Translations under genes and position numbers: made by a program
Shown: one piece after another, positions 1 to 55,645 of the stretch
How positions within the stretch are numbered: position 1 is the first letter of the stretch
Layout: the number at the start of each line of letters is the position of its first letter
Virus record (IMG/VR): IMGVR_UViG_3300037503_000005
Span: 1-55,645 of that record
Length of the DNA: 55,645 nt
From: a virus
Direction: 5' to 3' (one strand)
The notes under the pieces: model-generated
Database searches by the model: none
What the model was told of the DNA's origin: nothing
The model's input: the letters and a program-made list of their open reading frames with translations, nothing else

Positions 1-127
1 GCTAACGCCGATAAGAAAATCACCCGCCTCAAAAACCTTTGGAGTTGCGCCTAACCGCAACGAGCCATCTTCTTGGGTAAACGCAGCATCACCACCCATG
101 AAGATTTGACCGCTCTTTGATATTGCG
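1..127. repeat. Circular-genome overlap, left copy
   Basis: These 127 bases are identical to the last 127 bases of the window (55519-55645). The length matches a common maximum assembler k-mer, and an open reading frame continues in frame across the join. I read this as the overlap of a circular assembly and not as a biological terminal repeat. The genome unit is therefore about 55,518 bp. Confidence 0.93.
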
Positions 128-144
128 CCCGCGATTACTGTCAT
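1..144 (-). CDS. Proteasome/HslV-like Ntn hydrolase, 5' part (continues at 55645 down to 55114)
   Basis: First 48 codons of a 182-residue protein split by the contig ends; the full description is at 55114-55645. The start codon at 144-142 overlaps the stop of the upstream 67-residue gene (ATGA), which implies translational coupling. The chain begins Met-Thr-Val-Ile-Ala-Gly. Met removal would expose Thr1 as the nucleophile with no propeptide, as in HslV. Asp18 in the GGDAA stretch and Lys35 in TPKVF fit the rest of the catalytic set. Confidence 0.8.
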   Translation of the reverse strand, partial: MTVIAGAISKSGQIFMGGDAAFTQEDGSLRLGATPKVFEAGDFLIGVS

Positions 145-344
145 TTATCCCTCGTCATCACCAGCCCAAACCAGCACGCATCACGGCTCTCCGCCTTAAA
201 CCAATTTGTTGACACGCTCTTGAACTCCCATCCCTGATTAACCAGATCATCTATGGTTACGGCATCACCGATTCGCCTTCTAAAGAATGGATTGACTTCG
301 ATACAACCGTCCGAGTAAAGAAAGGCAATCAAAGTCTCGGTCAT
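141..344 (-). CDS. Small protein between portal and candidate head protease
   Basis: 67 residues, not recognised. It starts with a TAATG overlap on the portal stop and ends with an ATGA overlap into the Ntn hydrolase, so it belongs to the packaging/head operon. No signal peptide or membrane segment is seen. The chain has several aromatic residues and ends with MTRDK. A short accessory head protein is possible, but position is the only guide. Confidence 0.7.
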   Translation of the reverse strand: MTETLIAFLYSDGCIEVNPFFRRRIGDAVTIDDLVNQGWEFKSVSTNWFKAESRDACWFGLVMTRDK

Positions 345-1918
345 TACATCACCTGTGAATCCCCGTTAGCAGGCTGCTCAGAATCAGGAGGCGGTGGAGG
401 CGGATTATCTGTAGACGGCTTCTCTGCCTCTATTTTATCTAACTCTGCCCCAGCATCATCAATGCCTATCCAATTGCGCGCCGTTTCATCGCTAATGAGT
501 GGCCGGTTGTTTTGCCCGCCCGGTTTACGCATCTCCATAACCACCCTTCGCGTCTCCGCATCAGGCACGCCCGCGTCAATCAGGCAATTAAAGTCTGCTC
601 GAAAGCCCAGATACTTCTCACTCTGATTTGAGAGTTGCGCGGCCATCCTAAGTGTCGTCTCAAGCTCCCATCTGCCAGCACCATCAAGGGGTATCTTGGA
701 CTTTCTGAGGCTGCTTTCATACTCCGCTCTGGCTTGCTGGCGGCTCACACTGGACGCTGTTGCGTCTCCCGATATTAGCTTGTGCCTCTGCTGGCATTGC
801 CCCAGGATTGCCGCGTAGTATTGGTTTCTGGTCTCGACAAAGGTCTGTACGGGCGCGGGGTCTGTGATCGTCACGTTTGGGTTGGTGTAGCCTGCGACCT
901 GACCCTTCTCGTTAAAGATCGGCCAACCCATCAGGAAGTTGACCGCCCCGCCGCCCGTCACGTACACACCGTCGGCAACGATTTCCTTAATGCCTGTTGA
1001 CGAGTCCGGGTCTGCTACTTTCTTCTTTTCCTTCGGGGGTTGCGCGTTTGAAACCGCCCGCTCTCTCGCCCCGGCCAGATTGACGTTACGCATCATCATC
1101 GTCAACGCAAGGTTCAAAGCCTTCTGGTTAGATTGCACCTGCGTTGTAATCAAAGCCTTGCGCCGTATCTCGTAAACAAAAAGTCTGCCGCCTAATTTAT
1201 AAGTACCAACATCTTCAGGGTCTCCACGCTCTTTAACTACCCTGAGTTTTGTATCGCCCTTCGCATCCAAATAGGAAAGCTCAAACCCCTTTTCTTTTAC
1301 CTCCGTGCCGTCCTTTGAGTATTCAAAAGAGCAAACGCCTATTTGCGCTTGGGTTTCGGGGTCAGTAAAAACTCCCGCGACATCTGCGGTCAACGTCTCA
1401 CAATATATCAGATCAAGCCCCGCTTTAAGGTTAGGCTGAACGGGAACTTTGCCGTCCCTGCCCTTCGCTCTTTCCACCTTCGCACGGGGGAAGAAGAGAT
1501 GCTTGACGGCGATGCTTTCACACAAGACTATCTCGGCGGCTTTCTGTAGATCACTTAGCCTGTCGCGCTCATTCCACCAATCGGTAAGCTCGGCGTATTC
1601 TTTGTTGTCAATCTTCTCCTTCTTCTTCCCGTCGTCGCTTAAAAAGCTCCAGATAGGCTCGCGGCCAAATATCCCCCCAATATGATTCTCAGTTACTTCA
1701 CCGATAACATTCTCGGAAATAAAGCCCGCCTCAATCATGGCTACGATCTTTACATAGCCCTTCATTCCTTGTGGCGGCATCTCACCAACGAAACCCTCTC
1801 CGCCTTGGTAGTGGTCTCCATCTTTGAACTTCGTGGCCGTGACAGCAACCACAGGGCGGCGCTTGCCGTCGAACAGTTTTTGAACATCCTGATAGGTGTA
1901 TTGGTCAAAGGTTTTCAT
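344..1918 (-). CDS. Portal protein
   Basis: 524 residues, directly downstream of the terminase large subunit with a TAATG overlap, the classic portal position. The portal would form the dodecameric ring through which DNA is pumped and onto which the tail is attached. Sequence support is moderate: the length is right, the mixed alpha/beta body has a helical centre rich in Gln/Asn (about residues 255-290) and the C-terminus is Pro-rich and disordered (PPPPPPDSEQP). The family assignment rests mainly on synteny between terminase and head genes. Confidence 0.8.
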   Translation of the reverse strand: MKTFDQYTYQDVQKLFDGKRRPVVAVTATKFKDGDHYQGGEGFVGEMPPQGMKGYVKIVAMIEAGFISENVIGEVTENHIGGIFGREPIWSFLSDDGKKKEKIDNKEYAELTDWWNERDRLSDLQKAAEIVLCESIAVKHLFFPRAKVERAKGRDGKVPVQPNLKAGLDLIYCETLTADVAGVFTDPETQAQIGVCSFEYSKDGTEVKEKGFELSYLDAKGDTKLRVVKERGDPEDVGTYKLGGRLFVYEIRRKALITTQVQSNQKALNLALTMMMRNVNLAGARERAVSNAQPPKEKKKVADPDSSTGIKEIVADGVYVTGGGAVNFLMGWPIFNEKGQVAGYTNPNVTITDPAPVQTFVETRNQYYAAILGQCQQRHKLISGDATASSVSRQQARAEYESSLRKSKIPLDGAGRWELETTLRMAAQLSNQSEKYLGFRADFNCLIDAGVPDAETRRVVMEMRKPGGQNNRPLISDETARNWIGIDDAGAELDKIEAEKPSTDNPPPPPPDSEQPANGDSQVM

Positions 1919-3093
1919 TAGTATTCCCTGTAGCCGTAGCTGTAGGCGTTTTCATCTTCAGCATATTTTGGCTCATGTAGCTTGTAGGAAGCGTACCGCC
2001 CACCGTCAATCAAGTGATCGTCAAACTTCACTACTTCATCTAAAATGATGCCGTTCTTATCCGTTTTCCAACTGTACCGCTTGAGTTCACGAATCAGGTT
2101 GACGCTTGATTCATGGACTCTGAGCGGCTTGGATTTAATGAAGTCAATCGTATCCTTGACTACTTTGTAAGCTGGCTCTATCTGAAATCCCGCTCTGCGA
2201 ATCTCTTCAATAGTCTTGGGCTCTGCCGAATCCGCAATGATCCTGCCCTTCCTCAACTCAGGAAAAGTTTTCAACTGTTCAATCAAATCAGCCGTCGTCA
2301 ATTTCGTCTGGTACAGCATCTCCCGCCAGAATAGATTGCCGTCATAGAGGATGGTTTCAGTTAAAGCGGATGGGTTGTTATAGCCGAAGTCCAGACCATA
2401 AGCCCGCTCGCCTTTATCGTACGGATATTCAACTTCCGTGGTGGTTTTCCAATGAGTGAAAATCCGGGTAGTGCCGGAAGCTATCTCACCCAAGCCATAG
2501 ATTTTCCAGTAATCATCATCGGCATCTTTCAGGCGTTCGATTTCATTAACAAGGGACGCCTCAAGAAACGGATTATCCTTGTAGGTTGTAACAGCAAGCT
2601 CGCAATCATCCCTGGTTTCTACGTCATCATAAATCCAAGAGAAAGCCTCGGATGGGTTGTAGTCAAGGATGATTTTATCTGTTGTTCTGAGGGCTAATTG
2701 ACGAAACGATTCAAGATTATTTTCGTTGGCTTCGTTTAGAAACAGGACGTTGCGCTTCCGACCTCTGACACGTTCGGATTCATCTACCCCGATGAACTCA
2801 AAAAGGTTTTTCCCTAGCTGATACTCATTGCTGGTCTTATTGTGCTTCGACGGCTGGTATATATTTAGTTCGTTAAGGATCATCAGGAAGTCGCGCATTG
2901 CGGACGCCCTGAGCGCTGGCATTGTATTGCGAGCGATGGTGCATACCTGATTCTCTGCCACCTTCGCCCAGACCAGAATCAGAAACAGCAATGCGTTATA
3001 GGTTTTGCCCGAACGTGTACCACCCCGCAAACTGGTGATGCGCCTCTGAGAGTTTCTGAGAACTCGAAACACTTTATTCGTTCGGACTTTCAT
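1918..3093 (-). CDS. terL: Terminase large subunit
   Basis: 391 residues. The N-terminal ATPase has Walker A GGTRSGKT and Walker B VLFLNEAN. The C-terminal RNase H-like nuclease shows GLDFGYNNP, IIADSAEPKTIEEIR and DDHLIDGGRYA, supplying the metal-binding aspartates. This is the Terminase_3 pattern of the motor that cuts and packages genome concatemers. I prefer the ATG at 3093 (MKVRTNK) over an in-frame TTG nine bases upstream. It overlaps the 3' end of the small subunit gene and its stop overlaps the portal start. Confidence 0.95.
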   Translation of the reverse strand: MKVRTNKVFRVLRNSQRRITSLRGGTRSGKTYNALLFLILVWAKVAENQVCTIARNTMPALRASAMRDFLMILNELNIYQPSKHNKTSNEYQLGKNLFEFIGVDESERVRGRKRNVLFLNEANENNLESFRQLALRTTDKIILDYNPSEAFSWIYDDVETRDDCELAVTTYKDNPFLEASLVNEIERLKDADDDYWKIYGLGEIASGTTRIFTHWKTTTEVEYPYDKGERAYGLDFGYNNPSALTETILYDGNLFWREMLYQTKLTTADLIEQLKTFPELRKGRIIADSAEPKTIEEIRRAGFQIEPAYKVVKDTIDFIKSKPLRVHESSVNLIRELKRYSWKTDKNGIILDEVVKFDDHLIDGGRYASYKLHEPKYAEDENAYSYGYREY

Positions 3094-3631
3094 TGCTATC
3101 AACTATCTCGACCGTGATGTGCTGGAATAAATCAGCCCCGTCTTTTCCAGTGTGCTCATGCTTCTCTGACCACTCGCCCAATTCAATAGCCGCCTGCTTT
3201 TCATGCTCTCTCAGCTCACGTAAAAGCCCAGTATCCACTGCATACTCTTCAACAACCTGAAAATCTTCACCTTTGCCGATGCCCTTTACCTGCCTCACCA
3301 ATAGGCCGGTATTGCCGCCTGTAGACACTTGGGCGTAAACCTGAGCCCTTTGCTTGATTACGTTCGTCATGCGCTCACAGCGGTCATTAAGGGCATCAAG
3401 GCGGTTCTGTTTCTCCCGTATGCCTTTGGCTACTAACTTCGCCCGGATTTCCTCAATGATCTTCTCAACGCGGGACTGAAAATCAGGGTGTAGCTTCCAC
3501 CGCGCTAAGGTTCGGCGCTCAACCCCTACGCTCTTGGCTATCTCCTCATCACTAAGTCTGTCCTGAGCAACAAGTAACGCGGCCTCCTCACGTTTGGCAT
3601 TCCATTCAAATTTTGTGACATTTTGTGACAT
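3074..3631 (-). CDS. terS: Terminase small subunit
   Basis: 185 residues with an N-terminal helix-turn-helix (residues about 22-50, with DEEIAKSVGVERRTLARWK), a long central helical region and a C-terminal tail. It should recognise the packaging site and recruit the large subunit, whose gene overlaps it by 20 bases. The start has AAGGA five bases upstream. The first codons lie in a tandem copy of the sequence TTTTGTGACA. Confidence 0.88.
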   Translation of the reverse strand: MSQNVTKFEWNAKREEAALLVAQDRLSDEEIAKSVGVERRTLARWKLHPDFQSRVEKIIEEIRAKLVAKGIREKQNRLDALNDRCERMTNVIKQRAQVYAQVSTGGNTGLLVRQVKGIGKGEDFQVVEEYAVDTGLLRELREHEKQAAIELGEWSEKHEHTGKDGADLFQHITVEIVDSNESPNE

Positions 3632-3642
3632 TTAATCCTTAC

Positions 3643-3756
3643 TCACGCCTCTCTTATCCTCACCATCGACCAGTCCATGTGTCTCAGTATCTGATGAACC
3701 AATATTCTTAGTTCTGAATGAGAATGGAATTTACACAGCGTACAATTTAGGGTCAT
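3643..3756 (-). CDS. Small C/H-rich putative zinc-finger peptide
   Basis: 37 residues, starting MTLNCTLCKF and containing CxxC followed by several His residues, a possible C2H2-like zinc site. It fills the gap between the zinc-ribbon gene at 3788 and terS on the same strand. HNH nucleases and small zinc proteins are common next to terminase genes, but this chain is too short for a full HNH fold. A real short gene is plausible; the function is unknown. Confidence 0.45.
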   Translation of the reverse strand: MTLNCTLCKFHSHSELRILVHQILRHMDWSMVRIREA

Positions 3757-3787
3757 ACGACCAGCGATTGTTCCACGTTGTTGAGTT

Positions 3788-3979
3788 TCAAAAGTCATAC
3801 GTGCTGAATGCTTCACCATCAGGCATCAACCTGTTCTCTATAAGCCGACTATCGTCGCGCTCACTTTTCTTTTCCTTCCTCAAACATTTCAAACAGATAA
3901 ACCTTGGTGGCTCACCCTTATCTCGAATACGTGTCACCTGGATACGTGAGCCGCACTTATGGCAGGGAAATTTACGCAT
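3788..3979 (-). CDS. Zinc-ribbon protein
   Basis: 63 residues. The N-terminal half is a zinc ribbon with CHKCG (residues about 6-10) and CLKCL (about 34-38) separated by a basic, beta-prone segment. Its ATG follows the response-regulator stop directly (TAGATG), so the two are almost certainly co-translated. A nucleic-acid-binding or protein-docking role is likely for such ribbons; the target is unknown. Confidence 0.65.
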   Translation of the reverse strand: MRKFPCHKCGSRIQVTRIRDKGEPPRFICLKCLRKEKKSERDDSRLIENRLMPDGEAFSTYDF

Positions 3980-4381
3980 CTAGCCCTCTGCCTCAATGCC
4001 AAGCCACTTAGCCACACTTTTTGGCGTCGGCACGTCCGGCTTGCGGAAATACATCTCAACCCCATCCCTCTGTAGCAGCGTGCTTTTCTCCACGTCCTCA
4101 CTGAAGGCCGTAAAAGCGGCCAGTCGCATCACATGGGGTCTGTCCATCTTCGACTCCCACAGTCTCACGGTTTGCGAGATGGTGAACCCGTCCATCCTCG
4201 GCAGCGCACAGTCAAAAATCAAAGCATCAAAAGGATCATCCTCAAGGTAAGCTTCCAAGATCATCTTCAGCGCCGCGAAAGCATTAGAGGCTAAGCGCGC
4301 ATCAAATCTTGACTTGCCGTACAGTGTACGGAGCAGCAGAGCCAACCCGTCGTCATCGTCAACTATCAAAATCTTCGTCAT
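3980..4381 (-). CDS. CheY-like response regulator receiver domain
   Basis: 133 residues, a single receiver domain with no output domain. It starts MTKILIVDDDD. The acidic pocket is Asp8/Asp9, the phosphoacceptor is Asp57 in LIFDCALPRMDG, the conserved Thr lies in AAFTAFS and the conserved Lys in YFRKPD. All functional residues are present, so it should be phosphorylatable by a host histidine kinase. I chose ATG at 4381 because the fold begins there; a longer frame upstream adds only low-complexity residues that overlap the neighbouring gene. No kinase gene is visible in the phage. It sits in the lysis-type cluster between a membrane coiled-coil gene (23-base overlap) and a zinc ribbon. Confidence 0.88.
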   Translation of the reverse strand: MTKILIVDDDDGLALLLRTLYGKSRFDARLASNAFAALKMILEAYLEDDPFDALIFDCALPRMDGFTISQTVRLWESKMDRPHVMRLAAFTAFSEDVEKSTLLQRDGVEMYFRKPDVPTPKSVAKWLGIEAEG

Positions 4382-4781
4382 GGAGTGCGATGTCTTTGGG
4401 CGGATCAAATCTATGCCCGGTTGCCTCACTGTAGGCACGCTCAAGGGCGCTGTTGTACCGGCGTAAGCGGCGGCGGCTGGCGTGCAGTTCAAGGATGCTT
4501 TGGGTTGCGTTGTTGAGCTTGTCCTCATTTATCTTGCTCTGTTCCCGGTACTGGTCACGTTCCTTAATGGCCGTGTCCCTCTCCTTCTCTACTTCTGCAA
4601 TTTTCTCCTTACGTGTCTGCGCCAGATTCTGGGATTCCGTCACCGACTCTCTGAGCGCGACCGTATTCTTTCCCTTGATGACGTACCAGACGAACGCCGA
4701 GAGCGCCGCCAGTAAAGTAAGGGCGCTTGAAATATAACCGATGACTTTTGCGGTCTGCTCAACGTCCACATATGCAAGCAT
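4359..4781 (-). CDS. Membrane-anchored coiled-coil protein (i-spanin-like)
   Basis: 140 residues. One N-terminal transmembrane helix (about residues 13-35) is followed by a long charged coiled coil (about 45-95, with KEKIAEVEKERDTAIKERD) and an Arg-rich segment. This is the layout of an inner-membrane spanin, and a lipoprotein gene that could be its outer partner lies 0.4 kb upstream. No spanin family signature is recognised, so this is architecture-based. Its 3' end overlaps the response regulator start. Confidence 0.55.
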   Translation of the reverse strand: MLAYVDVEQTAKVIGYISSALTLLAALSAFVWYVIKGKNTVALRESVTESQNLAQTRKEKIAEVEKERDTAIKERDQYREQSKINEDKLNNATQSILELHASRRRLRRYNSALERAYSEATGHRFDPPKDIALHDEDFDS

Positions 4782-4788
4782 GGCGCTG

Positions 4789-5001
4789 CTATTGTTTAGC
4801 CTCTAGTCTATCCATTCTGCGTTCCAGCGACTCAATTCTTCGTCCCCGTTCGTCTAAAAGAGCGTCGTAGCGAGCCCGCGCACGAGAATCCAGAAAGTTG
4901 AGACTAAGGTTGAGCGCGGCCAGTAGCACAAGAAGCCCCAGTACGAAACAGGCCGCGTAAAAGAACCACTTTGGCAACCTTACTTGTTCCCTCTCTTCCA
5001 A
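4789..5001 (-). CDS. Small bitopic membrane protein with coiled coil
   Basis: 70 residues: basic N-terminus, one transmembrane helix (about residues 11-33, WFFYAACFVLGLLVLLAALN) and a C-terminal charged coiled coil. The start is TTG at 5001, supported by GGAGGTG seven bases upstream. It lies seven bases from the next membrane gene. It may be part of the lysis apparatus (holin/antiholin or spanin-like). Confidence 0.65.
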   Translation of the reverse strand: MEEREQVRLPKWFFYAACFVLGLLVLLAALNLSLNFLDSRARARYDALLDERGRRIESLERRMDRLEAKQ

Positions 5002-5145
5002 AGTCTTTCACCTCCAATCTGTCTAAGGTTTGTAACGATGTGCTATTCTCCGCATCACGTCGTTACGCTCCTTGGGTAGCGTGGCGACCAGGGGCTGGCG
5101 GTTGTTCCTAGGCTTCCGTCAGTCCCGCTCCGATTTCCCCTTGCC

Positions 5146-5574
5146 CTAATGCTTCATCAGCAATTCCAAACGCCTCAAATCCCCATCCCTCATGACCGGC
5201 CTTGCCGACACCCGCCGTATCGACTCTGCGCCCTCTATCCCCATCAGAGATTTAGAAACCTCCACGACTTCATCTATCCACTTCTGAGCGTCCGAGTTAC
5301 TGACTCTGAACACGTGACGGGCTTCTAAATCCAGAAATGTCTCAACTACTAATCCCCACTTTTCCTGAGTAGGGTTTTGCCGGTACTCGCGAAGCTTGGA
5401 AGATGCCAGTCGAAGGGCGTCTGTGATGCGCTCGTTATCTTCACCCGAGAGGTTGAAGCGGGAGAGAACAAGAGGCGCGGCGTCCAAAGCCAAAACCACA
5501 CGGTCTAGTTTTGATTGACCGCAAGCTATCAGAGCGATACAGAGGATGATGGGTAAAAGCTTTTTCAGATTCAT
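5146..5574 (-). CDS. Lipoprotein
   Basis: 142 residues with a lipoprotein signal: basic MNLKK, a hydrophobic core and lipobox IALIAC, with Cys18 as the lipidated residue. The mature part is helical and charged. Phage lipoproteins are either outer-membrane spanins or exclusion proteins; here neighbouring membrane/coiled-coil genes favour a lysis role. It is longer than a typical o-spanin, so this stays an inference. The stretch 5002-5145 downstream holds no confident gene. Confidence 0.7.
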   Translation of the reverse strand: MNLKKLLPIILCIALIACGQSKLDRVVLALDAAPLVLSRFNLSGEDNERITDALRLASSKLREYRQNPTQEKWGLVVETFLDLEARHVFRVSNSDAQKWIDEVVEVSKSLMGIEGAESIRRVSARPVMRDGDLRRLELLMKH

Positions 5575-5585
5575 TGGATGACTCC

Positions 5586-5981
5586 CTATGCGTAGAATGT
5601 TGGAATCGGTGGTACGCGCGCAGGACGCATACCGCTAACGACTGACGGATCGCCTTCGCCCGTCATACCATTTCTTAGCGCGTGCTCTGTGATTACTTCC
5701 ATCGGAACGAATTCAGCCAAGAACATGAAAAGCTTCTCGACATATCCGGCAATCGCCCGCGCCTCAATCGGCTCTACTTCACCGTTGGCTATTTTGTTGG
5801 CAAGACTCTGCGCGGCGTCCCTCTTACTGACGGCAGCGCCGAAGTCCTTCACGGCGTCACTTTCCGGTTGAGGGTCGTGCAGGACGGGTAAGCCGCACTC
5901 AGAGCATGGGTACTCACCGGTTTGCCCCGTACTGACCTGACCACACTTTGAGCAAGACTCGTTAATGATTCCCTTTGACAT
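5586..5981 (-). CDS. Zinc-ribbon protein with helical C-terminus
   Basis: 131 residues. The N-terminus has two CxxC pairs (CSKCG about residue 9, CSECG about residue 27) forming a zinc ribbon. The central and C-terminal parts are helical. The start has AAGGAG seven bases upstream. It lies in the lysis-type cluster directly upstream of the lipoprotein gene. Function unknown. Confidence 0.7.
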   Translation of the reverse strand: MSKGIINESCSKCGQVSTGQTGEYPCSECGLPVLHDPQPESDAVKDFGAAVSKRDAAQSLANKIANGEVEPIEARAIAGYVEKLFMFLAEFVPMEVITEHALRNGMTGEGDPSVVSGMRPARVPPIPTFYA

Positions 5982-6085
5982 GCTTTCTCCTTATGCCGTC
6001 CACAGACAGACAAGTTTGCGCAACCGAACACGACAAGAGAGAGGGCTGCAAAAAATGATCTGCATGGTTTGATAAAGCTGATGCC

Positions 6086-6271
6086 TCATTTCTTCGTCCA
6101 TTCGTCCATCTTCAAAGGCTTCATACCCAACTTCTTTCGCACCATTTCCAGCTTTTCATCTAAAGCAATCTGGCGCTCGACTATTTCAAGCTGTCGCGCT
6201 TCGATTTCAAGTTGCTTCTCCCATGCCTCGTCAACTTTTGGAGTTCGGGTAAATATCCCCCTTCTCGCTGT
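6086..6271 (-). other. Coiled-coil reading frame without a normal start, after the holin-like gene
   Basis: An open frame that reads VDEAWEKQLEIEARQ and onward to MKMDEWTKK-like ends (stop 6088-6086). It is strongly coding in character and charged, yet has no ATG, GTG or TTG before a short internal Met. It is in the +1 frame relative to the holin-like gene, whose stop lies inside it at 6231-6233. It could be translated by a frameshift from that gene or from a rare start, or it may reflect a single-base assembly error. Confidence 0.4.
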
Positions 6272-6536
6272 TCATGGCGACATCCAGAGCAGTTGGGCTT
6301 GCACCCTTCGGCAATTCCAGGGCGGTGACAACCTTTCGCCTGACGTACCATTGATATGCGGCCGTCCACACGGCACTCGCGCCAATTAGAAGTAGCCCCA
6401 CGGCTTCATCCATATAGGTAGAAGCAAAGCTGTCGGCTGAAGTGGTCAACATGCCGTGGGTAATCAGGAACGTCCCAATGATAGCCAGACCTTTGCGAGC
6501 AAAAGCCTTAAGCATGAATCTCTGTAGGTCACTCAT
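6231..6536 (-). CDS. Holin-like membrane protein
   Basis: 101 residues with two hydrophobic helices (about residues 15-35 and 45-62) followed by a basic, soluble tail containing RRKVVTALELPKGASP. This is the arrangement of a two-helix phage holin that would permeabilise the inner membrane at lysis. A peptidoglycan-binding protein gene lies two genes upstream. Its stop falls within an overlapping coding-like frame (see 6086-6271), so the natural C-terminus may be longer. Confidence 0.65.
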   Translation of the reverse strand: MSDLQRFMLKAFARKGLAIIGTFLITHGMLTTSADSFASTYMDEAVGLLLIGASAVWTAAYQWYVRRKVVTALELPKGASPTALDVAMNSEKGDIYPNSKS

Positions 6537-6547
6537 TGAATCACCCC

Positions 6548-6772
6548 TTACCTGTTTTTCTTACGGGAATTCTTCGCCATCTGCCTGCGTGCCTTACGTC
6601 GCTGTGCCGCCCAACGTGATAGCTTCCCGCCAGAGGTGAGCGACACGTAAGCCTCGTCCCTACCCTGAAGGACTCGCCGCGCCGCGCCCTGCAATTCATC
6701 GGGTAGCACCTCATACCCAGGCTGTAGGTTCGTAACCGCCAGATTTACCAAGTGTCCTGTATTCGGAGCCAT
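6548..6772 (-). CDS. Small basic protein
   Basis: 74 residues ending in a strongly basic tail (RRKARRQMAKNSRKKNR) that suggests nucleic-acid or membrane-surface binding. Not recognised. It sits between the peptidoglycan-binding gene and the holin-like gene with short spacers, so it is probably part of the same lysis operon. Confidence 0.6.
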   Translation of the reverse strand: MAPNTGHLVNLAVTNLQPGYEVLPDELQGAARRVLQGRDEAYVSLTSGGKLSRWAAQRRKARRQMAKNSRKKNR

Positions 6773-6779
6773 TTTCTTT

Positions 6780-7061
6780 TCATCCTTTCTCGTTCAAAGT
6801 TTCGCCCAAAGCTTCCCACGTCTCAGCATCACAAATCCCCGAAGGATTTAATTCCTCATCTTCCTGAAAGAGTCTGAGACTCGCCAGCGTGTTGTGATCG
6901 AAGCGCCCCGTTATCTCGTCCATCCTCATCAATCCCCGTTCAGCCAAAAGCCGCTGCATCAGCTTGACCTCTTCGCCGTAGTCGTGAAGTCTGAGCAGAG
7001 GGCGCATTGCTGGCTCTCCTGTGCCCTGTGGCGCTTCCCCTTTGGGTGGTGGTATGGTCAT
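6780..7061 (-). CDS. Stand-alone peptidoglycan-binding domain protein
   Basis: 93 residues. Residues about 22-90 match the PG_binding_1 fold: LRLHDYGEEVKLMQRLL, then ITGRFDHNTLASLRLFQ and a final CDAETWEAL. These modules normally anchor an endolysin to the cell wall, but no catalytic domain is attached here and none is obvious nearby. It may be a wall-targeting subunit of a split endolysin or a tail-associated wall binder. Confidence 0.8.
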   Translation of the reverse strand: MTIPPPKGEAPQGTGEPAMRPLLRLHDYGEEVKLMQRLLAERGLMRMDEITGRFDHNTLASLRLFQEDEELNPSGICDAETWEALGETLNEKG

Positions 7062-7069
7062 GTCTGCCT

Positions 7070-7121
7070 TAAATGCGAAACGCCCGCCTCACCATTCCCT
7101 GTGGAACAGCAAGACGGGCGG
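7070..7121 (-). terminator. Possible weak terminator hairpin
   Basis: An inverted repeat with CGCCCG/CGGGCG arms (7081-7086 and 7115-7120) is followed, in the leftward direction, by TTTCGCATTT. It lies between the gene ending at 7141 and the peptidoglycan-binding gene. The stem is short and the loop long, so at best it gives partial termination. Confidence 0.3.
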
Positions 7122-7140
7122 AATTAGTCAAAGCTAATTT

Positions 7141-7347
7141 CTAAAGCTCGTCGGTCTCTATTATCAAGCCTAAAAGTTTATCTATATCGTCTGCCCACTC
7201 TGCCATCGTTTTAGCGTTAAGCTGGATGTTAAGAGCGGCACGTTTGAAGCCACGAACTTTAGCACGTAGGCGCGTGGCATCTTCAAGGCCAATCTTAACA
7301 TAATCGCCCTGCTCACTGTTAGGCTTTTCTAGTGTGTTTGCGCTCAC
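7141..7347 (-). CDS. Small hypothetical protein
   Basis: 68 residues, helical and charged, no recognised domain. ATGA overlap with the upstream 75-residue gene. In operon with the HNH gene. Confidence 0.6.
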   Translation of the reverse strand: MSANTLEKPNSEQGDYVKIGLEDATRLRAKVRGFKRAALNIQLNAKTMAEWADDIDKLLGLIIETDEL

Positions 7348-7571
7348 CGCGTTTTCCTCTGCCTCATCAGGAACATCATCATGCCGAATATCATGTCGCC
7401 CCAGTTGTGGCGTATCCGTAGCTTCAAGGCCATATCAGCAATCAGGGCGTTTTTAACAGCCAGATCGCCTTTGACTACATCGTATTTGCGTTGCAACTTC
7501 GCAAGAGCCTTTGTCTGGTTACGTTCCCTGCGCTGCATCCGCTCTATTTCCTGTATGAGATAATTCGCCAT
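7344..7571 (-). CDS. Small coiled-coil protein with hydrophobic C-terminus
   Basis: 75 residues. A basic coiled coil (residues about 5-45, many Arg/Lys/Gln) is followed by a short Met/Phe-rich hydrophobic patch (FGMMMFLM). It overlaps the 3' end of the HNH gene by about 53 bases and the following gene by four. Unknown function. Confidence 0.5.
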   Translation of the reverse strand: MANYLIQEIERMQRRERNQTKALAKLQRKYDVVKGDLAVKNALIADMALKLRIRHNWGDMIFGMMMFLMRQRKTR

Positions 7572-7842
7572 CGCCGTTTAGCCTCTCTCCGTGAAATATG
7601 ACGGGCATACCACGTTTGTTTGATAACATCGCGCGGTACTCTTCCAGCGTCATATCGCCTTTCTCTTGATTACAATTCCAACATGCCGGAACAACATTCT
7701 CAGGCGCGCGAGTACCACCCTGCCTGCGTGGTATTTTATGATCCAACGACATGCGGGCTCTATACTTCGACTTGCCGCAGTAAAAGCAGAAGTCACCGCA
7801 TCTTGAATAGGCTCGCTTTCGATGTCCTTTGCTGCTTCCCAT
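7519..7842 (-). CDS. HNH endonuclease
   Basis: 107 residues with a complete HNH core: CFYCG zinc knuckle, SLDHKIPRRQGG (the DH of the active site), ENVVPACWNCNQEKG (N and second zinc knuckle). Small HNH nucleases near terminase genes often assist cohesive-end or headful packaging; free-standing homing types also occur. An upstream stem-loop element at 7865-7896 is shared with another HNH gene at 26471. The last residues overlap the next gene. Confidence 0.85.
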   Translation of the reverse strand: MGSSKGHRKRAYSRCGDFCFYCGKSKYRARMSLDHKIPRRQGGTRAPENVVPACWNCNQEKGDMTLEEYRAMLSNKRGMPVIFHGERLNGDGELSHTGNRADAAQGT

Positions 7843-7864
7843 AAATCAGCACTCAATTCACATA

Positions 7865-7896
7865 GACCGCCAAAGGCGGCGTCCCTCGTCAAGATT
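7865..7896 (-). repeat. Stem-loop element shared by two HNH genes, copy 1
   Basis: On the minus strand this reads AATCTTGACGAGGGA followed by the hairpin GCCGCCTTTGGCGGTC, ending 22 bases before the HNH start at 7842. A copy with only a few differences stands at 26401-26431 upstream of the HNH gene at 26471. No protein-coding reason for the similarity is seen. Confidence 0.65.
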
Positions 7897-8012
7897 AAGA
7901 ATGTGGGTTCTGTGCTTCATTAACTTTCATCACGTGTCCACCTCTTTTCTGTTCGGGGGCGGTCGGTCAGCCCGTTTCAGGTTAAGCGGGAAAACTACAA
8001 GAGCCTTTCTGT

Positions 8013-8210
8013 CTACTGAGCTTTCGCGGTCTCAACCGCCCCACTCTCGGAAGCCTTTTTACATTCGCTGCAACTGTAAAACCAGAAGCCGTGCGGGCAA
8101 ATGTATTGGTCTTTACCGATACCCCGCCTGCCGACCACGTCCGTATCACAATCTTTCGAGTAACGGTGCGCCTGCTTATGCTTGGCACACCAACCACACT
8201 TGAGACACAT
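8013..8210 (-). CDS. Cys/His-rich putative zinc protein
   Basis: 65 residues with CLKCGWC near the start, an isolated Cys at about residue 21, CPHG at about residue 39 and CSECK near residue 50. The spacing suggests two zinc sites. It lies ten bases downstream of another small zinc-binding gene. Function unknown; too short and unlike HNH to call a nuclease. The 170 bases between its stop and the HNH start hold a possible 11-residue peptide frame and the shared stem-loop. Confidence 0.6.
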   Translation of the reverse strand: MCLKCGWCAKHKQAHRYSKDCDTDVVGRRGIGKDQYICPHGFWFYSCSECKKASESGAVETAKAQ

Positions 8211-8220
8211 AATTCCCCTT

Positions 8221-8421
8221 TCACATGGTCAAGAATCGTTCATCTTCGACTACGAGGTGCGGATATACTTCGCGGAAACAGTCATCACAAATAACATCGC
8301 AATCGTCAAGAGGCACGTCTGGAAAATGTTCTTGCTTTTCAGCCACTGCTTCCGCGTCGCTTCGTCCTTTCTCAATGGTTGAAAAACATCTAGCGCAAAC
8401 ATAAAAAGATGATTCAGCCAT
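8221..8421 (-). CDS. Small zinc-binding protein
   Basis: 66 residues with two CxxC pairs (CARC about residue 9, CDDC about residue 45) flanking an acidic helix. It directly abuts the stop of this strand's nuclease-like gene at 8422. Unknown role. Confidence 0.6.
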   Translation of the reverse strand: MAESSFYVCARCFSTIEKGRSDAEAVAEKQEHFPDVPLDDCDVICDDCFREVYPHLVVEDERFLTM

Positions 8422-8820
8422 CTATTTCTCTCCCTTCAAAGCACGCGAAACAAACCCCAGCGCCTTGCCGTTTTCTACGGTCTTAGCCGTGATGAGCAGG
8501 ACTGTGTAACCCATCAGCGATGCCTCCGTGTGCTTCTCATAATCATTCTCAAGTCCCTTCGTAGTAGCGTGTCCTAGCTTGCCCTTCGTATAAATCCCGC
8601 CCTGATAATCGGCAACAAGGTTAGGCTTCCAGTAGAAGTCATAGCGCCATTTTCTTGTCGGGTGAAACTTGAACTCGGTTTTTGGCTTAGGCAGTCCGCA
8701 AAGTTTTAGCTGTCTCAGAAACTGCGCCTTGTAATCGGTCTTAGGTGTTGGCGGACGGACTCTTGCCTGTGAGCCGTACCGCTCCCGAAAAGCTTTCGAT
8801 GTCATACGCTCTTGTGGCAT
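8422..8820 (-). CDS. PD-(D/E)XK-type phage nuclease (resolvase-like), atypical active site
   Basis: About 132 residues from the ATG at 8820 (MPQERMTSK). A later ATG at 8805 and an upstream GTG at 8856 are alternatives. The core reads FKFHPTRKWRYDFYWK, VADYQGGIYTKGKLGHATTKG, DYEKHTEASLMGYTVLLIT, which matches a widespread small phage nuclease family (VRR-NUC/resolvase-like) where the central strand normally carries Glu before xGG. Here that position is Asp (VADYQGG), so activity may be altered. Likely roles are branched-DNA processing or recombination. Confidence 0.7.
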   Translation of the reverse strand: MPQERMTSKAFRERYGSQARVRPPTPKTDYKAQFLRQLKLCGLPKPKTEFKFHPTRKWRYDFYWKPNLVADYQGGIYTKGKLGHATTKGLENDYEKHTEASLMGYTVLLITAKTVENGKALGFVSRALKGEK

Positions 8821-8897
8821 CCGTCCTGTTGCCGCCTCTGCATCAGCCGCACCCACTCTGGCGACCCACAGGAGCAGGGAAGTCGCGACGTGCTGCT

Positions 8898-9101
8898 TTA
8901 CGAACCCTGCTTATGAAGCTTTTCAACTGCCGTCTCAACATCAATCACATTTGAATTGAGATGCCCTAACTCATCTCGTATATCAAGCAAGACCTCCAGT
9001 TGTGCCTCAGCCAGAGAAAGCAATTTATTTGAAACGGTCGGATAACCGTCAGAAATAATATTTGCCACGTCGTTTTCAATTTCAGCTCTGTCTCTCATCA
9101 C
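8898..9101 (-). CDS. Small helical protein
   Basis: 67 residues, mostly helical with heptad-like Leu spacing (LLSLAEAQLEVLLDI), so probably oligomeric. ATGA overlap with the upstream zinc-binding gene. Not recognised. Confidence 0.6.
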   Translation of the reverse strand: MMRDRAEIENDVANIISDGYPTVSNKLLSLAEAQLEVLLDIRDELGHLNSNVIDVETAVEKLHKQGS

Positions 9102-9283
9102 GCCGCACGCCTCCCGTCACGTTGAACCACTTCAATCGAATAAATCCTTGAGCCGTCAGACAACTCAATTCCCTCTGCTTCATCACGCCTACGCCGATTT
9201 ATCTCTACCCATATATCGGCACGGCAGAATGAGCAGTACCGTCGATTCCGGTTGAGTATTGGTTTTCCGCATTGACAGGTCAT
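9098..9283 (-). CDS. Small zinc-ribbon protein
   Basis: 61 residues beginning MTCQCGKP and with CSFC at about residue 17, giving one four-Cys zinc site, followed by a basic helix and a beta-prone tail. ATGA overlaps on both sides. Unknown. Confidence 0.65.
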   Translation of the reverse strand: MTCQCGKPILNRNRRYCSFCRADIWVEINRRRRDEAEGIELSDGSRIYSIEVVQRDGRRAA

Positions 9284-9579
9284 ACAACTCCTTTTCCATT
9301 ACCCTTGGCATCCTCACGTCTGCCCTTTAGATACCCAGCCGCGTAGCCCTTCTTGTAATCCCTTTCGCGCTCCCGCCGAAACACATCATCTAAGGTTCGA
9401 GTTCTAAGCTGTGAGCCGACCTTCACCATAAAATCAATGACGGCGAATTCTTCATCAGTCAGTGATTCAATCTCCTTAGCTAACTGGTCTTTCATCTTGT
9501 CCGTCCCACACCTTCTGGCTCGTGTGCCAGAACTCACACCCGCTTTGTCTTTGCCCACTTCGTACCGCAGACAACCCAC
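9280..9579 (-). CDS. Charged hypothetical protein
   Basis: 99 residues from GTG at 9579 (AAGG ten bases upstream), or 71 residues from ATG at 9495 (MKDQLAKEI). The second start is attractive because the recognisable helical body begins there. The C-terminal half is very basic. Overlaps the next gene by four bases. Function unknown. Confidence 0.55.
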   Translation of the reverse strand: MGCLRYEVGKDKAGVSSGTRARRCGTDKMKDQLAKEIESLTDEEFAVIDFMVKVGSQLRTRTLDDVFRRERERDYKKGYAAGYLKGRREDAKGNGKGVV

Positions 9580-9617
9580 TTAAATTCACCTTCAAGCGTT
9601 ACTCTGTCCGAGTAGTC

Positions 9618-9845
9618 TTAGCTCTCGTCTGTCGCCTCTGTCTTTGAATACTTGGCGGAGCCTTTGACCACAGGCGAGATTCGCCAGAAGCCGTCACCGC
9701 CAGCACCGTATTGAACTTTAAGAATCGTTCCGTCAGAGAAGACGAGCAAAGTAGGTTCGTCATATTCGGGCGGGTTGAATTCTTCGTCAATATCGCCCTC
9801 TATCTCAATCAAATCATCGCTTGCGCCATAGATTGTTAATTTCAT
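9618..9845 (-). CDS. Conserved small hypothetical protein
   Basis: 75 residues beginning MKLTIYGASDDLIEIEGDI, a beta-rich, acidic opening that I recognise from many phage and bacterial hypothetical proteins. No catalytic residues can be named. Monocistronic-looking spacing on both sides. Confidence 0.7.
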   Translation of the reverse strand: MKLTIYGASDDLIEIEGDIDEEFNPPEYDEPTLLVFSDGTILKVQYGAGGDGFWRISPVVKGSAKYSKTEATDES

Positions 9846-9910
9846 CTTCTACCCTTTCGTTTCTCCTTTTAGAGTTCCATCTCCCGCCACCATGGGTAGC
9901 CGCCTTGGCC

Positions 9911-9958
9911 GTCTGATAATGATTTAGAAATACCCGATCAATGAATTGATTATCAGAC
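9911..9958. repeat. Perfect 10-bp inverted repeat in intergenic region
   Basis: GTCTGATAAT at 9911-9920 and its exact complement ATTATCAGAC at 9949-9958, separated by 28 A/T-rich bases, just after the primase-helicase stop. There is no T-run, so it is not a typical terminator. A binding site or RNA-stabilising hairpin is possible. Confidence 0.5.
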
Positions 9959-9965
9959 TCGGCAG

Positions 9966-11702
9966 TTACATCTTCTGTTCAGCTTCGCGCTCGTGACCTT
10001 CGATGTTTCGCGTGTAGCGTTCGTACTGCGGCACCGTCTCCGTAAATCTTCCCGACACCACATCGAAATAGAGTTCGCATTTTCCAATCCTGCCACATTC
10101 CCTGAACCTAACTTTCTGCACATGCACCTCAGTAGGCGAATGTTCATTCATCACGTCGCGCCACACTGAGAGCCCCATGTCAGCCTTGTTCCTGAAATGT
10201 GCGCTGCCACTAATATCGTAGAGAGTAGGTACGGGGTATGTACCTTGCTTGGGGTCTTTAGTAAGTTTGGTCGGATGAGCTACTAACCACAAGTGCTTTT
10301 CTTTCATGCGCACGAATCTTCGCATCCGTGTCAGGCTCTGACTGACATACTCCGTCTCATTCATACCGACAGGCCGCTTGTGCTCCAACTCATTCCACGG
10401 ATCAATGACCACGCCTTGAGTCTGAAACCCGCTCTCATCCGCCCACGACACGCAATCAAGAATCCCACTAACCGAGCAGCCGCCCTCATCCGGCAAGATG
10501 AAAACAAAGTGCTCATCCAGCCACCGCATCGCGTGCTCCATCGCAGATTCCGACATGCGCTCGACATCGCCTTTACCGAACGGCTGGCCTACGTGTATCG
10601 ACATCAGTTGCGCGGCATGTCTCTGAAGTGGTTGGTTCTCGATTGACGTGATAGCGATGCGCCAGTGATGCGTTTCAGCTAAATTGTGCAGGAGGGTATC
10701 AAGTACGGCAGTTTTGCCGTGGGAAGGTATGCCGGTAACGACCGTCCATTGACCAAGCTTGACCGTGTAGAACCAATCCAGGGAGGGGATGCCGGTGGAT
10801 AGGCCACCCCTCATACCGTTGTGATAGAGGTCGCGTATCTCGCCAGCCAGCTCACGTACAAAGTAAACGCCCTCTGGTCGCTCGCCATCCACTGCGGTTC
10901 GCTCTGGAAAGACGTGTACCGGATCATCGGGCGCGTACCTCGAAACGCTGTGTGCGATCTTGCGAACATCTCTATCAGGCAACGGCGGGTTGCATCGCTG
11001 CTCATTTTCAACCGATAGAGCTGCATAAATCGCTTCCTCGGTCATACCCCTGCGCCGCATGCTGCCCGCCAAACTCGTGAGCGCGTTATTGCGTGCGCCT
11101 TCGATGATCGGCTCGCCTTCGCCGCTGAAGGTCTGCGCGGGCTGCGGCTCGTTGAGCAGCATGACCAACCAGCCGGGGAGTTCGGGCAGCGCGTCAAACT
11201 CACCGCCCCACTGGTATCTGTTTCCGCTCACATGGAGGGACGGAGAGACTACGATGTAACCACCATCGCCGCGAACATCAATCCCTGCCCCCAAGCGAGT
11301 AGAGTTCTGAATGTTGCGGACACGAAAGCCGGGATGCTTGAAGAGAAGATGCCAACCGCCTCCCCCGGTCTGTGCATACACCTTCTCACTGAATTGTCCG
11401 TACTGTTCTTGAAGCTGTGTGATGCTTTGTGTACCGCCATGCCGTGGGTCTATGTCCAGAACTACGAAACCAGAAACTTCGCCAGTCGCTACAGCGATAT
11501 TCGCATCCGGCCACATCCCCCACCACTCCTGAATTTTCTTGGGATCATCCGTCGCGTCCAGCAACCCGTTCATGGTACGCGGGTGTTTGCCAACATCCGA
11601 GCAGGCAGGTTTATTACACGAACATCCCTGCGCCGTGGGGGTGTGGAGTGGAAATACTTTCCAGCCGAGTTCGGCATAGGACAGTGCGGCATCAAGCATC
11701 AT
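9966..11702 (-). CDS. Bifunctional primase-polymerase / replicative helicase
   Basis: 578 residues. The N-terminal Prim-Pol domain (residues 1-about 190) shows GKHPRT, IAVATG and VVLDIDPRHGG; the DxD supplies metal ligands. A primase C-terminal helical linker follows (GARNNALTSLAGSMRRRG, about 215-270). The C-terminal SF4 (DnaB/Twinkle-like) ATPase has Walker A GIPSHGKT, Walker B GVVIDPWNELE, then LWLVAHPTK and SGSAHFRNKADMGLSV. It should prime and unwind DNA at the phage fork. Its start overlaps the RNase H stop (ATGA). Confidence 0.93.
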   Translation of the reverse strand: MMLDAALSYAELGWKVFPLHTPTAQGCSCNKPACSDVGKHPRTMNGLLDATDDPKKIQEWWGMWPDANIAVATGEVSGFVVLDIDPRHGGTQSITQLQEQYGQFSEKVYAQTGGGGWHLLFKHPGFRVRNIQNSTRLGAGIDVRGDGGYIVVSPSLHVSGNRYQWGGEFDALPELPGWLVMLLNEPQPAQTFSGEGEPIIEGARNNALTSLAGSMRRRGMTEEAIYAALSVENEQRCNPPLPDRDVRKIAHSVSRYAPDDPVHVFPERTAVDGERPEGVYFVRELAGEIRDLYHNGMRGGLSTGIPSLDWFYTVKLGQWTVVTGIPSHGKTAVLDTLLHNLAETHHWRIAITSIENQPLQRHAAQLMSIHVGQPFGKGDVERMSESAMEHAMRWLDEHFVFILPDEGGCSVSGILDCVSWADESGFQTQGVVIDPWNELEHKRPVGMNETEYVSQSLTRMRRFVRMKEKHLWLVAHPTKLTKDPKQGTYPVPTLYDISGSAHFRNKADMGLSVWRDVMNEHSPTEVHVQKVRFRECGRIGKCELYFDVVSGRFTETVPQYERYTRNIEGHEREAEQKM

Positions 11703-12163
11703 GCTACTTTCCTCCGTGCCTCTTCATACGCAATCCGCGTCAAGGCATCTGCTACATCATTCTCGTCACGCCTAACCCATCTCAGGCTCGCGTTTGGCAA
11801 ATCCCTGAGCAAGTTCTGACACTCGTTGCGAAATGGGATTAAATGTTTCGCATGACAATCCCATGCACCATTCACCTGTTGAACCACGAGGTTTGAGTCT
11901 GTGAAGATGTCGGCGTGAGCTTCACCGTCGTACTGTTCAAGCCACCTGAGCGCAGCGCGGACGGCGCGATACTCACAAACATTGTTCGTGATGCCTTCGC
12001 CGGGACGGGCGATGCACGCCCAAGCCTGGTGCAGAGGCGTAGGACGTTCTGCCCCTCGTGTGCCGCTGACATCGCCCTCAAACGCAATGAAAGCACAGCA
12101 TCCGAACCCGTCAGGGTTAGTCGGTTCGGTTAAACCGTCGCAGAAAATTGTTATCTGTTTCAT
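11699..12163 (-). CDS. rnhA: Ribonuclease H (type I)
   Basis: 154 residues. The four acidic catalytic residues are visible: Asp in ITIFCDG, Glu in NNVCEYRAV, Asp in IFTDSNLVV and Asp in ENDVADALT. It would remove RNA primers during phage replication, matching its place between replication nuclease and primase-helicase genes. Coupled by overlaps on both sides. Confidence 0.92.
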   Translation of the reverse strand: MKQITIFCDGLTEPTNPDGFGCCAFIAFEGDVSGTRGAERPTPLHQAWACIARPGEGITNNVCEYRAVRAALRWLEQYDGEAHADIFTDSNLVVQQVNGAWDCHAKHLIPFRNECQNLLRDLPNASLRWVRRDENDVADALTRIAYEEARRKVA

Positions 12164-12601
12164 TTATTCTCCCTGCTCGCCGTGTTCAAACCTTGCCCTG
12201 CGAGCCTTCAAAAGCGACGGAGCGCGCATCGCATCAAAGCGGCCTTCCAGCATAATTACCTCGCCAAATTCTGCGATAAATCGGCAGTAAAGAAATGTAA
12301 TGTTGGGGCTGATTTCGCCGTGTAAAATCATGCCGTCGCGTTGGGACAGCCGACACAGGCGAACAAACTTGGCCTGTTCTTCGTCGGTCGGAAATGTACC
12401 TTTCACTTCAACCCAAAGATTCTTTTCCGTCAGAAGAAAGTCAGGGAGATACCACGTCCCACCAAGATCGTAGCCTTCGCTCTCGTAGCTGTATGCCCAC
12501 CCTTCGGCGTCAAAAAAGACAGCCCACCGTGCCTCAAGGCGCGAGCGAAACCTGTAGCCGTTGTAGTTTGTTTCAATGGCTTTGATGGTCGAATCACTCA
12601 T
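12164..12601 (-). CDS. PD-(D/E)XK nuclease
   Basis: 145 residues from the ATG at 12601, which overlaps the initiator stop (ATGA). The core is typical: YNGYRFRSRLEARWAVFFD, then TWYLPDFLL (Asp) and LWVEVKG (ExK). Such phage proteins are endonucleases tied to replication or recombination. A longer frame starting upstream is not needed. Confidence 0.85.
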   Translation of the reverse strand: MSDSTIKAIETNYNGYRFRSRLEARWAVFFDAEGWAYSYESEGYDLGGTWYLPDFLLTEKNLWVEVKGTFPTDEEQAKFVRLCRLSQRDGMILHGEISPNITFLYCRFIAEFGEVIMLEGRFDAMRAPSLLKARRARFEHGEQGE

Positions 12602-13383
12602 AGTACCGGCGGCCTCTCTCTCTTGATTGTTCCAACACTCACGAAACTTTCCAGCTTTGAACCGTTGCGGCAAATCAGGGTTAAATCATCGTAGGCTTGC
12701 CCGCGTTCGTTCTGCCCTCTGTGGAAAGGGGAAGCGCGGCAACCGTCGATTGCCTTTTTAATCACTTCGACGGTGTAGCCCTCCCTGAGTCTGGCACGAA
12801 TCACCCTCTCCCTCTCCGGTGTTAGTCTGGCTTGGGGATGCTCCAGTGATTCTTGCCAGTAGGAAAAAACTTCCTGTACAGCCGTCGAGCCGTTAGGGCT
12901 CGACAATGTAGTTTCTTTCTTCTTGGGTTCTTTCCTAGAGGGTTCTTTCTTTATTTCATGTGGTGAACTTGTAACTTCACTGTATGAACTTGCAACTTCA
13001 TCCTGTGAACTTGCTAGTTCATGTGGTGAACTTGCAAACCGCTTGATATTGTCAGGCCAGATGTCCGTGAGAGTGATAACGTGGCGTGCTTTTCCGCCGT
13101 GAGGGTTCTCTTCTTCCTTGACGTGAATCAAGGATTTTCCGGCCAGTTCGATCCTTGCGGTGGTGAGCGCGTCTTTGGCCTTGCTGACCATTCCTGCGCT
13201 CATGCCCGTCTCTTTGGCTAGGGTGGCCGTAGACTTCCAGCACTCGCCCTGCTCGCCAGCCGTGCGCTTCAAGTGAAGGTATAAGGTCAGTTCAAACGGC
13301 GATAAGCCGAGCGTGAAAACCACGTTCGGAATCTCCGTGCGGTAACGTCTGCCGTCGCCCGCGTCTGAAACTGCCTGCCTCAA
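12598..13383 (-). CDS. Replication initiator (HTH, lambda O/DnaD-like layout) containing iterons
   Basis: 261 residues. An N-terminal winged-helix-type domain (residues about 20-110, with STATLAKETGMSAGMVSKAKDAL) is followed by a repeated linker of about seven-residue units (SSPHELA, SSQDEVA, SSYSEVT) and a C-terminal domain with YWQESLEHPQARLTPERE. The linker DNA is four direct 21-bp repeats, the arrangement of phage origins embedded in their initiator gene. The gene heads the replication cluster. Start is TTG at 13383 with GGGAG nine bases upstream. Confidence 0.8.
   Translation of the reverse strand: MRQAVSDAGDGRRYRTEIPNVVFTLGLSPFELTLYLHLKRTAGEQGECWKSTATLAKETGMSAGMVSKAKDALTTARIELAGKSLIHVKEEENPHGGKARHVITLTDIWPDNIKRFASSPHELASSQDEVASSYSEVTSSPHEIKKEPSRKEPKKKETTLSSPNGSTAVQEVFSYWQESLEHPQARLTPERERVIRARLREGYTVEVIKKAIDGCRASPFHRGQNERGQAYDDLTLICRNGSKLESFVSVGTIKRERPPVL
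12964..13047. repeat. 21-bp iterons, candidate phage replication origin
   Basis: Four direct repeats, each beginning TGAACTTG, start at 12964, 12985, 13006 and 13027, an exact 21-bp period; the first three also share ACTTCA/AGTTCA downstream. They lie inside the initiator gene. By analogy with lambda ori inside gene O, they are the likely binding sites of the encoded protein. Confidence 0.65.
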
Positions 13384-13404
13384 CTCTGATACTCCCTGTG
13401 TAAA

Positions 13405-13499
13405 AAGCTAATGCCCCCGTACCACCGAGACGCGGCGACGAGTCCACAACAGCGACGAAGGGACGCGTTTAGCGCCTGTTGGTACGGAGGCATCAGCTT
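13405..13499. repeat. Long imperfect inverted repeat upstream of initiator gene
   Basis: Arms of 20 bases (AAGCTAATGCCCCCGTACCA at 13405-13424 and its near-complement at 13480-13499) with a 55-base GC-rich loop. It lies in the leader of the initiator gene. A second, perfect small hairpin (CGTGTCT-AA-AGACACG) is close by at about 13542-13557. Possible roles are a structured 5' RNA, a regulatory RNA or part of the origin. Confidence 0.6.
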
Positions 13500-13588
13500 C
13501 CGCGCTACTAAGGATAGTATTCGGTTGTGAAAGCCGCCTTCCGTGTCTAAAGACACGAAAAACGCACCCCTTCGTCGCTATCCCCATG

Positions 13589-13681
13589 TTACCACAAATC
13601 CTCATCTCGTGGTTGAAAAACTTCACGCCACCACTCGTAATCCTCCGTGGTGATTTCATCCGGCCCGATCAATTCTTTCAT
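13589..13681 (-). CDS. Small acidic peptide
   Basis: 30 residues (begins MKELIGPDEITTEDYEWW) with AGGAG six bases before the ATG, an excellent start. Downstream of the GIY-YIG frame. Unknown. Confidence 0.5.
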   Translation of the reverse strand: MKELIGPDEITTEDYEWWREVFQPRDEDLW

Positions 13682-14063
13682 CGCTATCTCCTAGTTTGTA
13701 CCCCGTTAGATTTGGGGTCGGTTCAACGTAAAACAACTTGCCCACGCCCCGCTCAGTTCCGGCCTCACAAAAGAATGCTAAATCCTCATCCGTGAGGTTG
13801 AACCACTCGCCATTGATACGCCTCGATTTGAAATAGTCATGAAAGTGCCACTCACATCTCGAGATATCATTCGTGCGTAATGCGTGTACGAGTTGCACCT
13901 TGAAGGGCAACACCAAGCCGAATTGTGACAGTCTGTTTTTGAGTACCTTTGCTTTGCCAATTTTGTAGCCATAGTCACTCCGCAGCAGGTAAACAAATCC
14001 GGGTGTTGGTGTTGCCCCAAGGTAATTACTGCGCCGTTTGCGCTTGTTTAGAAAGGGACCACA
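13656..14063 (-). CDS. GIY-YIG (T5orf172/Mug113-type) nuclease frame without a start, -1 to the SSB gene
   Basis: The open frame contains a full GIY-YIG domain: GFVYLLRSDYGYKIGKA, RLSQFG, then CEWHFHDYF and NGEWFNLTDEDLAFF. No ATG, GTG or TTG occurs before the domain; the first such codon (GTG inside FGLVLPF) would remove the GIY and YIG strands. The frame is -1 relative to the upstream SSB-like gene, which ends on the canonical slippery heptamer C-CCT-TTC (14057-14051) directly before its TAA. A -1 shift there would give a fusion of about 272 residues. Otherwise it is an unusual-start gene or a decayed one. Confidence 0.65.
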   Translation of the reverse strand, partial: CGPFLNKRKRRSNYLGATPTPGFVYLLRSDYGYKIGKAKVLKNRLSQFGLVLPFKVQLVHALRTNDISRCEWHFHDYFKSRRINGEWFNLTDEDLAFFCEAGTERGVGKLFYVEPTPNLTGYKLGDSDERIDRAG

Positions 14064-14473
14064 TCAGGCTCAGGCTGTCGGTTTCCCTGAGCTATGCCTC
14101 CGAATGGAGCTTGCCCCTGCGCCTGCTGGTTAATGGTTTGTGCGTTGTGTTGCTGGGGAAGTTCCGAGTCAACACGGATACAGTGCGTGGGCTTGCCTTG
14201 GTATTGTGTGATGTCCGGTTTGAGAGTGATGCGCGCGCCGACCCATGAAGTGTAGTCTTCAGTTCCGAGCAGCATGGCGATCATGCGGGCGTTGGTGGCG
14301 TTCAGAGCAAGGCGTTTGCCGCTGCCTTCCTGAAAGTCCAGTACGATCTTTTTGTCATCGCCTACCGATTCGACGGCAGAGGCTTTAATGGTGACATGGA
14401 CTTTCTGGCCTCTCAGGTCTTCAACTTTTAGAAAGCTTGACTTGGACTCGTAAATGTCATTGATGTTTGGCAT
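14048..14473 (-). CDS. Single-strand DNA-binding-like protein with acidic PF tip
   Basis: 141 residues. The body (residues 1-110) looks like an OB-fold phage DNA-binding protein: VHVTIKASAVE, KRLALNATNARMIAMLLG, SWVGARITLKP, then a Gln/Gly-rich linker and the C-terminal tip EPDVVPF, like the partner-docking tip of bacterial SSB. Located among replication/recombination genes. The final Pro-Phe codons form part of a slippery CCCTTTC followed by the stop. Confidence 0.72.
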   Translation of the reverse strand: MPNINDIYESKSSFLKVEDLRGQKVHVTIKASAVESVGDDKKIVLDFQEGSGKRLALNATNARMIAMLLGTEDYTSWVGARITLKPDITQYQGKPTHCIRVDSELPQQHNAQTINQQAQGQAPFGGIAQGNRQPEPDVVPF

Positions 14474-14519
14474 TGTTCTTTCCTCTTTCTTGTTGTGGCT
14501 CGACTCGTCTACTGACCCG

Positions 14520-14891
14520 TCATCGCCATTGTGGTTGCGGTGCAGAAGCTAATTCGGCCTCTGCCTGATTTGTTCTCGCAAGTGTCTGGTAAGCTGATAG
14601 CGTGGCTTTCAGAGCGTGTACATATTCTCTTGCTGCTTCGCGCTCGGCTTCCGCGATGTGAGCCGCCAGACGTTCGGACTCACACACCTTGTCAACCTTC
14701 GCCGTTTTCTCTGGTATCGTTCCTTCGGCGTTCAGGTAAGCTATCGACTTTGCGCGCCTGTAGTTATTCTCGGCTTCAGCCCAATTTCTACCGGCTGTGC
14801 GCAGGTCATTAACAGCATCCAATAACTTGTTGGTCAGGTCTTTTAATTGATCGTTCAACTCGGTAAACGAGTAGATTTCAGATAGTGTCAT
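14520..14891 (-). CDS. Helical phage protein beside SSB
   Basis: 123 residues from ATG at 14891 (GGAG upstream). Almost wholly helical and coiled-coil: KSIAYLNAEG, AAHIAEAEREAAREYVHAL, LSAYQTLARTNQAEAEL. I have seen this pattern in phage genes next to recombination or SSB genes; a function is not assigned. An oligomeric accessory replication factor is likely. Confidence 0.65.
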   Translation of the reverse strand: MTLSEIYSFTELNDQLKDLTNKLLDAVNDLRTAGRNWAEAENNYRRAKSIAYLNAEGTIPEKTAKVDKVCESERLAAHIAEAEREAAREYVHALKATLSAYQTLARTNQAEAELASAPQPQWR

Positions 14892-14943
14892 TTCTCTCTT
14901 CTCCTCTACGCTTCCCAATCAGGGTTAAGCCGTGTGGCGCGGC

Positions 14944-15588
14944 TCACCCTGATAAGCGGGTGAGCCTTTCTTCGTTCGATTCAGAATGAAATAGGGGTAA
15001 AACCTTTTCAGGTTTCAGTTGGCGCGGAATATCGCAACCTATTCCTTGTGCACGCTTGATTCGTGCACGCGATACTTCACAGAAATAATCATCCGAATCA
15101 ATCAAGATAGAGTTGCGTTTCTCAATCTCTGCCGCGACTCCGGTCGTTCCAGAGCCGCAAGTAAAGTCAAGTATGGTGTCGCCTTCGTTTGAGTATGTGC
15201 GAATGAGATAGCGCAGGAGTTCAGTCGGCTTTTGATTCGGGTGAAACCTATCTGGAGAATCGTTGTCAACGCATGGAAAGTAAATAATGCTTTTGGGGTT
15301 GCGGGTTGTATCGCCCGCATTGTTCACAGCCTCACGATGAAAGCCGTAGACAGTTGAGCTATTCGCTTTCCGTCTTGCGAAGTTGACGGGCTCGTGTCCA
15401 GTTGTTTTCTGCGGGTTGTAAGTGATAGCGCCTCGACCAAAAACTAAGATTGATTCATGTATCTTCATTGGCTGAACAGGAGCGTTTAGAAAGTTGCTCG
15501 CCCTGTTCTTTTCCCAGATAACTTCATGCTTGAACTGCTGCAGGTTGCTGGCGACAAGTAAGGACGTGAAAGGCTGCGAAGCGAACAA
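14944..15588 (-). pseudogene. DNA N6-adenine/N4-cytosine methyltransferase, N-terminally truncated
   Basis: About 214 residues. The C-terminal part of a beta-class methyltransferase is intact: GAIVLFASQPFTS, KHEVIWEKNRASNF, the HPNQKP step and the SAM-binding motif LDFTCGSGTTGVAAE. The frame stays open upstream to about 15647, but the N-terminal catalytic motif IV (DPPY/F) that should come some 60 residues earlier is absent; a 22-residue gene sits there instead. Without motif IV the enzyme should be inactive. A split enzyme whose N-half is elsewhere was looked for nearby and not found. Confidence 0.72.
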
Positions 15589-15607
15589 GACTATAGCGCC
15601 GCCCTTT

Positions 15608-15676
15608 TTAACTAAAGCGTTCAGGCTCGTCCCGCCAGTGCATGATGCCGTCGATTAATCTCTCTTCGTAGTACAT
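15608..15676 (-). CDS. Small peptide overlapping the truncated methyltransferase
   Basis: 22 residues (MYYEERLIDGIMHWR start) with AAAGGA five bases before the ATG. It resembles short phage peptides with the IIDGILHWR pattern. It overlaps the 5' end of the methyltransferase remnant in another frame. Confidence 0.5.
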   Translation of the reverse strand: MYYEERLIDGIMHWRDEPERFS

Positions 15677-15689
15677 CGCTGTCCTTTCA

Positions 15690-15803
15690 TCAGAGCCGCG
15701 TTACTGCGTGGGACTCAGGGATAACTCGCGTATGCATCCACAGGCCGTTCGCTTCCTCTAAATCATCCGTTGAATCCGCCGGCTCGTCCGCTACCCCGGC
15801 CAA
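15690..15803 (-). CDS. Possible short gene, weak start
   Basis: Open frame of up to 63 codons (15690-15881) with coding-like, acidic composition (ADEPADSTDDLEEANGLW near the middle) but only a TTG at 15803 as a start and no ribosome-binding site. May be a decayed gene. Confidence 0.3.
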   Translation of the reverse strand: MAGVADEPADSTDDLEEANGLWMHTRVIPESHAVTRL

Positions 15804-15881
15804 CCAAGAAGGGGGAAAACGGTTTGAAGGGCTGACACTATCCGCTCGCTTCCCACCGGAGTTAGTTGATATGGTCGTGGT

Positions 15882-16568
15882 TCAAATGTCCTATGGACTC
15901 CCACGATTACACAGTCAACATATCCGCCCTAGCCTCGTCCGATGTGCCAGCCCTTCAGATTGAGCCAGTAGCACGCCTACGCTTCGCTACCATCCCCCCG
16001 AACCGCACCACCTGTTCTATTGGGTCAGCATCAACCCCGGCGGCTTGTCAGAATGCAGATGCTTTCTTTTTCTGGCGGTCTAACGTGTGCGGCTGGCAAA
16101 GCAACGCGAGTTGTACACGTTGGGCTCTTTGCTTCCCCGCATGGCTCAAACTGTTAAAGAACGTAGGGCGTCCAGAGTGGATGCAATCTATACCCCCATG
16201 CGGATTGATCGGCTCGCATGTGTGGCCGTGGACGCCCCAAGCTTTGTCAAAGATGCGCTCCGATGGTGCGGGCTGTACCTAACTGCTGACTGGTGCAGGT
16301 CTGCATAAGCCCGCGTATGGACGCCCGGAGCAAGCGTGCCCGACCTCGCAGAGCATGGATAAACTCGGTGGTCATCCGTAGAGCCATGATGCTTTGGGCT
16401 GGCATCTCAATAATACGTTGTCAAAGAATCAGAAAGAGGCGGCATCCCCTCGACCCGTTGTGCGTCGAGGGGTTACGGGAGGAATTCCGCAAGAGTCTCG
16501 TCAAACTCTTCTGCCGCCCCTCGCCCTTGTGCCGACTTGCAGTTTGTGGCGACACAAGATTTCAAAGA
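15882..16568. other. Gene-poor stretch with a hairpin
   Basis: About 690 bases without a convincing gene. Plus-strand frames (for example 16141-16308) lack a ribosome-binding site and go against the direction of this region. One perfect 9-bp hairpin, CCCCTCGAC/GTCGAGGGG with a 9-base loop, lies at 16446-16472. An untranslated RNA or decayed accessory DNA are both possible. Confidence 0.4.
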
Positions 16569-16644
16569 TGGTCGCGGGGGCTGGATTCGCACCAGCGTTC
16601 TTCGGGTTATGAGCCCGACGAGATGACTACTTCTCCACCCCGCT
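16569..16644 (-). tRNA. tRNA with CAT anticodon, initiator (fMet)-like
   Basis: 76 nt including an encoded CCA. The anticodon arm TCGGG-CTCATAA-CCCGA has the three consecutive G-C pairs typical of initiator tRNA, and acceptor position 1 is A opposite G72, a mismatch as in bacterial initiators. The T-arm GCTGG-TGCGAAT-CCAGC is complete. The D-loop lacks the usual GG, which is odd. A phage-encoded initiator tRNA could support phage translation. Confidence 0.85.
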
Positions 16645-16654
16645 AAAAGTGTTT

Positions 16655-16710
16655 GGGTCATAGCGCAGTCCGGCGAAACTATGACCCCAGTCAGGTTCAT
16701 AACTCCTGAC
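16655..16710. other. Tandem hairpins beside the tRNA
   Basis: GGGTCATAG/CTATGACCC (16655-16663 and 16679-16687), a perfect 9-bp stem, is followed by GTCAGG/CCTGAC (16690-16695 and 16705-16710). No T-run follows. They lie between the gene at 16758 and the tRNA and may help processing of the transcript or form a small RNA. Confidence 0.45.
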
Positions 16711-16757
16711 CGTTTATGTGATGAATGCAAAGAACTCAAATTCTTAATCCGAGCGGT

Positions 16758-17012
16758 TTATGCACTCTCAAGCGCGGCTGTCTCGGATGCTGCCTCAACT
16801 TCAATTCCTGACCCTGCGCCACAAAGATAACCATTGATATACCACCCGAAACAGAGGGCGCGTTGAGCGTTATAGGCATCGCTCGGCAGCGTGCTTCTTA
16901 GAAAAGAAGATTGCTCGTCAAAGCGTTTATTGAATTCACCGCGTAGTGATTCTCTGAAAGCTATGTAATCATCCCCTGTCGTATCGGCAATAAGTGACTC
17001 CACTGATCCCAT
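16758..17012 (-). CDS. Hypothetical protein
   Basis: 84 residues starting MGSVESLIADTTGDDY with AGAGG upstream of the ATG. Mixed composition, C-terminus Glu/Ala-rich. It lies between the TPR gene and the tRNA in the leftward early operon. Not recognised. Confidence 0.6.
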   Translation of the reverse strand: MGSVESLIADTTGDDYIAFRESLRGEFNKRFDEQSSFLRSTLPSDAYNAQRALCFGWYINGYLCGAGSGIEVEAASETAALESA

Positions 17013-17082
17013 TGGTTAGTCCTCTACTTTCGCGCCCTCAAATGATATTAAGCCAACTCGCCGCACCCCTCTCTAACGTGTG

Positions 17083-17661
17083 CTACAGACGCTCGTTTAC
17101 TTTCTGTCGCGCTAGATTCAAAGTATCCTCGACCTCCGCGAACTGTGATTGAAGATTCAAAGCCTTGAACTGCCGCTTCAGCCTTTCGAGCCTCTGGACA
17201 GCTTCACTAGCCTGACCGATGCTGATTAACAGATACGCGATGTTGTTCTCGGTCTCCATGCGGGCAACGAAGTCCCCCGCCAATTCGTGAAAACGTGATG
17301 CGTTTTTGTATTCGATGAGCGCTTTGTGGTGGAGTCCGAGCCTGAGATATGTAGTGGCAAGCCCGTTCGCGTACTTACCCTTCAAGGTGTTGCTGGATGT
17401 CTGCTCGAATAATGATTGCGATAGCGTATGAATAGAAAGGGCTGTCAGGTAGTTTCCCGCACCTCTCTCAATCATCGCCCAGTTGAAAGCCAAGATAAGA
17501 CGCAGGTCGTTGTCTTCGGTTTCGTTCAGGGCTTCGAGCGTGACGGCGCGCGCCTCATCAAGCTTGCCCGCACAGTAGAGTGCGACGCCCCGCTCCCGTT
17601 TGGCGCTTGCGCTATTGGGGATTCCCCCGTTTAGTTCTACAATGTTAATAGTTCTTTGCAT
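17083..17661 (-). CDS. TPR-repeat protein
   Basis: 192 residues from ATG at 17661 (a GTG at 17700 would add 13). About four to five tetratricopeptide repeats: GVALYCAGKLDEARAVTLEAL, GAGNYLTALSIHTLSQSLFE, YLRLGLHHKALIEYKNA, YLLISIGQASEAVQRLERL. No DNA-binding domain is attached. Its 5' end faces, 23 bases away, a small exported peptide gene on the other strand. That pairing resembles peptide-sensing TPR regulators (Rap/AimR type), but a plain scaffold role is equally consistent with the fold. No strong ribosome-binding site. Confidence 0.78.
   Translation of the reverse strand: MQRTINIVELNGGIPNSASAKRERGVALYCAGKLDEARAVTLEALNETEDNDLRLILAFNWAMIERGAGNYLTALSIHTLSQSLFEQTSSNTLKGKYANGLATTYLRLGLHHKALIEYKNASRFHELAGDFVARMETENNIAYLLISIGQASEAVQRLERLKRQFKALNLQSQFAEVEDTLNLARQKVNERL
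17615..17643 (+). promoter_or_regulatory. Promoter for the exported peptide gene
   Basis: TTGGGG (17615-17620), 17-base spacer, TACAAT (17638-17643), pointing right. It lies within the 5' coding part of the TPR gene and about 40 bases before the peptide start, so the peptide appears independently transcribed against the leftward operon. Confidence 0.5.
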
Positions 17662-17684
17662 CTTCACTGAAAGGAGAAAATCAC

Positions 17685-17825
17685 ATGAGACGATTAGCAC
17701 TCTCCGTCATGTTGATGGCGCTCTCTTGTCCGGTTGCCTTCGCTGGTATAATCGAACAGCCTGGACAAACTTTTGTGAGCCCCGTTGACATCGCGTTGAT
17801 CTTTCTGAGCATCCTGCTCGGCTAA
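17685..17825 (+). CDS. Small exported peptide, divergent to TPR gene
   Basis: 46 residues. Basic MRRL, a hydrophobic core and a signal-peptidase site after PVAFA give a mature peptide of about 26 residues starting GIIEQPGQ and ending in a hydrophobic stretch (ALIFLSILLG). AAGGAG stands eight bases before the ATG. It is the only rightward gene inside a leftward block. The hydrophobic tail could instead anchor it in the membrane. Confidence 0.7.
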   Translation: MRRLALSVMLMALSCPVAFAGIIEQPGQTFVSPVDIALIFLSILLG

Positions 17826-17897
17826 GGTCTGGAGGGCTGCTACTCACTCAGCCTCATACGTCCCTCGCATGAGTCCTACCCTAAGCTTTCACAACCC

Positions 17898-18374
17898 CTA
17901 ACCCGTTTGTTCAATAGGCTCAAATTCCCTGACTCTCTGCTCCGCAATCAATTCGGATTTAACCCTTCCGGCCTCCAGTTCCAGCTCTGCCGTGCGAGCC
18001 AAGGAGACTGTCACCTGATCCCTGCTCATCTTCGCCATGTCGTCGCGGTCAATGCTTCTCAGGCGTCTAATCGCCAGTTCAATAATGTCTACGGGCTCTT
18101 CGTCCACTAGACCCCACTGCACGGCCAAGCGGTACAGGACATTAAATACTTTCTTGCCTTTGCTCCTGTCCGTGCGAAGAACGCCGTAAATGAACGAAGC
18201 GGTTTCATAGATGGTGTTTCGGGTCGCATCGTCGGAGCGGATCATGGCGCACAATCGCCCGTACTTGATGTGGCTGAATCTGGATATTTGCTTGCGGTCG
18301 CCGTTCTCGATGATGTTCTCGATTTCGGTCTCAATATCGAGTTCATCCGGCGGCAATAGTTCACACTTTTCCAT
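17898..18374 (-). CDS. Hypothetical helical protein
   Basis: 158 residues, charged, mostly helical (EIENIIENGDRKQISRFS; DRDDMAKMSRDQVTVSLAR). No known family recognised. Its position among early genes suggests a regulatory or replication-linked role. AGGA lies 12 bases before the ATG. Confidence 0.65.
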   Translation of the reverse strand: MEKCELLPPDELDIETEIENIIENGDRKQISRFSHIKYGRLCAMIRSDDATRNTIYETASFIYGVLRTDRSKGKKVFNVLYRLAVQWGLVDEEPVDIIELAIRRLRSIDRDDMAKMSRDQVTVSLARTAELELEAGRVKSELIAEQRVREFEPIEQTG

Positions 18375-18535
18375 ATATCGAAATCTTTCCTGTAGATTTC
18401 CTTGTTCTAAATTCTCAATCCCTTAAAATGACTATGCTCAGCCAATGAGCGCAGCCGCCTGCGGGCTGCATGTGGGGCACGGTTTGACCAGACCAGCCCG
18501 CCTGCGTGTTGTTTGAACGGATGCGACAGCCCCCG

Positions 18536-18601
18536 TTATGACTTAGAGCCGCCGAAGAAGGGCTTTTCATCTAAGCCGTTAGGCCAATCTTTGTGTGACA
18601 T
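18536..18601 (-). CDS. 21-residue peptide with perfect Shine-Dalgarno
   Basis: Reads MSHKDWPNGLDEKPFFGG plus three residues. The ATG is preceded at eight bases by AAAGGAGGTGAT, complementary to the full 16S tail, so very strong translation is expected. Function unknown. A hairpin (GCAGCC/GGCTGC, about 18455-18471) follows downstream. Confidence 0.55.
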   Translation of the reverse strand: MSHKDWPNGLDEKPFFGGSKS

Positions 18602-18723
18602 GGGCATCACCTCCTTTCTAATTTCACGGTCAAATGGGAGCGGGCAAACGATTAGGTGGCACTTCTCTTGTCCGCTTCCAGGGTCTTTAAGGGTCAAATA
18701 TCAGTAAAACTCGACATGCACGC

Positions 18724-18843
18724 CTATTTGCCTTTTAACTCTCGAATGATGCGTACCGCGCATCTAGTTATATCTTCAGAAAACATGGCGACGGCGACTA
18801 GGGTTGCTGCGCCGAGACAACATTGGAAGTCGCTGAATAACAT
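18724..18843 (-). CDS. Small protein with hydrophobic N-terminus
   Basis: 39 residues: MLFSDFQCC, then a hydrophobic stretch (GAATLVAVAMF) and a charged amphipathic tail. A GGTGA lies about nine bases before the ATG. Likely a small membrane-associated early peptide. Confidence 0.4.
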   Translation of the reverse strand: MLFSDFQCCLGAATLVAVAMFSEDITRCAVRIIRELKGK

Positions 18844-18851
18844 TTAACTAA

Positions 18852-18968
18852 TCACCGTGACGCTTTCGCCCTCTTGGTTGCGTATGTGTGAAAAGGGGGA
18901 ACGGTTAAAAGTTTGCGGCGGCGCTCTCCGATGTTTATATCTTTTATAGAGACAGTTTGGACGTTCAT
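18852..18968 (-). CDS. ParB-like N-terminal fragment
   Basis: 38 residues. MNVQTVSIKDINIGERRRKL is the opening of a ParB/Srx-type domain, but the rest of that domain is missing and an unrelated basic tail follows. It may be a remnant of a ParB-like gene, or a functional short peptide. It follows the RHH gene by five bases. Confidence 0.45.
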   Translation of the reverse strand: MNVQTVSIKDINIGERRRKLLTVPPFHTYATKRAKASR

Positions 18969-18973
18969 AGCGG

Positions 18974-19141
18974 CTAGACCGCCTGCTGTTGTATTTGCTT
19001 GGCCTGATCTTCTAACGCGATGCGGAGCATGACGGACAATCTTCGGTTTTCAGCCTTTGCGGCCTTTACATAAAACTTTCTGAGGTCTTCAGGGACTCTC
19101 ACGACTAACTGCTCGGTCAGGTTGTTCTTGGAATTTTTCAT
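18974..19141 (-). CDS. Ribbon-helix-helix regulator (Cro position)
   Basis: 55 residues from ATG at 19141 (GGGGGA seven bases upstream). The beta strand TEQLVVRVPEDLR followed by FYVKAAKAENRR and LSVMLRIALEDQ is an Arc/CopG-type RHH DNA-binding domain, which binds operators as a dimer of dimers. It is the first gene of the leftward early operon, directly opposite the repressor gene, the place held by Cro in lambda. It probably binds the same GCATTGC operators. Confidence 0.8.
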   Translation of the reverse strand: MKNSKNNLTEQLVVRVPEDLRKFYVKAAKAENRRLSVMLRIALEDQAKQIQQQAV

Positions 19142-19164
19142 CGGCAATTCCCCCAATGAGCGGG

Positions 19165-19193
19165 ACTATAGCACGCCTCGCATTGCATTGCAA
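19165..19193 (-). promoter_or_regulatory. Leftward early promoter
   Basis: Reading left: TTGCAA (19193-19188), 17-base spacer, TATAGT (19170-19165), about 24 bases before the RHH start. The -35 box and part of the spacer are inside the repeated operator sequence, so binding there would block RNA polymerase. Confidence 0.75.
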
Positions 19194-19194
19194 T
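19180..19194. promoter_or_regulatory. Operator, left copy (GCATTGCATTGCAAT)
   Basis: A 5-bp-periodic motif, GCATT-GCATT-GCA. The same motif occurs at 20604-20620 on the other side of the repressor gene. Tandem short repeats of this type suit cooperative RHH dimers. Shared use by the RHH-S24 repressor and the small RHH protein is inferred. Confidence 0.7.
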
Positions 19195-19210
19195 AGGAAA
19201 TCTGCATACG

Positions 19211-19240
19211 TTGACAAAATTTAAATTCAAAGGTTGGATA
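19211..19240 (+). promoter_or_regulatory. Possible repressor promoter
   Basis: TTGACA at 19211-19216 is a consensus -35, but only weak -10 matches follow (TTGGAT at 19234 or TGGATA at 19235). Initiation would then fall at or next to the ATG (19246), implying a nearly leaderless message. Confidence 0.35.
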
Positions 19241-19245
19241 CGCTC

Positions 19246-19863
19246 ATGGCAGAGTTGACATCACAAGTCACTTTTAGGGTTTCCGACAAGATGTATCAGC
19301 GCATCGGAGAGATCGCTAAAGAAGAACGCAGAAAGCCCAACGAAGTAGCGCGGGCGCTTCTTGAGCGTGGGGAAGCGGCCTATACTTCCGACGGGCGTTT
19401 GTTTGAGCCAGGAGCGGGAGAGTCGCAACCGCGCGCCGTCGCGCTGAAGATTGTCGGGCGGGTTTCTGGCGGCAAGCCTATAGAACCGATAGAGCACCAC
19501 GAAGAAATTATGGTTTTGAGTACCGACATCGCTGGCATCAAAAAAGCCCGCGCCCTACGTGTCGTAGGCGATAGCATGCGCGACGCGAATGTAATGGACG
19601 GAGATATAATCTTAGTTGGAGATTGTGAGTCACCTATCAATAAGATTGTGGTTGCCTACATCGAAGAGAAAGGCACTTTAGGAGCTACGCTGAAATGGTG
19701 GAGACAAAAAGGCCAGAGCGTGACGCTGGAACCGGCCAACCCTGACTATAAGCCTTTCACCTATCCGGCAAAGAAACTTCGCTGGTACGGCGCTCTCGCG
19801 GGAGTTATCAGGACTATACCTCTCTCTGAAGTCGCCGGAAGGTCTGAAGCCGATGCCGCGTAA
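19246..19863 (+). CDS. RHH-S24 (LexA-like) phage repressor
   Basis: 205 residues. The N-terminus (about 1-45: TSQVTFRVSDKMYQRIGEIA, NEVARALLERG) looks like a ribbon-helix-helix domain and not the usual HTH. The C-terminus is an S24 peptidase: self-cleavage stretch GRVSGGKPIEP (Ser-Gly bond), nucleophile Ser in RVVGDSMRDANVMDGD and general-base Lys in TLGATLKWW. It should repress the early operons and self-cleave upon RecA activation. ATG at 19246 is preferred over an upstream TTG. It overlaps the PAS gene by 11 bases. Confidence 0.88.
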   Translation: MAELTSQVTFRVSDKMYQRIGEIAKEERRKPNEVARALLERGEAAYTSDGRLFEPGAGESQPRAVALKIVGRVSGGKPIEPIEHHEEIMVLSTDIAGIKKARALRVVGDSMRDANVMDGDIILVGDCESPINKIVVAYIEEKGTLGATLKWWRQKGQSVTLEPANPDYKPFTYPAKKLRWYGALAGVIRTIPLSEVAGRSEADAA

Positions 19864-20263
19864 TTGCTCATGGTGCGGTAAGCAGACGGAGCGAAAGTTG
19901 TGCGAGGGTTGTCTAATATTTGCGGCCAGCGTTCCTTCGCTTTCTCAAGACGTATTAGATGATCTTCCCTTTGGGGTAATTGAGCTAGACGAAGCGGGAA
20001 AGGTTCTCGGCTTTAATCACCATGAAGAGGAGCGGTCGCACCTGCGCGCATCTGAAGTTATAGGGAAGAATTTCTTCCGCGACATTGCGCCGTGCGCGGA
20101 GGTAAAAGAGTATCAAGGTAGATTTGAAGAGTTCCTGTTAAGTGATGAGCCTTCTATTCAATTTGATTTTGTTTATAGGTTGCCCCACGCGACGATCCCC
20201 ATACGGATAATGTTTGTCCGCGCCCACGGACACAACGTATTGGTAGTAAGTAGAGAAGTTTAG
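19853..20263 (+). CDS. Photoactive-yellow-protein-like PAS sensor with N-terminal zinc ribbon
   Basis: 136 residues. CSWC and CEGC (residues 5-20) form a zinc site. Residues about 38-136 align without gaps to photoactive yellow protein at an offset of 12: VIGKNFFRDIAPC has Cys81 at the chromophore-bearing Cys69 position, Glu58 at Glu46, Phe54 at Tyr42, Ser62 at Thr50 and Leu64 at Arg52. PYP binds p-coumaric acid and senses blue light. Some chromophore-free PAS proteins share the GKNFFxDIAPC signature, so light sensing is unproven. It starts inside the repressor gene and is surely co-expressed with it. Confidence 0.8.
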   Translation: MPRNCSWCGKQTERKLCEGCLIFAASVPSLSQDVLDDLPFGVIELDEAGKVLGFNHHEEERSHLRASEVIGKNFFRDIAPCAEVKEYQGRFEEFLLSDEPSIQFDFVYRLPHATIPIRIMFVRAHGHNVLVVSREV

Positions 20264-20284
20264 CAGTAAAGGAAGTCTCCCACG

Positions 20285-20506
20285 ATGTTTACTCTGCGCT
20301 GCCCACGGTGCGGAAGTTCCCGTATTCATAAAGGATACCAGCGCACGCCTTGGTTCTTAAAAATCCTCTGCTATCGCTGGTTGCATTGTAAAGATATAAA
20401 GTGCAACTATGAATGGCAGGGCTTCGCTACTCCGTGGCAACTCAAGAGGGCGAGCAGGCGAAAGCGAACTGATATACCAGCTTCACACGGTAGAAAATTG
20501 ATCTAG
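20285..20506 (+). CDS. Zinc-ribbon protein
   Basis: 73 residues: LRCPRCGSSRIHKGYQR, then CYRW, CKDIKC and a basic tail. A four-Cys ribbon typical of small bacterial hypothetical proteins. It is third in the repressor operon, inside the region bracketed by the two operators, and so is probably expressed in lysogens. Confidence 0.65.
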   Translation: MFTLRCPRCGSSRIHKGYQRTPWFLKILCYRWLHCKDIKCNYEWQGFATPWQLKRASRRKRTDIPASHGRKLI

Positions 20507-20603
20507 GCTGTAGGCAATCGGGGGGTTGTTCTACGGTCGGGGCGTCCGGTTCTCTAAAGGGATCGGGCGCTTTTTCTTGCGTGAAATAATTGTAATTTAG
20601 TTC

Positions 20604-20632
20604 TTGCATTGCATTGCATTCTATGGTAACAT
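20604..20632 (+). promoter_or_regulatory. Rightward early promoter with right operator copy
   Basis: TTGCAT (20604-20609), 17-base spacer, TAACAT (20627-20632). The -35 and spacer coincide with TTGCATTGCATTGCATT (20604-20620), the second copy of the operator found at 19180-19194. It would drive the small-gene operon beginning at 20712. Confidence 0.72.
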
Positions 20633-20711
20633 CCCTCTGCCTAAAGGAAAGGCCAGACACGGATGATTCACTTAGCCAACAACAAACGGCTTACGAAGGG
20701 GGACACAAAGC

Positions 20712-21128
20712 ATGCAAAACGCAGCCACAGCATTCGCCGCCGCTTCTGAAAACACACCACGGGTCAACAGACGTCGCAACCAACGTGCAGGCAACTGCGA
20801 TAAGTGCCGAGCCTTTGTTGAGCCGCAGGCTGGCTATCTGTTCAAGATGAGGGGCTGCAACGCAACCGGTGGGGATTACTACCAGCGCGTGCGCGGTGAG
20901 TGGCATGTGCGCTGTGAAGCCTGCACGCTCAAGACCCCATCCGTCAGGCGTGAGATGGGACTAACAGGCGAGCAGCCCAAGCAGTTCAAACAGGCAAGAG
21001 AGCGTCGTCAGGCGAAGCGGGCAGCTATTGAAGCCCTGATTGCAGAGTACAGCGACGGAACAGGCTGTGTGCCTGCTGAACGCATGGAAGCCTATCGTGA
21101 AGATTTGGCGAAGCTCAGAAATAAATGA
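20712..21128 (+). CDS. Zinc-binding hypothetical protein, first gene of rightward operon
   Basis: 138 residues. CDKC (about residue 29) and CEAC (about 70) with a Gly-rich loop between suggest a treble-clef zinc site. The C-terminal half is a charged helix. AGGGGG lies nine bases before the ATG. A 28-codon frame from 20662 in the leader might be a leader peptide. The first gene of an early operon often encodes a host-takeover factor; no family is recognised. Confidence 0.65.
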   Translation: MQNAATAFAAASENTPRVNRRRNQRAGNCDKCRAFVEPQAGYLFKMRGCNATGGDYYQRVRGEWHVRCEACTLKTPSVRREMGLTGEQPKQFKQARERRQAKRAAIEALIAEYSDGTGCVPAERMEAYREDLAKLRNK

Positions 21129-21178
21129 GGGGGGAGCGCCGAAAACATATGCAGCCAACAGGCGAAAGGAACGAGAAG

Positions 21179-21556
21179 ATGAGCACGATAAAGAGAGAGC
21201 AGGAAAAGAACTCACATTCTCAATCTGACGAGACAGCCGCTAACGCGGTCAGTGGTGGTGAGAGCCTGCCACAGATAGATAAATTCGCAGAACCCTTCAG
21301 ATGCCCTACGCATAGAGAGTTACTAAACCAGCGACCCAAAGGACAACAAACGCCAGAGCAACTATGGTGCGGAACGTGGCACGACTGCCCGCGTTGTCGC
21401 TACTCCCTGTTAGAAAAGAGCGATGAGCTTATGGCGTCTTTGGAAGAACAGCGGGCGGCTTACGAGACATCAAGATCGCAGGGGCAGCTACCCTTCAAAG
21501 CATCAATGAGTCGTAAGCGAAAGACCGCACACAAGCGAAGCGCCGCACGAACCTAG
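21179..21556 (+). CDS. Hypothetical protein with Cys pairs
   Basis: 125 residues from ATG at 21179 (AAGGA eight bases upstream); in-frame ATGs at 21125 and 21149 are alternatives. The middle contains FRCPTHRELL and WHDCPRCRYSLLEK, a probable zinc site. The C-terminus is strongly basic (SRKRKTAHKRSAART). Unknown. Confidence 0.6.
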   Translation: MSTIKREQEKNSHSQSDETAANAVSGGESLPQIDKFAEPFRCPTHRELLNQRPKGQQTPEQLWCGTWHDCPRCRYSLLEKSDELMASLEEQRAAYETSRSQGQLPFKASMSRKRKTAHKRSAART

Positions 21557-21651
21557 CAGCAATCGTTCGTAGTTAAACTTCTAAATCATGCGGGCTAATC
21601 GCTACCGATCATTTCAAATCCAAAACCGCATAATCTTTCGGAGCACACACC

Positions 21652-21849
21652 ATGACCACTGACAAGCCACAAGTAGAAATCAGAACCTTTACCGAAGCCT
21701 ACGACGGGCGGCGCAGAGGAAGAGTAATCACCTGGCATCAAGTGTTCGTCAACAACGTCCCGGTTACTCGTGGGCTTCCAAAGCGTGAGGCAGAGCGGAA
21801 GAAAGTTGCGATAGAGAAAGACGCTGGCCTGAGCCTTTCCATCCGATGA
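21652..21849 (+). CDS. Small basic protein
   Basis: 65 residues, beta-rich start (VEIRTFTEAYDGRRRGRVI) and basic C-terminus. GGAG nine bases before the ATG. Not recognised. The 95 bases upstream hold nothing visible. Confidence 0.55.
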   Translation: MTTDKPQVEIRTFTEAYDGRRRGRVITWHQVFVNNVPVTRGLPKREAERKKVAIEKDAGLSLSIR

Positions 21850-21905
21850 ATTGATGCGCTTACGCGCGCTCTAAAGTTGACGAGTTAATGAAGGAGGAAA
21901 CGAGG

Positions 21906-22154
21906 ATGTCAGACATGAACACATTGATGAGGGAGCAAACACCTTGCACCGTTACCCAACGAGAGAAAGACGACATCACTTTATTTTACGACCTGCTTAC
22001 GGTCTGCCAGTTGACCGTCAAGCAATATGCCGGAGGCAGCGAGGTGGACATCACCCTTGAAGGCAGAATACCGCTTGAGGCGTCACAACGCATGCAGGAA
22101 GTGATTAAGAATTGCAGCGGTCGCTTTGCCTTTGAGAACATAGAAAGCCAGTGA
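21906..22154 (+). CDS. Hypothetical protein
   Basis: 82 residues from ATG at 21906; the AAGGAGG eight bases upstream decides this start over the ATG at 21888, which overlaps the ribosome-binding site. Two beta strands and a final helix; no motif. Unknown. Confidence 0.55.
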   Translation: MSDMNTLMREQTPCTVTQREKDDITLFYDLLTVCQLTVKQYAGGSEVDITLEGRIPLEASQRMQEVIKNCSGRFAFENIESQ

Positions 22155-22197
22155 CTATGACGTGGATGGTCGTAGATCAGAAAGAGAGGGCGGGAGC

Positions 22198-22425
22198 ATG
22201 ACAGAATATATCTGGGAAACATTCAACAGTATTTTCAAGACGGTCTATAGCCAAGGTCTCCGCGTAGAAGATTTAGAGGCGCGGCTTGTCGCACTAGAGC
22301 AAGACAAGTTTCCCAAACTAGAGGCTCAAGTCGCGCAACTAGAACTGCAAGTATCAGAGCTTCGCCACAAGATGGGGCTTACTGAAGTTGACGAACTACA
22401 AGAAAGAGCGACGGCAGACCGATGA
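22198..22425 (+). CDS. Coiled-coil protein
   Basis: 75 residues from ATG at 22198 (GGCGGGAG upstream). Residues about 20-65 form a clear coiled coil (LEARLVALEQDKFPKLEAQ; LELQVSELRHK). Overlaps the SWIM gene by four bases, so possibly its partner. Confidence 0.6.
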   Translation: MTEYIWETFNSIFKTVYSQGLRVEDLEARLVALEQDKFPKLEAQVAQLELQVSELRHKMGLTEVDELQERATADR

Positions 22426-22820
22426 GCATTTCCATATTCGACAAAAGCCTCAAACGCCTTGCCTCTCTAGCAGAGAAGCGCAAGCTGGACTGGCTGCCGA
22501 TAAGTGAATCTGTCTTTATCGTAGATTCATCCCGCGCTGGCATACCTCCGTACAGGCTCACCCTTGAAGGTGAAACGATTCATTGCCCCTGCAAAGCGGG
22601 TCGTCAAGACTTAGCCTGCACGCATGCGAGCGTCATAGTCAAACACAGATTCCCCGTCACTATCGCACTAAATATCTGGCACGTAGAAGATGCGAGAGAG
22701 ACGGCAGAAATAAGGCTGGCTATTGAGAAGGGCGAGGTTTCACCACAAAGGTTAGCTTACTACAGACGGGTTTATCGTCAATCAAAAGTGTGTTCAGAGA
22801 TGGAGAGAAAGGCGGCATAG
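22422..22820 (+). CDS. SWIM-type zinc-finger protein
   Basis: 132 residues. The CxCx8CxH signature is seen in HCPCKAGRQDLACTHASV (residues about 55-72), a SWIM zinc finger that binds DNA or protein. Upstream strands YRLTLEGE fit the usual SWIM preface. C-terminal helix charged. ATGA-type overlap with the coiled-coil gene. Confidence 0.72.
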   Translation: MSISIFDKSLKRLASLAEKRKLDWLPISESVFIVDSSRAGIPPYRLTLEGETIHCPCKAGRQDLACTHASVIVKHRFPVTIALNIWHVEDARETAEIRLAIEKGEVSPQRLAYYRRVYRQSKVCSEMERKAA

Positions 22821-23129
22821 ATGAAATATAAGCCACCAAAACTTAGCGTGTTAGAGATTTCAGAGCGCGGCTGGCCGATGTTGGTATTCAGCAACAACAC
22901 AAACAAGTTATCCCTGTTACATATCGCGCGTCGTCGCGGCACTTTGGGCGTGCAAGATTACCATTATCACATCACGGACTGTAACAGAGCACTTCACTCC
23001 GAGAAGTCAAGAACGCACTCGCAAGATGGAGAGTTGCCTTGGTGGTTTGTTCTCTGCCCGAAATGTGGCGACAGGGAAGCTTTTATTAAAGCTAGAGACG
23101 AACACAGAGCGCGGTTAGTAAGGCTATGA
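22821..23129 (+). CDS. Hypothetical zinc-binding protein
   Basis: 102 residues, follows the SWIM gene directly (TAGATG). His-rich middle (QDYHYHITDCNRALH) and CPKCGDREAF near the end. Overlaps the HNH gene by four bases. Unknown role. Confidence 0.6.
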   Translation: MKYKPPKLSVLEISERGWPMLVFSNNTNKLSLLHIARRRGTLGVQDYHYHITDCNRALHSEKSRTHSQDGELPWWFVLCPKCGDREAFIKARDEHRARLVRL

Positions 23130-23491
23130 AACGCTCTTGGATAAACAGAGGGACGAAGGGATTCAAGGCAAAGCCTAAGTCGAAGGAAGCCGCGTGGTCA
23201 AAACAGGTTCGTGAGCGTGACAACCATATCTGTCAACGATGTAAAGGGCAGGGAATACACGCCCATCATATCGCTCCGAGAGGCCGCAGACCTGACCTTA
23301 AATTCGATGTCAACAACGGGATTACCTTGTGTCATCAATGCCATGACTGGACTCATTTACACCCCGCTGAATCTACACGGGCGGGCTTTCTATCAGATGT
23401 GCCATACGAAAACAGGGGCTACTACAAGGAGCGTTTACGCGAGGTCAAGCTTGAGAGCGACTTTGAATTAGATGTGATGGAGATATTCTGA
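23126..23491 (+). CDS. HNH endonuclease
   Basis: 121 residues with a full HNH core: HICQRCKG, IHAHHIAPRGRRPDL, NNGITLCHQCHDWTH. Likely a free-standing DNA nuclease, host-DNA degrading or homing. It lies within an overlapping gene run (ATGA on both sides). Confidence 0.87.
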   Translation: MKRSWINRGTKGFKAKPKSKEAAWSKQVRERDNHICQRCKGQGIHAHHIAPRGRRPDLKFDVNNGITLCHQCHDWTHLHPAESTRAGFLSDVPYENRGYYKERLREVKLESDFELDVMEIF

Positions 23492-24114
23492 TGATAGCAA
23501 TGCTGGATACAAGCCATGATCTTAAAGTCTGCTCTGAGGAACTGGGCTGCGCGGTCGAGCAACTTCTGACGCCTCTAACAAGGTTCAACATGCAAGACCC
23601 CTTGGGCTGGCGTGCCATAGAAAATGGTGGCTTTACCGGACTCAATATCAAATCATTCCTATCGCTTTTAGAGCGCGAGGCGCATGCCAAACAGCTTGTT
23701 AGATTTGTCTCCGTGCCAGACATCCTAGCTTCAGCACGACGCACCCTTGAACTGTTCGATCATTGGTATCCGCAATTATGCCAGTGGCCGTTAGCTCTGG
23801 TCGCTCAAGATGGTCAGGAGGATTTACCCATCCCTTGGGATTTAATCACGGCAATCTTTATCGGCGGCACTACCAGATTCAAGATGAGCAAGGCCGCCAC
23901 GGACATTATCCGAACAGCTCAGGCGATGGGCAAATGGACTCACGTAGGGCGCGTGAATGATCCCGCAAGGTGGCAGCATTTCTTAAACTTAAACGTGGAT
24001 TCTGTGGACGGTACGGGAATCTCTAAATATTCACACATGAGAATTGCTATCCGTGATCGTGAAATTAAACCATCCCTGTTCGATGAGATTGAAGAGGAAG
24101 CTTTATGCGTGTAG
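23491..24114 (+). CDS. DpdA-like (TGT-family) DNA base transglycosylase
   Basis: 207 residues. Signature blocks of the short phage TGT-like family: AIENGGFTGL, FVSVPDILASARRTLELF, PLALVAQDGQED, PWDLITAIFIGGTTRFKMS, GKWTHVGRVNDPARW and NVDSVDGT. Members of this superfamily exchange guanine for 7-deazaguanines in tRNA or DNA, the DNA type masking phage genomes from restriction. No preQ0 synthesis genes are visible here, so the base would come from the host. The substrate is an inference. Confidence 0.68.
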   Translation: MIAMLDTSHDLKVCSEELGCAVEQLLTPLTRFNMQDPLGWRAIENGGFTGLNIKSFLSLLEREAHAKQLVRFVSVPDILASARRTLELFDHWYPQLCQWPLALVAQDGQEDLPIPWDLITAIFIGGTTRFKMSKAATDIIRTAQAMGKWTHVGRVNDPARWQHFLNLNVDSVDGTGISKYSHMRIAIRDREIKPSLFDEIEEEALCV

Positions 24115-24353
24115 TCCATAGCTTACAAATTACAAGTATCTGTCCGGTTGATGAGAAGCCTGACGTTTATGAGTGCTTCGTCATAGCCAAGCGGGTGATT
24201 CCGGTTGAGGATATTTTGAAGGCCACAGCCGACGTTAAGAACATGAAGGCGTATCAGGAAGATATTTGTCAGGAACTGCACCGGAGGCTCGCCTGCGAGG
24301 TTCGTCTAGTCGGCTACCACCAAGGAGTCCGTACCGAAGTGGTCTGCGGGTGA
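24105..24353 (+). CDS. Small protein coupled to the transglycosylase, T-fold-like pattern
   Basis: 82 residues overlapping the transglycosylase by ten bases. The sequence SICPVDEKPDVYECFV, then QEDICQELHRRL and GYHQGVRTEVVC resembles small phage proteins with a pterin/QueF-like tunnel fold in general pattern only. Its coupling suggests a partner in base modification. Low certainty on fold. Confidence 0.5.
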   Translation: MRVVHSLQITSICPVDEKPDVYECFVIAKRVIPVEDILKATADVKNMKAYQEDICQELHRRLACEVRLVGYHQGVRTEVVCG

Positions 24354-24423
24354 ATCTGTAATTGCTATTAACCATTTTCATTCCGTATCGAATCGGACTG
24401 AGAGACTACCGGAGGCAGCATAA

Positions 24424-24624
24424 ATGACAACCATTCAGACAATCATTCAAAAGGTAAGGCAGTACTACCCGCACGCCTATGTGAAGTACGAAGAGTCGAC
24501 CCGGCTCTGCGTCGTCATATCGGAGGCGCAACGCATTGGCACGGGGGATTCATGCAAAGAGGCTTGGAGTAGCGCCTTAGAATGCCTCGAGCGTCAAGAG
24601 AGGGAACGCGCCGCTAATCCGTAA
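24424..24624 (+). CDS. Small hypothetical protein
   Basis: 66 residues, likely alpha/beta (IIQKVRQYYPHAYVKY; CKEAWSSALECLERQ). A weak similarity to small dsRNA/HicB-like folds cannot be supported. GGAGG upstream. Unknown. Confidence 0.55.
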   Translation: MTTIQTIIQKVRQYYPHAYVKYEESTRLCVVISEAQRIGTGDSCKEAWSSALECLERQERERAANP

Positions 24625-24677
24625 AGCATTTCAACCTGTTTTTCCATATTCGTTACTCCCTACCATCGGGGGCAAAA

Positions 24678-25184
24678 ATGAGTAATCAGGATGACACGAC
24701 ACACGCACCCAAACTTGATGAGAAGGCACAGCCTACGGCTGATGCTTTAGCGGAGGATGAGAGCCGCCCGAGTGACAAGGAGCGTATCCACCATCTTGAG
24801 CAGGCCATTGCGAGGCTGATCTTCAACGCCCGACAAGTGACTTGTACGGTCAAAGGTATGGATGGAATCATCATCCCTCTACAGCGTGCCGTTGATGATG
24901 CCGCGCCCCTGATCGGTTGGCATGACCGCACGGCTAGGGCGGAGGGTAGGATGAACACAGAGAAGGAAATAGAAGCCTTGAAAAAAGTAGGCCAAACTGT
25001 CATCGGCACAATGGAGCGGGATGGTGAGACTTTTGTAGTTATTCAATGTGAGACATGCGGCTGGCCTCGCGTAGCTGATTACGGTTGCGATACCTGCCGG
25101 GCAAGGTCGGTAGACGCCAAAGTGGTCAGGATGAAAGCCGCCCTTGATTCTATTAGTGCTAATGCTGCTCAAGCCATACTGTAG
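24678..25184 (+). CDS. Hypothetical protein with C-terminal zinc ribbon
   Basis: 168 residues: disordered acidic N-terminus, helical middle and a ribbon CETCGWPRVADYGCDTCRAR near residue 130. Unknown function. Confidence 0.6.
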   Translation: MSNQDDTTHAPKLDEKAQPTADALAEDESRPSDKERIHHLEQAIARLIFNARQVTCTVKGMDGIIIPLQRAVDDAAPLIGWHDRTARAEGRMNTEKEIEALKKVGQTVIGTMERDGETFVVIQCETCGWPRVADYGCDTCRARSVDAKVVRMKAALDSISANAAQAIL

Positions 25185-25197
25185 GAGGGCAAATAGG

Positions 25198-25263
25198 ATG
25201 TTTTCAGACATCAAGCGGCACCTTCGCCCTGACGTACTCAACCGCTTGGAGGAATTGAGATGA
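25198..25263 (+). CDS. 21-residue peptide, truncated paralogue of the 31420 gene
   Basis: MFSDIKRHLRPDVLNRLEEL corresponds to the start of the protein at 31420 (MTTEIKQYLRPEVLERLELK) and then stops. GGAGGGCAAATAGG precedes the ATG and its TGA overlaps the next start (ATGA). It may be kept as a coupling leader or be a remnant. Confidence 0.55.
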   Translation: MFSDIKRHLRPDVLNRLEELR

Positions 25264-25514
25264 GCGAACCTTTTGACCAAAGCACGGACACGATGATCTT
25301 CTACGCCTTCCGCTATTGCTTGGGAAGGGCGACGTGTGCAGTTACTGAGTGTGTGGATTACCTGATTAAGCATTGGGGCGATCTCTCAACTGATACGCAA
25401 GTCCGAATCCATAGCGAAATTAAGAGAGCTTTTGAGCGTGGGCGGTACGGGCATGAATGCGACCGGGAAGATTGGCAGCGTGTTCTTAACCTACCAGTGC
25501 CGGAGGGCAAATAG
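25260..25514 (+). CDS. Conserved phage hypothetical protein
   Basis: 84 residues. The stretch MIFYAFRYCLGRATCAVTEC followed by YLIKHWGDLS is a pattern I recognise from many phage hypothetical genes. No function known. Translationally coupled to the upstream peptide. Confidence 0.7.
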   Translation: MSEPFDQSTDTMIFYAFRYCLGRATCAVTECVDYLIKHWGDLSTDTQVRIHSEIKRAFERGRYGHECDREDWQRVLNLPVPEGK

Positions 25515-25516
25515 CC

Positions 25517-25792
25517 ATGTACAAATTAGAACGCAAAGTACCGCCCCGTTGGTCAGAGCTGCGTTGGTGCATCGTGAGAGCATCGGACGGTCTGCTTATC
25601 TGCCACCGGGACAAGTTCACGGATGCTCAAGAGATGGTCGCCAGGATGAATGCGCTTGATTCTCTGACGCTGGCGAATCAGCGCAAGGATGATTTGCTCA
25701 ACGGCATATCTGTCGAACAGTCCTTATCTCATTCTGAATTGCTTAACCTATCCAGAGCAACAAGAGGTGAGTCTTGCAGGTGGGATGGGTAG
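25517..25792 (+). CDS. Small hypothetical protein
   Basis: 91 residues; the first half is beta-rich with WCIVRASDGLLICHRDKFTD, the second helical. Two bases downstream of the preceding gene's stop. Not recognised. Confidence 0.55.
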   Translation: MYKLERKVPPRWSELRWCIVRASDGLLICHRDKFTDAQEMVARMNALDSLTLANQRKDDLLNGISVEQSLSHSELLNLSRATRGESCRWDG

Positions 25793-25797
25793 CGAGT

Positions 25798-25822
25798 GGG
25801 TTCTATATGGCTGTGAGGTGAA
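25798..25822 (+). repeat. Duplicated leader element, copy 1
   Basis: A 25-base sequence centred on TATATGGCTGTGAGGTGAA, identical at 24 positions to 31928-31952. It supplies the GAGGTGA ribosome-binding site of the downstream gene in both places. Confidence 0.7.
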
Positions 25823-25824
25823 AC

Positions 25825-26031
25825 GTGGGTAAGGGCGAGTTCAATATAGGAGACCGCGTAGAGATGACTGACGCGACCAAGCAATCTAAATCCCGCAAGA
25901 TCAGCCAACACGGGCAGGTGGTTGGGTTTGGTCGCAAGTTTTCCTGGGAGATTATCGTCCATCGTGATGGATGTAAAAACCCCGACAGGTGGCACAAAGA
26001 CGCGTGGCAACCTGAGCAGCCTTCAACATGA
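25825..26031 (+). CDS. Small SH3/KOW-like protein
   Basis: 68 residues from a GTG start. FNIGDRVEMTD, GQVVGFGRKFSWEIIVHRDG is the pattern of a small beta-barrel (KOW/SH3-like) module seen in phage hypothetical proteins. The leader is the duplicated element. Confidence 0.5.
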   Translation: MGKGEFNIGDRVEMTDATKQSKSRKISQHGQVVGFGRKFSWEIIVHRDGCKNPDRWHKDAWQPEQPST

Positions 26032-26142
26032 GCGGTGCTTGAGACGGCGATGGTTGCTCGGATGGAAAGCCACAAGCCATCCCGCTTGACCTAAATCAAA
26101 GGGTGGGGGTCAGGCCGCAAGCCGAAAGGACGAGGACACGTG

Positions 26143-26328
26143 ATGAAAAACTTATGGCGACGACATTTAAGGAAATACTTTCGCTGTGTGAGCCTGTTCC
26201 TCTCTATCGTGTGGCGTCCCGCATATCCGCCATCGGATGCGACATGGTTTGAGGCTCACTGGGAATACGAGCTCAGCATAAAAACGGCGTGGGAAGTATC
26301 AACGGGTATCTGGCTTGATCGCTTCTAG
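26143..26328 (+). CDS. Small protein, paralogue of 31956 gene (copy 1)
   Basis: 61 residues from ATG at 26143 (GAGG eight bases upstream). About four fifths identical to the protein at 31956, including LRKYFRC, LSIVWRPAYPP and KTAWEVS. Basic start, moderately hydrophobic middle, aromatic-rich end. Possibly membrane-associated; no family known. The region 26032-26142 upstream is noncoding. Confidence 0.65.
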   Translation: MKNLWRRHLRKYFRCVSLFLSIVWRPAYPPSDATWFEAHWEYELSIKTAWEVSTGIWLDRF

Positions 26329-26400
26329 CGTGCGGCTGTCCGATTAGTGGAGGGAGAGAAACCGAGGATAGGGGAAGCAAGGCGTAAAACTCAGCCACTC

Positions 26401-26431
26401 AATCTTGATGAGAGAGCCGCCTTTGGCGGTC
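26401..26431 (+). repeat. Stem-loop element shared by two HNH genes, copy 2
   Basis: AATCTTGATGAGAGA followed by GCCGCCTTTGGCGGTC, 39 bases before the HNH start at 26471. Near-identical to the minus-strand element at 7865-7896. Confidence 0.65.
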
Positions 26432-26470
26432 ATACGCGGTGAGTAATTCTTAATCTTAGGGCAGTACGGA

Positions 26471-26998
26471 ATGACTAACAGACGCTACCACACATTCAAA
26501 GATTATCCAGTAGGCCGTGATGAGCAGGGCAGGCCGCTTTGCCGCTTCTGCAAGAGTGTGGTGCATCCGCCCCGGCGAACAATCTGTAGCGATGAATGTA
26601 ATACAGAGTTGTCTATTCGTACCAGCCCGAACTACCTGCGCGATAAGGTTCTGGAAAGAGACAAAGGCATCTGCGCCATGTGCGGCTGTGACACCTTGAA
26701 AATCCGGCGAATACTTAGCGGGCTGTTAAAGGGCTGGTATCCCACGCTGGACAACTCTTACAACTCAGCGCCCGACGTATGGCGATGGTATGCACAGCAT
26801 TTAGGAATTGGCTTGCATCGTGCCTTCTCTGATGACCTGTGGGACGCCGACCACATAAAAGAGATAGCTGATGGTGGTAAGCATGAGTTGAGCAACATGC
26901 AGACTCTTTGTATCGCGTGCCACAAACAAAAGACAGCGCGATTTATGAAGTCTCGCGCAAAAAGGCCGATGCCCCAAGCGCAGTTGTTTGAGTGCTGA
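26471..26998 (+). CDS. HNH endonuclease with extra zinc ribbon
   Basis: 175 residues. The N-terminal ribbon has CRFCK and CSDEC; then the HNH core: KGICAMCGCD, DLWDADHIKEIADGG, LSNMQTLCIACHKQKTAR. An insertion between the first zinc knuckle and the DH strand carries aromatic residues. Likely a free-standing or homing endonuclease. Confidence 0.87.
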   Translation: MTNRRYHTFKDYPVGRDEQGRPLCRFCKSVVHPPRRTICSDECNTELSIRTSPNYLRDKVLERDKGICAMCGCDTLKIRRILSGLLKGWYPTLDNSYNSAPDVWRWYAQHLGIGLHRAFSDDLWDADHIKEIADGGKHELSNMQTLCIACHKQKTARFMKSRAKRPMPQAQLFEC

Positions 26999-27125
26999 TG
27001 TTAGTTGGGGCAGCCTTCAACGTGAGTGCCTTTGAGAAGGCATAGGCCACACGGCGCGGAAAAGCACAGTCTACATGGCTTCACCTGAATCATACACGAT
27101 TGGCTGAGTTGTGGAGGGAAAGGAT

Positions 27126-27536
27126 ATGTCAGAACAAACTACGAACGATCCAAGCGCAGGAGCGACGCAAGTGGCAGAGGCTATTTTCGATCATACTGTT
27201 TGGGCGATGGTACGACACCACACCAAAGCTGAAATAGTGCCGGAACTCGCCTCCATCATTGACCGCGAGATTGGAGGAAGGGTCAATATGGAAGTCAAAA
27301 CGATGTTTCCGATAGAGACGAAACAGAAGGCTCAAGAATTGCTTGATGCCGATATGCTAATGCAGCATGTCATCCCGGATAACAGCGCTCATTGCGTTCA
27401 CTGTGGCAAGTGGCGCGAGCTGACCCGCCTTGGTGAAGAGTGCCCCGGCCTGCTCCGGTGTGCGCTGGAAATGCTGAGGGAGCGGCTTGGGCGCGAGGGC
27501 GTCCGTGGGTTGGAGGGACGCACAACTAACTTCTGA
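27126..27536 (+). CDS. Hypothetical protein
   Basis: 136 residues from ATG at 27126 (GGAGGGAAAGGAT upstream decides it over GTG at 27111). Helical, with a CVHCGKW zinc-like pair and later CPGLLRC. Unknown. The upstream 112 bases share fragments (GCAGCCTTCAACRTGAG) with the region after 26017. Confidence 0.55.
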   Translation: MSEQTTNDPSAGATQVAEAIFDHTVWAMVRHHTKAEIVPELASIIDREIGGRVNMEVKTMFPIETKQKAQELLDADMLMQHVIPDNSAHCVHCGKWRELTRLGEECPGLLRCALEMLRERLGREGVRGLEGRTTNF

Positions 27537-27553
27537 AAGGTGAATGATTGATT

Positions 27554-27760
27554 ATGGCTAAAGAAATCACAGAAGAACAACTTGAGGAAATCGGCCAACT
27601 CTCTGACACAGCCGATAACCTTTTAGGCGCTTCTGAACTTCCCCTGCCGCCACAGATGCACATAGAAGGCATGAGGGGCGGCTTAACTGACATACGCAAT
27701 GATCTGCGGAGAATCTACCGCGCCATAAGTGGTGACGATCCCTGGGAGCATCATCCATGA
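27554..27760 (+). CDS. Small hypothetical protein
   Basis: 68 residues (MAKEITEEQLEEIGQL start), acidic and helical. Its stop overlaps the start of the next small gene (ATGA). Unknown. Confidence 0.55.
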   Translation: MAKEITEEQLEEIGQLSDTADNLLGASELPLPPQMHIEGMRGGLTDIRNDLRRIYRAISGDDPWEHHP

Positions 27761-27891
27761 GTAATGATCCAGCCAATAAAGAAACGTCAGAACCGTCTAG
27801 CCATTTCTTAATCAAGTGTAGCTGTGAATCTGTCATTGAACTGTGTGGCTGCGTATGGCTGCCCGAACTGCTCATTGTTGTTATTCCGTGA
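27757..27891 (+). CDS. Small Cys-containing peptide
   Basis: 44 residues (MSNDPANKETSEPSS start) with CSCESVIELCGCVW, i.e. four clustered Cys, ending hydrophobic. Coupled by ATGA overlap. The 230 bases after it hold no gene but fragments resembling the intergenic stretch near 27050 (GCGGAAAA and AGTCTA). Confidence 0.45.
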   Translation: MSNDPANKETSEPSSHFLIKCSCESVIELCGCVWLPELLIVVIP

Positions 27892-28124
27892 GGCTGCGCC
27901 AAGTGCCACGTCGTTGCACCTCTTGAGTCAGCACCCGCCCATCACATGCTTGAGAGGGCGATAGCTGAATAGCTGTAAAGACACAGGCCGCATGGCTGTT
28001 CGTAAAATGTGTATTATCAGAATAGCCATAAGGTGCGGAAAAACAGTCTAGTGAAACGAGCGGTTTAGCGGTGTGAAACATACCCTGTGCGGCCTCTTTT
28101 CAGGTAGACAGCGGGACATCAGAC

Positions 28125-28424
28125 ATGAGCAAAAAGAAGCGTTACAGAGCCATCACCTACACATTTGAACAGCAGCACGCCGAGAACATGGCGCGCATTT
28201 CTTTGATGTCTCCCGGCGAGCGCAGGCAGCGAATCAGGCAATTAGAATCAGAGTTGAAGTCGCACAGGCGCAGCACTAAACAGGTCTTAAACGGCGGGGT
28301 GCGGGCGTGGAAAGGTGGGTTCTATAAAACCTCCCGCCAGCTAAAGCGAAGCACCCAGAGGTTCAACCTTATCTACCTGGCGGCTGTGGAAGAAGAGTTG
28401 CGCGCTCTCAATGCTGCGGGGTGA
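28125..28424 (+). CDS. Basic hypothetical protein
   Basis: 99 residues, highly basic (KKKRYRAITYTFEQQ; RRQRIRQLESELKSHRRS). Probably nucleic-acid binding. Not recognised. Confidence 0.6.
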   Translation: MSKKKRYRAITYTFEQQHAENMARISLMSPGERRQRIRQLESELKSHRRSTKQVLNGGVRAWKGGFYKTSRQLKRSTQRFNLIYLAAVEEELRALNAAG

Positions 28425-28481
28425 AACATCCTCTGGGGTATCTGCCGAGGGGCGGGGGAAATGGAGAGGGAAGGGACAAAT

Positions 28482-28961
28482 ATGAGCAGAATTAAGGATG
28501 ATGAAACCCGGCAACACAAGGCAGATTGCGAAGTCCTGTGCCGCCGGGGTGAGTGTGATTGTGGCGCAGAGATGGCAACTGCCGGGGCGGATGATGAAGA
28601 CTTATCAGTGGAACAAATGGAGGCTCGGATAGGCGCGCTCACCATTGAGATTAATAGACTCAGAGAGAAACTTGAGCCGCTACAGACAGAGCGAAGGATG
28701 CTTTATAGAATGACGGCGGAAGCAATGGCGCACCTGCGCGTCGGAGATGTCGTTAAAAAAGAGTCGGGCTATGGCGAGGGAGTATGGGTAGTTCAGCACA
28801 TATCCACCCATGATGGCGACCGTCCCAGACTCCACCTGCGTAATCTCAAGGATGACGGAACAGCAGGCACCCGCACACACAAAACGCGCCGCATTCAGGG
28901 GTTTGTTAAAGTTGAGCTAGAGCCGCGTGCAAGCGATAGCACCACACAAACCATTGGGTGA
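28482..28961 (+). CDS. Hypothetical protein with coiled coil and beta domain
   Basis: 159 residues from ATG at 28482. The N-terminus has CEVLCRRGECDCG, then a coiled coil (about residues 45-85) and a beta-rich end with LRVGDVVKKESGYGEGVW, like a small SH3/KOW module. It ends ten bases from the convergent Rep gene with no terminator seen. Confidence 0.55.
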   Translation: MSRIKDDETRQHKADCEVLCRRGECDCGAEMATAGADDEDLSVEQMEARIGALTIEINRLREKLEPLQTERRMLYRMTAEAMAHLRVGDVVKKESGYGEGVWVVQHISTHDGDRPRLHLRNLKDDGTAGTRTHKTRRIQGFVKVELEPRASDSTTQTIG

Positions 28962-28971
28962 TCGCTCGTGA

Positions 28972-29751
28972 TTAACCTAAATCGCCACTCTTTGACAACG
29001 CAGGGCTTCCCTTCCCTGCATGGGTGCAGCGGACTACTCCGGCGCTCGGATTCTTGGGGTCTGGATAAATGAAGCCTCCACTCTCGGCGCAGAGATCGCA
29101 TCTCGTGGTTTCCGTTTGCGGAGCATCTTCCCCTTTTAAGTTTTCTTTTCTCTTAACACTTTTATGGGTATCACCCGTGGAAGGGCTTGCGCTGGCACTA
29201 GGGCTTGCACCTGTGACAACCCTAAAGACTAAACCCTGCGCACGATCCTTGCCGTAAACGGCGCGCTCGACGAACACAAGGGCAGCGCGGTTCAACTCTT
29301 TATACGCGCGGCGCAGCATGCTCTCCGACTTCCCTATCCGATCTTCTAACCGCCCCCAGGTAATAGGGATAGTGAGATTCGAGCCACCTTCCCGGTAGCG
29401 GTTCAGATGGAAGTACAGGAGCTGTGCCAGAGGTGGTAATCCGCAGAGTCGAGCGTCAAAGAAATCATGGTTTACACGGCTGTCACCCTTACGGTATTCA
29501 GACTCTTGCCGGGGCTTGGGGCTGTCATATACGACAGGGCTTGCGCCCGTGCTAGGGCTTTCAGATGGAAGGGCTTGAGGGGCTAAAATGACAGGGCTTG
29601 CGTGGGTGGTAGGGCTTGCATCTGTGGAAGGGCTATCACCTGTGACAGGGCTTCCTAGGCCGAAACTCCTGAATACGTCTTCATTAGTTCCGCTGGCTGT
29701 TTCCTCGCCCGTCCTGATGCTGCCGTATTTCCTTTTGGGTTTCGTGCTCAC
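28972..29751 (-). CDS. Plasmid-type replication initiator with internal iterons
   Basis: 259 residues from GTG at 29751 with AAGGAG seven bases upstream. A Ser/Pro-rich repeated N-terminus (SPSTDASPTTHASP), a winged-helix-type domain (about residues 92-180: LPPLAQLLYFHLNRY, WGRLEDRIGKSESMLRRAYKEL), a second SP-rich repeat and a zinc ribbon (CDLC...C). The repeated protein segments are encoded by 18-bp DNA iterons. Overlap with parA and the HTH gene makes a plasmid maintenance module. Confidence 0.72.
   Translation of the reverse strand: MSTKPKRKYGSIRTGEETASGTNEDVFRSFGLGSPVTGDSPSTDASPTTHASPVILAPQALPSESPSTGASPVVYDSPKPRQESEYRKGDSRVNHDFFDARLCGLPPLAQLLYFHLNRYREGGSNLTIPITWGRLEDRIGKSESMLRRAYKELNRAALVFVERAVYGKDRAQGLVFRVVTGASPSASASPSTGDTHKSVKRKENLKGEDAPQTETTRCDLCAESGGFIYPDPKNPSAGVVRCTHAGKGSPALSKSGDLG
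29182..29208. repeat. 18-bp iterons, second cluster
   Basis: AGGGCTTGC at 29182 and 29200, exact 18-bp spacing, within the Rep gene. Same core as the cluster at 29536-29655. Confidence 0.6.
29536..29655. repeat. 18-bp iterons, candidate plasmid origin
   Basis: AGGGCTT(GC) cores begin at 29536, 29554, 29593, 29611, 29629 and 29647; within each run the spacing is exactly 18 bp. They lie in the 5' part of the Rep gene and encode its SP-rich repeats. Likely initiator binding sites. Confidence 0.65.
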
Positions 29752-30484
29752 CGATGATCTCCTTGGCGGCTCTCAAATAGTCTACCGTTCCCGATGCCGC
29801 CGGATCGTACTGAGTGATTGGCTTTCGAGCGTTGAAAGCCTCCTTTAGCTTGACGTTCTTATTGATTGGGGAGAGCGTGTACGCCTCGAAATGGTTGCGT
29901 ATCTCTTCGTGAATGTCTCTGGCGATGTTTGTTCTTTCTAAAAACGTTGGGAGAGCGAAGACCTTCAAAGGGTGCTTGAGCTGAGTGATGATCGTGCGAA
30001 GCGTCCGCATCAGGTAGGGAATTGCTTCCCATGATTCGGGCGCGCACTCTATCGGAATCAGCACACTCTGAGAGGCCGCAAAAGCGTTGATATTTGCAAA
30101 GCCTAAGAATGTAGGACAGTCAATCAATGCATAGTCATAGCCTGATAGGTCTTCCAAGGCGCTGGCGAGCCTGTGCTCGCGGTTTAGAGCATTATTGAGG
30201 TCTAAGTCCAAGCTGGCTAATTTGAAGTTGCTAGGGGCTAAAGGAATGCCAGCAGGGGACTTCTGAATGACTTCCGAGAGCGGTTTACCATTCAGGAGGA
30301 CTTCATACATGGTCTCGCCGTCCGTGCCGTACCTGTCCAGAAGGAAGCGGGTAGCTGTGGCCTGGGGGTCTATGTCGAGCACTAAGACTTTACGGCCTTG
30401 GGTTTGGAGCGCAGCGGCCAGATTTACAGCCGTCGTGGTCTTACCTACCCCGCCTTTCTGGTTAGCTATAGCTATGGTCTTCAT
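29684..30484 (-). CDS. parA: ParA partition ATPase
   Basis: 266 residues. Deviant Walker A KGGVGKTTT at the N-terminus, Walker A' VLVLDIDPQA, Walker B YALIDCPTFLG and a C-terminal helical tail. This family segregates low-copy plasmids over the nucleoid with a centromere-binding partner. It overlaps Rep by 68 bases and the HTH gene by four. No full ParB gene is seen; the small HTH protein may take that role. Confidence 0.93.
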   Translation of the reverse strand: MKTIAIANQKGGVGKTTTAVNLAAALQTQGRKVLVLDIDPQATATRFLLDRYGTDGETMYEVLLNGKPLSEVIQKSPAGIPLAPSNFKLASLDLDLNNALNREHRLASALEDLSGYDYALIDCPTFLGFANINAFAASQSVLIPIECAPESWEAIPYLMRTLRTIITQLKHPLKVFALPTFLERTNIARDIHEEIRNHFEAYTLSPINKNVKLKEAFNARKPITQYDPAASGTVDYLRAAKEIIGEHETQKEIRQHQDGRGNSQRN

Positions 30485-30669
30485 GCAGCCTCTTTCTTTG
30501 GTCTGCCGACTTTGCGGTCTTTCAGTTTGTCGAGGTCTGAGCGTTTGATAACCAGGTCGCGCCCGAATCTAGAGGCTGGCAACTGCCCGCGCATAACGAA
30601 CTGGCGGATGCGGGCAGGGGTGACGTTAAGCAAAAGGCCAGCTTCCTTAGTGGTCAGCATCTTGTCCAT
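30481..30669 (-). CDS. Small HTH (excisionase/MerR-like) DNA-binding protein
   Basis: 62 residues from ATG at 30669 (MDKMLTTKEAGLLLN). The helix-turn-helix and wing VTPARIRQFVMRGQLPASRF, GRDLVIKRSDLDKL is the HTH_17 pattern. First gene of the parA operon; a likely autorepressor and perhaps centromere binder. A TTG at 30705 would start upstream of the promoter and is rejected. Confidence 0.85.
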   Translation of the reverse strand: MDKMLTTKEAGLLLNVTPARIRQFVMRGQLPASRFGRDLVIKRSDLDKLKDRKVGRPKKEAA

Positions 30670-30675
30670 AAACTC

Positions 30676-30705
30676 TATATAGCAGGGAAGGGAACTGTAA
30701 CGCAA
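30676..30705 (-). promoter_or_regulatory. Promoter of the HTH-parA-rep operon
   Basis: Reading left: TTGCGT (30705-30700), 18-base spacer, TATATA (30681-30676), seven bases before the ATG, so the leader is very short. The -35 overlaps the first GTAACGCA repeat. Confidence 0.65.
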
Positions 30706-30738
30706 GAGAAAATATAAGGATTGAAATAGAGTAACGCA
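30697..30738. repeat. GTAACGCA direct repeats in divergent promoters
   Basis: GTAACGCA at 30697-30704 and 30731-30738, 34 bp apart. One covers the -35 of the leftward promoter, the other the spacer of the rightward promoter. Probable operator or centromere for the HTH protein/ParA. Confidence 0.5.
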
Positions 30739-30749
30739 TGGGTTATAAT
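30721..30749 (+). promoter_or_regulatory. Strong promoter for the rightward accessory block
   Basis: TTGAAA (30721-30726), 17-base spacer, TATAAT (30744-30749): near-consensus sigma70 promoter about 20 bases before the DUF488 gene's ribosome-binding site. Confidence 0.85.
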
Positions 30750-30769
30750 TAAGAGTGGAGGCTCAATCA

Positions 30770-31183
30770 ATGATCTACACCACAGGCTACACAGGAAAGA
30801 AGCCCGAAGATTTGAAGCGGCTCGTAGAAAGACTTGGTGCTCGCCTGCTTGATATTCGCTACTCTGCTAATTCAAGAGTACCACATTGGAGACAGAAGGC
30901 ATTGGCTGAACTCGTCGGGGATGCTTATTACAACCTGATAGTTTTTGGAAACAGAGCCTATCAAGAAGGCCGGATTGAAATAGTCAACTTCGCCTCCGGC
31001 GAAAACTGGCTATTCTTTCATCTGAAAGACCATCCCGAACAGCCATTGATTCTCATGTGTGCCTGCAAAGATTACGAGACTTGCCACCGGAAAGTGGTAG
31101 CTGATGGCTTGCGTGAGCGTGGGTATGAAGTCGAAGAGTTGGCGACGTGGGATGCCGAGTTGCCACTTTTGGAAAATGTGTGA
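30770..31183 (+). CDS. DUF488 family protein
   Basis: 137 residues from ATG at 30770 with GGAGG eight bases upstream. Family hallmarks: TTGYTGKKPEDLKRLVERLG, LLDIRYSANSR and the C-terminal CACKDYETCHRKVVADGL. DUF488 proteins are widespread in bacteria and phages with no agreed function; the Cys/His motif suggests metal binding or catalysis. First gene behind a strong promoter next to the partition module. Confidence 0.88.
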   Translation: MIYTTGYTGKKPEDLKRLVERLGARLLDIRYSANSRVPHWRQKALAELVGDAYYNLIVFGNRAYQEGRIEIVNFASGENWLFFHLKDHPEQPLILMCACKDYETCHRKVVADGLRERGYEVEELATWDAELPLLENV

Positions 31184-31237
31184 AGAGGCTCAATAAGGCT
31201 TTTGAAGATGAGTAGCAGGAATGGAGGAACAAATAAG

Positions 31238-31420
31238 ATGGACGATAAGAAGCAACCCAAGAAACTCGACCCGAACGGCAGACAGTACAAGGGGGAAGAG
31301 GCTGAGCTTGCCTTTAGCTACTGTCCGACAATATACCCATGCGTAGAGTGCGGGCATCCTGTTATCAAAGGCTATTGCTGTACGACCTGTGGATGCGTTA
31401 ATCCAAGCGGAGCGAAGTAA
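31238..31420 (+). CDS. Small zinc-ribbon protein
   Basis: 60 residues from ATG at 31238 (GGAGG nine bases upstream). CVECGHPVIKGYCCTTCGC forms a compact zinc ribbon. TAATG overlap with the next gene. Confidence 0.62.
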   Translation: MDDKKQPKKLDPNGRQYKGEEAELAFSYCPTIYPCVECGHPVIKGYCCTTCGCVNPSGAK

Positions 31421-31632
31421 TGACCACAGAAATCAAACAATACCTCCGCCCTGAAGTCCTAGAGCGCTTGGAACTGAAGTTTGAGCGCCTACGAGTACGA
31501 ACGGCCATGAAGAAGGCTCTAAGGTCTCTACGGGGCGAGAATCTATCAAATACAGGTAGGCTGTGCAGAGTGTGGGACGCTCCGGTTATTGAGCCTCAGC
31601 CTGGAGAGATCGAAAGGAGATTGTACGGATGA
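31420..31632 (+). CDS. Small basic protein, full-length paralogue of the 25198 peptide
   Basis: 70 residues. Its first 20 residues match the truncated peptide at 25198; the rest is basic (FERLRVRTAMKKALRSLRG). Coupled upstream and downstream by overlaps. Unknown. Confidence 0.58.
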   Translation: MTTEIKQYLRPEVLERLELKFERLRVRTAMKKALRSLRGENLSNTGRLCRVWDAPVIEPQPGEIERRLYG

Positions 31633-31889
31633 AACCGGAATGGAAAACGCTTGCATTAGGAACTAAGAAAGATACAACCGGACTCGCCCTGCCTCTCGTC
31701 CATCTTAAAGTATGGCGTGAGAACGGTTGGAACTTCAGCGTTAGCGATAGAGGGGTATATAAGAAGCTCAAGACAGGTGAAGCCTTGACAAGCGAGAGCG
31801 TAACCAGACAAATGGCTCTCCTTGCTGCTATTGATTTACTTGACGAACAGAGGGAATTATTGCGGCCAATGATTAGAGCAGATAAGTAG
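31629..31889 (+). CDS. Hypothetical protein
   Basis: 86 residues: beta-rich first half (LPLVHLKVWRENGWNFSVSD) and a helical end (QMALLAAIDLLDEQRELL). ATGA-type overlap upstream. Unknown. Confidence 0.58.
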   Translation: MKPEWKTLALGTKKDTTGLALPLVHLKVWRENGWNFSVSDRGVYKKLKTGEALTSESVTRQMALLAAIDLLDEQRELLRPMIRADK

Positions 31890-31927
31890 CAACGTCTTTG
31901 CCGTCCTGTATTGCAGGTGTGGCGTAT

Positions 31928-31952
31928 GGGTTGTATATGGCTGTGAGGTGAA
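31928..31952 (+). repeat. Duplicated leader element, copy 2
   Basis: 24 of 25 bases match 25798-25822. Here it precedes the paralogue of the 26143 gene and not of the 25825 gene. Confidence 0.7.
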
Positions 31953-31955
31953 CAG

Positions 31956-32141
31956 ATGAAACGGTTCTGGCGACAACATCTCAGGAAATACTTTCGCTGT
32001 ATAAGCATGTTTCTCTCTATCGTATGGCGTCCAGCATATCCACCACCGGATGCCACATGGTTTGAGTCTCACTGGGAATATGCTCTTGATATTAAAACAG
32101 CATGGGAAGTGTCGGCAGACCTGTGGCTTGATAGGTTCTAA
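31956..32141 (+). CDS. Small protein, paralogue of 26143 gene (copy 2)
   Basis: 61 residues (MKRFWRQHLRKYFRC start). Roughly 80% identical to the protein at 26143, so a recent duplication kept intact, implying use. Unknown function. Confidence 0.65.
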   Translation: MKRFWRQHLRKYFRCISMFLSIVWRPAYPPPDATWFESHWEYALDIKTAWEVSADLWLDRF

Positions 32142-32188
32142 GTCGGGCTGTCGCGCTCATAGGGCGCACGCAGGTTGAAAGGTTAAAG

Positions 32189-32671
32189 ATGCCAATTCTA
32201 AATTACACGACAAGCATTGAAGCGATAAAGACGGCTGGCGAGATTCAGGGAATTCTAGCCATGAAAGGCGCTCGCCAGATTTCCATTGACTACGACACGG
32301 ACGGCTCAGGCTTGCCAATCAGCATTAGCTTTATGATTCTGCTGTTTGAGCAGCCCGTCTACTTCCGCCTTCCTATCAATGTGGATGGGGTCTTTGAATC
32401 AATGACGAAGTACGGCAGTAAAGTCCCGCCGCGACTTCAGACAAGAGAGCAGGCGCAGCGTGTTGCATGGCGCATCCTTAAAGATTGGGTTGAGGCTCAA
32501 ATGGCTTTAGTCGAAGCGAAGCAGGCGCAGATAGCGGAGGTCTTTCTATCTTACGCTGTGGACAATTCGGGGCGAACATTCTTTGAAGTCTTTGCTGAAT
32601 CAAAGCAGAAGTTATTGACGGCTGGCGAGCCACAAGCAGAGGTTATTTCTATTGATAGAAAGCAAGCGTGA
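32189..32671 (+). CDS. Conserved phage hypothetical protein
   Basis: 160 residues. The order MPILNYTTSI, GARQISIDYD, AWRILKDWVEAQMALVEAKQ, EVFLSYAVDNSGRTFFEVF matches a family I recall from many phages; its function is not established. Likely early/regulatory. Confidence 0.75.
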   Translation: MPILNYTTSIEAIKTAGEIQGILAMKGARQISIDYDTDGSGLPISISFMILLFEQPVYFRLPINVDGVFESMTKYGSKVPPRLQTREQAQRVAWRILKDWVEAQMALVEAKQAQIAEVFLSYAVDNSGRTFFEVFAESKQKLLTAGEPQAEVISIDRKQA

Positions 32672-32749
32672 GTCTGGCGGGCGTGAGTCCCGGTTTGTAT
32701 GTGAAGGGTGTGGATTATAATTCAGTACCGAAAGGGAATAAGGCGAGCT

Positions 32750-32959
32750 ATGGACGAAAAGACAAGGGAACTAATGGAAGCTGGTAGCGATTGTCTTGAA
32801 GCCGCAGTAAAACTATTAGACGCGCTTCGCAAGATTGCACTAGCAGATGTCACTTCACCCGAAGCCAAACGACTACAAGCTATCGCTAAGGATGCCATTG
32901 AAAGCGCGAATGATATTGTAACTTTGGGCGAGAGGTTGCTGATAGCAGAGAATGAATAG
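32750..32959 (+). CDS. Small helical protein
   Basis: 69 residues from ATG at 32750, acidic helical (LEAAVKLLDALRKIALADV). A TATAAT at 32716-32721 stands upstream with a poor -35 (TTGTAT, 15 bases away), a possible own promoter. Confidence 0.55.
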   Translation: MDEKTRELMEAGSDCLEAAVKLLDALRKIALADVTSPEAKRLQAIAKDAIESANDIVTLGERLLIAENE

Positions 32960-33097
32960 CCTTCAGCGTGAATCTGTAAAATAAAGTCGAATCTTCCCTC
33001 GCGCTGAATGGGGGTTTGAGGGATTACCGACGGGGCGCGTGGTGGTGGGACGCTATCGCGCTATAATGGTGAGAGAACGGAGAGAATGAATAAATAA

Positions 33098-33331
33098 ATG
33101 AGGTGGCGCACACTACACAGACGTAAGAGGCGAGCAAGCAAGCCGCTTGACTGGTGCACACTGGCAGATCATTTCGACAAGGTTTCAAAGGCCGCATTTG
33201 AGACCGCACCTAGATTGGTAAAGTTGGCGCAGAGTTTCAGGGAAGTCGTACAGGTAATAGCGCAAATGGCTGCTACTGCCACAATCGCTGAAGTAGCGCG
33301 TGAGATAGCAAACAGGCAAGCGGTCAAATAA
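33098..33331 (+). CDS. Basic helical protein
   Basis: 77 residues, start MRWRTLHRRKRRASK very basic, then amphipathic helices (VVQVIAQMAATATIAEVARE). A TATAAT at 33062-33067 stands upstream without a clear -35. Unknown. Confidence 0.5.
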   Translation: MRWRTLHRRKRRASKPLDWCTLADHFDKVSKAAFETAPRLVKLAQSFREVVQVIAQMAATATIAEVAREIANRQAVK

Positions 33332-33378
33332 AGAGCGGGAGCGGGTGTGGTTCTTTATATGTATACAGAGAGGGGCAA

Positions 33379-33735
33379 ATGACTAACGAAGAAATAAAAC
33401 AAATTGAAGTTGAGGAAATAATTCAGCGCAAGAAAGCCGAAGAAATAGAAATTGACGCTCGGAAATTAGCCGAATCCGCCCACACATACGGCGTAGACTA
33501 TGCAGCCCCAACGATTGCCTATGTGATACGCTCCTTTCTCAAGCAAGCCTATGATGAGGCGATAAAGGCGCAGTGCTATTTCTGCCGCGAAGGGTATGCG
33601 GTTGTCCCCGACGAAATAGACCGACCCGCCCACAGTGTTGAGCGAATGGAAGGCAGCGGTGAATACATATTTGTCGAATGTGCCTCATCTGAGATACATG
33701 CCCTGAAAGATGCGCTTGAGGCAGTGTCTCAATAA
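33379..33735 (+). CDS. Hypothetical protein
   Basis: 118 residues. Charged helical N-terminus (IKQIEVEEIIQRKKAEEIE), then YFCREG and a beta-rich end. GAGGGGC precedes the ATG. Unknown. Confidence 0.6.
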   Translation: MTNEEIKQIEVEEIIQRKKAEEIEIDARKLAESAHTYGVDYAAPTIAYVIRSFLKQAYDEAIKAQCYFCREGYAVVPDEIDRPAHSVERMEGSGEYIFVECASSEIHALKDALEAVSQ

Positions 33736-33763
33736 GTCTCATTAATTATTTCGCGCCTATACG

Positions 33764-33792
33764 TTGAAAGGCCGCTTTAAAGTGATTAGAAT
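33764..33792 (+). promoter_or_regulatory. Promoter before the 33801 gene
   Basis: TTGAAA, 17-base spacer, TAGAAT. A related sequence (GTGATTAAAATA) precedes the gene at 34087, suggesting individually promoted small genes here. Confidence 0.6.
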
Positions 33793-33800
33793 AGCCAGCC

Positions 33801-34046
33801 ATGGAAACGCTGACTGATTTAGTTCCCGCCACTTCAAAAAGTGATGCTGATTTGATAATAAAAGCCGGACTAGGAATTGAAATGCTTCGACTTCTCTGCG
33901 CTGCCTTAGAAGATTACTCACTCAAGCTGGCCGAGGAATACGAGCGCGACGCCCTTGGTGTGGATAGGTTTTGCACCGCCGTCCTGATAACCAAGGCTGC
34001 GCACCTCAGGGAGCGCGCAAAGCAGTTCGGTTCCGTGAAGGTCTGA
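33801..34046 (+). CDS. Small helical protein
   Basis: 81 residues, all-helical pattern (LGIEMLRLLCAALEDYSLKLAEE). Own promoter at 33764, with little leader and no clear ribosome-binding site. Unknown. Confidence 0.55.
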   Translation: METLTDLVPATSKSDADLIIKAGLGIEMLRLLCAALEDYSLKLAEEYERDALGVDRFCTAVLITKAAHLRERAKQFGSVKV

Positions 34047-34086
34047 GCCTTTCATCTTCTCCCTCAGTGTGATTAAAATACTGGCT

Positions 34087-34197
34087 ATGAGGCGGCATAC
34101 GCGAAAGAGAACCAGGCAGGCGCTACTGCTTTTGACCGTCCTAGCTATCTTCGCCTTCGCACTCAAACAGTTTATTGATTCGGTCTTTATTAAGTGA
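34087..34197 (+). CDS. Single-span membrane peptide
   Basis: 36 residues: basic MRRHTRKRTRQ, then a hydrophobic helix (ALLLLTVLAIFAFAL) and a short tail. Stop overlaps the next start (TGATG). Could be a small membrane exclusion or toxin-like peptide; position alone cannot tell. Confidence 0.5.
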   Translation: MRRHTRKRTRQALLLLTVLAIFAFALKQFIDSVFIK

Positions 34198-34493
34198 TGA
34201 AAGCCAAACATATTCAAAAAGCAGTTAATGAAGGCCGGGTTAAGTTCGTCAGAGACGACGAAGGCAATCTTAAAATCTTCAACGCTCAATTTCCGCACCT
34301 GACGGAATATGACGGAAACGACCCCACGCACAAACCGAGCATCATTGCGGAAATAATCACGCGATTGGGCGATACGGCTGCCATCATCAGTTGTACGATA
34401 GAAGAGGCGCGTGCGGCGGACGCCGAGAAGCGTTTTGAGGCTAAGGCACGGGATGCAGCGGTTCGCATGTTGAAACGCCAGCACGGGCTTTGA
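34197..34493 (+). CDS. Hypothetical protein
   Basis: 98 residues from ATG at 34197, coupled to the membrane peptide. Mixed fold with a helical, charged end (AEKRFEAKARDAAVRMLKR). It ends directly against the convergent gene at 34494. Confidence 0.58.
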   Translation: MKAKHIQKAVNEGRVKFVRDDEGNLKIFNAQFPHLTEYDGNDPTHKPSIIAEIITRLGDTAAIISCTIEEARAADAEKRFEAKARDAAVRMLKRQHGL

Positions 34494-34697
34494 TTAGACT
34501 GCGTCATCGGCTTCCTTCGTTGTCTCAATAACTTCTATATCGTGCGTGTTATGCTTTGCGGCAAAACCCTCTGACATCTGATTACTGCCGCCAAGGCACT
34601 CGGCCAGACGGCAGTCGTGACACTCGGCGTCATAGTGAACCGGCAAGTTGTCAGCGTCCTTTACATGATCGTAGTTGAGTTTGAATGGCTCGCTCAT
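34494..34697 (-). CDS. Small Cys-containing protein, last gene of late operon
   Basis: 67 residues from ATG at 34697 (ATGA overlap with the upstream stop). Contains AECHDCRLAEC, a possible metal site. Unknown. Confidence 0.58.
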   Translation of the reverse strand: MSEPFKLNYDHVKDADNLPVHYDAECHDCRLAECLGGSNQMSEGFAAKHNTHDIEVIETTKEADDAV

Positions 34698-34951
34698 TTT
34701 TTGTCTCCGTTCTGAGGTGGACGCAGGACGAACTCCCAAGCGACGGTATCAAGCGCATAGTCCTTGATAAAGTCGGCAGGGCTCATTTCAACCCGCTCCG
34801 CGACCGCAGCGAATAGAGCCTGCGTGTCCTGCTCAATCACAGCTTGCGCACGCTCAATCTCCCCCTTGCGCGCGACGATAAACCGGAAAGCCAGCGCTTC
34901 CGGCGTGTTGAGCTTAATGTTTGTTGTTGGCTTTGCTTCTGCTTTTTTCAT
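34694..34951 (-). CDS. Hypothetical protein after tail fibre
   Basis: 85 residues, helical (AFRFIVARKGEIERAQAVIEQ). Follows the fibre gene by ten bases; might be a fibre chaperone, as genes in this position often are, but no signature is seen. Confidence 0.58.
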   Translation of the reverse strand: MKKAEAKPTTNIKLNTPEALAFRFIVARKGEIERAQAVIEQDTQALFAAVAERVEMSPADFIKDYALDTVAWEFVLRPPQNGDKK

Positions 34952-34961
34952 CAGTACCTTT

Positions 34962-37430
34962 CTACGCTAGTGCTCCGATATTCCTGAGCGCCTTGACCAC
35001 CTGTTTCATCGTATAACCGTCAAACGTCGAAGCGTCATTAACAGCCGTCCCCGTGTTAGCTACGAAGGTAGCAGCCGCCACGCCAGTTGTGGGTTGCACT
35101 ATCGGCGTGGCGTTCCACAGTGACAGCTTTTGGCTGGTCGCTGTTCCGATCTTCGTGCCCGTCGAAGTGCCCACAACGAAGTGAACACCTTCACCGAATT
35201 GCATCACTCCGCTAATGAAGTTGAACCCGACGAACCCGCTTTGCGTCCCGTCGAAATCAAGGTAGCCAGTGCCGCTGTTTCTACCGATCTTGTAGCAATA
35301 GGGCGCGCCGACCCCGATGCGTAAGTAGTCGCCCGATGCCCCGTTGTAGATTTCAAGCGCAGCGCCGGGGTTGTTCGTATTGATGCCCGTATACCCGCTC
35401 GTGAGAATAGTCAGCCTCTCAGTGCTCTCGTTGATGAACGCGAGGCGGCTATTCGGGGCGTCATTCCCGCCACGGTTGTCTATGTACCAGTTTGAGGCGA
35501 CGCTTGCGACCGTCCCCCTGAGCTGAATGCCCGCGACTCCATTGGCATGTGTGGAGGCAAAGAGCAGGCGGGAGGAGGAGGCCGACGAATAGACCTCCAG
35601 GGGCGATACTCCGGCATTGGCAGCGCCCAGACCGAGGGCGGTAAATTGTGGCGTGCTGCCCGTACCTAAGCCCAGAATCGTTTTGACGGTTGACGCACTC
35701 AGGTCTTCAGGGTCTCCGGTTCCGGCTGTATTCCTGCCCTTCAGGGTCTGCGTCGCCATGTTCGCGGCCTTGGCGTTCGACACGGCATCATTATCAATGT
35801 CGGCTGTGGCCGCCGTATTCTTAGTTGCCAACGCCCCAAGACCACTGATAGCAGCAGGACTAAGCAGCCCTCCTCCGGCTGCGCTCTGGTGGTTATGCGT
35901 GGCGAATGAGAAGTCTGACGTGACCAGATAGTGAATGTAAGCTGCGCCATATTCACGACCCGACGCACCGAGGCTGAGGGTGTTATTTACCGCCGGAATG
36001 ATCGGCCCGTCAAAATCGTAATACACAGCCCCTATCTGTGTTCCCCGAAACTTGCAATGGCCGGAGGTGTCATCACGATCAACTGAATACTGGTAATCGG
36101 GGTTGAAGCCCCAGATGATGGTCTGTTCCAGAGTCGTGTTGTTTGGGCTGTAGACGATCAACCCGGCTTCAGGCGTCCCTAAAGGCTTGCTGCCTACCAG
36201 AAGTCGTCTAGGGACGCGGACGGGAGGAGAGTCGGAATCCTCATAGCCGACAATGATTTCGTCGCTGCCGTTTAAGCCGAGCATACGTACGACGGACGAT
36301 CCGCTCTGGCTGAGCGCAGAGTAGAATGTTTCGTTAGGTATGACTACTCTTCGTTCGGGAAAGCTTAAAAAGTCAGGGTTGGTGATGCCGACACCGAAAC
36401 AGCCATTAAGGTATCCGTATCCGTCCACGGCACTGACCAGAAACATTCTTTGCCCTGCGTAGCCTGGTTCTAATGATCCTGTCTCCCCGAACCCCCAGTA
36501 ATCGCCCGCCCAGAGCCACAATCCCTGCTCGGCATTGTCCCGTCTTATTTGAAAATATGACACGCGGCGCACAGTGCCATCTTCCGCGATGATTTCACGG
36601 TTGCTCTCCATGTAGTGGACGCCGCTCAGAGGATAGTCGGATTCGATGGTCTGATGAAATGCAGCGTCCAATGGGTCTATTCTGTTCCCCTGATAATAGT
36701 TATAACCAATCTCTAAGACGCTATCGCCCGAACCCTGATTTGAGACGCCGATTGAAAAGTCGCTGACGAGAGACGCTAAGCGAATGCTGCCGTCCGGCGC
36801 TCCCGCAAGGCCAATCTGCAACAGGTCGGAGAGAAAGAGGCTGGCGAGCGCGGCGCTTGATGCGGAGTCAAGCCTGTCCCCATTCAAAGAATTAACCGGA
36901 ACCCAGTCGGAGAGTATTGCGCGCCTGAATTCCACATCGTCGGCATACCACGTCCCACCTGACGAGCCTGACACCCGAACTGCCACCTGTGCATAGACCG
37001 TGTTAGCGGGGGCTGTTAAGACGCCTTTAGATTGTGTGTATGAACCTGGTGCTACTGAATTACCGTCAGAAGTGGAGATAAGGGTTTTATTGACATCCAA
37101 CCAGCGCAGGCGCACGCCGGCGCGCGGCGTGGTTCCGATCACACTTATGCCCTTGAAGTATGCCGAGGCGTAAAACCTATCACCTGGGCGGCAGTCAACT
37201 AAGTTGAGATTATTGAACGTGTAAATTGCGGCTTCGACTGTGGGCAGGCATTTAGCCGCGTAGGTTCCTGTCTGAGGGTTGGAGGCGACGACAGACCATT
37301 GGGCATCACCCGACCACGAGGGGCTATTCACATCTTCATTCTCAAACCCTGGATTCTGAGCAAGGTTCGAGTAGTCCGTGTGCTGGACATCTGTATCACC
37401 TATGAGCGGAATGTCTATTGGTGTCGGCAT
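34962..37430 (-). CDS. Tail fibre / receptor-binding protein
   Basis: 822 residues. Residues about 20-170 form a carbohydrate-binding jelly-roll-like domain (NLAQNPGFENEDVN start, GTWYADDVEF end). The middle is beta-repetitive, about residues 515-590 are an Ala/Asp/Asn-rich trimeric-fibre stretch, and the end carries TFDGYTMKQVVKALRNIGAL, a closing motif common in phage fibres. Likely host recognition. TAATG overlap with the upstream tail gene. Confidence 0.8.
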   Translation of the reverse strand: MPTPIDIPLIGDTDVQHTDYSNLAQNPGFENEDVNSPSWSGDAQWSVVASNPQTGTYAAKCLPTVEAAIYTFNNLNLVDCRPGDRFYASAYFKGISVIGTTPRAGVRLRWLDVNKTLISTSDGNSVAPGSYTQSKGVLTAPANTVYAQVAVRVSGSSGGTWYADDVEFRRAILSDWVPVNSLNGDRLDSASSAALASLFLSDLLQIGLAGAPDGSIRLASLVSDFSIGVSNQGSGDSVLEIGYNYYQGNRIDPLDAAFHQTIESDYPLSGVHYMESNREIIAEDGTVRRVSYFQIRRDNAEQGLWLWAGDYWGFGETGSLEPGYAGQRMFLVSAVDGYGYLNGCFGVGITNPDFLSFPERRVVIPNETFYSALSQSGSSVVRMLGLNGSDEIIVGYEDSDSPPVRVPRRLLVGSKPLGTPEAGLIVYSPNNTTLEQTIIWGFNPDYQYSVDRDDTSGHCKFRGTQIGAVYYDFDGPIIPAVNNTLSLGASGREYGAAYIHYLVTSDFSFATHNHQSAAGGGLLSPAAISGLGALATKNTAATADIDNDAVSNAKAANMATQTLKGRNTAGTGDPEDLSASTVKTILGLGTGSTPQFTALGLGAANAGVSPLEVYSSASSSRLLFASTHANGVAGIQLRGTVASVASNWYIDNRGGNDAPNSRLAFINESTERLTILTSGYTGINTNNPGAALEIYNGASGDYLRIGVGAPYCYKIGRNSGTGYLDFDGTQSGFVGFNFISGVMQFGEGVHFVVGTSTGTKIGTATSQKLSLWNATPIVQPTTGVAAATFVANTGTAVNDASTFDGYTMKQVVKALRNIGALA

Positions 37431-40189
37431 TAGTAAACTCCGTAATTCGTTGAATCACCAAAAGCATCTGAAAAGAACGCCCGCACGTACAGCCTTCTTA
37501 TTCCTGTTGGCTTGTTAAATGAGATGGTCACGGCTGCACTCGGATAGGGCTTAGCCCCTTCTTTTGTGATGATGATGTTGCTAAATAAGCTATCAGTTGC
37601 GACCTGCAAAGTGGTTTTGAGAAACGTCATACGCTTAGACGCTGACTCCGTTGACGTGACGCGGACAGAGACGCTGTTTGGGGATAGTGTGACTAGGAGT
37701 GTCGGGGCGGTCGGCATGGTGACGTTGTAAGACGCGCTTGCGCCCGTCCCAAGGTTCCCCCACTTGTCGAGCGTGTGAGCGTAGCGAGTCCCTGAGCGCG
37801 GATCGGTTGAGAGCTGCGAATCACTCCACTTGTTTGAGGCGTGGGTATCTATTACTCCGGTCAGGCCGTTTGATGATGTGCTTATCTGGTAGAGACCGCC
37901 GAAGGTCGCCGCAGTAGATACGCCATGCGAGTGGATGAGAGAAGTTCCGTCAAAGGTGATCGTAAAAGGCGTCACGGCTGCAATGGTCGGAACGTTGTAG
38001 GTCGCCGTCGCGTAGGTCGCAGACCTCACCCGGGAGTTGTTGCGGGTGTAGGCTCGGCGAGCAATCGAAGCCTCACCTTTAACGGGCGTGTACCTGTAGA
38101 TGTTGGAAAGTGCCGCCTGAACTATCACGTTGCCATTATTCGGGTCGGTGAATTCGTAAGATTTCAGGTCTGTGTCTGTGACCGTGGCGCTCTTGAACTC
38201 AAGCGTGCCGTTGGTCTGTAGCGTGACGGTAAGAGAGCTAGGTGTGGCGGGCGTGATGATATTGCCCGTTAAAGTAATCGAATACGTGATCGCCCCGGCT
38301 ATCCCGGCAGAGGCGAAGTCGGATTCGGGAACCACCTTGATGTTATATGTAAGTTTCTGCACGCCCCGAATGTCGGCGGAACCCAGGAGAGTGGTCACGT
38401 CGGGACGGATGATCGCAACGTCCGTGTACGCTGAATCGGCCTCGGCGGATTTCTTGATGAACACGCGCCCGCGCTGCCCCCCCAGGCCACGGTACGCCGC
38501 GAACTGCGCCGCCACATGAATACCTATATCCCACGTTCCGTCATCTAAGAGTTGCCCTATCTCGGTTAAAGTTACCGACACGGCTTGCGGCGGCGCTGTG
38601 TACGGATTAGGTCTATTAGAAGGCAGCGGTCTTAAAGCCGGACTATGTGAGGTATCAGAATAGAGCCCGTTCTGGTAAATCTGCATCTGCACGGTATCGG
38701 CCAAATTGGTATCACCGTGCTCTGTTTTCTGGATGATTTTGAATTTCTGATTAGTCCAGTCAACTTCGGGGTGTGAAACGCTCGCAACATCAGAAGTAAT
38801 AACATGGTATAGGTCTGGCGAGACGTTTACTCTCACCATTTGATCCATGTCGCACAAGACTCTCGCCCAGTAATAAGCCACACGCTCGGCTTGGGTCTTG
38901 CGCATACTTCCGCCGTTAATCGTATACACAGGACCTTGAAGTAAATCCCTCTTGACTCGTATCGGATCGGCAGGTGACAGAAACTCATCATCTAAATCGC
39001 GGTATTCAACTACTATCTCTTTAGGCCTGTCTTTTCTATCCACCTGCCACGTCTGAAAAGTCTTGTACTGAACTTTCGTGGTATCAATCGTAAACACAGA
39101 TGCACGGTCGGCGGGAGATAGAAAGCTCAGTTTCCTGTTGGCGTCCTGAAACTCCATGCATGAGACCTGACCTATGCGAAGTAGCACGTCGGACAGCTTG
39201 AATGGAGGTAAAAAGAATAGGTGCGATTCAAAGCGGGGTATCTGTGTCCTCAGTACTCCGGCTGCTGCATTAGGAGGTGAGCCCGCCGTCCCGCCAGTCA
39301 GATTAAGACGAGCCATAGTGTTTGAGGCCGCGCCCACAACTACCCAGTATTGAGCGCCTATATATACACGATAACCGTCAACATCTTCGACCGCGCGCCA
39401 GTTGACCGCAAGAGCGCCATTTAAGCCAGACCCGTCAGGGCCGCTCAAGGTGATAGTCACAGCATCAGAGGCGGCGGACACGTCCGAACCCTTGTATGCG
39501 GCCACGCGCACGCTGTACGTCCCTGCCGGAATTGCGCCGCCGTCCTCCTCAAACAGTGCCACGTCTTTCGGTATGAATTCCCCGGTCTCCCAATAAATGA
39601 GTTCGTCGCAGTAGTCGCGCCACGCCACCCACGCAGGCCAGTTTATTCTTGCGACACTTCGTTTGAACCACCTGAGTAAATAATCTGCCACCACGTTCGC
39701 CGGGTTGGGCTTGTAAAAGAAGTGGGAGAGGGGATTATCTGAAGCGGACACGAGTGAGCCGTCCTGCTTGATCTGTCTCCCCTGGTTGTCATAGTCGGCG
39801 GTTTTGAGCGTCCGAAATATGCCGACTAATTTAGTGGGAGCGCTGCCGTCCGTCCCCATCCCGACAGGCAAGCGAGCGCGGTTGTATGAGACGTTGGGGT
39901 GTTTGTCTGAAGCAAATTGGTCTGAGGTGTCGGTTTCGTTCCCTGGGTGGAAAGCCCACTCTGCGGTTTCTAACAGGTATCCGTCATAGTACATTCTTTC
40001 GCAGGCGTCCCACGGCCCCATCCCATTAGACTGAGTGAGTGAGGTTTGAAAATCATTTCCCGAAGGGTAAATAACATGCTGGACGAGCTTGTTCTCCGGC
40101 CCTACGGGGTGTTTACCATGGGCTATTGCAAGGCGGTAGTTTCTCGCCTGTGGATCGTTCTGGTCATTTATTGGTCTCGGTTCGGCCAT
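37430..40189 (-). CDS. Tail tip / central fibre protein (J-like) with fibronectin-type domains
   Basis: 919 residues. The N-terminal half is the tail-tip part; from about residue 210 an Ig/Fn3-like domain appears (AGTYSVRVAAYKGSDVS; GYRVYIG), with more beta-sandwich repeats to the end. It sits between the minor tail genes and the fibre, as J/central tail tip proteins do. Confidence 0.75.
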   Translation of the reverse strand: MAEPRPINDQNDPQARNYRLAIAHGKHPVGPENKLVQHVIYPSGNDFQTSLTQSNGMGPWDACERMYYDGYLLETAEWAFHPGNETDTSDQFASDKHPNVSYNRARLPVGMGTDGSAPTKLVGIFRTLKTADYDNQGRQIKQDGSLVSASDNPLSHFFYKPNPANVVADYLLRWFKRSVARINWPAWVAWRDYCDELIYWETGEFIPKDVALFEEDGGAIPAGTYSVRVAAYKGSDVSAASDAVTITLSGPDGSGLNGALAVNWRAVEDVDGYRVYIGAQYWVVVGAASNTMARLNLTGGTAGSPPNAAAGVLRTQIPRFESHLFFLPPFKLSDVLLRIGQVSCMEFQDANRKLSFLSPADRASVFTIDTTKVQYKTFQTWQVDRKDRPKEIVVEYRDLDDEFLSPADPIRVKRDLLQGPVYTINGGSMRKTQAERVAYYWARVLCDMDQMVRVNVSPDLYHVITSDVASVSHPEVDWTNQKFKIIQKTEHGDTNLADTVQMQIYQNGLYSDTSHSPALRPLPSNRPNPYTAPPQAVSVTLTEIGQLLDDGTWDIGIHVAAQFAAYRGLGGQRGRVFIKKSAEADSAYTDVAIIRPDVTTLLGSADIRGVQKLTYNIKVVPESDFASAGIAGAITYSITLTGNIITPATPSSLTVTLQTNGTLEFKSATVTDTDLKSYEFTDPNNGNVIVQAALSNIYRYTPVKGEASIARRAYTRNNSRVRSATYATATYNVPTIAAVTPFTITFDGTSLIHSHGVSTAATFGGLYQISTSSNGLTGVIDTHASNKWSDSQLSTDPRSGTRYAHTLDKWGNLGTGASASYNVTMPTAPTLLVTLSPNSVSVRVTSTESASKRMTFLKTTLQVATDSLFSNIIITKEGAKPYPSAAVTISFNKPTGIRRLYVRAFFSDAFGDSTNYGVY

Positions 40190-40750
40190 CTACACTTCCT
40201 GAATTCTCATCGACCAGCCGACGCCTGTTTCGCTCGGCTCTCGCGTTAGCCCCGAATTGGCATAACAGGTAATTCTTCTTTCTAAGAGAACGTCATCCAA
40301 GTAAAACAGTCGATCTGCGCTAGGTGGATAATGAGCATTCCAGAATGCTTCTAAAGCAAGGTATACATCCGAGTCCGCATCACTGCGTTTTATGTCCCAG
40401 GCCTCCTTTGCTCCCTGGTCTGTACGGCTCTGCGGCGCTCCGCTTAAAGGAATGAAAACTCTGACCTTCTTATCTTTTGTGACCTGGTTGAGGAAAGCCC
40501 ACCACTCAGGCTGAAACACCCCCACCACCGTGATTGTGATAACGGTGGTTTCGTTCGCGGCGTTCTTTGCGGAGAGCGTATAAGTACCGGATACATTCGG
40601 GGCTTTCCAAGTCGCGGATGTAGCGGTAATGCTGGACAGTGTGCCGCCCGTGGCCGACCAGAGAGTTATAGTCTGATTACTGTTAAAGACGGTCACACTC
40701 AGACCCTCTTTGTTTATGCTTCCACCTGGTGTAATAGTCGGCGCAGGCAT
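40190..40750 (-). CDS. Minor tail protein with Ig-like N-terminus
   Basis: 186 residues. The first about 75 residues form an Ig-like beta-sandwich (GTLSSITATSATWKAPNVSG); the remainder (FQPEWWAFLNQVTKDKKVR onward) is an unknown tail domain. Tight spacing with tip genes on both sides. Confidence 0.68.
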   Translation of the reverse strand: MPAPTITPGGSINKEGLSVTVFNSNQTITLWSATGGTLSSITATSATWKAPNVSGTYTLSAKNAANETTVITITVVGVFQPEWWAFLNQVTKDKKVRVFIPLSGAPQSRTDQGAKEAWDIKRSDADSDVYLALEAFWNAHYPPSADRLFYLDDVLLERRITCYANSGLTREPSETGVGWSMRIQEV

Positions 40751-40752
40751 AA

Positions 40753-41574
40753 TTAGTCCTCAAGTAGATTCCCGAACAGCCAACTCTTTCTTGAGCGGAT
40801 AAAATCATTCGGGTCAGAGCGGTCATCAATGACTCCGGTTAGTGGTGGAGGCGGAACGTCTCTGAACGGGAAGCGTTCTGAGATAATCTCTCCGGTGTAT
40901 TCGGCCTCTAAATCCGATTCGACCGTAAAGGCTACTTTCGCCTCTGCCTCATCAACAACAGCACTCCTGATTTCCCCCGGCAACCTCGCGTCGTAGTATT
41001 CAAGTCCGCCGCTCAAGTCCTGATGAATTGTTCCGATGATTCCAAGCGCACCGTCTAAGGCGCTCACTTGTCCTGTAATAGACAGCCCCATCGCTTTATC
41101 GACGTTCTGGACTTCCACATTCATGCGGTCAACTATCTGCCCGTTGGTCATCTTTAGCCCCTCGTCCGAAGGTCTAAGATTTCCCAAATACTGAATCCCG
41201 TTTATCAGCACGTCCTTGGTAGCTAGGTAAAGAATCGTGACCTTGACCAGCTTGTTAGTTCCTGAACCGATCCATGTAATATCTATCGCTGCACCACCCG
41301 CCGTAGGAGCCAGCTTCAATGTGTTAGTCGTCACGTCCCGGACGTGGTAGACAGTCTGGTAATCAAACGGTTTAGGCAAGAACCCGTCATCGTTTCTCAC
41401 GATCACCTTGTCGCCGTTCAATAAGCCATGGTTGGTACACGTCAGAATGTCTGTGAGCGCGGCAGTAAAGGTTTTGGGGAGACTCAGCATTAGAATCAAA
41501 TCCAACGTGGTTACTTCCCCGCAGTAACCAGTGGCTATCAGGTCGGAGTGTGCCGTGATGAGTGTGCGCGTCAT
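40753..41574 (-). CDS. Minor tail protein
   Basis: 273 residues. Includes a beta-rich adaptor segment (about residues 35-110) and a later part with DGALGIIGTIHQDLSGG and FTVESDLEAEYTG typical of tail-tip L/DUF2163-type proteins. It follows the tape measure by a four-base overlap, as expected for a distal tail/hub component. Confidence 0.65.
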   Translation of the reverse strand: MTRTLITAHSDLIATGYCGEVTTLDLILMLSLPKTFTAALTDILTCTNHGLLNGDKVIVRNDDGFLPKPFDYQTVYHVRDVTTNTLKLAPTAGGAAIDITWIGSGTNKLVKVTILYLATKDVLINGIQYLGNLRPSDEGLKMTNGQIVDRMNVEVQNVDKAMGLSITGQVSALDGALGIIGTIHQDLSGGLEYYDARLPGEIRSAVVDEAEAKVAFTVESDLEAEYTGEIISERFPFRDVPPPPLTGVIDDRSDPNDFIRSRKSWLFGNLLED

Positions 41575-44500
41575 CCTATCTCCTTATATGCCATCCTGAT
41601 ATTGACGAGTTTTGTAATTGAGTTCTTAAACTTGCTTGACTTAATGATGATCTTCGCCAGCCCATCCGCGTCAATAGACACGTCAGCCGAAAGGTCTGGA
41701 ATAACCAGCGACCCGTCCGCCACTGAACCGCCTGACAACGCTCCCACACTTCCACCACCCTGATAACCGGGCACGCCCGCCGCACGCATCGCGCGCGCGC
41801 CCCCCAGACGATCCCTCTGCGTGGTGGTGATAACCGTTTCGTCACCATCAACGCGAATCATGTAAGGGTCTCGTCCGGTACGTGAGTAGGGAACCAGCCC
41901 GTTAAAGGTTCGCATCCGCTCAAATACACTTCCACCAGTAGCGAAGGCAGGAGTTAAATGCTCTCTTACTCTCTCCGCTTCTTTGTCCTGCGCATCCCGT
42001 CTCCCCGCCGCTTCCTTGATCTGATTTATGATTGCGTCAAGGCGTGCAACATCCTGAATGGCATGCGATTTAGTTTTACCGTCCTTCAAACCATTAGCCA
42101 TCGTCATGTACTGCTCACGTACCTGCATCGCTGCGGCAATGGCCTGCTCGCCCGTCATGTGATCTGAGCCGAAGGTTTTGACCCTGCGTAAGATATCCCG
42201 CAGTTGTTCAAGGGCATCGCGTCCAGCCTTATCTCTTATCTTCTCTTCAGCCCTGCGCCTCGCGTTACGCCCAAGGACGAAAGCACCTATCAGAAGAGGT
42301 GTGAAGAACATGCCGCCGATGCCGAGAATGGTTCCCAGGGTGCTTCCACGCCCCAGGTAAGCCCCGATACCAGCGACAGCCAAGGGAAGGGCGGCAGCGC
42401 CCAGAGAGGCCAAGCCAGCACCGCCGAAGAGACCGCCACCGGCTAGTCCGCCAGGGAGTATCGGGCCGTAACTTCCGGCAGAGGCTAACCCTTGGGAGAT
42501 TTGTGCGCCTGTGAGTGCCGCCGGAGGCGCAAGAGAGCCGCCCGCGGCTACTGCCGCACCGCCTCCAAAGAGTCTGGTGATACCGCCGAAGATGCTGCTA
42601 AGTATTCCGCCGCCTCCACCCCCGAAGAGTCCTCCGCTTGATTGACCGCCGCCGCCAAACAGCGCCTGAAACAGTTTGTTAAGAACAAGGCGAGTTAAAC
42701 CGGAAAGGATGTCCTGAATGATCTTGCCGATTGCCCCTAATCGTTTGGTAAGCTTACTAAACAGCCCGTCTACCGAACCCGCAACGCCCTCATAAATGCC
42801 AATGATCGTATCGCCCATAATTTCGGTTGCTGAGCGTTGTTGTGTCAGATGGTCTAAGACAATCGCCCGTACCTGATCGGAATGAACAACCGATTGATCC
42901 GCGATGCGAACCTGAGAAGCTATTTGTGATTCGCGTGCTAACTGATCTGCTACAGCAACATCATTGATAGCCTGCTGCCACGCATTTCGATAGCGCTCTG
43001 CTGCCGTCCCACTGATGATGCCTATTTCCTCTTGGAGACGTTTGAACTCTTCATCTAAACGGTTACGCTCCTTTTGAATTGGCGCAATATCGGACTGCGC
43101 AAGGTAAGTATTCCGAAGCGCTGTGGTGATTCTGTCTACAACCGAATCCAGTTTGGAGGGGTCAATCTCCGCGCTCGCCACAATAGATTTAATCAGCGCT
43201 TCAATCGCAACGGCGTTTTTCCCAACGTCCTCTGCGGTCTTAACGTTTAGCTGTCCGAGCAAGCTAAGCAGGGGATTGAACGCGCCCGGATCAAGCTTGA
43301 AGCCTTGGATGTCCTCAAGGGTCTGGATCAGCTCATCGAGCGCGCCTTTGGTTCTCCCGCCATACATCTCCGCGTCTAGTATCACGCGCAACTGCCCTCG
43401 CGTGATGTTGCCCAAGGCATCCATGACGGTCTTGGTTTTCTGCTCCAGGTTTGCTCTCTGCTGTGCCTCGTCTAAACCGATGAAAGCCTGCTGTAGCCTC
43501 TTCAACTCCGCTTCTGTAAATCTGGCCGCCCCCCCGTTTCTTTGCAGCCACAATGCGTACTGTTTGAGTGGGTCAATACTCCCATCCACCGTGTTCCGCA
43601 GCTCATAGGCGCGGTCATTCAACTGGTCTATTTCCTGTCTGACTGCCGCTGACGCTTTAGCGGCATCCAAGAGTTCCAATGCCTTTCTAACGGGCTTCAA
43701 ATCTTCGGCTGTACGCCCCGCCGCCTGCGCCGTATAAGCCAAGGTGTTGTTGAATTTATCTAGTTCTGTTTGCCCCGCGCGCGAGGTGGTCGTGAGTTCA
43801 AATACTTGGGCGTTTGCGGAACTAGCGGCTTGTTCTAGTTGTTGAGAAATCTGCTGGCTTCGATTAAATATTCTTTGCTGCTCATCACTTGCAAGCTCGG
43901 CCTCCCTGACTCTCGCATCAATCACCGAAGCGATATGAAGCGCCATTTTCGCGTATTCGTTGTTAAGGTCGGTCATGCCCGACTTCAATAACTTCTGCTT
44001 GGTGGCCGCGACAACACTGGAATCACCGTAGGATGCAAGTTTAGCTATCAGATCAGTAAGTATGTCATTGGCCTTCTGCTTGACCTTGTTGCTTTCTACT
44101 TCCTGCTGAACGCGATTAGCACCCCCAGATACATCTTGAGCGTTAGCGGAAGGGAGAAGGTTGGACGCGCCGACCTGTGAGAGATTAAAAGCGCCCTGTT
44201 TATACTGCGGTCGCCCGCCGAAGGCTTGGGTGACAAAATCAGACGCCTGTTTACTCAAATCCATCGCATACTTGATGTCGTTAAGGACGGCCACCGTGCC
44301 CTTCAGGATCGGGCTGACCACCTCCCACATGATAGTTGCGGCGTCCTTGATTGAGGCGAACCAGACAGACCATTGATCCTTGTTATTTTGCAGCGAGTCG
44401 GCAACTTCAATCAGGCGCCTTGTCAGGTCGTTGAATGTGGGCTCAAACGCTTCCCCGGCTAATTGAAGTAAGCCGTCTTTAATGTTAGACAGTGCGCCCA

Positions 44501-45470
44501 AGAAAGTTCTACTTTGCGCCTCCATCAACCCGCCGAAGTTAACCTGCGAGAACTTGCGAAACGATTCAATGAAGAAATCGGCACTAATCGCACCGGCCTC
44601 TACGTCCTTTGTGATTTGTGCGATTGATTTGCCGGTTGCGTTCTCAAGAATTTTCAAGGCGTCGATGCCCGCCTCAGCGAATTGACGAATCTCCTGTGAT
44701 TGTAGTTTCTCTTTCGAGCGCACATCGGACAGGGCTTTTATTATTCGCTCAAGACGCTCAGCGCCCCCGCCTGAAGCCGCGACCGCGTTTCCAACATCGG
44801 TCAGGATCGGAATAACTTCCTTGGCTTTGAATCCCAAGGCTTGCATCCGCTGTGAAGCGTCTATCAACTCAGCGAATTGAAACGGAGTTTTGAGAGCGAA
44901 TTGCTGTAGCTCTTTTAAGTGAACCTCTGCTGCCTGCGCGCTGCCGAGCATGGTGGTAAATGCTATGCGGCTGGTCTGAAGCTTCGCGGCGTAGTCAATC
45001 CATGCTCTAGTCCCGTCAGCGACAAGTGAGGTAATCTCTGAGATTGCCCGCGCGCCCAAGTTGCCCAAGCCGACAGCGCCCGCTATCCCGGCTAAACCTA
45101 TTCCCCCACGCGAGGCTTGCTCTTGTTGGCGACGCTGCTCCTGTAGGTTTCTCAGGAACTCGTTAGCCACCCTCTTGCGTTCTTTTTCAACGCGCCTCTC
45201 TTCGCTTATTGCGGCATCAGCGCCCCTCTTTTCAACCGCCGCCCTGAACCGTGCCTGCTGCTCTGCCTGCCTTCTGGTGTCAGCGTTAATGCGGGCTATC
45301 TCTTTCGCGGCATCCTCTTCCTCCTTGATTCTAGGTGATCGCGTGCGACCGCCTGCTTTACTAGTCCCCTGGCTTAACGTCTCGTTAAGTTTCTTAACTC
45401 TCTCCTCAATTCGGGCGATACTGGCAAGCGTCTCCTTCTCTCCGCCCTTAAAGTCTGGGCGAAGAACCAC
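41571..45470 (-). CDS. Tape measure protein
   Basis: About 1299 residues from GTG at 45470; the frame is open to 45509 and an AAGGAG six bases before an ACG at 45503 suggests a rare start 11 codons earlier. The tape-measure signature is at about residues 160-300 (TMLGSAQAAEVHLKELQQFA, TPFQFAELIDASQRMQALGF, EIRQFAEAGIDALKILENAT). Coiled coils follow, then a Gly-rich hydrophobic part (about 980-1100). At about 0.15 nm per residue this predicts a tail near 190-200 nm. Confidence 0.9.
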   Translation of the reverse strand: MVLRPDFKGGEKETLASIARIEERVKKLNETLSQGTSKAGGRTRSPRIKEEEDAAKEIARINADTRRQAEQQARFRAAVEKRGADAAISEERRVEKERKRVANEFLRNLQEQRRQQEQASRGGIGLAGIAGAVGLGNLGARAISEITSLVADGTRAWIDYAAKLQTSRIAFTTMLGSAQAAEVHLKELQQFALKTPFQFAELIDASQRMQALGFKAKEVIPILTDVGNAVAASGGGAERLERIIKALSDVRSKEKLQSQEIRQFAEAGIDALKILENATGKSIAQITKDVEAGAISADFFIESFRKFSQVNFGGLMEAQSRTFLGALSNIKDGLLQLAGEAFEPTFNDLTRRLIEVADSLQNNKDQWSVWFASIKDAATIMWEVVSPILKGTVAVLNDIKYAMDLSKQASDFVTQAFGGRPQYKQGAFNLSQVGASNLLPSANAQDVSGGANRVQQEVESNKVKQKANDILTDLIAKLASYGDSSVVAATKQKLLKSGMTDLNNEYAKMALHIASVIDARVREAELASDEQQRIFNRSQQISQQLEQAASSANAQVFELTTTSRAGQTELDKFNNTLAYTAQAAGRTAEDLKPVRKALELLDAAKASAAVRQEIDQLNDRAYELRNTVDGSIDPLKQYALWLQRNGGAARFTEAELKRLQQAFIGLDEAQQRANLEQKTKTVMDALGNITRGQLRVILDAEMYGGRTKGALDELIQTLEDIQGFKLDPGAFNPLLSLLGQLNVKTAEDVGKNAVAIEALIKSIVASAEIDPSKLDSVVDRITTALRNTYLAQSDIAPIQKERNRLDEEFKRLQEEIGIISGTAAERYRNAWQQAINDVAVADQLARESQIASQVRIADQSVVHSDQVRAIVLDHLTQQRSATEIMGDTIIGIYEGVAGSVDGLFSKLTKRLGAIGKIIQDILSGLTRLVLNKLFQALFGGGGQSSGGLFGGGGGGILSSIFGGITRLFGGGAAVAAGGSLAPPAALTGAQISQGLASAGSYGPILPGGLAGGGLFGGAGLASLGAAALPLAVAGIGAYLGRGSTLGTILGIGGMFFTPLLIGAFVLGRNARRRAEEKIRDKAGRDALEQLRDILRRVKTFGSDHMTGEQAIAAAMQVREQYMTMANGLKDGKTKSHAIQDVARLDAIINQIKEAAGRRDAQDKEAERVREHLTPAFATGGSVFERMRTFNGLVPYSRTGRDPYMIRVDGDETVITTTQRDRLGGARAMRAAGVPGYQGGGSVGALSGGSVADGSLVIPDLSADVSIDADGLAKIIIKSSKFKNSITKLVNIRMAYKEIG

Positions 45471-45506
45471 AGGAATTACAACCTTGTATTCGACAGTCGG
45501 CGTAGG

Positions 45507-45749
45507 TTACTCCTTATCGTTTTCCTTTTCGCGTGCGGCGTCCCTGCCTCTGCCTAGTCCTAAAAGCGCGCACTCCACTCCGGGCGTGAACACTTCAGGG
45601 GGTACGGGGATACTTCTTTGCAACCTCTCGTCTATCTGTACTGCTATATCAAGCGCCAAAAGCAACTCTTCATTCTCATCATCTATGTCGCCCGACTTCA
45701 GGATGCGGCGCTCGACAACCTGAGCGAGCGTGGCTACAAACTGTCGGCG
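45507..45749 (-). CDS. Tail assembly chaperone, frameshifted C-terminal part (gpT-like)
   Basis: 80-codon frame in -1 to the upstream chaperone, reading QFVATLAQVVERRILKSG onward and rich in Glu/Arg. It has no ATG or GTG near its beginning, overlaps the chaperone 3' end by 16 bases (45734-45749) and stops right before the tape measure. This is the standard position of the G/GT -1 frameshift. No classical slippery heptamer lies in the overlap; slippage on TTG before the TAG is the best candidate. Confidence 0.65.
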   Translation of the reverse strand, partial: RRQFVATLAQVVERRILKSGDIDDENEELLLALDIAVQIDERLQRSIPVPPEVFTPGVECALLGLGRGRDAAREKENDKE

Positions 45750-46597
45750 TCATTGAAAAACGAAAGGATCATCTCTCCGGCAATCTGTGTCTTGAAATGT
45801 GGGTTAAATGCTTTCAGGAACCTGTCTCGCAAAGCGTCTGTGTACGCCTGGTTTTCAACCAGTACATTTTTGGCAGCAAGAAAATGAGCGTCGAAGAAGC
45901 TCACAGCCTTGGCATAGTCAGTAAATGACGAGATGCGCAGCCTATTCTTCTTCCGCTTGCGCTCCTCTTTACTGAATCCTTTGCGGAGGCTGGTGCGTTG
46001 CGACTTGTCCGGCCTCTGCATAGTTAGTTGAACCTTGAATGCGGGCTTTTGACGATCCCCGACGAGAAGGGTCACGTTCATTTCGCCGTCCTGCTCGAAC
46101 ATGAATCCGATGCCAGAATCATCGACGGTTGTTTCAACCACAACCTGACCGTCTCTGTACTTGCGAATGGCCTTGCCTTTTTCTTCCGAGGTGTAAGAAA
46201 GCGCCTGCTCCCTTGAAAGCTCAATAACAGCCCTGTCTTTTAGAGGCTCTCCTAACCTGTCAACTTCCTGCACCCGTGCGCCCGTAGTGATAGCGTCAAA
46301 AAGGTTGTCGTTGGCGTCGTCCTCATTGCTTTCTGGGACTTCCGACCCGTCGCCACGAACCTCTGTAGTATTCACCACGTCGCGTGCAAATTTAACTAAC
46401 AAAGGCAAGGTGAGGGGCTTGAAAAGATGGGTAACGAGAAATCGGCGTGAGCCGTTCTCCGTCATTATGTTGACTTCGTTTACCTCTGAGTCTACGGGAT
46501 ACGGCGGGGTGATGATCCCGTCCAAATCGTCTGTGCCGTCATCGGTGAGCGTTACTACCGCACCACCATTTGATCCTATTGCCTCTTCTGTTTGCAT
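45734..46597 (-). CDS. Tail assembly chaperone (gpG-like)
   Basis: 287 residues from ATG at 46597 (AGGAGA seven bases upstream; a longer frame starts inside a terminator). Acidic N-terminal part, beta-rich centre, basic linker (GFSKEERKRKKNRLR) and helical C-terminus. Called from its place directly before the tape measure and the -1 frame overlapping its end. Longer than lambda gpG. Confidence 0.65.
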   Translation of the reverse strand: MQTEEAIGSNGGAVVTLTDDGTDDLDGIITPPYPVDSEVNEVNIMTENGSRRFLVTHLFKPLTLPLLVKFARDVVNTTEVRGDGSEVPESNEDDANDNLFDAITTGARVQEVDRLGEPLKDRAVIELSREQALSYTSEEKGKAIRKYRDGQVVVETTVDDSGIGFMFEQDGEMNVTLLVGDRQKPAFKVQLTMQRPDKSQRTSLRKGFSKEERKRKKNRLRISSFTDYAKAVSFFDAHFLAAKNVLVENQAYTDALRDRFLKAFNPHFKTQIAGEMILSFFNDADSL

Positions 46598-46609
46598 AAA
46601 AGTCTCCTG

Positions 46610-46705
46610 AAAAAGAAAAGGCTCGCCATCTGTTTTCACACAGAAGCGAGCCCTTAAAATAAAAGAGCCCGCGTTACAATCATCCAAAGATGAAATGTAA
46701 GCGGG
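46610..46705 (-). terminator. Tandem rho-independent terminators
   Basis: Leftward: stem CCCGC-TTACA/TGTAA-C-GCGGG (46705-46668) followed by CTCTTTTATTTT, then stem GGCTCGC/GCGAGCC (46652-46620) followed by TTTTCTTTTT. They end transcription after the moron genes and lie just before the tail chaperone ribosome-binding site. Confidence 0.8.
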
Positions 46706-46788
46706 TATCGTTCGACAGTGCGCCTTGTAAAAGAACCGTAGGGGTTGCCTACGAAAAGAATTATAACACAGAAGGGGCGGGATTCAAG

Positions 46789-46959
46789 TTATTTGATGCC
46801 GAATAGCCCTTTGATCGTGGCGACTATCGCAATCAATAAGATGAGCCAAATAACTGCTCGCAGATAGCGTGCGCGGTGTATGTTTCTGCCGCAACGTGGG
46901 CAGCGCTTCGCAGAGGGTGAGACGTTGTGACCGCAATCAGCGCAGGTGACAAGAGCCAC
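46789..46959 (-). CDS. Small zinc-ribbon membrane protein
   Basis: 56 residues from GTG at 46959, two bases after the upstream stop. Zinc ribbon CADCGHNVSPSAKRCPRCG, then one transmembrane helix (AVIWLILLIAIVATI). Common bacterial zinc-ribbon/TM layout; forms a two-gene unit with the secreted protein. Confidence 0.6.
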   Translation of the reverse strand: MALVTCADCGHNVSPSAKRCPRCGRNIHRARYLRAVIWLILLIAIVATIKGLFGIK

Positions 46960-46961
46960 GC

Positions 46962-47753
46962 CTAGAACCTCCGATAAACCACCTTCACCGTCCTACTCTG
47001 ACCCGCCGCCAGTGAGCCCAAGTTATAAGTCAGTCGCCCGATATAATCACCTAGCGCAGTCGGAACTGAGCGGACAATCGGAGTGCACGTTTTAGCGGTA
47101 GAAGGTAAACCAGTAGAGGGGTTCCAATCAGACCAATTTTCAACGGCCTGCGTGTGCGAGACGGCCAAGGTCAGAGCCGACAGCATGATCCCGTGATGAC
47201 CCGTTCCCGTACCTGAATCCCTGCCCCAAACTGAGTCGGCATCCGAATCATATAGATCATCCTCCCTGTCATTACTCAAGTCACCGTCAAAGTAACGCGC
47301 CCACCTCACCGCAGAAAAACTTACGCTGGAAATATTCTTGATCGTTGTGGTGATCTTGATTTCCCTCTCTTCAAAGTTGGCCTCAAAGGTCTGTGCCACC
47401 TGAAGCTCCCCGCGTATGCCCGTGCCCGTTATTGTCAGAGGAAGGGTATTCGTCCCGTTCGGCTGAAAATAAGTAAACGTCGCCCACGTATTCCCATCAG
47501 CAGCCGTACTCCAAGCGTGCGTGCCCTTACTGCTACACAGCGCATAGCCTTCTAAGATTTCTATTTGCCTGAATGACGCGGGTGATTCTAGGTGAAGTAT
47601 ATTACCCGTGGATGAAATGCAGAATGAGAACTTATTAACCCCCGCCCCGAAAGTGTGAGTGCTGTAGCAATCCGTCGTCTGCGGCGCTTTGCTTTGGGCA
47701 GTAGCTATTGCTGAACAGGAAAGAATTAAGATGATTAAAAGCAAGGCTTTCAT
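46962..47753 (-). CDS. Secreted protein (moron)
   Basis: 263 residues from ATG at 47753 (GGGAG seven bases upstream). A classic signal peptide (KALLLIILILSCSAIATAQ, cleavage after TAQ) and a beta-rich mature domain with paired Cys. Nothing suggests a virion part. It is flanked by terminators on both sides, the hallmark of a moron expressed in lysogens. Bacterial secreted beta-sandwich proteins look similar; function unknown. Confidence 0.72.
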   Translation of the reverse strand: MKALLLIILILSCSAIATAQSKAPQTTDCYSTHTFGAGVNKFSFCISSTGNILHLESPASFRQIEILEGYALCSSKGTHAWSTAADGNTWATFTYFQPNGTNTLPLTITGTGIRGELQVAQTFEANFEEREIKITTTIKNISSVSFSAVRWARYFDGDLSNDREDDLYDSDADSVWGRDSGTGTGHHGIMLSALTLAVSHTQAVENWSDWNPSTGLPSTAKTCTPIVRSVPTALGDYIGRLTYNLGSLAAGQSRTVKVVYRRF

Positions 47754-47812
47754 CAACTCGCTCCCAGATAGAGGAAAGAACAGAGGGCTACCAAGAGCAA
47801 GAGGGTATCACA

Positions 47813-47850
47813 CAAAAATAGACGGGGCAAAGCCTTATCGCTCGCCCCTC
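47813..47850 (-). terminator. Rho-independent terminator
   Basis: Leftward: GGGGC (47848-47844) ... GCCCC (47828-47824) with an inner AGC/GCT pairing, then TCTATTTTTG. It ends the head-tail operon upstream of the moron. Confidence 0.65.
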
Positions 47851-47876
47851 CATCAAAAAGCAGGTATGTGGCCGGT

Positions 47877-48380
47877 CTATTCGGGCAGAGTGTCGGCGGG
47901 GTGAGAAGTTTTGCGCCTTGACGCCTTTTCACTTTCAGCGATCACAGGTTCTGTCACCGTAAAAGTCTGATTGTTTGTGCTTGAACTGCTCATTTCGACA
48001 ATCGGAGGGGCAGGCGGGCTCACTTCAGCAGTTACCTCCGGCGTCACCTGACCTCCCTTGCTTAAATCCGCCTCAACTATCGCGGGCTGTGGCTCGCTGA
48101 TTATCTGCCCGTCCTCGGTAATAGACACTTTGACGGTGCTATGCGTTACAGGGGCTTGGGCGCGCATGGCTTCGGTTTCTCGCCTACTTGCCTCTTCCGC
48201 TTCAAGTCTGTCCCTCTCCTGATTCGCGGCGTTCACCTCGCCTTGAGTTCGACCATCAGGCAATACAAAGTCCGGGTCTTTTGAGTCGTGTAAGATGTAT
48301 TTGCGCCGCCACATGGAATGTTCTTCTGGCGTCATCTCTACTGACTGGATTGTGGCGTCTGTTTTTGTTTCGTCTGCCAT
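47877..48380 (-). CDS. Structural-region protein, disordered C-terminus
   Basis: 167 residues: an N-terminal helical part (EEHSMWRRKYILHDSKDPD) and a long low-complexity Ser/Thr/Pro/Val tail. Follows the tail tube gene by ten bases. Possibly a minor tail or decoration protein. Confidence 0.58.
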   Translation of the reverse strand: MADETKTDATIQSVEMTPEEHSMWRRKYILHDSKDPDFVLPDGRTQGEVNAANQERDRLEAEEASRRETEAMRAQAPVTHSTVKVSITEDGQIISEPQPAIVEADLSKGGQVTPEVTAEVSPPAPPIVEMSSSSTNNQTFTVTEPVIAESEKASRRKTSHPADTLPE

Positions 48381-48390
48381 TACTTACTCC

Positions 48391-49461
48391 TTACACTATG
48401 GTCGATGTGCCGTTCTTTATTCTCAGGATCGCAATTCCACCGGGCGCGTCGTCTCTATCAATATCAAACGACATTGAGATTCCCGCGTCATCGTTGTCGG
48501 GGTCGCTGTCCACCATGAGAGTCGAGAGTGGGTATTTAATCTCAAACTCGTAGGAATGGGTTGTACTCGCACCAATCAGTTCACCCGCGAACAAGTAGGT
48601 TAAGTCCGTGATGTCCGTGTTGTCGCGCGAATCAATGAACTCATCTAAATCTTCATCCATCGAAACCTTGAGCGTCGGGGTGTAGACACGTTTACGCCTG
48701 TGTATGTCTCTGGCGTAAGCCCCGGACTTGCGATTAACAGCAGGCGACATGATCCTGAACGGGTCTTGTCCGTGAGGAATGACAACCACCTGATTATTCA
48801 TTCCGCACCGACCACTAACCACTCTGCCGTCTGCACCAAAATCTACCAACCCGCCGTTATTAAATGTTGCGTTGACGCCAGCCGGGTGCATGTAGTGATA
48901 AGTGGGAACGGCGGGGGGGTCAATCGCTGGTGTTATATCCCGCAATCTCTTCCACGAATAACCCGTATTTATCAAGTGGGCAGACCATGAAGGCGTGTCA
49001 GAGCCGCTAAAACTGATCTCAAAAGAATCTATTGCACACGAAGCATGAAGAAAATCATAACCTCCGAGAATCCACGCCCATGTGGTGAGTTTGGGCGTCC
49101 TACCTTGTGCTTTCGTTTGAAGTGAGACGGTGTGATTCCAAGCGACGGACGCAGCCGCAACCGCATTAGCTATTGAGCCGCCCCAGCATCTTGTTGCCAG
49201 AATAGCCGGAAACTCCGTGCTGAGCATTCCCCCGATTGTCTCATCGAGCGGAGGCCAGTACATATTTCGGGGCTTGCCGCCGAACTCCGTACCACGACCC
49301 ACCTGCTCATCCTTGACCTTGGTAGGCTGCGGGACTTTCGGCATGTAGCTGTTAATCAGCGCAGACCCAAACTCAGCCGTCAGCAGGTAAGGCACGTTTA
49401 CTCCGGTTTCGGGAGCTAACGAATATATAATTTGTGCATCTTCTAAGAGTTGTCTTGTCAT
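48391..49461 (-). CDS. Major tail (tube) protein
   Basis: 356 residues, beta-rich, with TTWAWILGGYDFLHASCAIDSFEISFSG, ending SMSFDIDRDD. Placed after head-tail connectors and before the chaperone/tape measure, as tail tube genes are. Larger than most tube proteins, so an extra decoration domain is possible. Confidence 0.72.
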   Translation of the reverse strand: MTRQLLEDAQIIYSLAPETGVNVPYLLTAEFGSALINSYMPKVPQPTKVKDEQVGRGTEFGGKPRNMYWPPLDETIGGMLSTEFPAILATRCWGGSIANAVAAASVAWNHTVSLQTKAQGRTPKLTTWAWILGGYDFLHASCAIDSFEISFSGSDTPSWSAHLINTGYSWKRLRDITPAIDPPAVPTYHYMHPAGVNATFNNGGLVDFGADGRVVSGRCGMNNQVVVIPHGQDPFRIMSPAVNRKSGAYARDIHRRKRVYTPTLKVSMDEDLDEFIDSRDNTDITDLTYLFAGELIGASTTHSYEFEIKYPLSTLMVDSDPDNDDAGISMSFDIDRDDAPGGIAILRIKNGTSTIV

Positions 49462-49463
49462 AT

Positions 49464-49988
49464 TTACCTCACCACTATAGGCTGTAGCTCAACCACTAAC
49501 TCACCAACGCCTCTGTGCGCCGTTTTCTGTATCTGAAAGAAACCGCTAAGCCCGATCTGGAAAGGCCAGTGCCTGTGCTTCTGCTGGTAGCTCAACGCTG
49601 CCCCTGTGCCAAACTTTGGCGTTTGTGCTAATTTCATCTGCACCTTCAGGACTTCTTCGCGGATTCGCATTTCCGAGTTGTCAGTGTTCTTGCCGAATTC
49701 ATGTTGGTAAAAAACTTGTAGCCTGTACCTGAAAACCGGCTCAATGCTTCTGACCGTCGAGCTTTCAAGGTCATTTGATCCAGCGAAAGTGATGATCCAT
49801 GTGTGGACTCTTTTCTTTCCCTGTTCATCTAAATCATCGCCACTCTGAAGTGCTCCGTACCAGCCTGACTCCTCAAAATTTACCGGGTCACGGTCTAAGA
49901 CCTTGGCTTTGGTGGCAACGCCTTTAATGAGTGTCACAATCGCCGCCTGAATATCTTTCCCAAGGTCTGCATACTGCTGCGGAGTCAT
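49464..49988 (-). CDS. Tail completion / terminator-type protein
   Basis: 174 residues. Helical N-terminus then beta strands (VHTWIITFAG; VFRYRLQVFYQ), like the small tail-terminator/minor tail U family by position, directly before the tube gene. Overlaps the HK97 gp10-like gene by four bases. Confidence 0.55.
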   Translation of the reverse strand: MTPQQYADLGKDIQAAIVTLIKGVATKAKVLDRDPVNFEESGWYGALQSGDDLDEQGKKRVHTWIITFAGSNDLESSTVRSIEPVFRYRLQVFYQHEFGKNTDNSEMRIREEVLKVQMKLAQTPKFGTGAALSYQQKHRHWPFQIGLSGFFQIQKTAHRGVGELVVELQPIVVR

Positions 49989-50350
49989 CCCTTCACCCTA
50001 TCGCCAGCTCGATCCAACGCAGATTTGATTTCAGCATCGGAGACCTTAATGCCTTCTTCTGCCACTCGCCGACCGGCGTAATCGCTTTCACCTTTTCTCT
50101 TGATTGCTGCTGCGTATCCAGAGGCTTCAGGCGCTTCGATCATCACTGTCCGCACCTCACCATGATCCAGCGTGTCCGTGGCTCTCACGGCTTGCAGGTA
50201 AGTACCTGTGTCAATCAAATCTACCCCGACGATTTGACCTTTCCAGTTGCCAGCAATCTTTTGAGCAATGTCATCCTGAGCATCACTGAACGCTTCCTTG
50301 ATTAGACTAGGAAGCTGATTGATTGCGGGTGATACGTAGATTTCACTCAT
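49985..50350 (-). CDS. HK97 gp10-like neck protein
   Basis: 121 residues: helical start (LPSLIKEAFSDAQDDIAQKIAGNWKG), then the strand pattern DTGTYLQAVRATD and a YAAAIKRKG segment, the usual gp10/head-tail joining pattern. Correct position. Confidence 0.65.
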   Translation of the reverse strand: MSEIYVSPAINQLPSLIKEAFSDAQDDIAQKIAGNWKGQIVGVDLIDTGTYLQAVRATDTLDHGEVRTVMIEAPEASGYAAAIKRKGESDYAGRRVAEEGIKVSDAEIKSALDRAGDRVKG

Positions 50351-50561
50351 ATTCTGCTAACTCAACCTTGGGGTTTCCAAAGATCAAACGGTGCAGAAGT
50401 TCAAAAGGCCATGACCACCACGGGACATAGAACTCAGCGCAACCGCCAACGCTTCCGTCTGAGTAAGTGACGGACTCAACTTCTCGCACTCGCATCCACC
50501 ACTTGCGCGCATACCAAGGTGGAAACGTGCCGACTTTGTATTCTGTAGAATCCTCGTTCAT
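50343..50561 (-). CDS. Small Trp-rich neck-region protein
   Basis: 72 residues with many Trp (PPWYARKWWMR; FYVPWWSWPFELLHR). Overlaps both neighbours. Unknown; perhaps a neck or membrane-facing factor. Confidence 0.6.
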   Translation of the reverse strand: MNEDSTEYKVGTFPPWYARKWWMRVREVESVTYSDGSVGGCAEFYVPWWSWPFELLHRLIFGNPKVELAEYE

Positions 50562-50965
50562 GGCTCAGGCTCTGTAGGTACAAACTTTCTGCCAATAGAC
50601 TTCGCTCTGATTTTCCAAAAAGGCTCAACGCCCGCCGGGATAGTCGTCTCACGATTGATTTCATGTGGTTCATTGTTCAAGGCTTCGTTATCTGAATCTA
50701 TGACCATTACATGAGAGACTTCAGAATCACTGACCGTGTTGTTGAAATCATCATCTGCGCGGGCTACCTGAAAAGTGGTCGAGCCATAGTATTCGGAGAA
50801 ATAGGCTGACCATGAGGAAGTAAGAGTTTCAACGGTTGCATACTCTTTGTCGCCGCCGTCCAGTTTCAGAAGCAGTAACTTGGCATCTGCGCCGAATAAC
50901 GCCTCGCGCTCGGCGTCAAACCCATCGGCGTATGCGCCCGCAATGTCCTCAAAAACCGTACTCAT
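50558..50965 (-). CDS. Head-tail connector-region protein
   Basis: 135 residues from ATG at 50965 (TAATG overlap with upstream stop). Acidic, beta-rich. Likely a head closure/stopper-type protein by position only. Confidence 0.55.
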   Translation of the reverse strand: MSTVFEDIAGAYADGFDAEREALFGADAKLLLLKLDGGDKEYATVETLTSSWSAYFSEYYGSTTFQVARADDDFNNTVSDSEVSHVMVIDSDNEALNNEPHEINRETTIPAGVEPFWKIRAKSIGRKFVPTEPEP

Positions 50966-51291
50966 TACCACCCACGAACCGAAGAGATAACCACCACAGA
51001 ACCGGGGAAAGACATGCGCTCGTTGTCGGTCAAAGGGTTGAGACCAAGAATCACCCTCATATCTTCTCTGATCTGCTTTGCCTTAGCCGAAAACGTAACG
51101 TTGACTTTTCCCGTAACCGCAATGTGGCGCTTGTCCTTTACCGCGTTATAGGCGGTAATCAACTCGCGCGCGTCGCTCCATTCCCCGTCACTGAGCGCGC
51201 TGACCTTGCCTTCAACCAACGAATAGGAAGTCTCGCCCACGATCACTCGCACGGCAGATATTTCGTCTGGTGTAGGCGTAGGACTTGGCAT
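50965..51291 (-). CDS. Head-tail adaptor-region protein
   Basis: 108 residues. Helical adaptor-like part (SDARELITAYNAVKDKRHIA) and beta end. By position a head completion/adaptor protein. Confidence 0.55.
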   Translation of the reverse strand: MPSPTPTPDEISAVRVIVGETSYSLVEGKVSALSDGEWSDARELITAYNAVKDKRHIAVTGKVNVTFSAKAKQIREDMRVILGLNPLTDNERMSFPGSVVVISSVRGW

Positions 51292-51456
51292 TTACTTTGC
51301 GGCCTTCTGGTTTCCCTCTGTCTTAGTTTTGCCCTCATTCGCAGCCTTCTTTGACGATTGGTGCGACTTGATAAGCCCCGCAATCTCTTCAGGTACGTCC
51401 GCCTCGCCGGGGCCGTACTGCCTTCCGTTGTAGAAATAGACTCTATTGAGTTTCAT
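51292..51456 (-). CDS. Small basic head-region protein
   Basis: 54 residues (MKLNRVYFYNGRQYGPGE start), with GGAGGGG upstream and a Lys-rich tail. Such short FYNGRxYGPG proteins are common after capsid genes. Unknown role. Confidence 0.6.
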   Translation of the reverse strand: MKLNRVYFYNGRQYGPGEADVPEEIAGLIKSHQSSKKAANEGKTKTEGNQKAAK

Positions 51457-51465
51457 CACCCCTCC

Positions 51466-52587
51466 TTACATATCGCTTGAGAGAACGAAGGTCTTGGCGC
51501 GATCTGCCGTGACATCCTCACGAACTGGCAGGATATTGCTTGCGCCTTCGCCTCTGATTGACCACTGGGCATCTTCGGGAACAAAAAGGCGTCCCCACCT
51601 ACCCATCGCGTCGCCCTCTGCGGTAGGCGCGACGTGTGTGTAACCTAACGCCAAGTCACGCACCGGGTCAGGCGTTGAGCCTTCACCAACGCGATAACCA
51701 GAGCGGCGATTGTTCCCGACATAAAGGAATTTACCCGCGGGTGCGAACTGCTTGCGGATGGTCTTTGAGGTATCAGTCGGGTCTAGGACTTCACCCTCAA
51801 GATCGTAGCCGATGATGGTTAGCACGTCGCGGGAATCCGATGCTGGGCGCTCGTTGCTTCCACGGGTGCGCCAACGCTTGAACGTAAACACATTTCCATT
51901 CTGTGAGATGTCCACATTCAACTGCATTGTGTTGGCGAGCTTCAGGATGTCCGCCGTATGAGCGATGATCGTCCGCACGTTGTAGTAGAGGGCGGCAAGG
52001 GCGACGTAGTGGTCTGTCCAGAACTTGTTGTCGGCGTGCTCGGCGGTGTACTTATCGTTGCCCGTCCGGTGCGTCCCGAAGAAAGCCGAAGGGACTTTGT
52101 AATCAATATCCAGGTGGATATTGTTGAACGTCCAGTTTATCTTTCCGTTGAACAGGCATTCAGAGCGAAGCCATTCAGCAGTATCCATGTGGCCTTGCAC
52201 GATGACCTTTTCCATGAAGTTCAAGACTTCGTTAGCCAGAAACTCCTTGCGAGCTACTCCTGTGAATCCGTTCTGCCGAAGGATTTGCTGGATTTGGCGG
52301 ATAGCTTCCTCTTCAAGCGTCACCTTGTTGGCGACTTTCCCGGTCTTGGCAAGGAATGTGGAAGCGTCCATTACAGCACCCGGCGGGTAAGGTGAGGACA
52401 TACCGACGAGCCCGGCCATGATGGAGCGGATAATCATGTACCCGTTGTCCACGTAGTAATCCGGCTTGTTCATCTCCGGCAGGAGCGTTTCAAGTAGATA
52501 ATCAGCAGAAGGCCGCGCGGTATTGATGATGCGAAAGCCCGCGTTACGGCCAAGCGAGTCAAGCGCCTCTCTAAATGAGAAATCCAT
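51466..52587 (-). CDS. Major capsid protein (lambda E-like)
   Basis: 373 residues. HK97-fold capsid of the phage-capsid-E type: N-terminal arm with PDYYVDNGYMIIRSI, a central insertion with NIHLDIDYKVP, and an end with MGRWGRLFVPEDAQWS. Preceded by a decoration gene and a scaffold gene. No N-terminal delta domain, so scaffold is separate. Confidence 0.85.
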   Translation of the reverse strand: MDFSFREALDSLGRNAGFRIINTARPSADYLLETLLPEMNKPDYYVDNGYMIIRSIMAGLVGMSSPYPPGAVMDASTFLAKTGKVANKVTLEEEAIRQIQQILRQNGFTGVARKEFLANEVLNFMEKVIVQGHMDTAEWLRSECLFNGKINWTFNNIHLDIDYKVPSAFFGTHRTGNDKYTAEHADNKFWTDHYVALAALYYNVRTIIAHTADILKLANTMQLNVDISQNGNVFTFKRWRTRGSNERPASDSRDVLTIIGYDLEGEVLDPTDTSKTIRKQFAPAGKFLYVGNNRRSGYRVGEGSTPDPVRDLALGYTHVAPTAEGDAMGRWGRLFVPEDAQWSIRGEGASNILPVREDVTADRAKTFVLSSDM

Positions 52588-52610
52588 CGTTCAATCTCCT
52601 TTGTGGCGGT

Positions 52611-53471
52611 CTAAGCCGCGCGGCTATCGGAATACTTTTCAAGTCGTACCCATCCGCCGTTTGTGCGAATCTCTCCGATCCAGGTGTCGAAATCGGTCTC
52701 GTCGCGATCAGGCATTAATTCTCTGTAGAACGCACCACCAATAAACATTCCGTATCCGGTTGCGGCGTCCTGCCTAGCGTTCTCTTCGACGGTGGAGACG
52801 ATAATCATGCTCGCTGTCTCCGCGCCCGTAACAGACCTTCGGGGTATCACCCTGCCGCTCGCCAGTTCTGCCATGATCGTTCCGGCACGGACTACTTTTG
52901 AGCCGACGCCTCCGAAGGTAGCCTCCGCGTCGTTGGCGACGGCGAATTGCAGCTCGTCAACCGCCAGAGTTGTTCCGCCAGCAGAAGCGGCAGCCGTCAA
53001 GCGAGCCTGCTTAGTCCCACCCTTGAATGAGGCGGTATCACCCGACTCTATCTCGGCATCCAATGCCTCGACCGTCAGACTTGTTGCGCCCGCGTCAGCG
53101 TCGGCAGTCAGTAACGCGAATTCGCCCGAGCCGGTAAAGTTCAGGATCGTACCTGAAGGGATGGAACCGGAGAGGGCGGCAACGGGAATGGAAGTAGCCG
53201 CAGCCGCCGCGACTCCGGTGGTGGTGACAGTGACAGGGGCATACGTGCCGAAGTTCAGGATCGTCCCCAGAGGTATGTCGACGGGGAGAGCGTCAACCGT
53301 AATAGAAGTTGCCCCGGCAGCAGCCGCGCCGTTAGCCTTTACAGTTTGCTTCCCCTGGCGGTAGGAATCGTCCAGCTTATTCCAGTCAATCTGTCGCCCG
53401 CCGTTTCTGGTCGCTCCGTTGTAGTCAACTACGAAGCCGGGTGATGACCCCGTAAAGTTCATTCTTGACAT
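52611..53471 (-). CDS. Head decoration protein with four internal repeats
   Basis: 286 residues. After an N-terminal arm (about 1-40) come four repeats of about 33 residues (GATSITVDALPVDIPLGT, ATSIPVAALSGSIPSGT, GATSLTVEALDAEIESGD, GGTTLAVDELQFAVAND), each a small beta unit, then a C-terminal domain (SGRVIPRR onward). Upstream of the capsid gene, as lambda D-type genes are. Confidence 0.75.
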   Translation of the reverse strand: MSRMNFTGSSPGFVVDYNGATRNGGRQIDWNKLDDSYRQGKQTVKANGAAAAGATSITVDALPVDIPLGTILNFGTYAPVTVTTTGVAAAAATSIPVAALSGSIPSGTILNFTGSGEFALLTADADAGATSLTVEALDAEIESGDTASFKGGTKQARLTAAASAGGTTLAVDELQFAVANDAEATFGGVGSKVVRAGTIMAELASGRVIPRRSVTGAETASMIIVSTVEENARQDAATGYGMFIGGAFYRELMPDRDETDFDTWIGEIRTNGGWVRLEKYSDSRAA

Positions 53472-53480
53472 AGATGCTCC

Positions 53481-54236
53481 TTATTGAGTTGCCGCTACAG
53501 ATTTCGCTTGCGGCACTAGCGGATTCAGTTGAGCCGCGCGAGCGGCATCACGCGCCTTGATTCGCTTTTCTACGAGGTCTTCACCTGTTGAGCCTCCACC
53601 CGCCCCGTGCGCAGGCAGTTGCGTACCCTCTTCTTTCTTGGCTACGACGGAAGGCAAAAGCGCAGGGTGTTTCTCCGCGAAGTAATCGGCAAAGGGCTTT
53701 TCGGTAACAACTCCGTCTGCACCCTTCACCTTGGCGATGTTCTTCTTCTTAGGCACGCCCTTATCGTCCTTTTCATCCGTGTCGCGCTGCTCTACTTCAG
53801 GTAGGTCAGGGATGAGCGCAAGCACGTCTACAGCGTCTTCGCCCCAGCCTTCTGCCCTGCGGATGCGGTCAAGCCCTTCACGTCGCTCTTGAGCTTCCAC
53901 CTTTGTCTTGTTGCTGGCGTGCTCATCCTTCATGGAATTAAAAGCGTCCGTGGTGGTGATGCCAGCAGCCTTGACCGTCCTGACTAAATCAGCATCCGCT
54001 TTCGGTACTGCCTCATGTCCGCGCGGAAGGCCGCTGGCCTTGGCGGATTCAAGTTCACTCTTGGCGGCGTCGCGCTCGGCAATGGCCGCGGTCTTCTCGC
54101 TGAGAAGCGTGGCGTTGTGCTTGACCGCCGGATGATCGTTCGGGATGTCAGCGTGATACTTCCCGTCCTCCCTGCGCGAGTAGTGCTCTCTAAGAGGTTC
54201 GGGAATATCTTCAGCCTTGTCGTATGGTTTCAACAT
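53481..54236 (-). CDS. Scaffold-like protein
   Basis: 251 residues from ATG at 54236 (MLKPYDKAEDIPEPLREHY, AGGAG upstream). An ATG at 54284 would start inside the terminator and is less likely. Charged and helical with a coiled coil (SEKTAAIAERDAAKSELES) and a disordered Gly/Ala C-terminus, typical of internal scaffolds. Likely substrate of the Ntn hydrolase if that is the head protease. Confidence 0.75.
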   Translation of the reverse strand: MLKPYDKAEDIPEPLREHYSRREDGKYHADIPNDHPAVKHNATLLSEKTAAIAERDAAKSELESAKASGLPRGHEAVPKADADLVRTVKAAGITTTDAFNSMKDEHASNKTKVEAQERREGLDRIRRAEGWGEDAVDVLALIPDLPEVEQRDTDEKDDKGVPKKKNIAKVKGADGVVTEKPFADYFAEKHPALLPSVVAKKEEGTQLPAHGAGGGSTGEDLVEKRIKARDAARAAQLNPLVPQAKSVAATQ

Positions 54237-54285
54237 TGTCCGCTGGACTCCTGCTGTTCCCGCGCTGCGGGGTTGGTTGGACATA

Positions 54286-54325
54286 GAAAAAGCCCGCACC
54301 CTCCGATTTCTCGAAAAGTGCGGGC
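54286..54325 (-). terminator. Rho-independent terminator before scaffold gene
   Basis: Leftward: GCCCGCAC (54325-54318) pairs perfectly with GTGCGGGC (54299-54292), then TTTTTC. It separates packaging/protease genes from the scaffold/capsid genes and probably reduces read-through. Confidence 0.8.
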
Positions 54326-54455
54326 TGCATCAGTGCTCGCTATTTGTACGGCGCTATGGCCGCAACTGCCTAGTTATCAATCCGCCCTTATGATAATACA
54401 AAAGTCTGAGATTGCAAATACATTTTATGCGGAAATCTCGTCAGGCCAAAAATCT

Positions 54456-54707
54456 TTACATAACCCAAAACTTCGTAGAATCTAGGTAAGCCTCATAGTA
54501 TCGTGTTCGTCCATCTATAAAAACAATACCCCACACATAATTACCGTCATCGCTTTGAGTTGGAAACGATCTCTTTGCTTTCACTTGCTCTGTCGTACCG
54601 TCCTGTTGAATCAACTCAAAATCATAGTCACCCGTTCTGCGCGCCTTAACACGCGGCACAAGCTTGTTACTACTTATTTCATTGTCTAAGTAGGGCAAAT
54701 TATTCAA
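54456..54707 (-). CDS. Small hypothetical protein
   Basis: 83 residues from TTG at 54707, overlapping the upstream stop. Beta-rich (GDYDFELIQQDGTTEQVKAK; VWGIVFIDGRTRYYEAYL). Unknown. Confidence 0.55.
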   Translation of the reverse strand: MNNLPYLDNEISSNKLVPRVKARRTGDYDFELIQQDGTTEQVKAKRSFPTQSDDGNYVWGIVFIDGRTRYYEAYLDSTKFWVM

Positions 54708-54921
54708 TCCGTTTCCAGTAAATATCTTCTAACTCAAATGTCATGGTCGGCATATCGCAGAATCTTTGCCCTCCCAAGCTATAGAACTTCCCGCCACCTG
54801 AAACTAAATCCTCGTAAGTAGCATAGTCGCCTACTTCAGCTTTGTAATACGGACGCTTTAACCTCTGCTCCGCCTTTGCTCTATCGCTGAACATCTTGGC
54901 AACTGATATTGTCTTACCCAT
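54700..54921 (-). CDS. Small hypothetical protein
   Basis: 73 residues, start MGKTISVAKMFSDRAKAEQ; basic N-terminus, beta end. Unknown. Confidence 0.55.
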   Translation of the reverse strand: MGKTISVAKMFSDRAKAEQRLKRPYYKAEVGDYATYEDLVSGGGKFYSLGGQRFCDMPTMTFELEDIYWKRIE

Positions 54922-54930
54922 AGGTTCTGA

Positions 54931-55113
54931 TTATACACCAGCAGAAGCCATTGAAGCACGATTATCTTGCGGCACTTCCGGCCTCCAGGTTTTTACTCTC
55001 CCACACCTCTCACACTTGAGCTTTGCATACAGCCACGTTGCGCCAATAGAGACGTACAGCACGGCACTACAGCCTTCACAGTGATAGATGAACTCTTTTT
55101 TATCTTCAGGCAT
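54931..55113 (-). CDS. Com-like small zinc-finger protein
   Basis: 60 residues with YHCEGCSAVLYVS and LKCERCGRVKTWRP: two CxxC pairs spaced like the Com family of phage translational regulators. Its ATG follows the Ntn hydrolase stop directly (TAGATG). Regulatory target unknown. Confidence 0.6.
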   Translation of the reverse strand: MPEDKKEFIYHCEGCSAVLYVSIGATWLYAKLKCERCGRVKTWRPEVPQDNRASMASAGV

Positions 55114-55645
55114 CTACTTAATTGATTTAATGGTAAACGGCGGCCTGATATTAACGTCGAATTCTGCCGATGCTTCTAATGCTGCCCTGACCATCTTTTC
55201 AGGCGTTGTGGTTCTGAGCGCATGCATAGCCCCCAGAGCTATTTGATCGGCGCAACCTATAGCCGCATACGGCGGGAGCGACATAGCCACGCCATAAGCG
55301 CTGTCAACCTGGAACAATCGCCCCTGATACCCAACAAGACACATGCCGTTTATCGTCTTACCCTCATTTTCGTCGTCAACTTCACAGCCGCCATCCTGCA
55401 TGGCTTTTCTTAGTGCCCTTGCAAACTTAACGACCATGTACTTTTCCACATCAAGGCGCGGGTCATGCTTTGGTAATTTAAGTTCATAGCAAACAATCTG
55501 ACACACGCGCTTTGAGCCGCTAACGCCGATAAGAAAATCACCCGCCTCAAAAACCTTTGGAGTTGCGCCTAACCGCAACGAGCCATCTTCTTGGGTAAAC
55601 GCAGCATCACCACCCATGAAGATTTGACCGCTCTTTGATATTGCG
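55114..55645 (-). CDS. Proteasome/HslV-like Ntn hydrolase, candidate prohead protease (main part)
   Basis: With the 5' part at 1-144 this is a 182-residue protein, the length of HslV. After Met removal Thr1 is the nucleophile; Asp18 (MGGDAA) and Lys35 (TPKVF) match the Thr-Asp-Lys set of proteasome beta/HslV. FLIGVSGS matches the HslV VIAGFAGG strand, and AAIGCADQIALGAMHAL the IGSGGxYAxAAARAL helix. It lies between portal and scaffold, where phages keep the prohead protease, and no other protease is seen in the head region. No ATPase partner gene is visible. Confidence 0.82.
   Translation of the reverse strand, partial: AISKSGQIFMGGDAAFTQEDGSLRLGATPKVFEAGDFLIGVSGSKRVCQIVCYELKLPKHDPRLDVEKYMVVKFARALRKAMQDGGCEVDDENEGKTINGMCLVGYQGRLFQVDSAYGVAMSLPPYAAIGCADQIALGAMHALRTTTPEKMVRAALEASAEFDVNIRPPFTIKSIK
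55519..55645. repeat. Circular-genome overlap, right copy
   Basis: Identical to bases 1-127. When counting genes or bases one copy should be removed. Confidence 0.93.

Follow-up and report, generated by a model that had tools for sequence, protein, structure and literature searches.

A four-cysteine homologue of photoactive yellow protein recurs behind predicted immunity regulators in phages

We describe a phage-encoded protein, here termed Zn-PYP, that, judged by alignment and predicted fold, is a homologue of photoactive yellow protein (PYP) and more than a PAS look-alike, and that belongs to a four-cysteine subgroup absent from the descriptions in the family papers of Xing 2022 and Dohmen 2025. 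Its gene was found in a 55,645-base virus record (IMGVR_UViG_3300037503_000005), the whole of which we refer to as the window. Five more phage contigs carry a Zn-PYP gene, and in all six it lies directly behind a predicted immunity regulator, in the same orientation. This recurring linkage supports the view of Zn-PYP as a signal-gated partner of phage immunity.

Results

Virus record and gene layout

The window encodes terminase, primase/helicase, a replication initiator, ParA partition, tail and head proteins. A scan of roughly 20 large ORFs recognised no integrase, which makes a plasmid-like prophage plausible. An exact 127-base repeat at the ends of the record (positions 1-127 = 55519-55645) makes the contig probably circular; the same 127 bases are also found in the contigs of two relatives, L110 and L111, which suggests the word size of an assembler. 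All three contigs are likely circular assemblies, and the classes given to their ends in IMG/VR may differ. A tRNA-Met gene (16569-16644, minus strand) separates the replication genes from the immunity region. The major head protein, searched for host assignment, had no match in 396 Acidobacteriota genomes, an empty answer that is uninformative on the host.

Table 1 Features of the immunity region of the window
Feature	Position	Strand	Evidence
Small Arc/RHH-like gene in the cro position, divergent from the repressor	18974..19156	-	Weak Arc-like PHROG matches
Operator-like direct repeat GCATTGCATTGCA, in the gap separating the divergent genes	19180..19192		
Predicted phage repressor, RHH-like N-terminus and Peptidase_S24/LexA-type C-terminus	19246..19863	+	Pfam, LexA model, PHROGs
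Zn-PYP, 136 aa: N-terminal four-Cys module and PYP-type PAS domain (~27-136)	19853..20263	+	
Gene 3 of the operon, encoding a short zinc-ribbon-like protein of 73 aa	20285..20506	+	Profile matches below cut-offs
Second copy of the 13-mer GCATTGCATTGCA, upstream of the rightward operon starting at 20712	20606..20618		

The Zn-PYP ORF has an ATG start preceded by GGAAGG and begins inside the repressor gene, as a sequence-only reading of this DNA had stated; the overlap is exactly 11 bases. That reading had labelled the upstream gene an RHH-S24 repressor. The S24 part of the label stands (Pfam PF00717, 60.7 bits), and the LexA model scored 74.7 bits, below its cut-off. The RHH part is weak, with an Arc-like PHROGs match at E 0.11 and a structure prediction from three sequences (pLDDT 49) in which a strand-helix-helix N-terminus appears at low confidence. 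Residues S110 and K150 are conserved and align with the catalytic Ser and Lys positions. At the scissile position the window has Gly-Gly (SGGKP, residues 74-78) and the phages L109 and L008 have Ala-Gly; with a Gly-Gly site despite an intact Ser/Lys dyad, self-cleavage of the window repressor may be slow or altered.

Membership in the PYP family

A phmmer search against the PDB aligned residues 29-119 of Zn-PYP to PYP without gaps (1otd, E 1.8e-15), in line with the gap-free PAS alignment reported earlier, and all matches above noise were PYP or engineered PYP derivatives. Compared with Halorhodospira halophila PYP, 29 of 87 ungapped positions were identical, a number that 20,000 shufflings of Zn-PYP never approached more closely than 20. 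Comparison of a predicted structure with PYP, which the sequence-only reading had proposed, returned the PYP fold: the model (pLDDT 86.6, with known PYPs in the input alignment) found PYP as its best Foldseek match in the PDB (E 2.3e-12), the best 39 matches were all PYP before any other PAS protein appeared, and the VIA Z score was 17.9 to PYP vs 12.7 to the first non-PYP structure. The NCBIfam equivalog TIGR02373 scored 76.9 bits (E 1.4e-21) and its cut-off of 143 bits was not reached; this model recovers about 20% of accepted PYPs (Xing 2022, PMC9664959).

Two other accounts of the resemblance were rejected. Chance is incompatible with the phmmer E-value, the fold matches and the shuffling. 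A generic phage PAS domain was likewise dismissed, given that a viral fold library yielded only generic PAS proteins of low identity, at E 5e-6 or weaker vs 2e-12 for PYP.

The N-terminal module and the chromophore pocket

The four N-terminal cysteines noticed in the first reading lie at positions 5, 8, 17 and 20 (CSWC...CEGC) and are invariant in all six phage copies as well as in a ten-row alignment with chromosomal relatives; the module probably binds zinc. It occupies the place of the usual PYP N-terminal cap. In H. halophila PYP, this cap loosens in the signalling state.

With an offset of 12 from H. halophila PYP to Zn-PYP, the pocket residues map as Tyr42=Phe54, Glu46=Glu58, Thr50=Ser62, Arg52=Leu64, Cys69=Cys81 and Phe96=Tyr108. 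The mapping agrees with the earlier claims of a retained chromophore Cys and Glu46 and of changes from Tyr42 to Phe and from Thr50 to Ser, and it adds two further changes, Phe96 to Tyr and Arg52 to Leu. The equivalents of Cys69 and Glu46 are present in every phage copy. Tyr42 is never kept, being replaced by Phe in five copies and by Val in one; residue 50 is Ser in five of the six, including every copy with Phe42. Arg52 is lost in five, and the equivalents of Met100 and Trp119 are not kept. Altogether, 15 of 17 family-conserved residues are found in the window protein (14-16 across the phage copies). Residue 96 is Tyr in all six, where chromosomal four-Cys relatives combine Tyr42 with Phe96; the pocket tyrosine thus seems, by alignment, to have moved to the opposite side in the phage proteins.

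In the family survey of Xing 2022, Cys69 for the thioester-bound chromophore serves as family criterion, and the chromophore of Y42F PYP forms its hydrogen bond with residue 50 instead (PMC9664959). Phe42 occurs in about 9% of natural, accepted family members (PMC12826048), so Tyr42 is not an exclusive criterion. Neither a p-coumarate ligase nor an ammonia lyase was recognised among those of the window ORFs that were scanned; the one unassigned ORF near the size of such enzymes, 344-1918, had no Pfam match. Most pyp operons have no chromophore genes, which occur in 5% and 32% of them (PMC12826048).

Phage relatives and their regulators

Used as a single query, the window protein retrieved no relatives from viral contigs, PHROGs or GenBank phages; these were reached only by alignment queries against 2.9 million viral contigs. 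These retrieved five more IMG/VR phage contigs (L008, L108, L109, L110 and L111); two further viral scans added no Zn-PYP contig, and tblastn with the window, L108, L110 and H. halophila PYP queries found no PYP in 50,697 GenBank phage records. The six Zn-PYPs are 29-58% identical to one another. Since the contigs, some of them related, were all retrieved via the PYP gene, its presence is given; its place beside a regulator is not.

The regulators themselves are of several kinds: RHH-S24 proteins in the window (gap to the PYP gene -11) and L109 (-4), an XRE-S24 protein in L008 (-20), an XRE-like/HTH-like protein without S24 in L108 (+9), an XRE protein with an ImmA-type M78 protease in L110 (+25) and a small Arc-like RHH protein in L111 (-4). 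The L108 regulator, itself without a significant match in Pfam or PHROGs, aligns with that of L008 (Z 15). The start/stop overlaps suggest coupled translation of regulator and PYP. All 15 PYP pairs align strongly, whereas 10 of the 15 regulator pairs are unalignable. Thus, L108 and L109 have the nearest kin among the PYPs (58% identity) next to unrelated, unalignable regulators, and L008 and L110 have kept the cro-like gene (64%) and the PYP gene (58%) around a regulator that is mostly different. The window shares three to seven ORFs with each of the other phages, and PYP is the only gene common to all; downstream of it, every phage has different genes, encoding zinc ribbon, secreted or membrane proteins. 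An 82-aa ORF of the window (24105-24353) is 79% identical to its L109 counterpart, far above any other shared gene.

In five phages, all except L109, the unit lies between operator-like repeats. Those of the window, L008, L108 and L110 lie upstream of the regulator and again ahead of the next rightward operon, and L111 has a further copy of an operator-like palindrome immediately downstream of its PYP gene. Repeat lengths are 21 bases in L008, 17 in L108 and 13 in the window, where the copy next to the repressor overlaps a promoter-like sequence on the minus strand (19193-19165). Recurrence of the window 13-mer alone is not significant (probability about 0.1), and it is the repeats at corresponding places in the other phages that make the case for operators. 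Between cro-like gene and repressor, L008 (5111-5153) and L110 (4894-4940) have the same promoter backbone with different palindromes, TGCAACTAGGTTGCA and ACTTAACTAGGTTAAGT, respectively, a difference that may represent a natural swap of operator specificity.

Chromosomal relatives

A PYP-like match was detected in 21 of 396 Acidobacteriota genomes, about 15 of these matches being nearly full length and including the four-Cys part. Twelve such proteins (L096-L107) share the two-module architecture, are 35-40% identical to the window protein and keep Tyr42, Glu46 and Cys69. No S24 repressor stood beside any of the twelve; the neighbourhoods are housekeeping-like, most of the genes having a malic-enzyme region on one side and a SirB1-like gene on the other. 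The search for the same gene pair in phages and host chromosomes, suggested by the sequence-only reading, thus gave a divided answer, with linkage to regulators throughout the phages, contrary to the unlinked scatter that would have spoken against that reading, and with the chromosomal homologues examined unlinked. As a weak background, no regulator family appeared among the 25 listed of 28 families for the neighbours of chromosomal PYPs (39 upstream ORFs, many probably non-genes); regulators are found near some clade A PYPs (Xing 2022, PMC9664959). A Thermoanaerobaculia MAG (L009:1408-3404) has three consecutive PYP-like genes, with an EAL-domain gene between the first and second.

In a maximum-likelihood tree, the six phage proteins formed one clade with the twelve chromosomal four-Cys proteins (support 100/98), apart from all sampled canonical PYPs and from the Burkholderiales-type clade; clade B of Xing 2022 was not deliberately included in this sampling. 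Within the four-Cys clade, the phage proteins grouped together with support 77/85. The Acidobacteriota four-Cys clade is unmentioned in the PYP surveys of Xing 2022 and Dohmen 2025.

Discussion

Zn-PYP resembles the PYP family in fold, ungapped alignment, Cys69 and Glu46. It differs in its four-Cys N-terminus instead of the N-cap, in its Phe/Val42, Tyr96 and mostly lost Arg52, in its phage-encoded location behind repressors, in its own branch of the tree and in its score below the TIGR02373 cut-off; the chromosomal four-Cys forms, in contrast, keep Tyr42 and Phe96 and have no adjacent repressor.

We regard it as an even bet that Zn-PYP is a signal-gated modulator of the lysis-lysogeny switch. 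The protein would be co-expressed with the repressor in the lysogen and receive a signal at Cys81, either blue light via bound p-coumaroyl or a hydroxycinnamoyl or acyl thioester itself. This signal would loosen the Cys module or N-cap, the module in place of the cap forming a natural output surface, and the loosened cap would alter the efficacy of the adjacent regulator, of the Cro-like protein opposing it or of the promoter complex; in the simplest form, Zn-PYP would act as an antirepressor. Given that the gene persists when the regulator is exchanged, the protein probably makes contact with a surface common to these regulators or with a shared element of the switch. By the same token, regulators with S24, coupled to M78 or with neither alternate while PYP stays, which makes S24-domain-specific action unlikely and argues against a mechanism through S24 self-cleavage. 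The earlier idea of a PYP-like partner of the repressor is supported in part: the protein is of the PYP family, lies in the repressor operon and recurs beside regulators in all six phages.

A partner general enough for unrelated regulators is less easily pictured than a cargo gene behind a repressor, and the position behind the repressor is a classic cargo site, as with lambda rexAB. As lysogeny cargo, the gene would owe its transcription to the repressor promoter, which is active in lysogens, and its product would serve the host or exclude other phages and play no part in prophage regulation. The varied regulator families, the cargo-like differences among the genes that follow and the chromosomal Zn-PYPs without adjacent repressor all fit this explanation, which we nevertheless consider rather unlikely: PYP stays beside the regulator while downstream genes turn over, the overlapping start and stop codons point to coupled translation, and the L111 palindrome right after PYP leaves PYP as the main companion of the regulator. 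That a captured host gene is decaying or hitchhiking at random without function seems very improbable. Some chromophore-site residues are changed and the sample is small, yet frames are intact in six divergent phages at the same location, the four Cys, Glu46 and Cys69 are invariant and most family-conserved residues are kept.

Signal-gated modulation itself leaves a choice of inputs. Light is a tentative candidate, favoured by the retention of Glu46, Ser50 and Cys69; the loss of Tyr42 counts against it, as does the failure to recognise chromophore genes. Alternatively, and with a chance we place somewhat short of even, Cys81 would receive an acyl group from hydroxycinnamoyl-CoA or some other acyl thioester, or the cysteines and zinc would respond to redox, and the phage would read plant phenolics or thiol stress in the same regulatory role. 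This alternative concerns the input only and overlaps the main explanation, so that our estimates do not add up to one. It is consistent with the invariant Cys69 equivalent, the altered polar pocket, the lack of chromophore genes recognised in the phage and the transition from light to redox sensing proposed for other PYP homologues (PMC9664959). However, an acyl or redox sensor would have no need of the photocycle proton donor Glu46, kept in all six copies, or of Ser50, and both Phe42 and operons without chromophore genes are familiar from natural PYPs (PMC12826048). The fullest version of the light hypothesis, a modular four-Cys PYP re-paired with several unrelated repressor systems and coupling lysogeny to blue light, strikes us as unlikely.

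VqmA of phage VP882, BluF-BluR and LdaP-PpsR provide a mechanistic precedent for each proposed step. VqmA of VP882 and its relatives is, like Zn-PYP, a PAS-domain sensor on a temperate phage, in this case a plasmid phage; it is a quorum-sensing receptor that controls lysis through Qtip. VqmA is itself a DNA-binding transcription factor that reads DPO, whereas Zn-PYP has no recognised DNA-binding domain and sits in a repressor operon. In BluF-BluR of Escherichia coli and LdaP-PpsR of Dinoroseobacter, a photoreceptor directly antagonises a repressor, and bluR and bluF are neighbours; these are, unlike Zn-PYP, cellular flavin (BLUF, LOV) photoreceptors paired with other repressor families. L110 resembles the ImmR-ImmA switch of XRE repressor and M78 protease, with the order XRE, M78, Zn-PYP; we know of no ImmR-ImmA system with a PYP-like third member.

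The PYP family papers PMC9664959 and PMC12826048 make no mention of phage, zinc or repressor, and the listed partners in pyp operons are c-di-GMP enzymes, kinases and ligases (PMC12826048). Consistent with the initial remark that no such case had been described, we found neither a phage-encoded PYP nor a light-gated phage repressor in the open-access literature. The arrangement of repressor and PYP is a new variation on environmental sensing by phages.

PYP is a textbook photoreceptor whose interaction partners are mostly unknown. Six phages sharing little else keep Zn-PYP beside whichever repressor is in use, and in so small a genetic system the output of PYP and the decisions of the phage can be tested together. 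If light is sensed, Zn-PYP would add a further kind of cue to the DNA damage and quorum signals that phages respond to, and would provide a light-gated repressor module of natural origin. Should it instead read phenolics or serve the host, the tie between a new PYP clade and phage immunity would still be noteworthy. The phages that carry it may thus query a sensor of the light type, or one for small molecules, before leaving dormancy.
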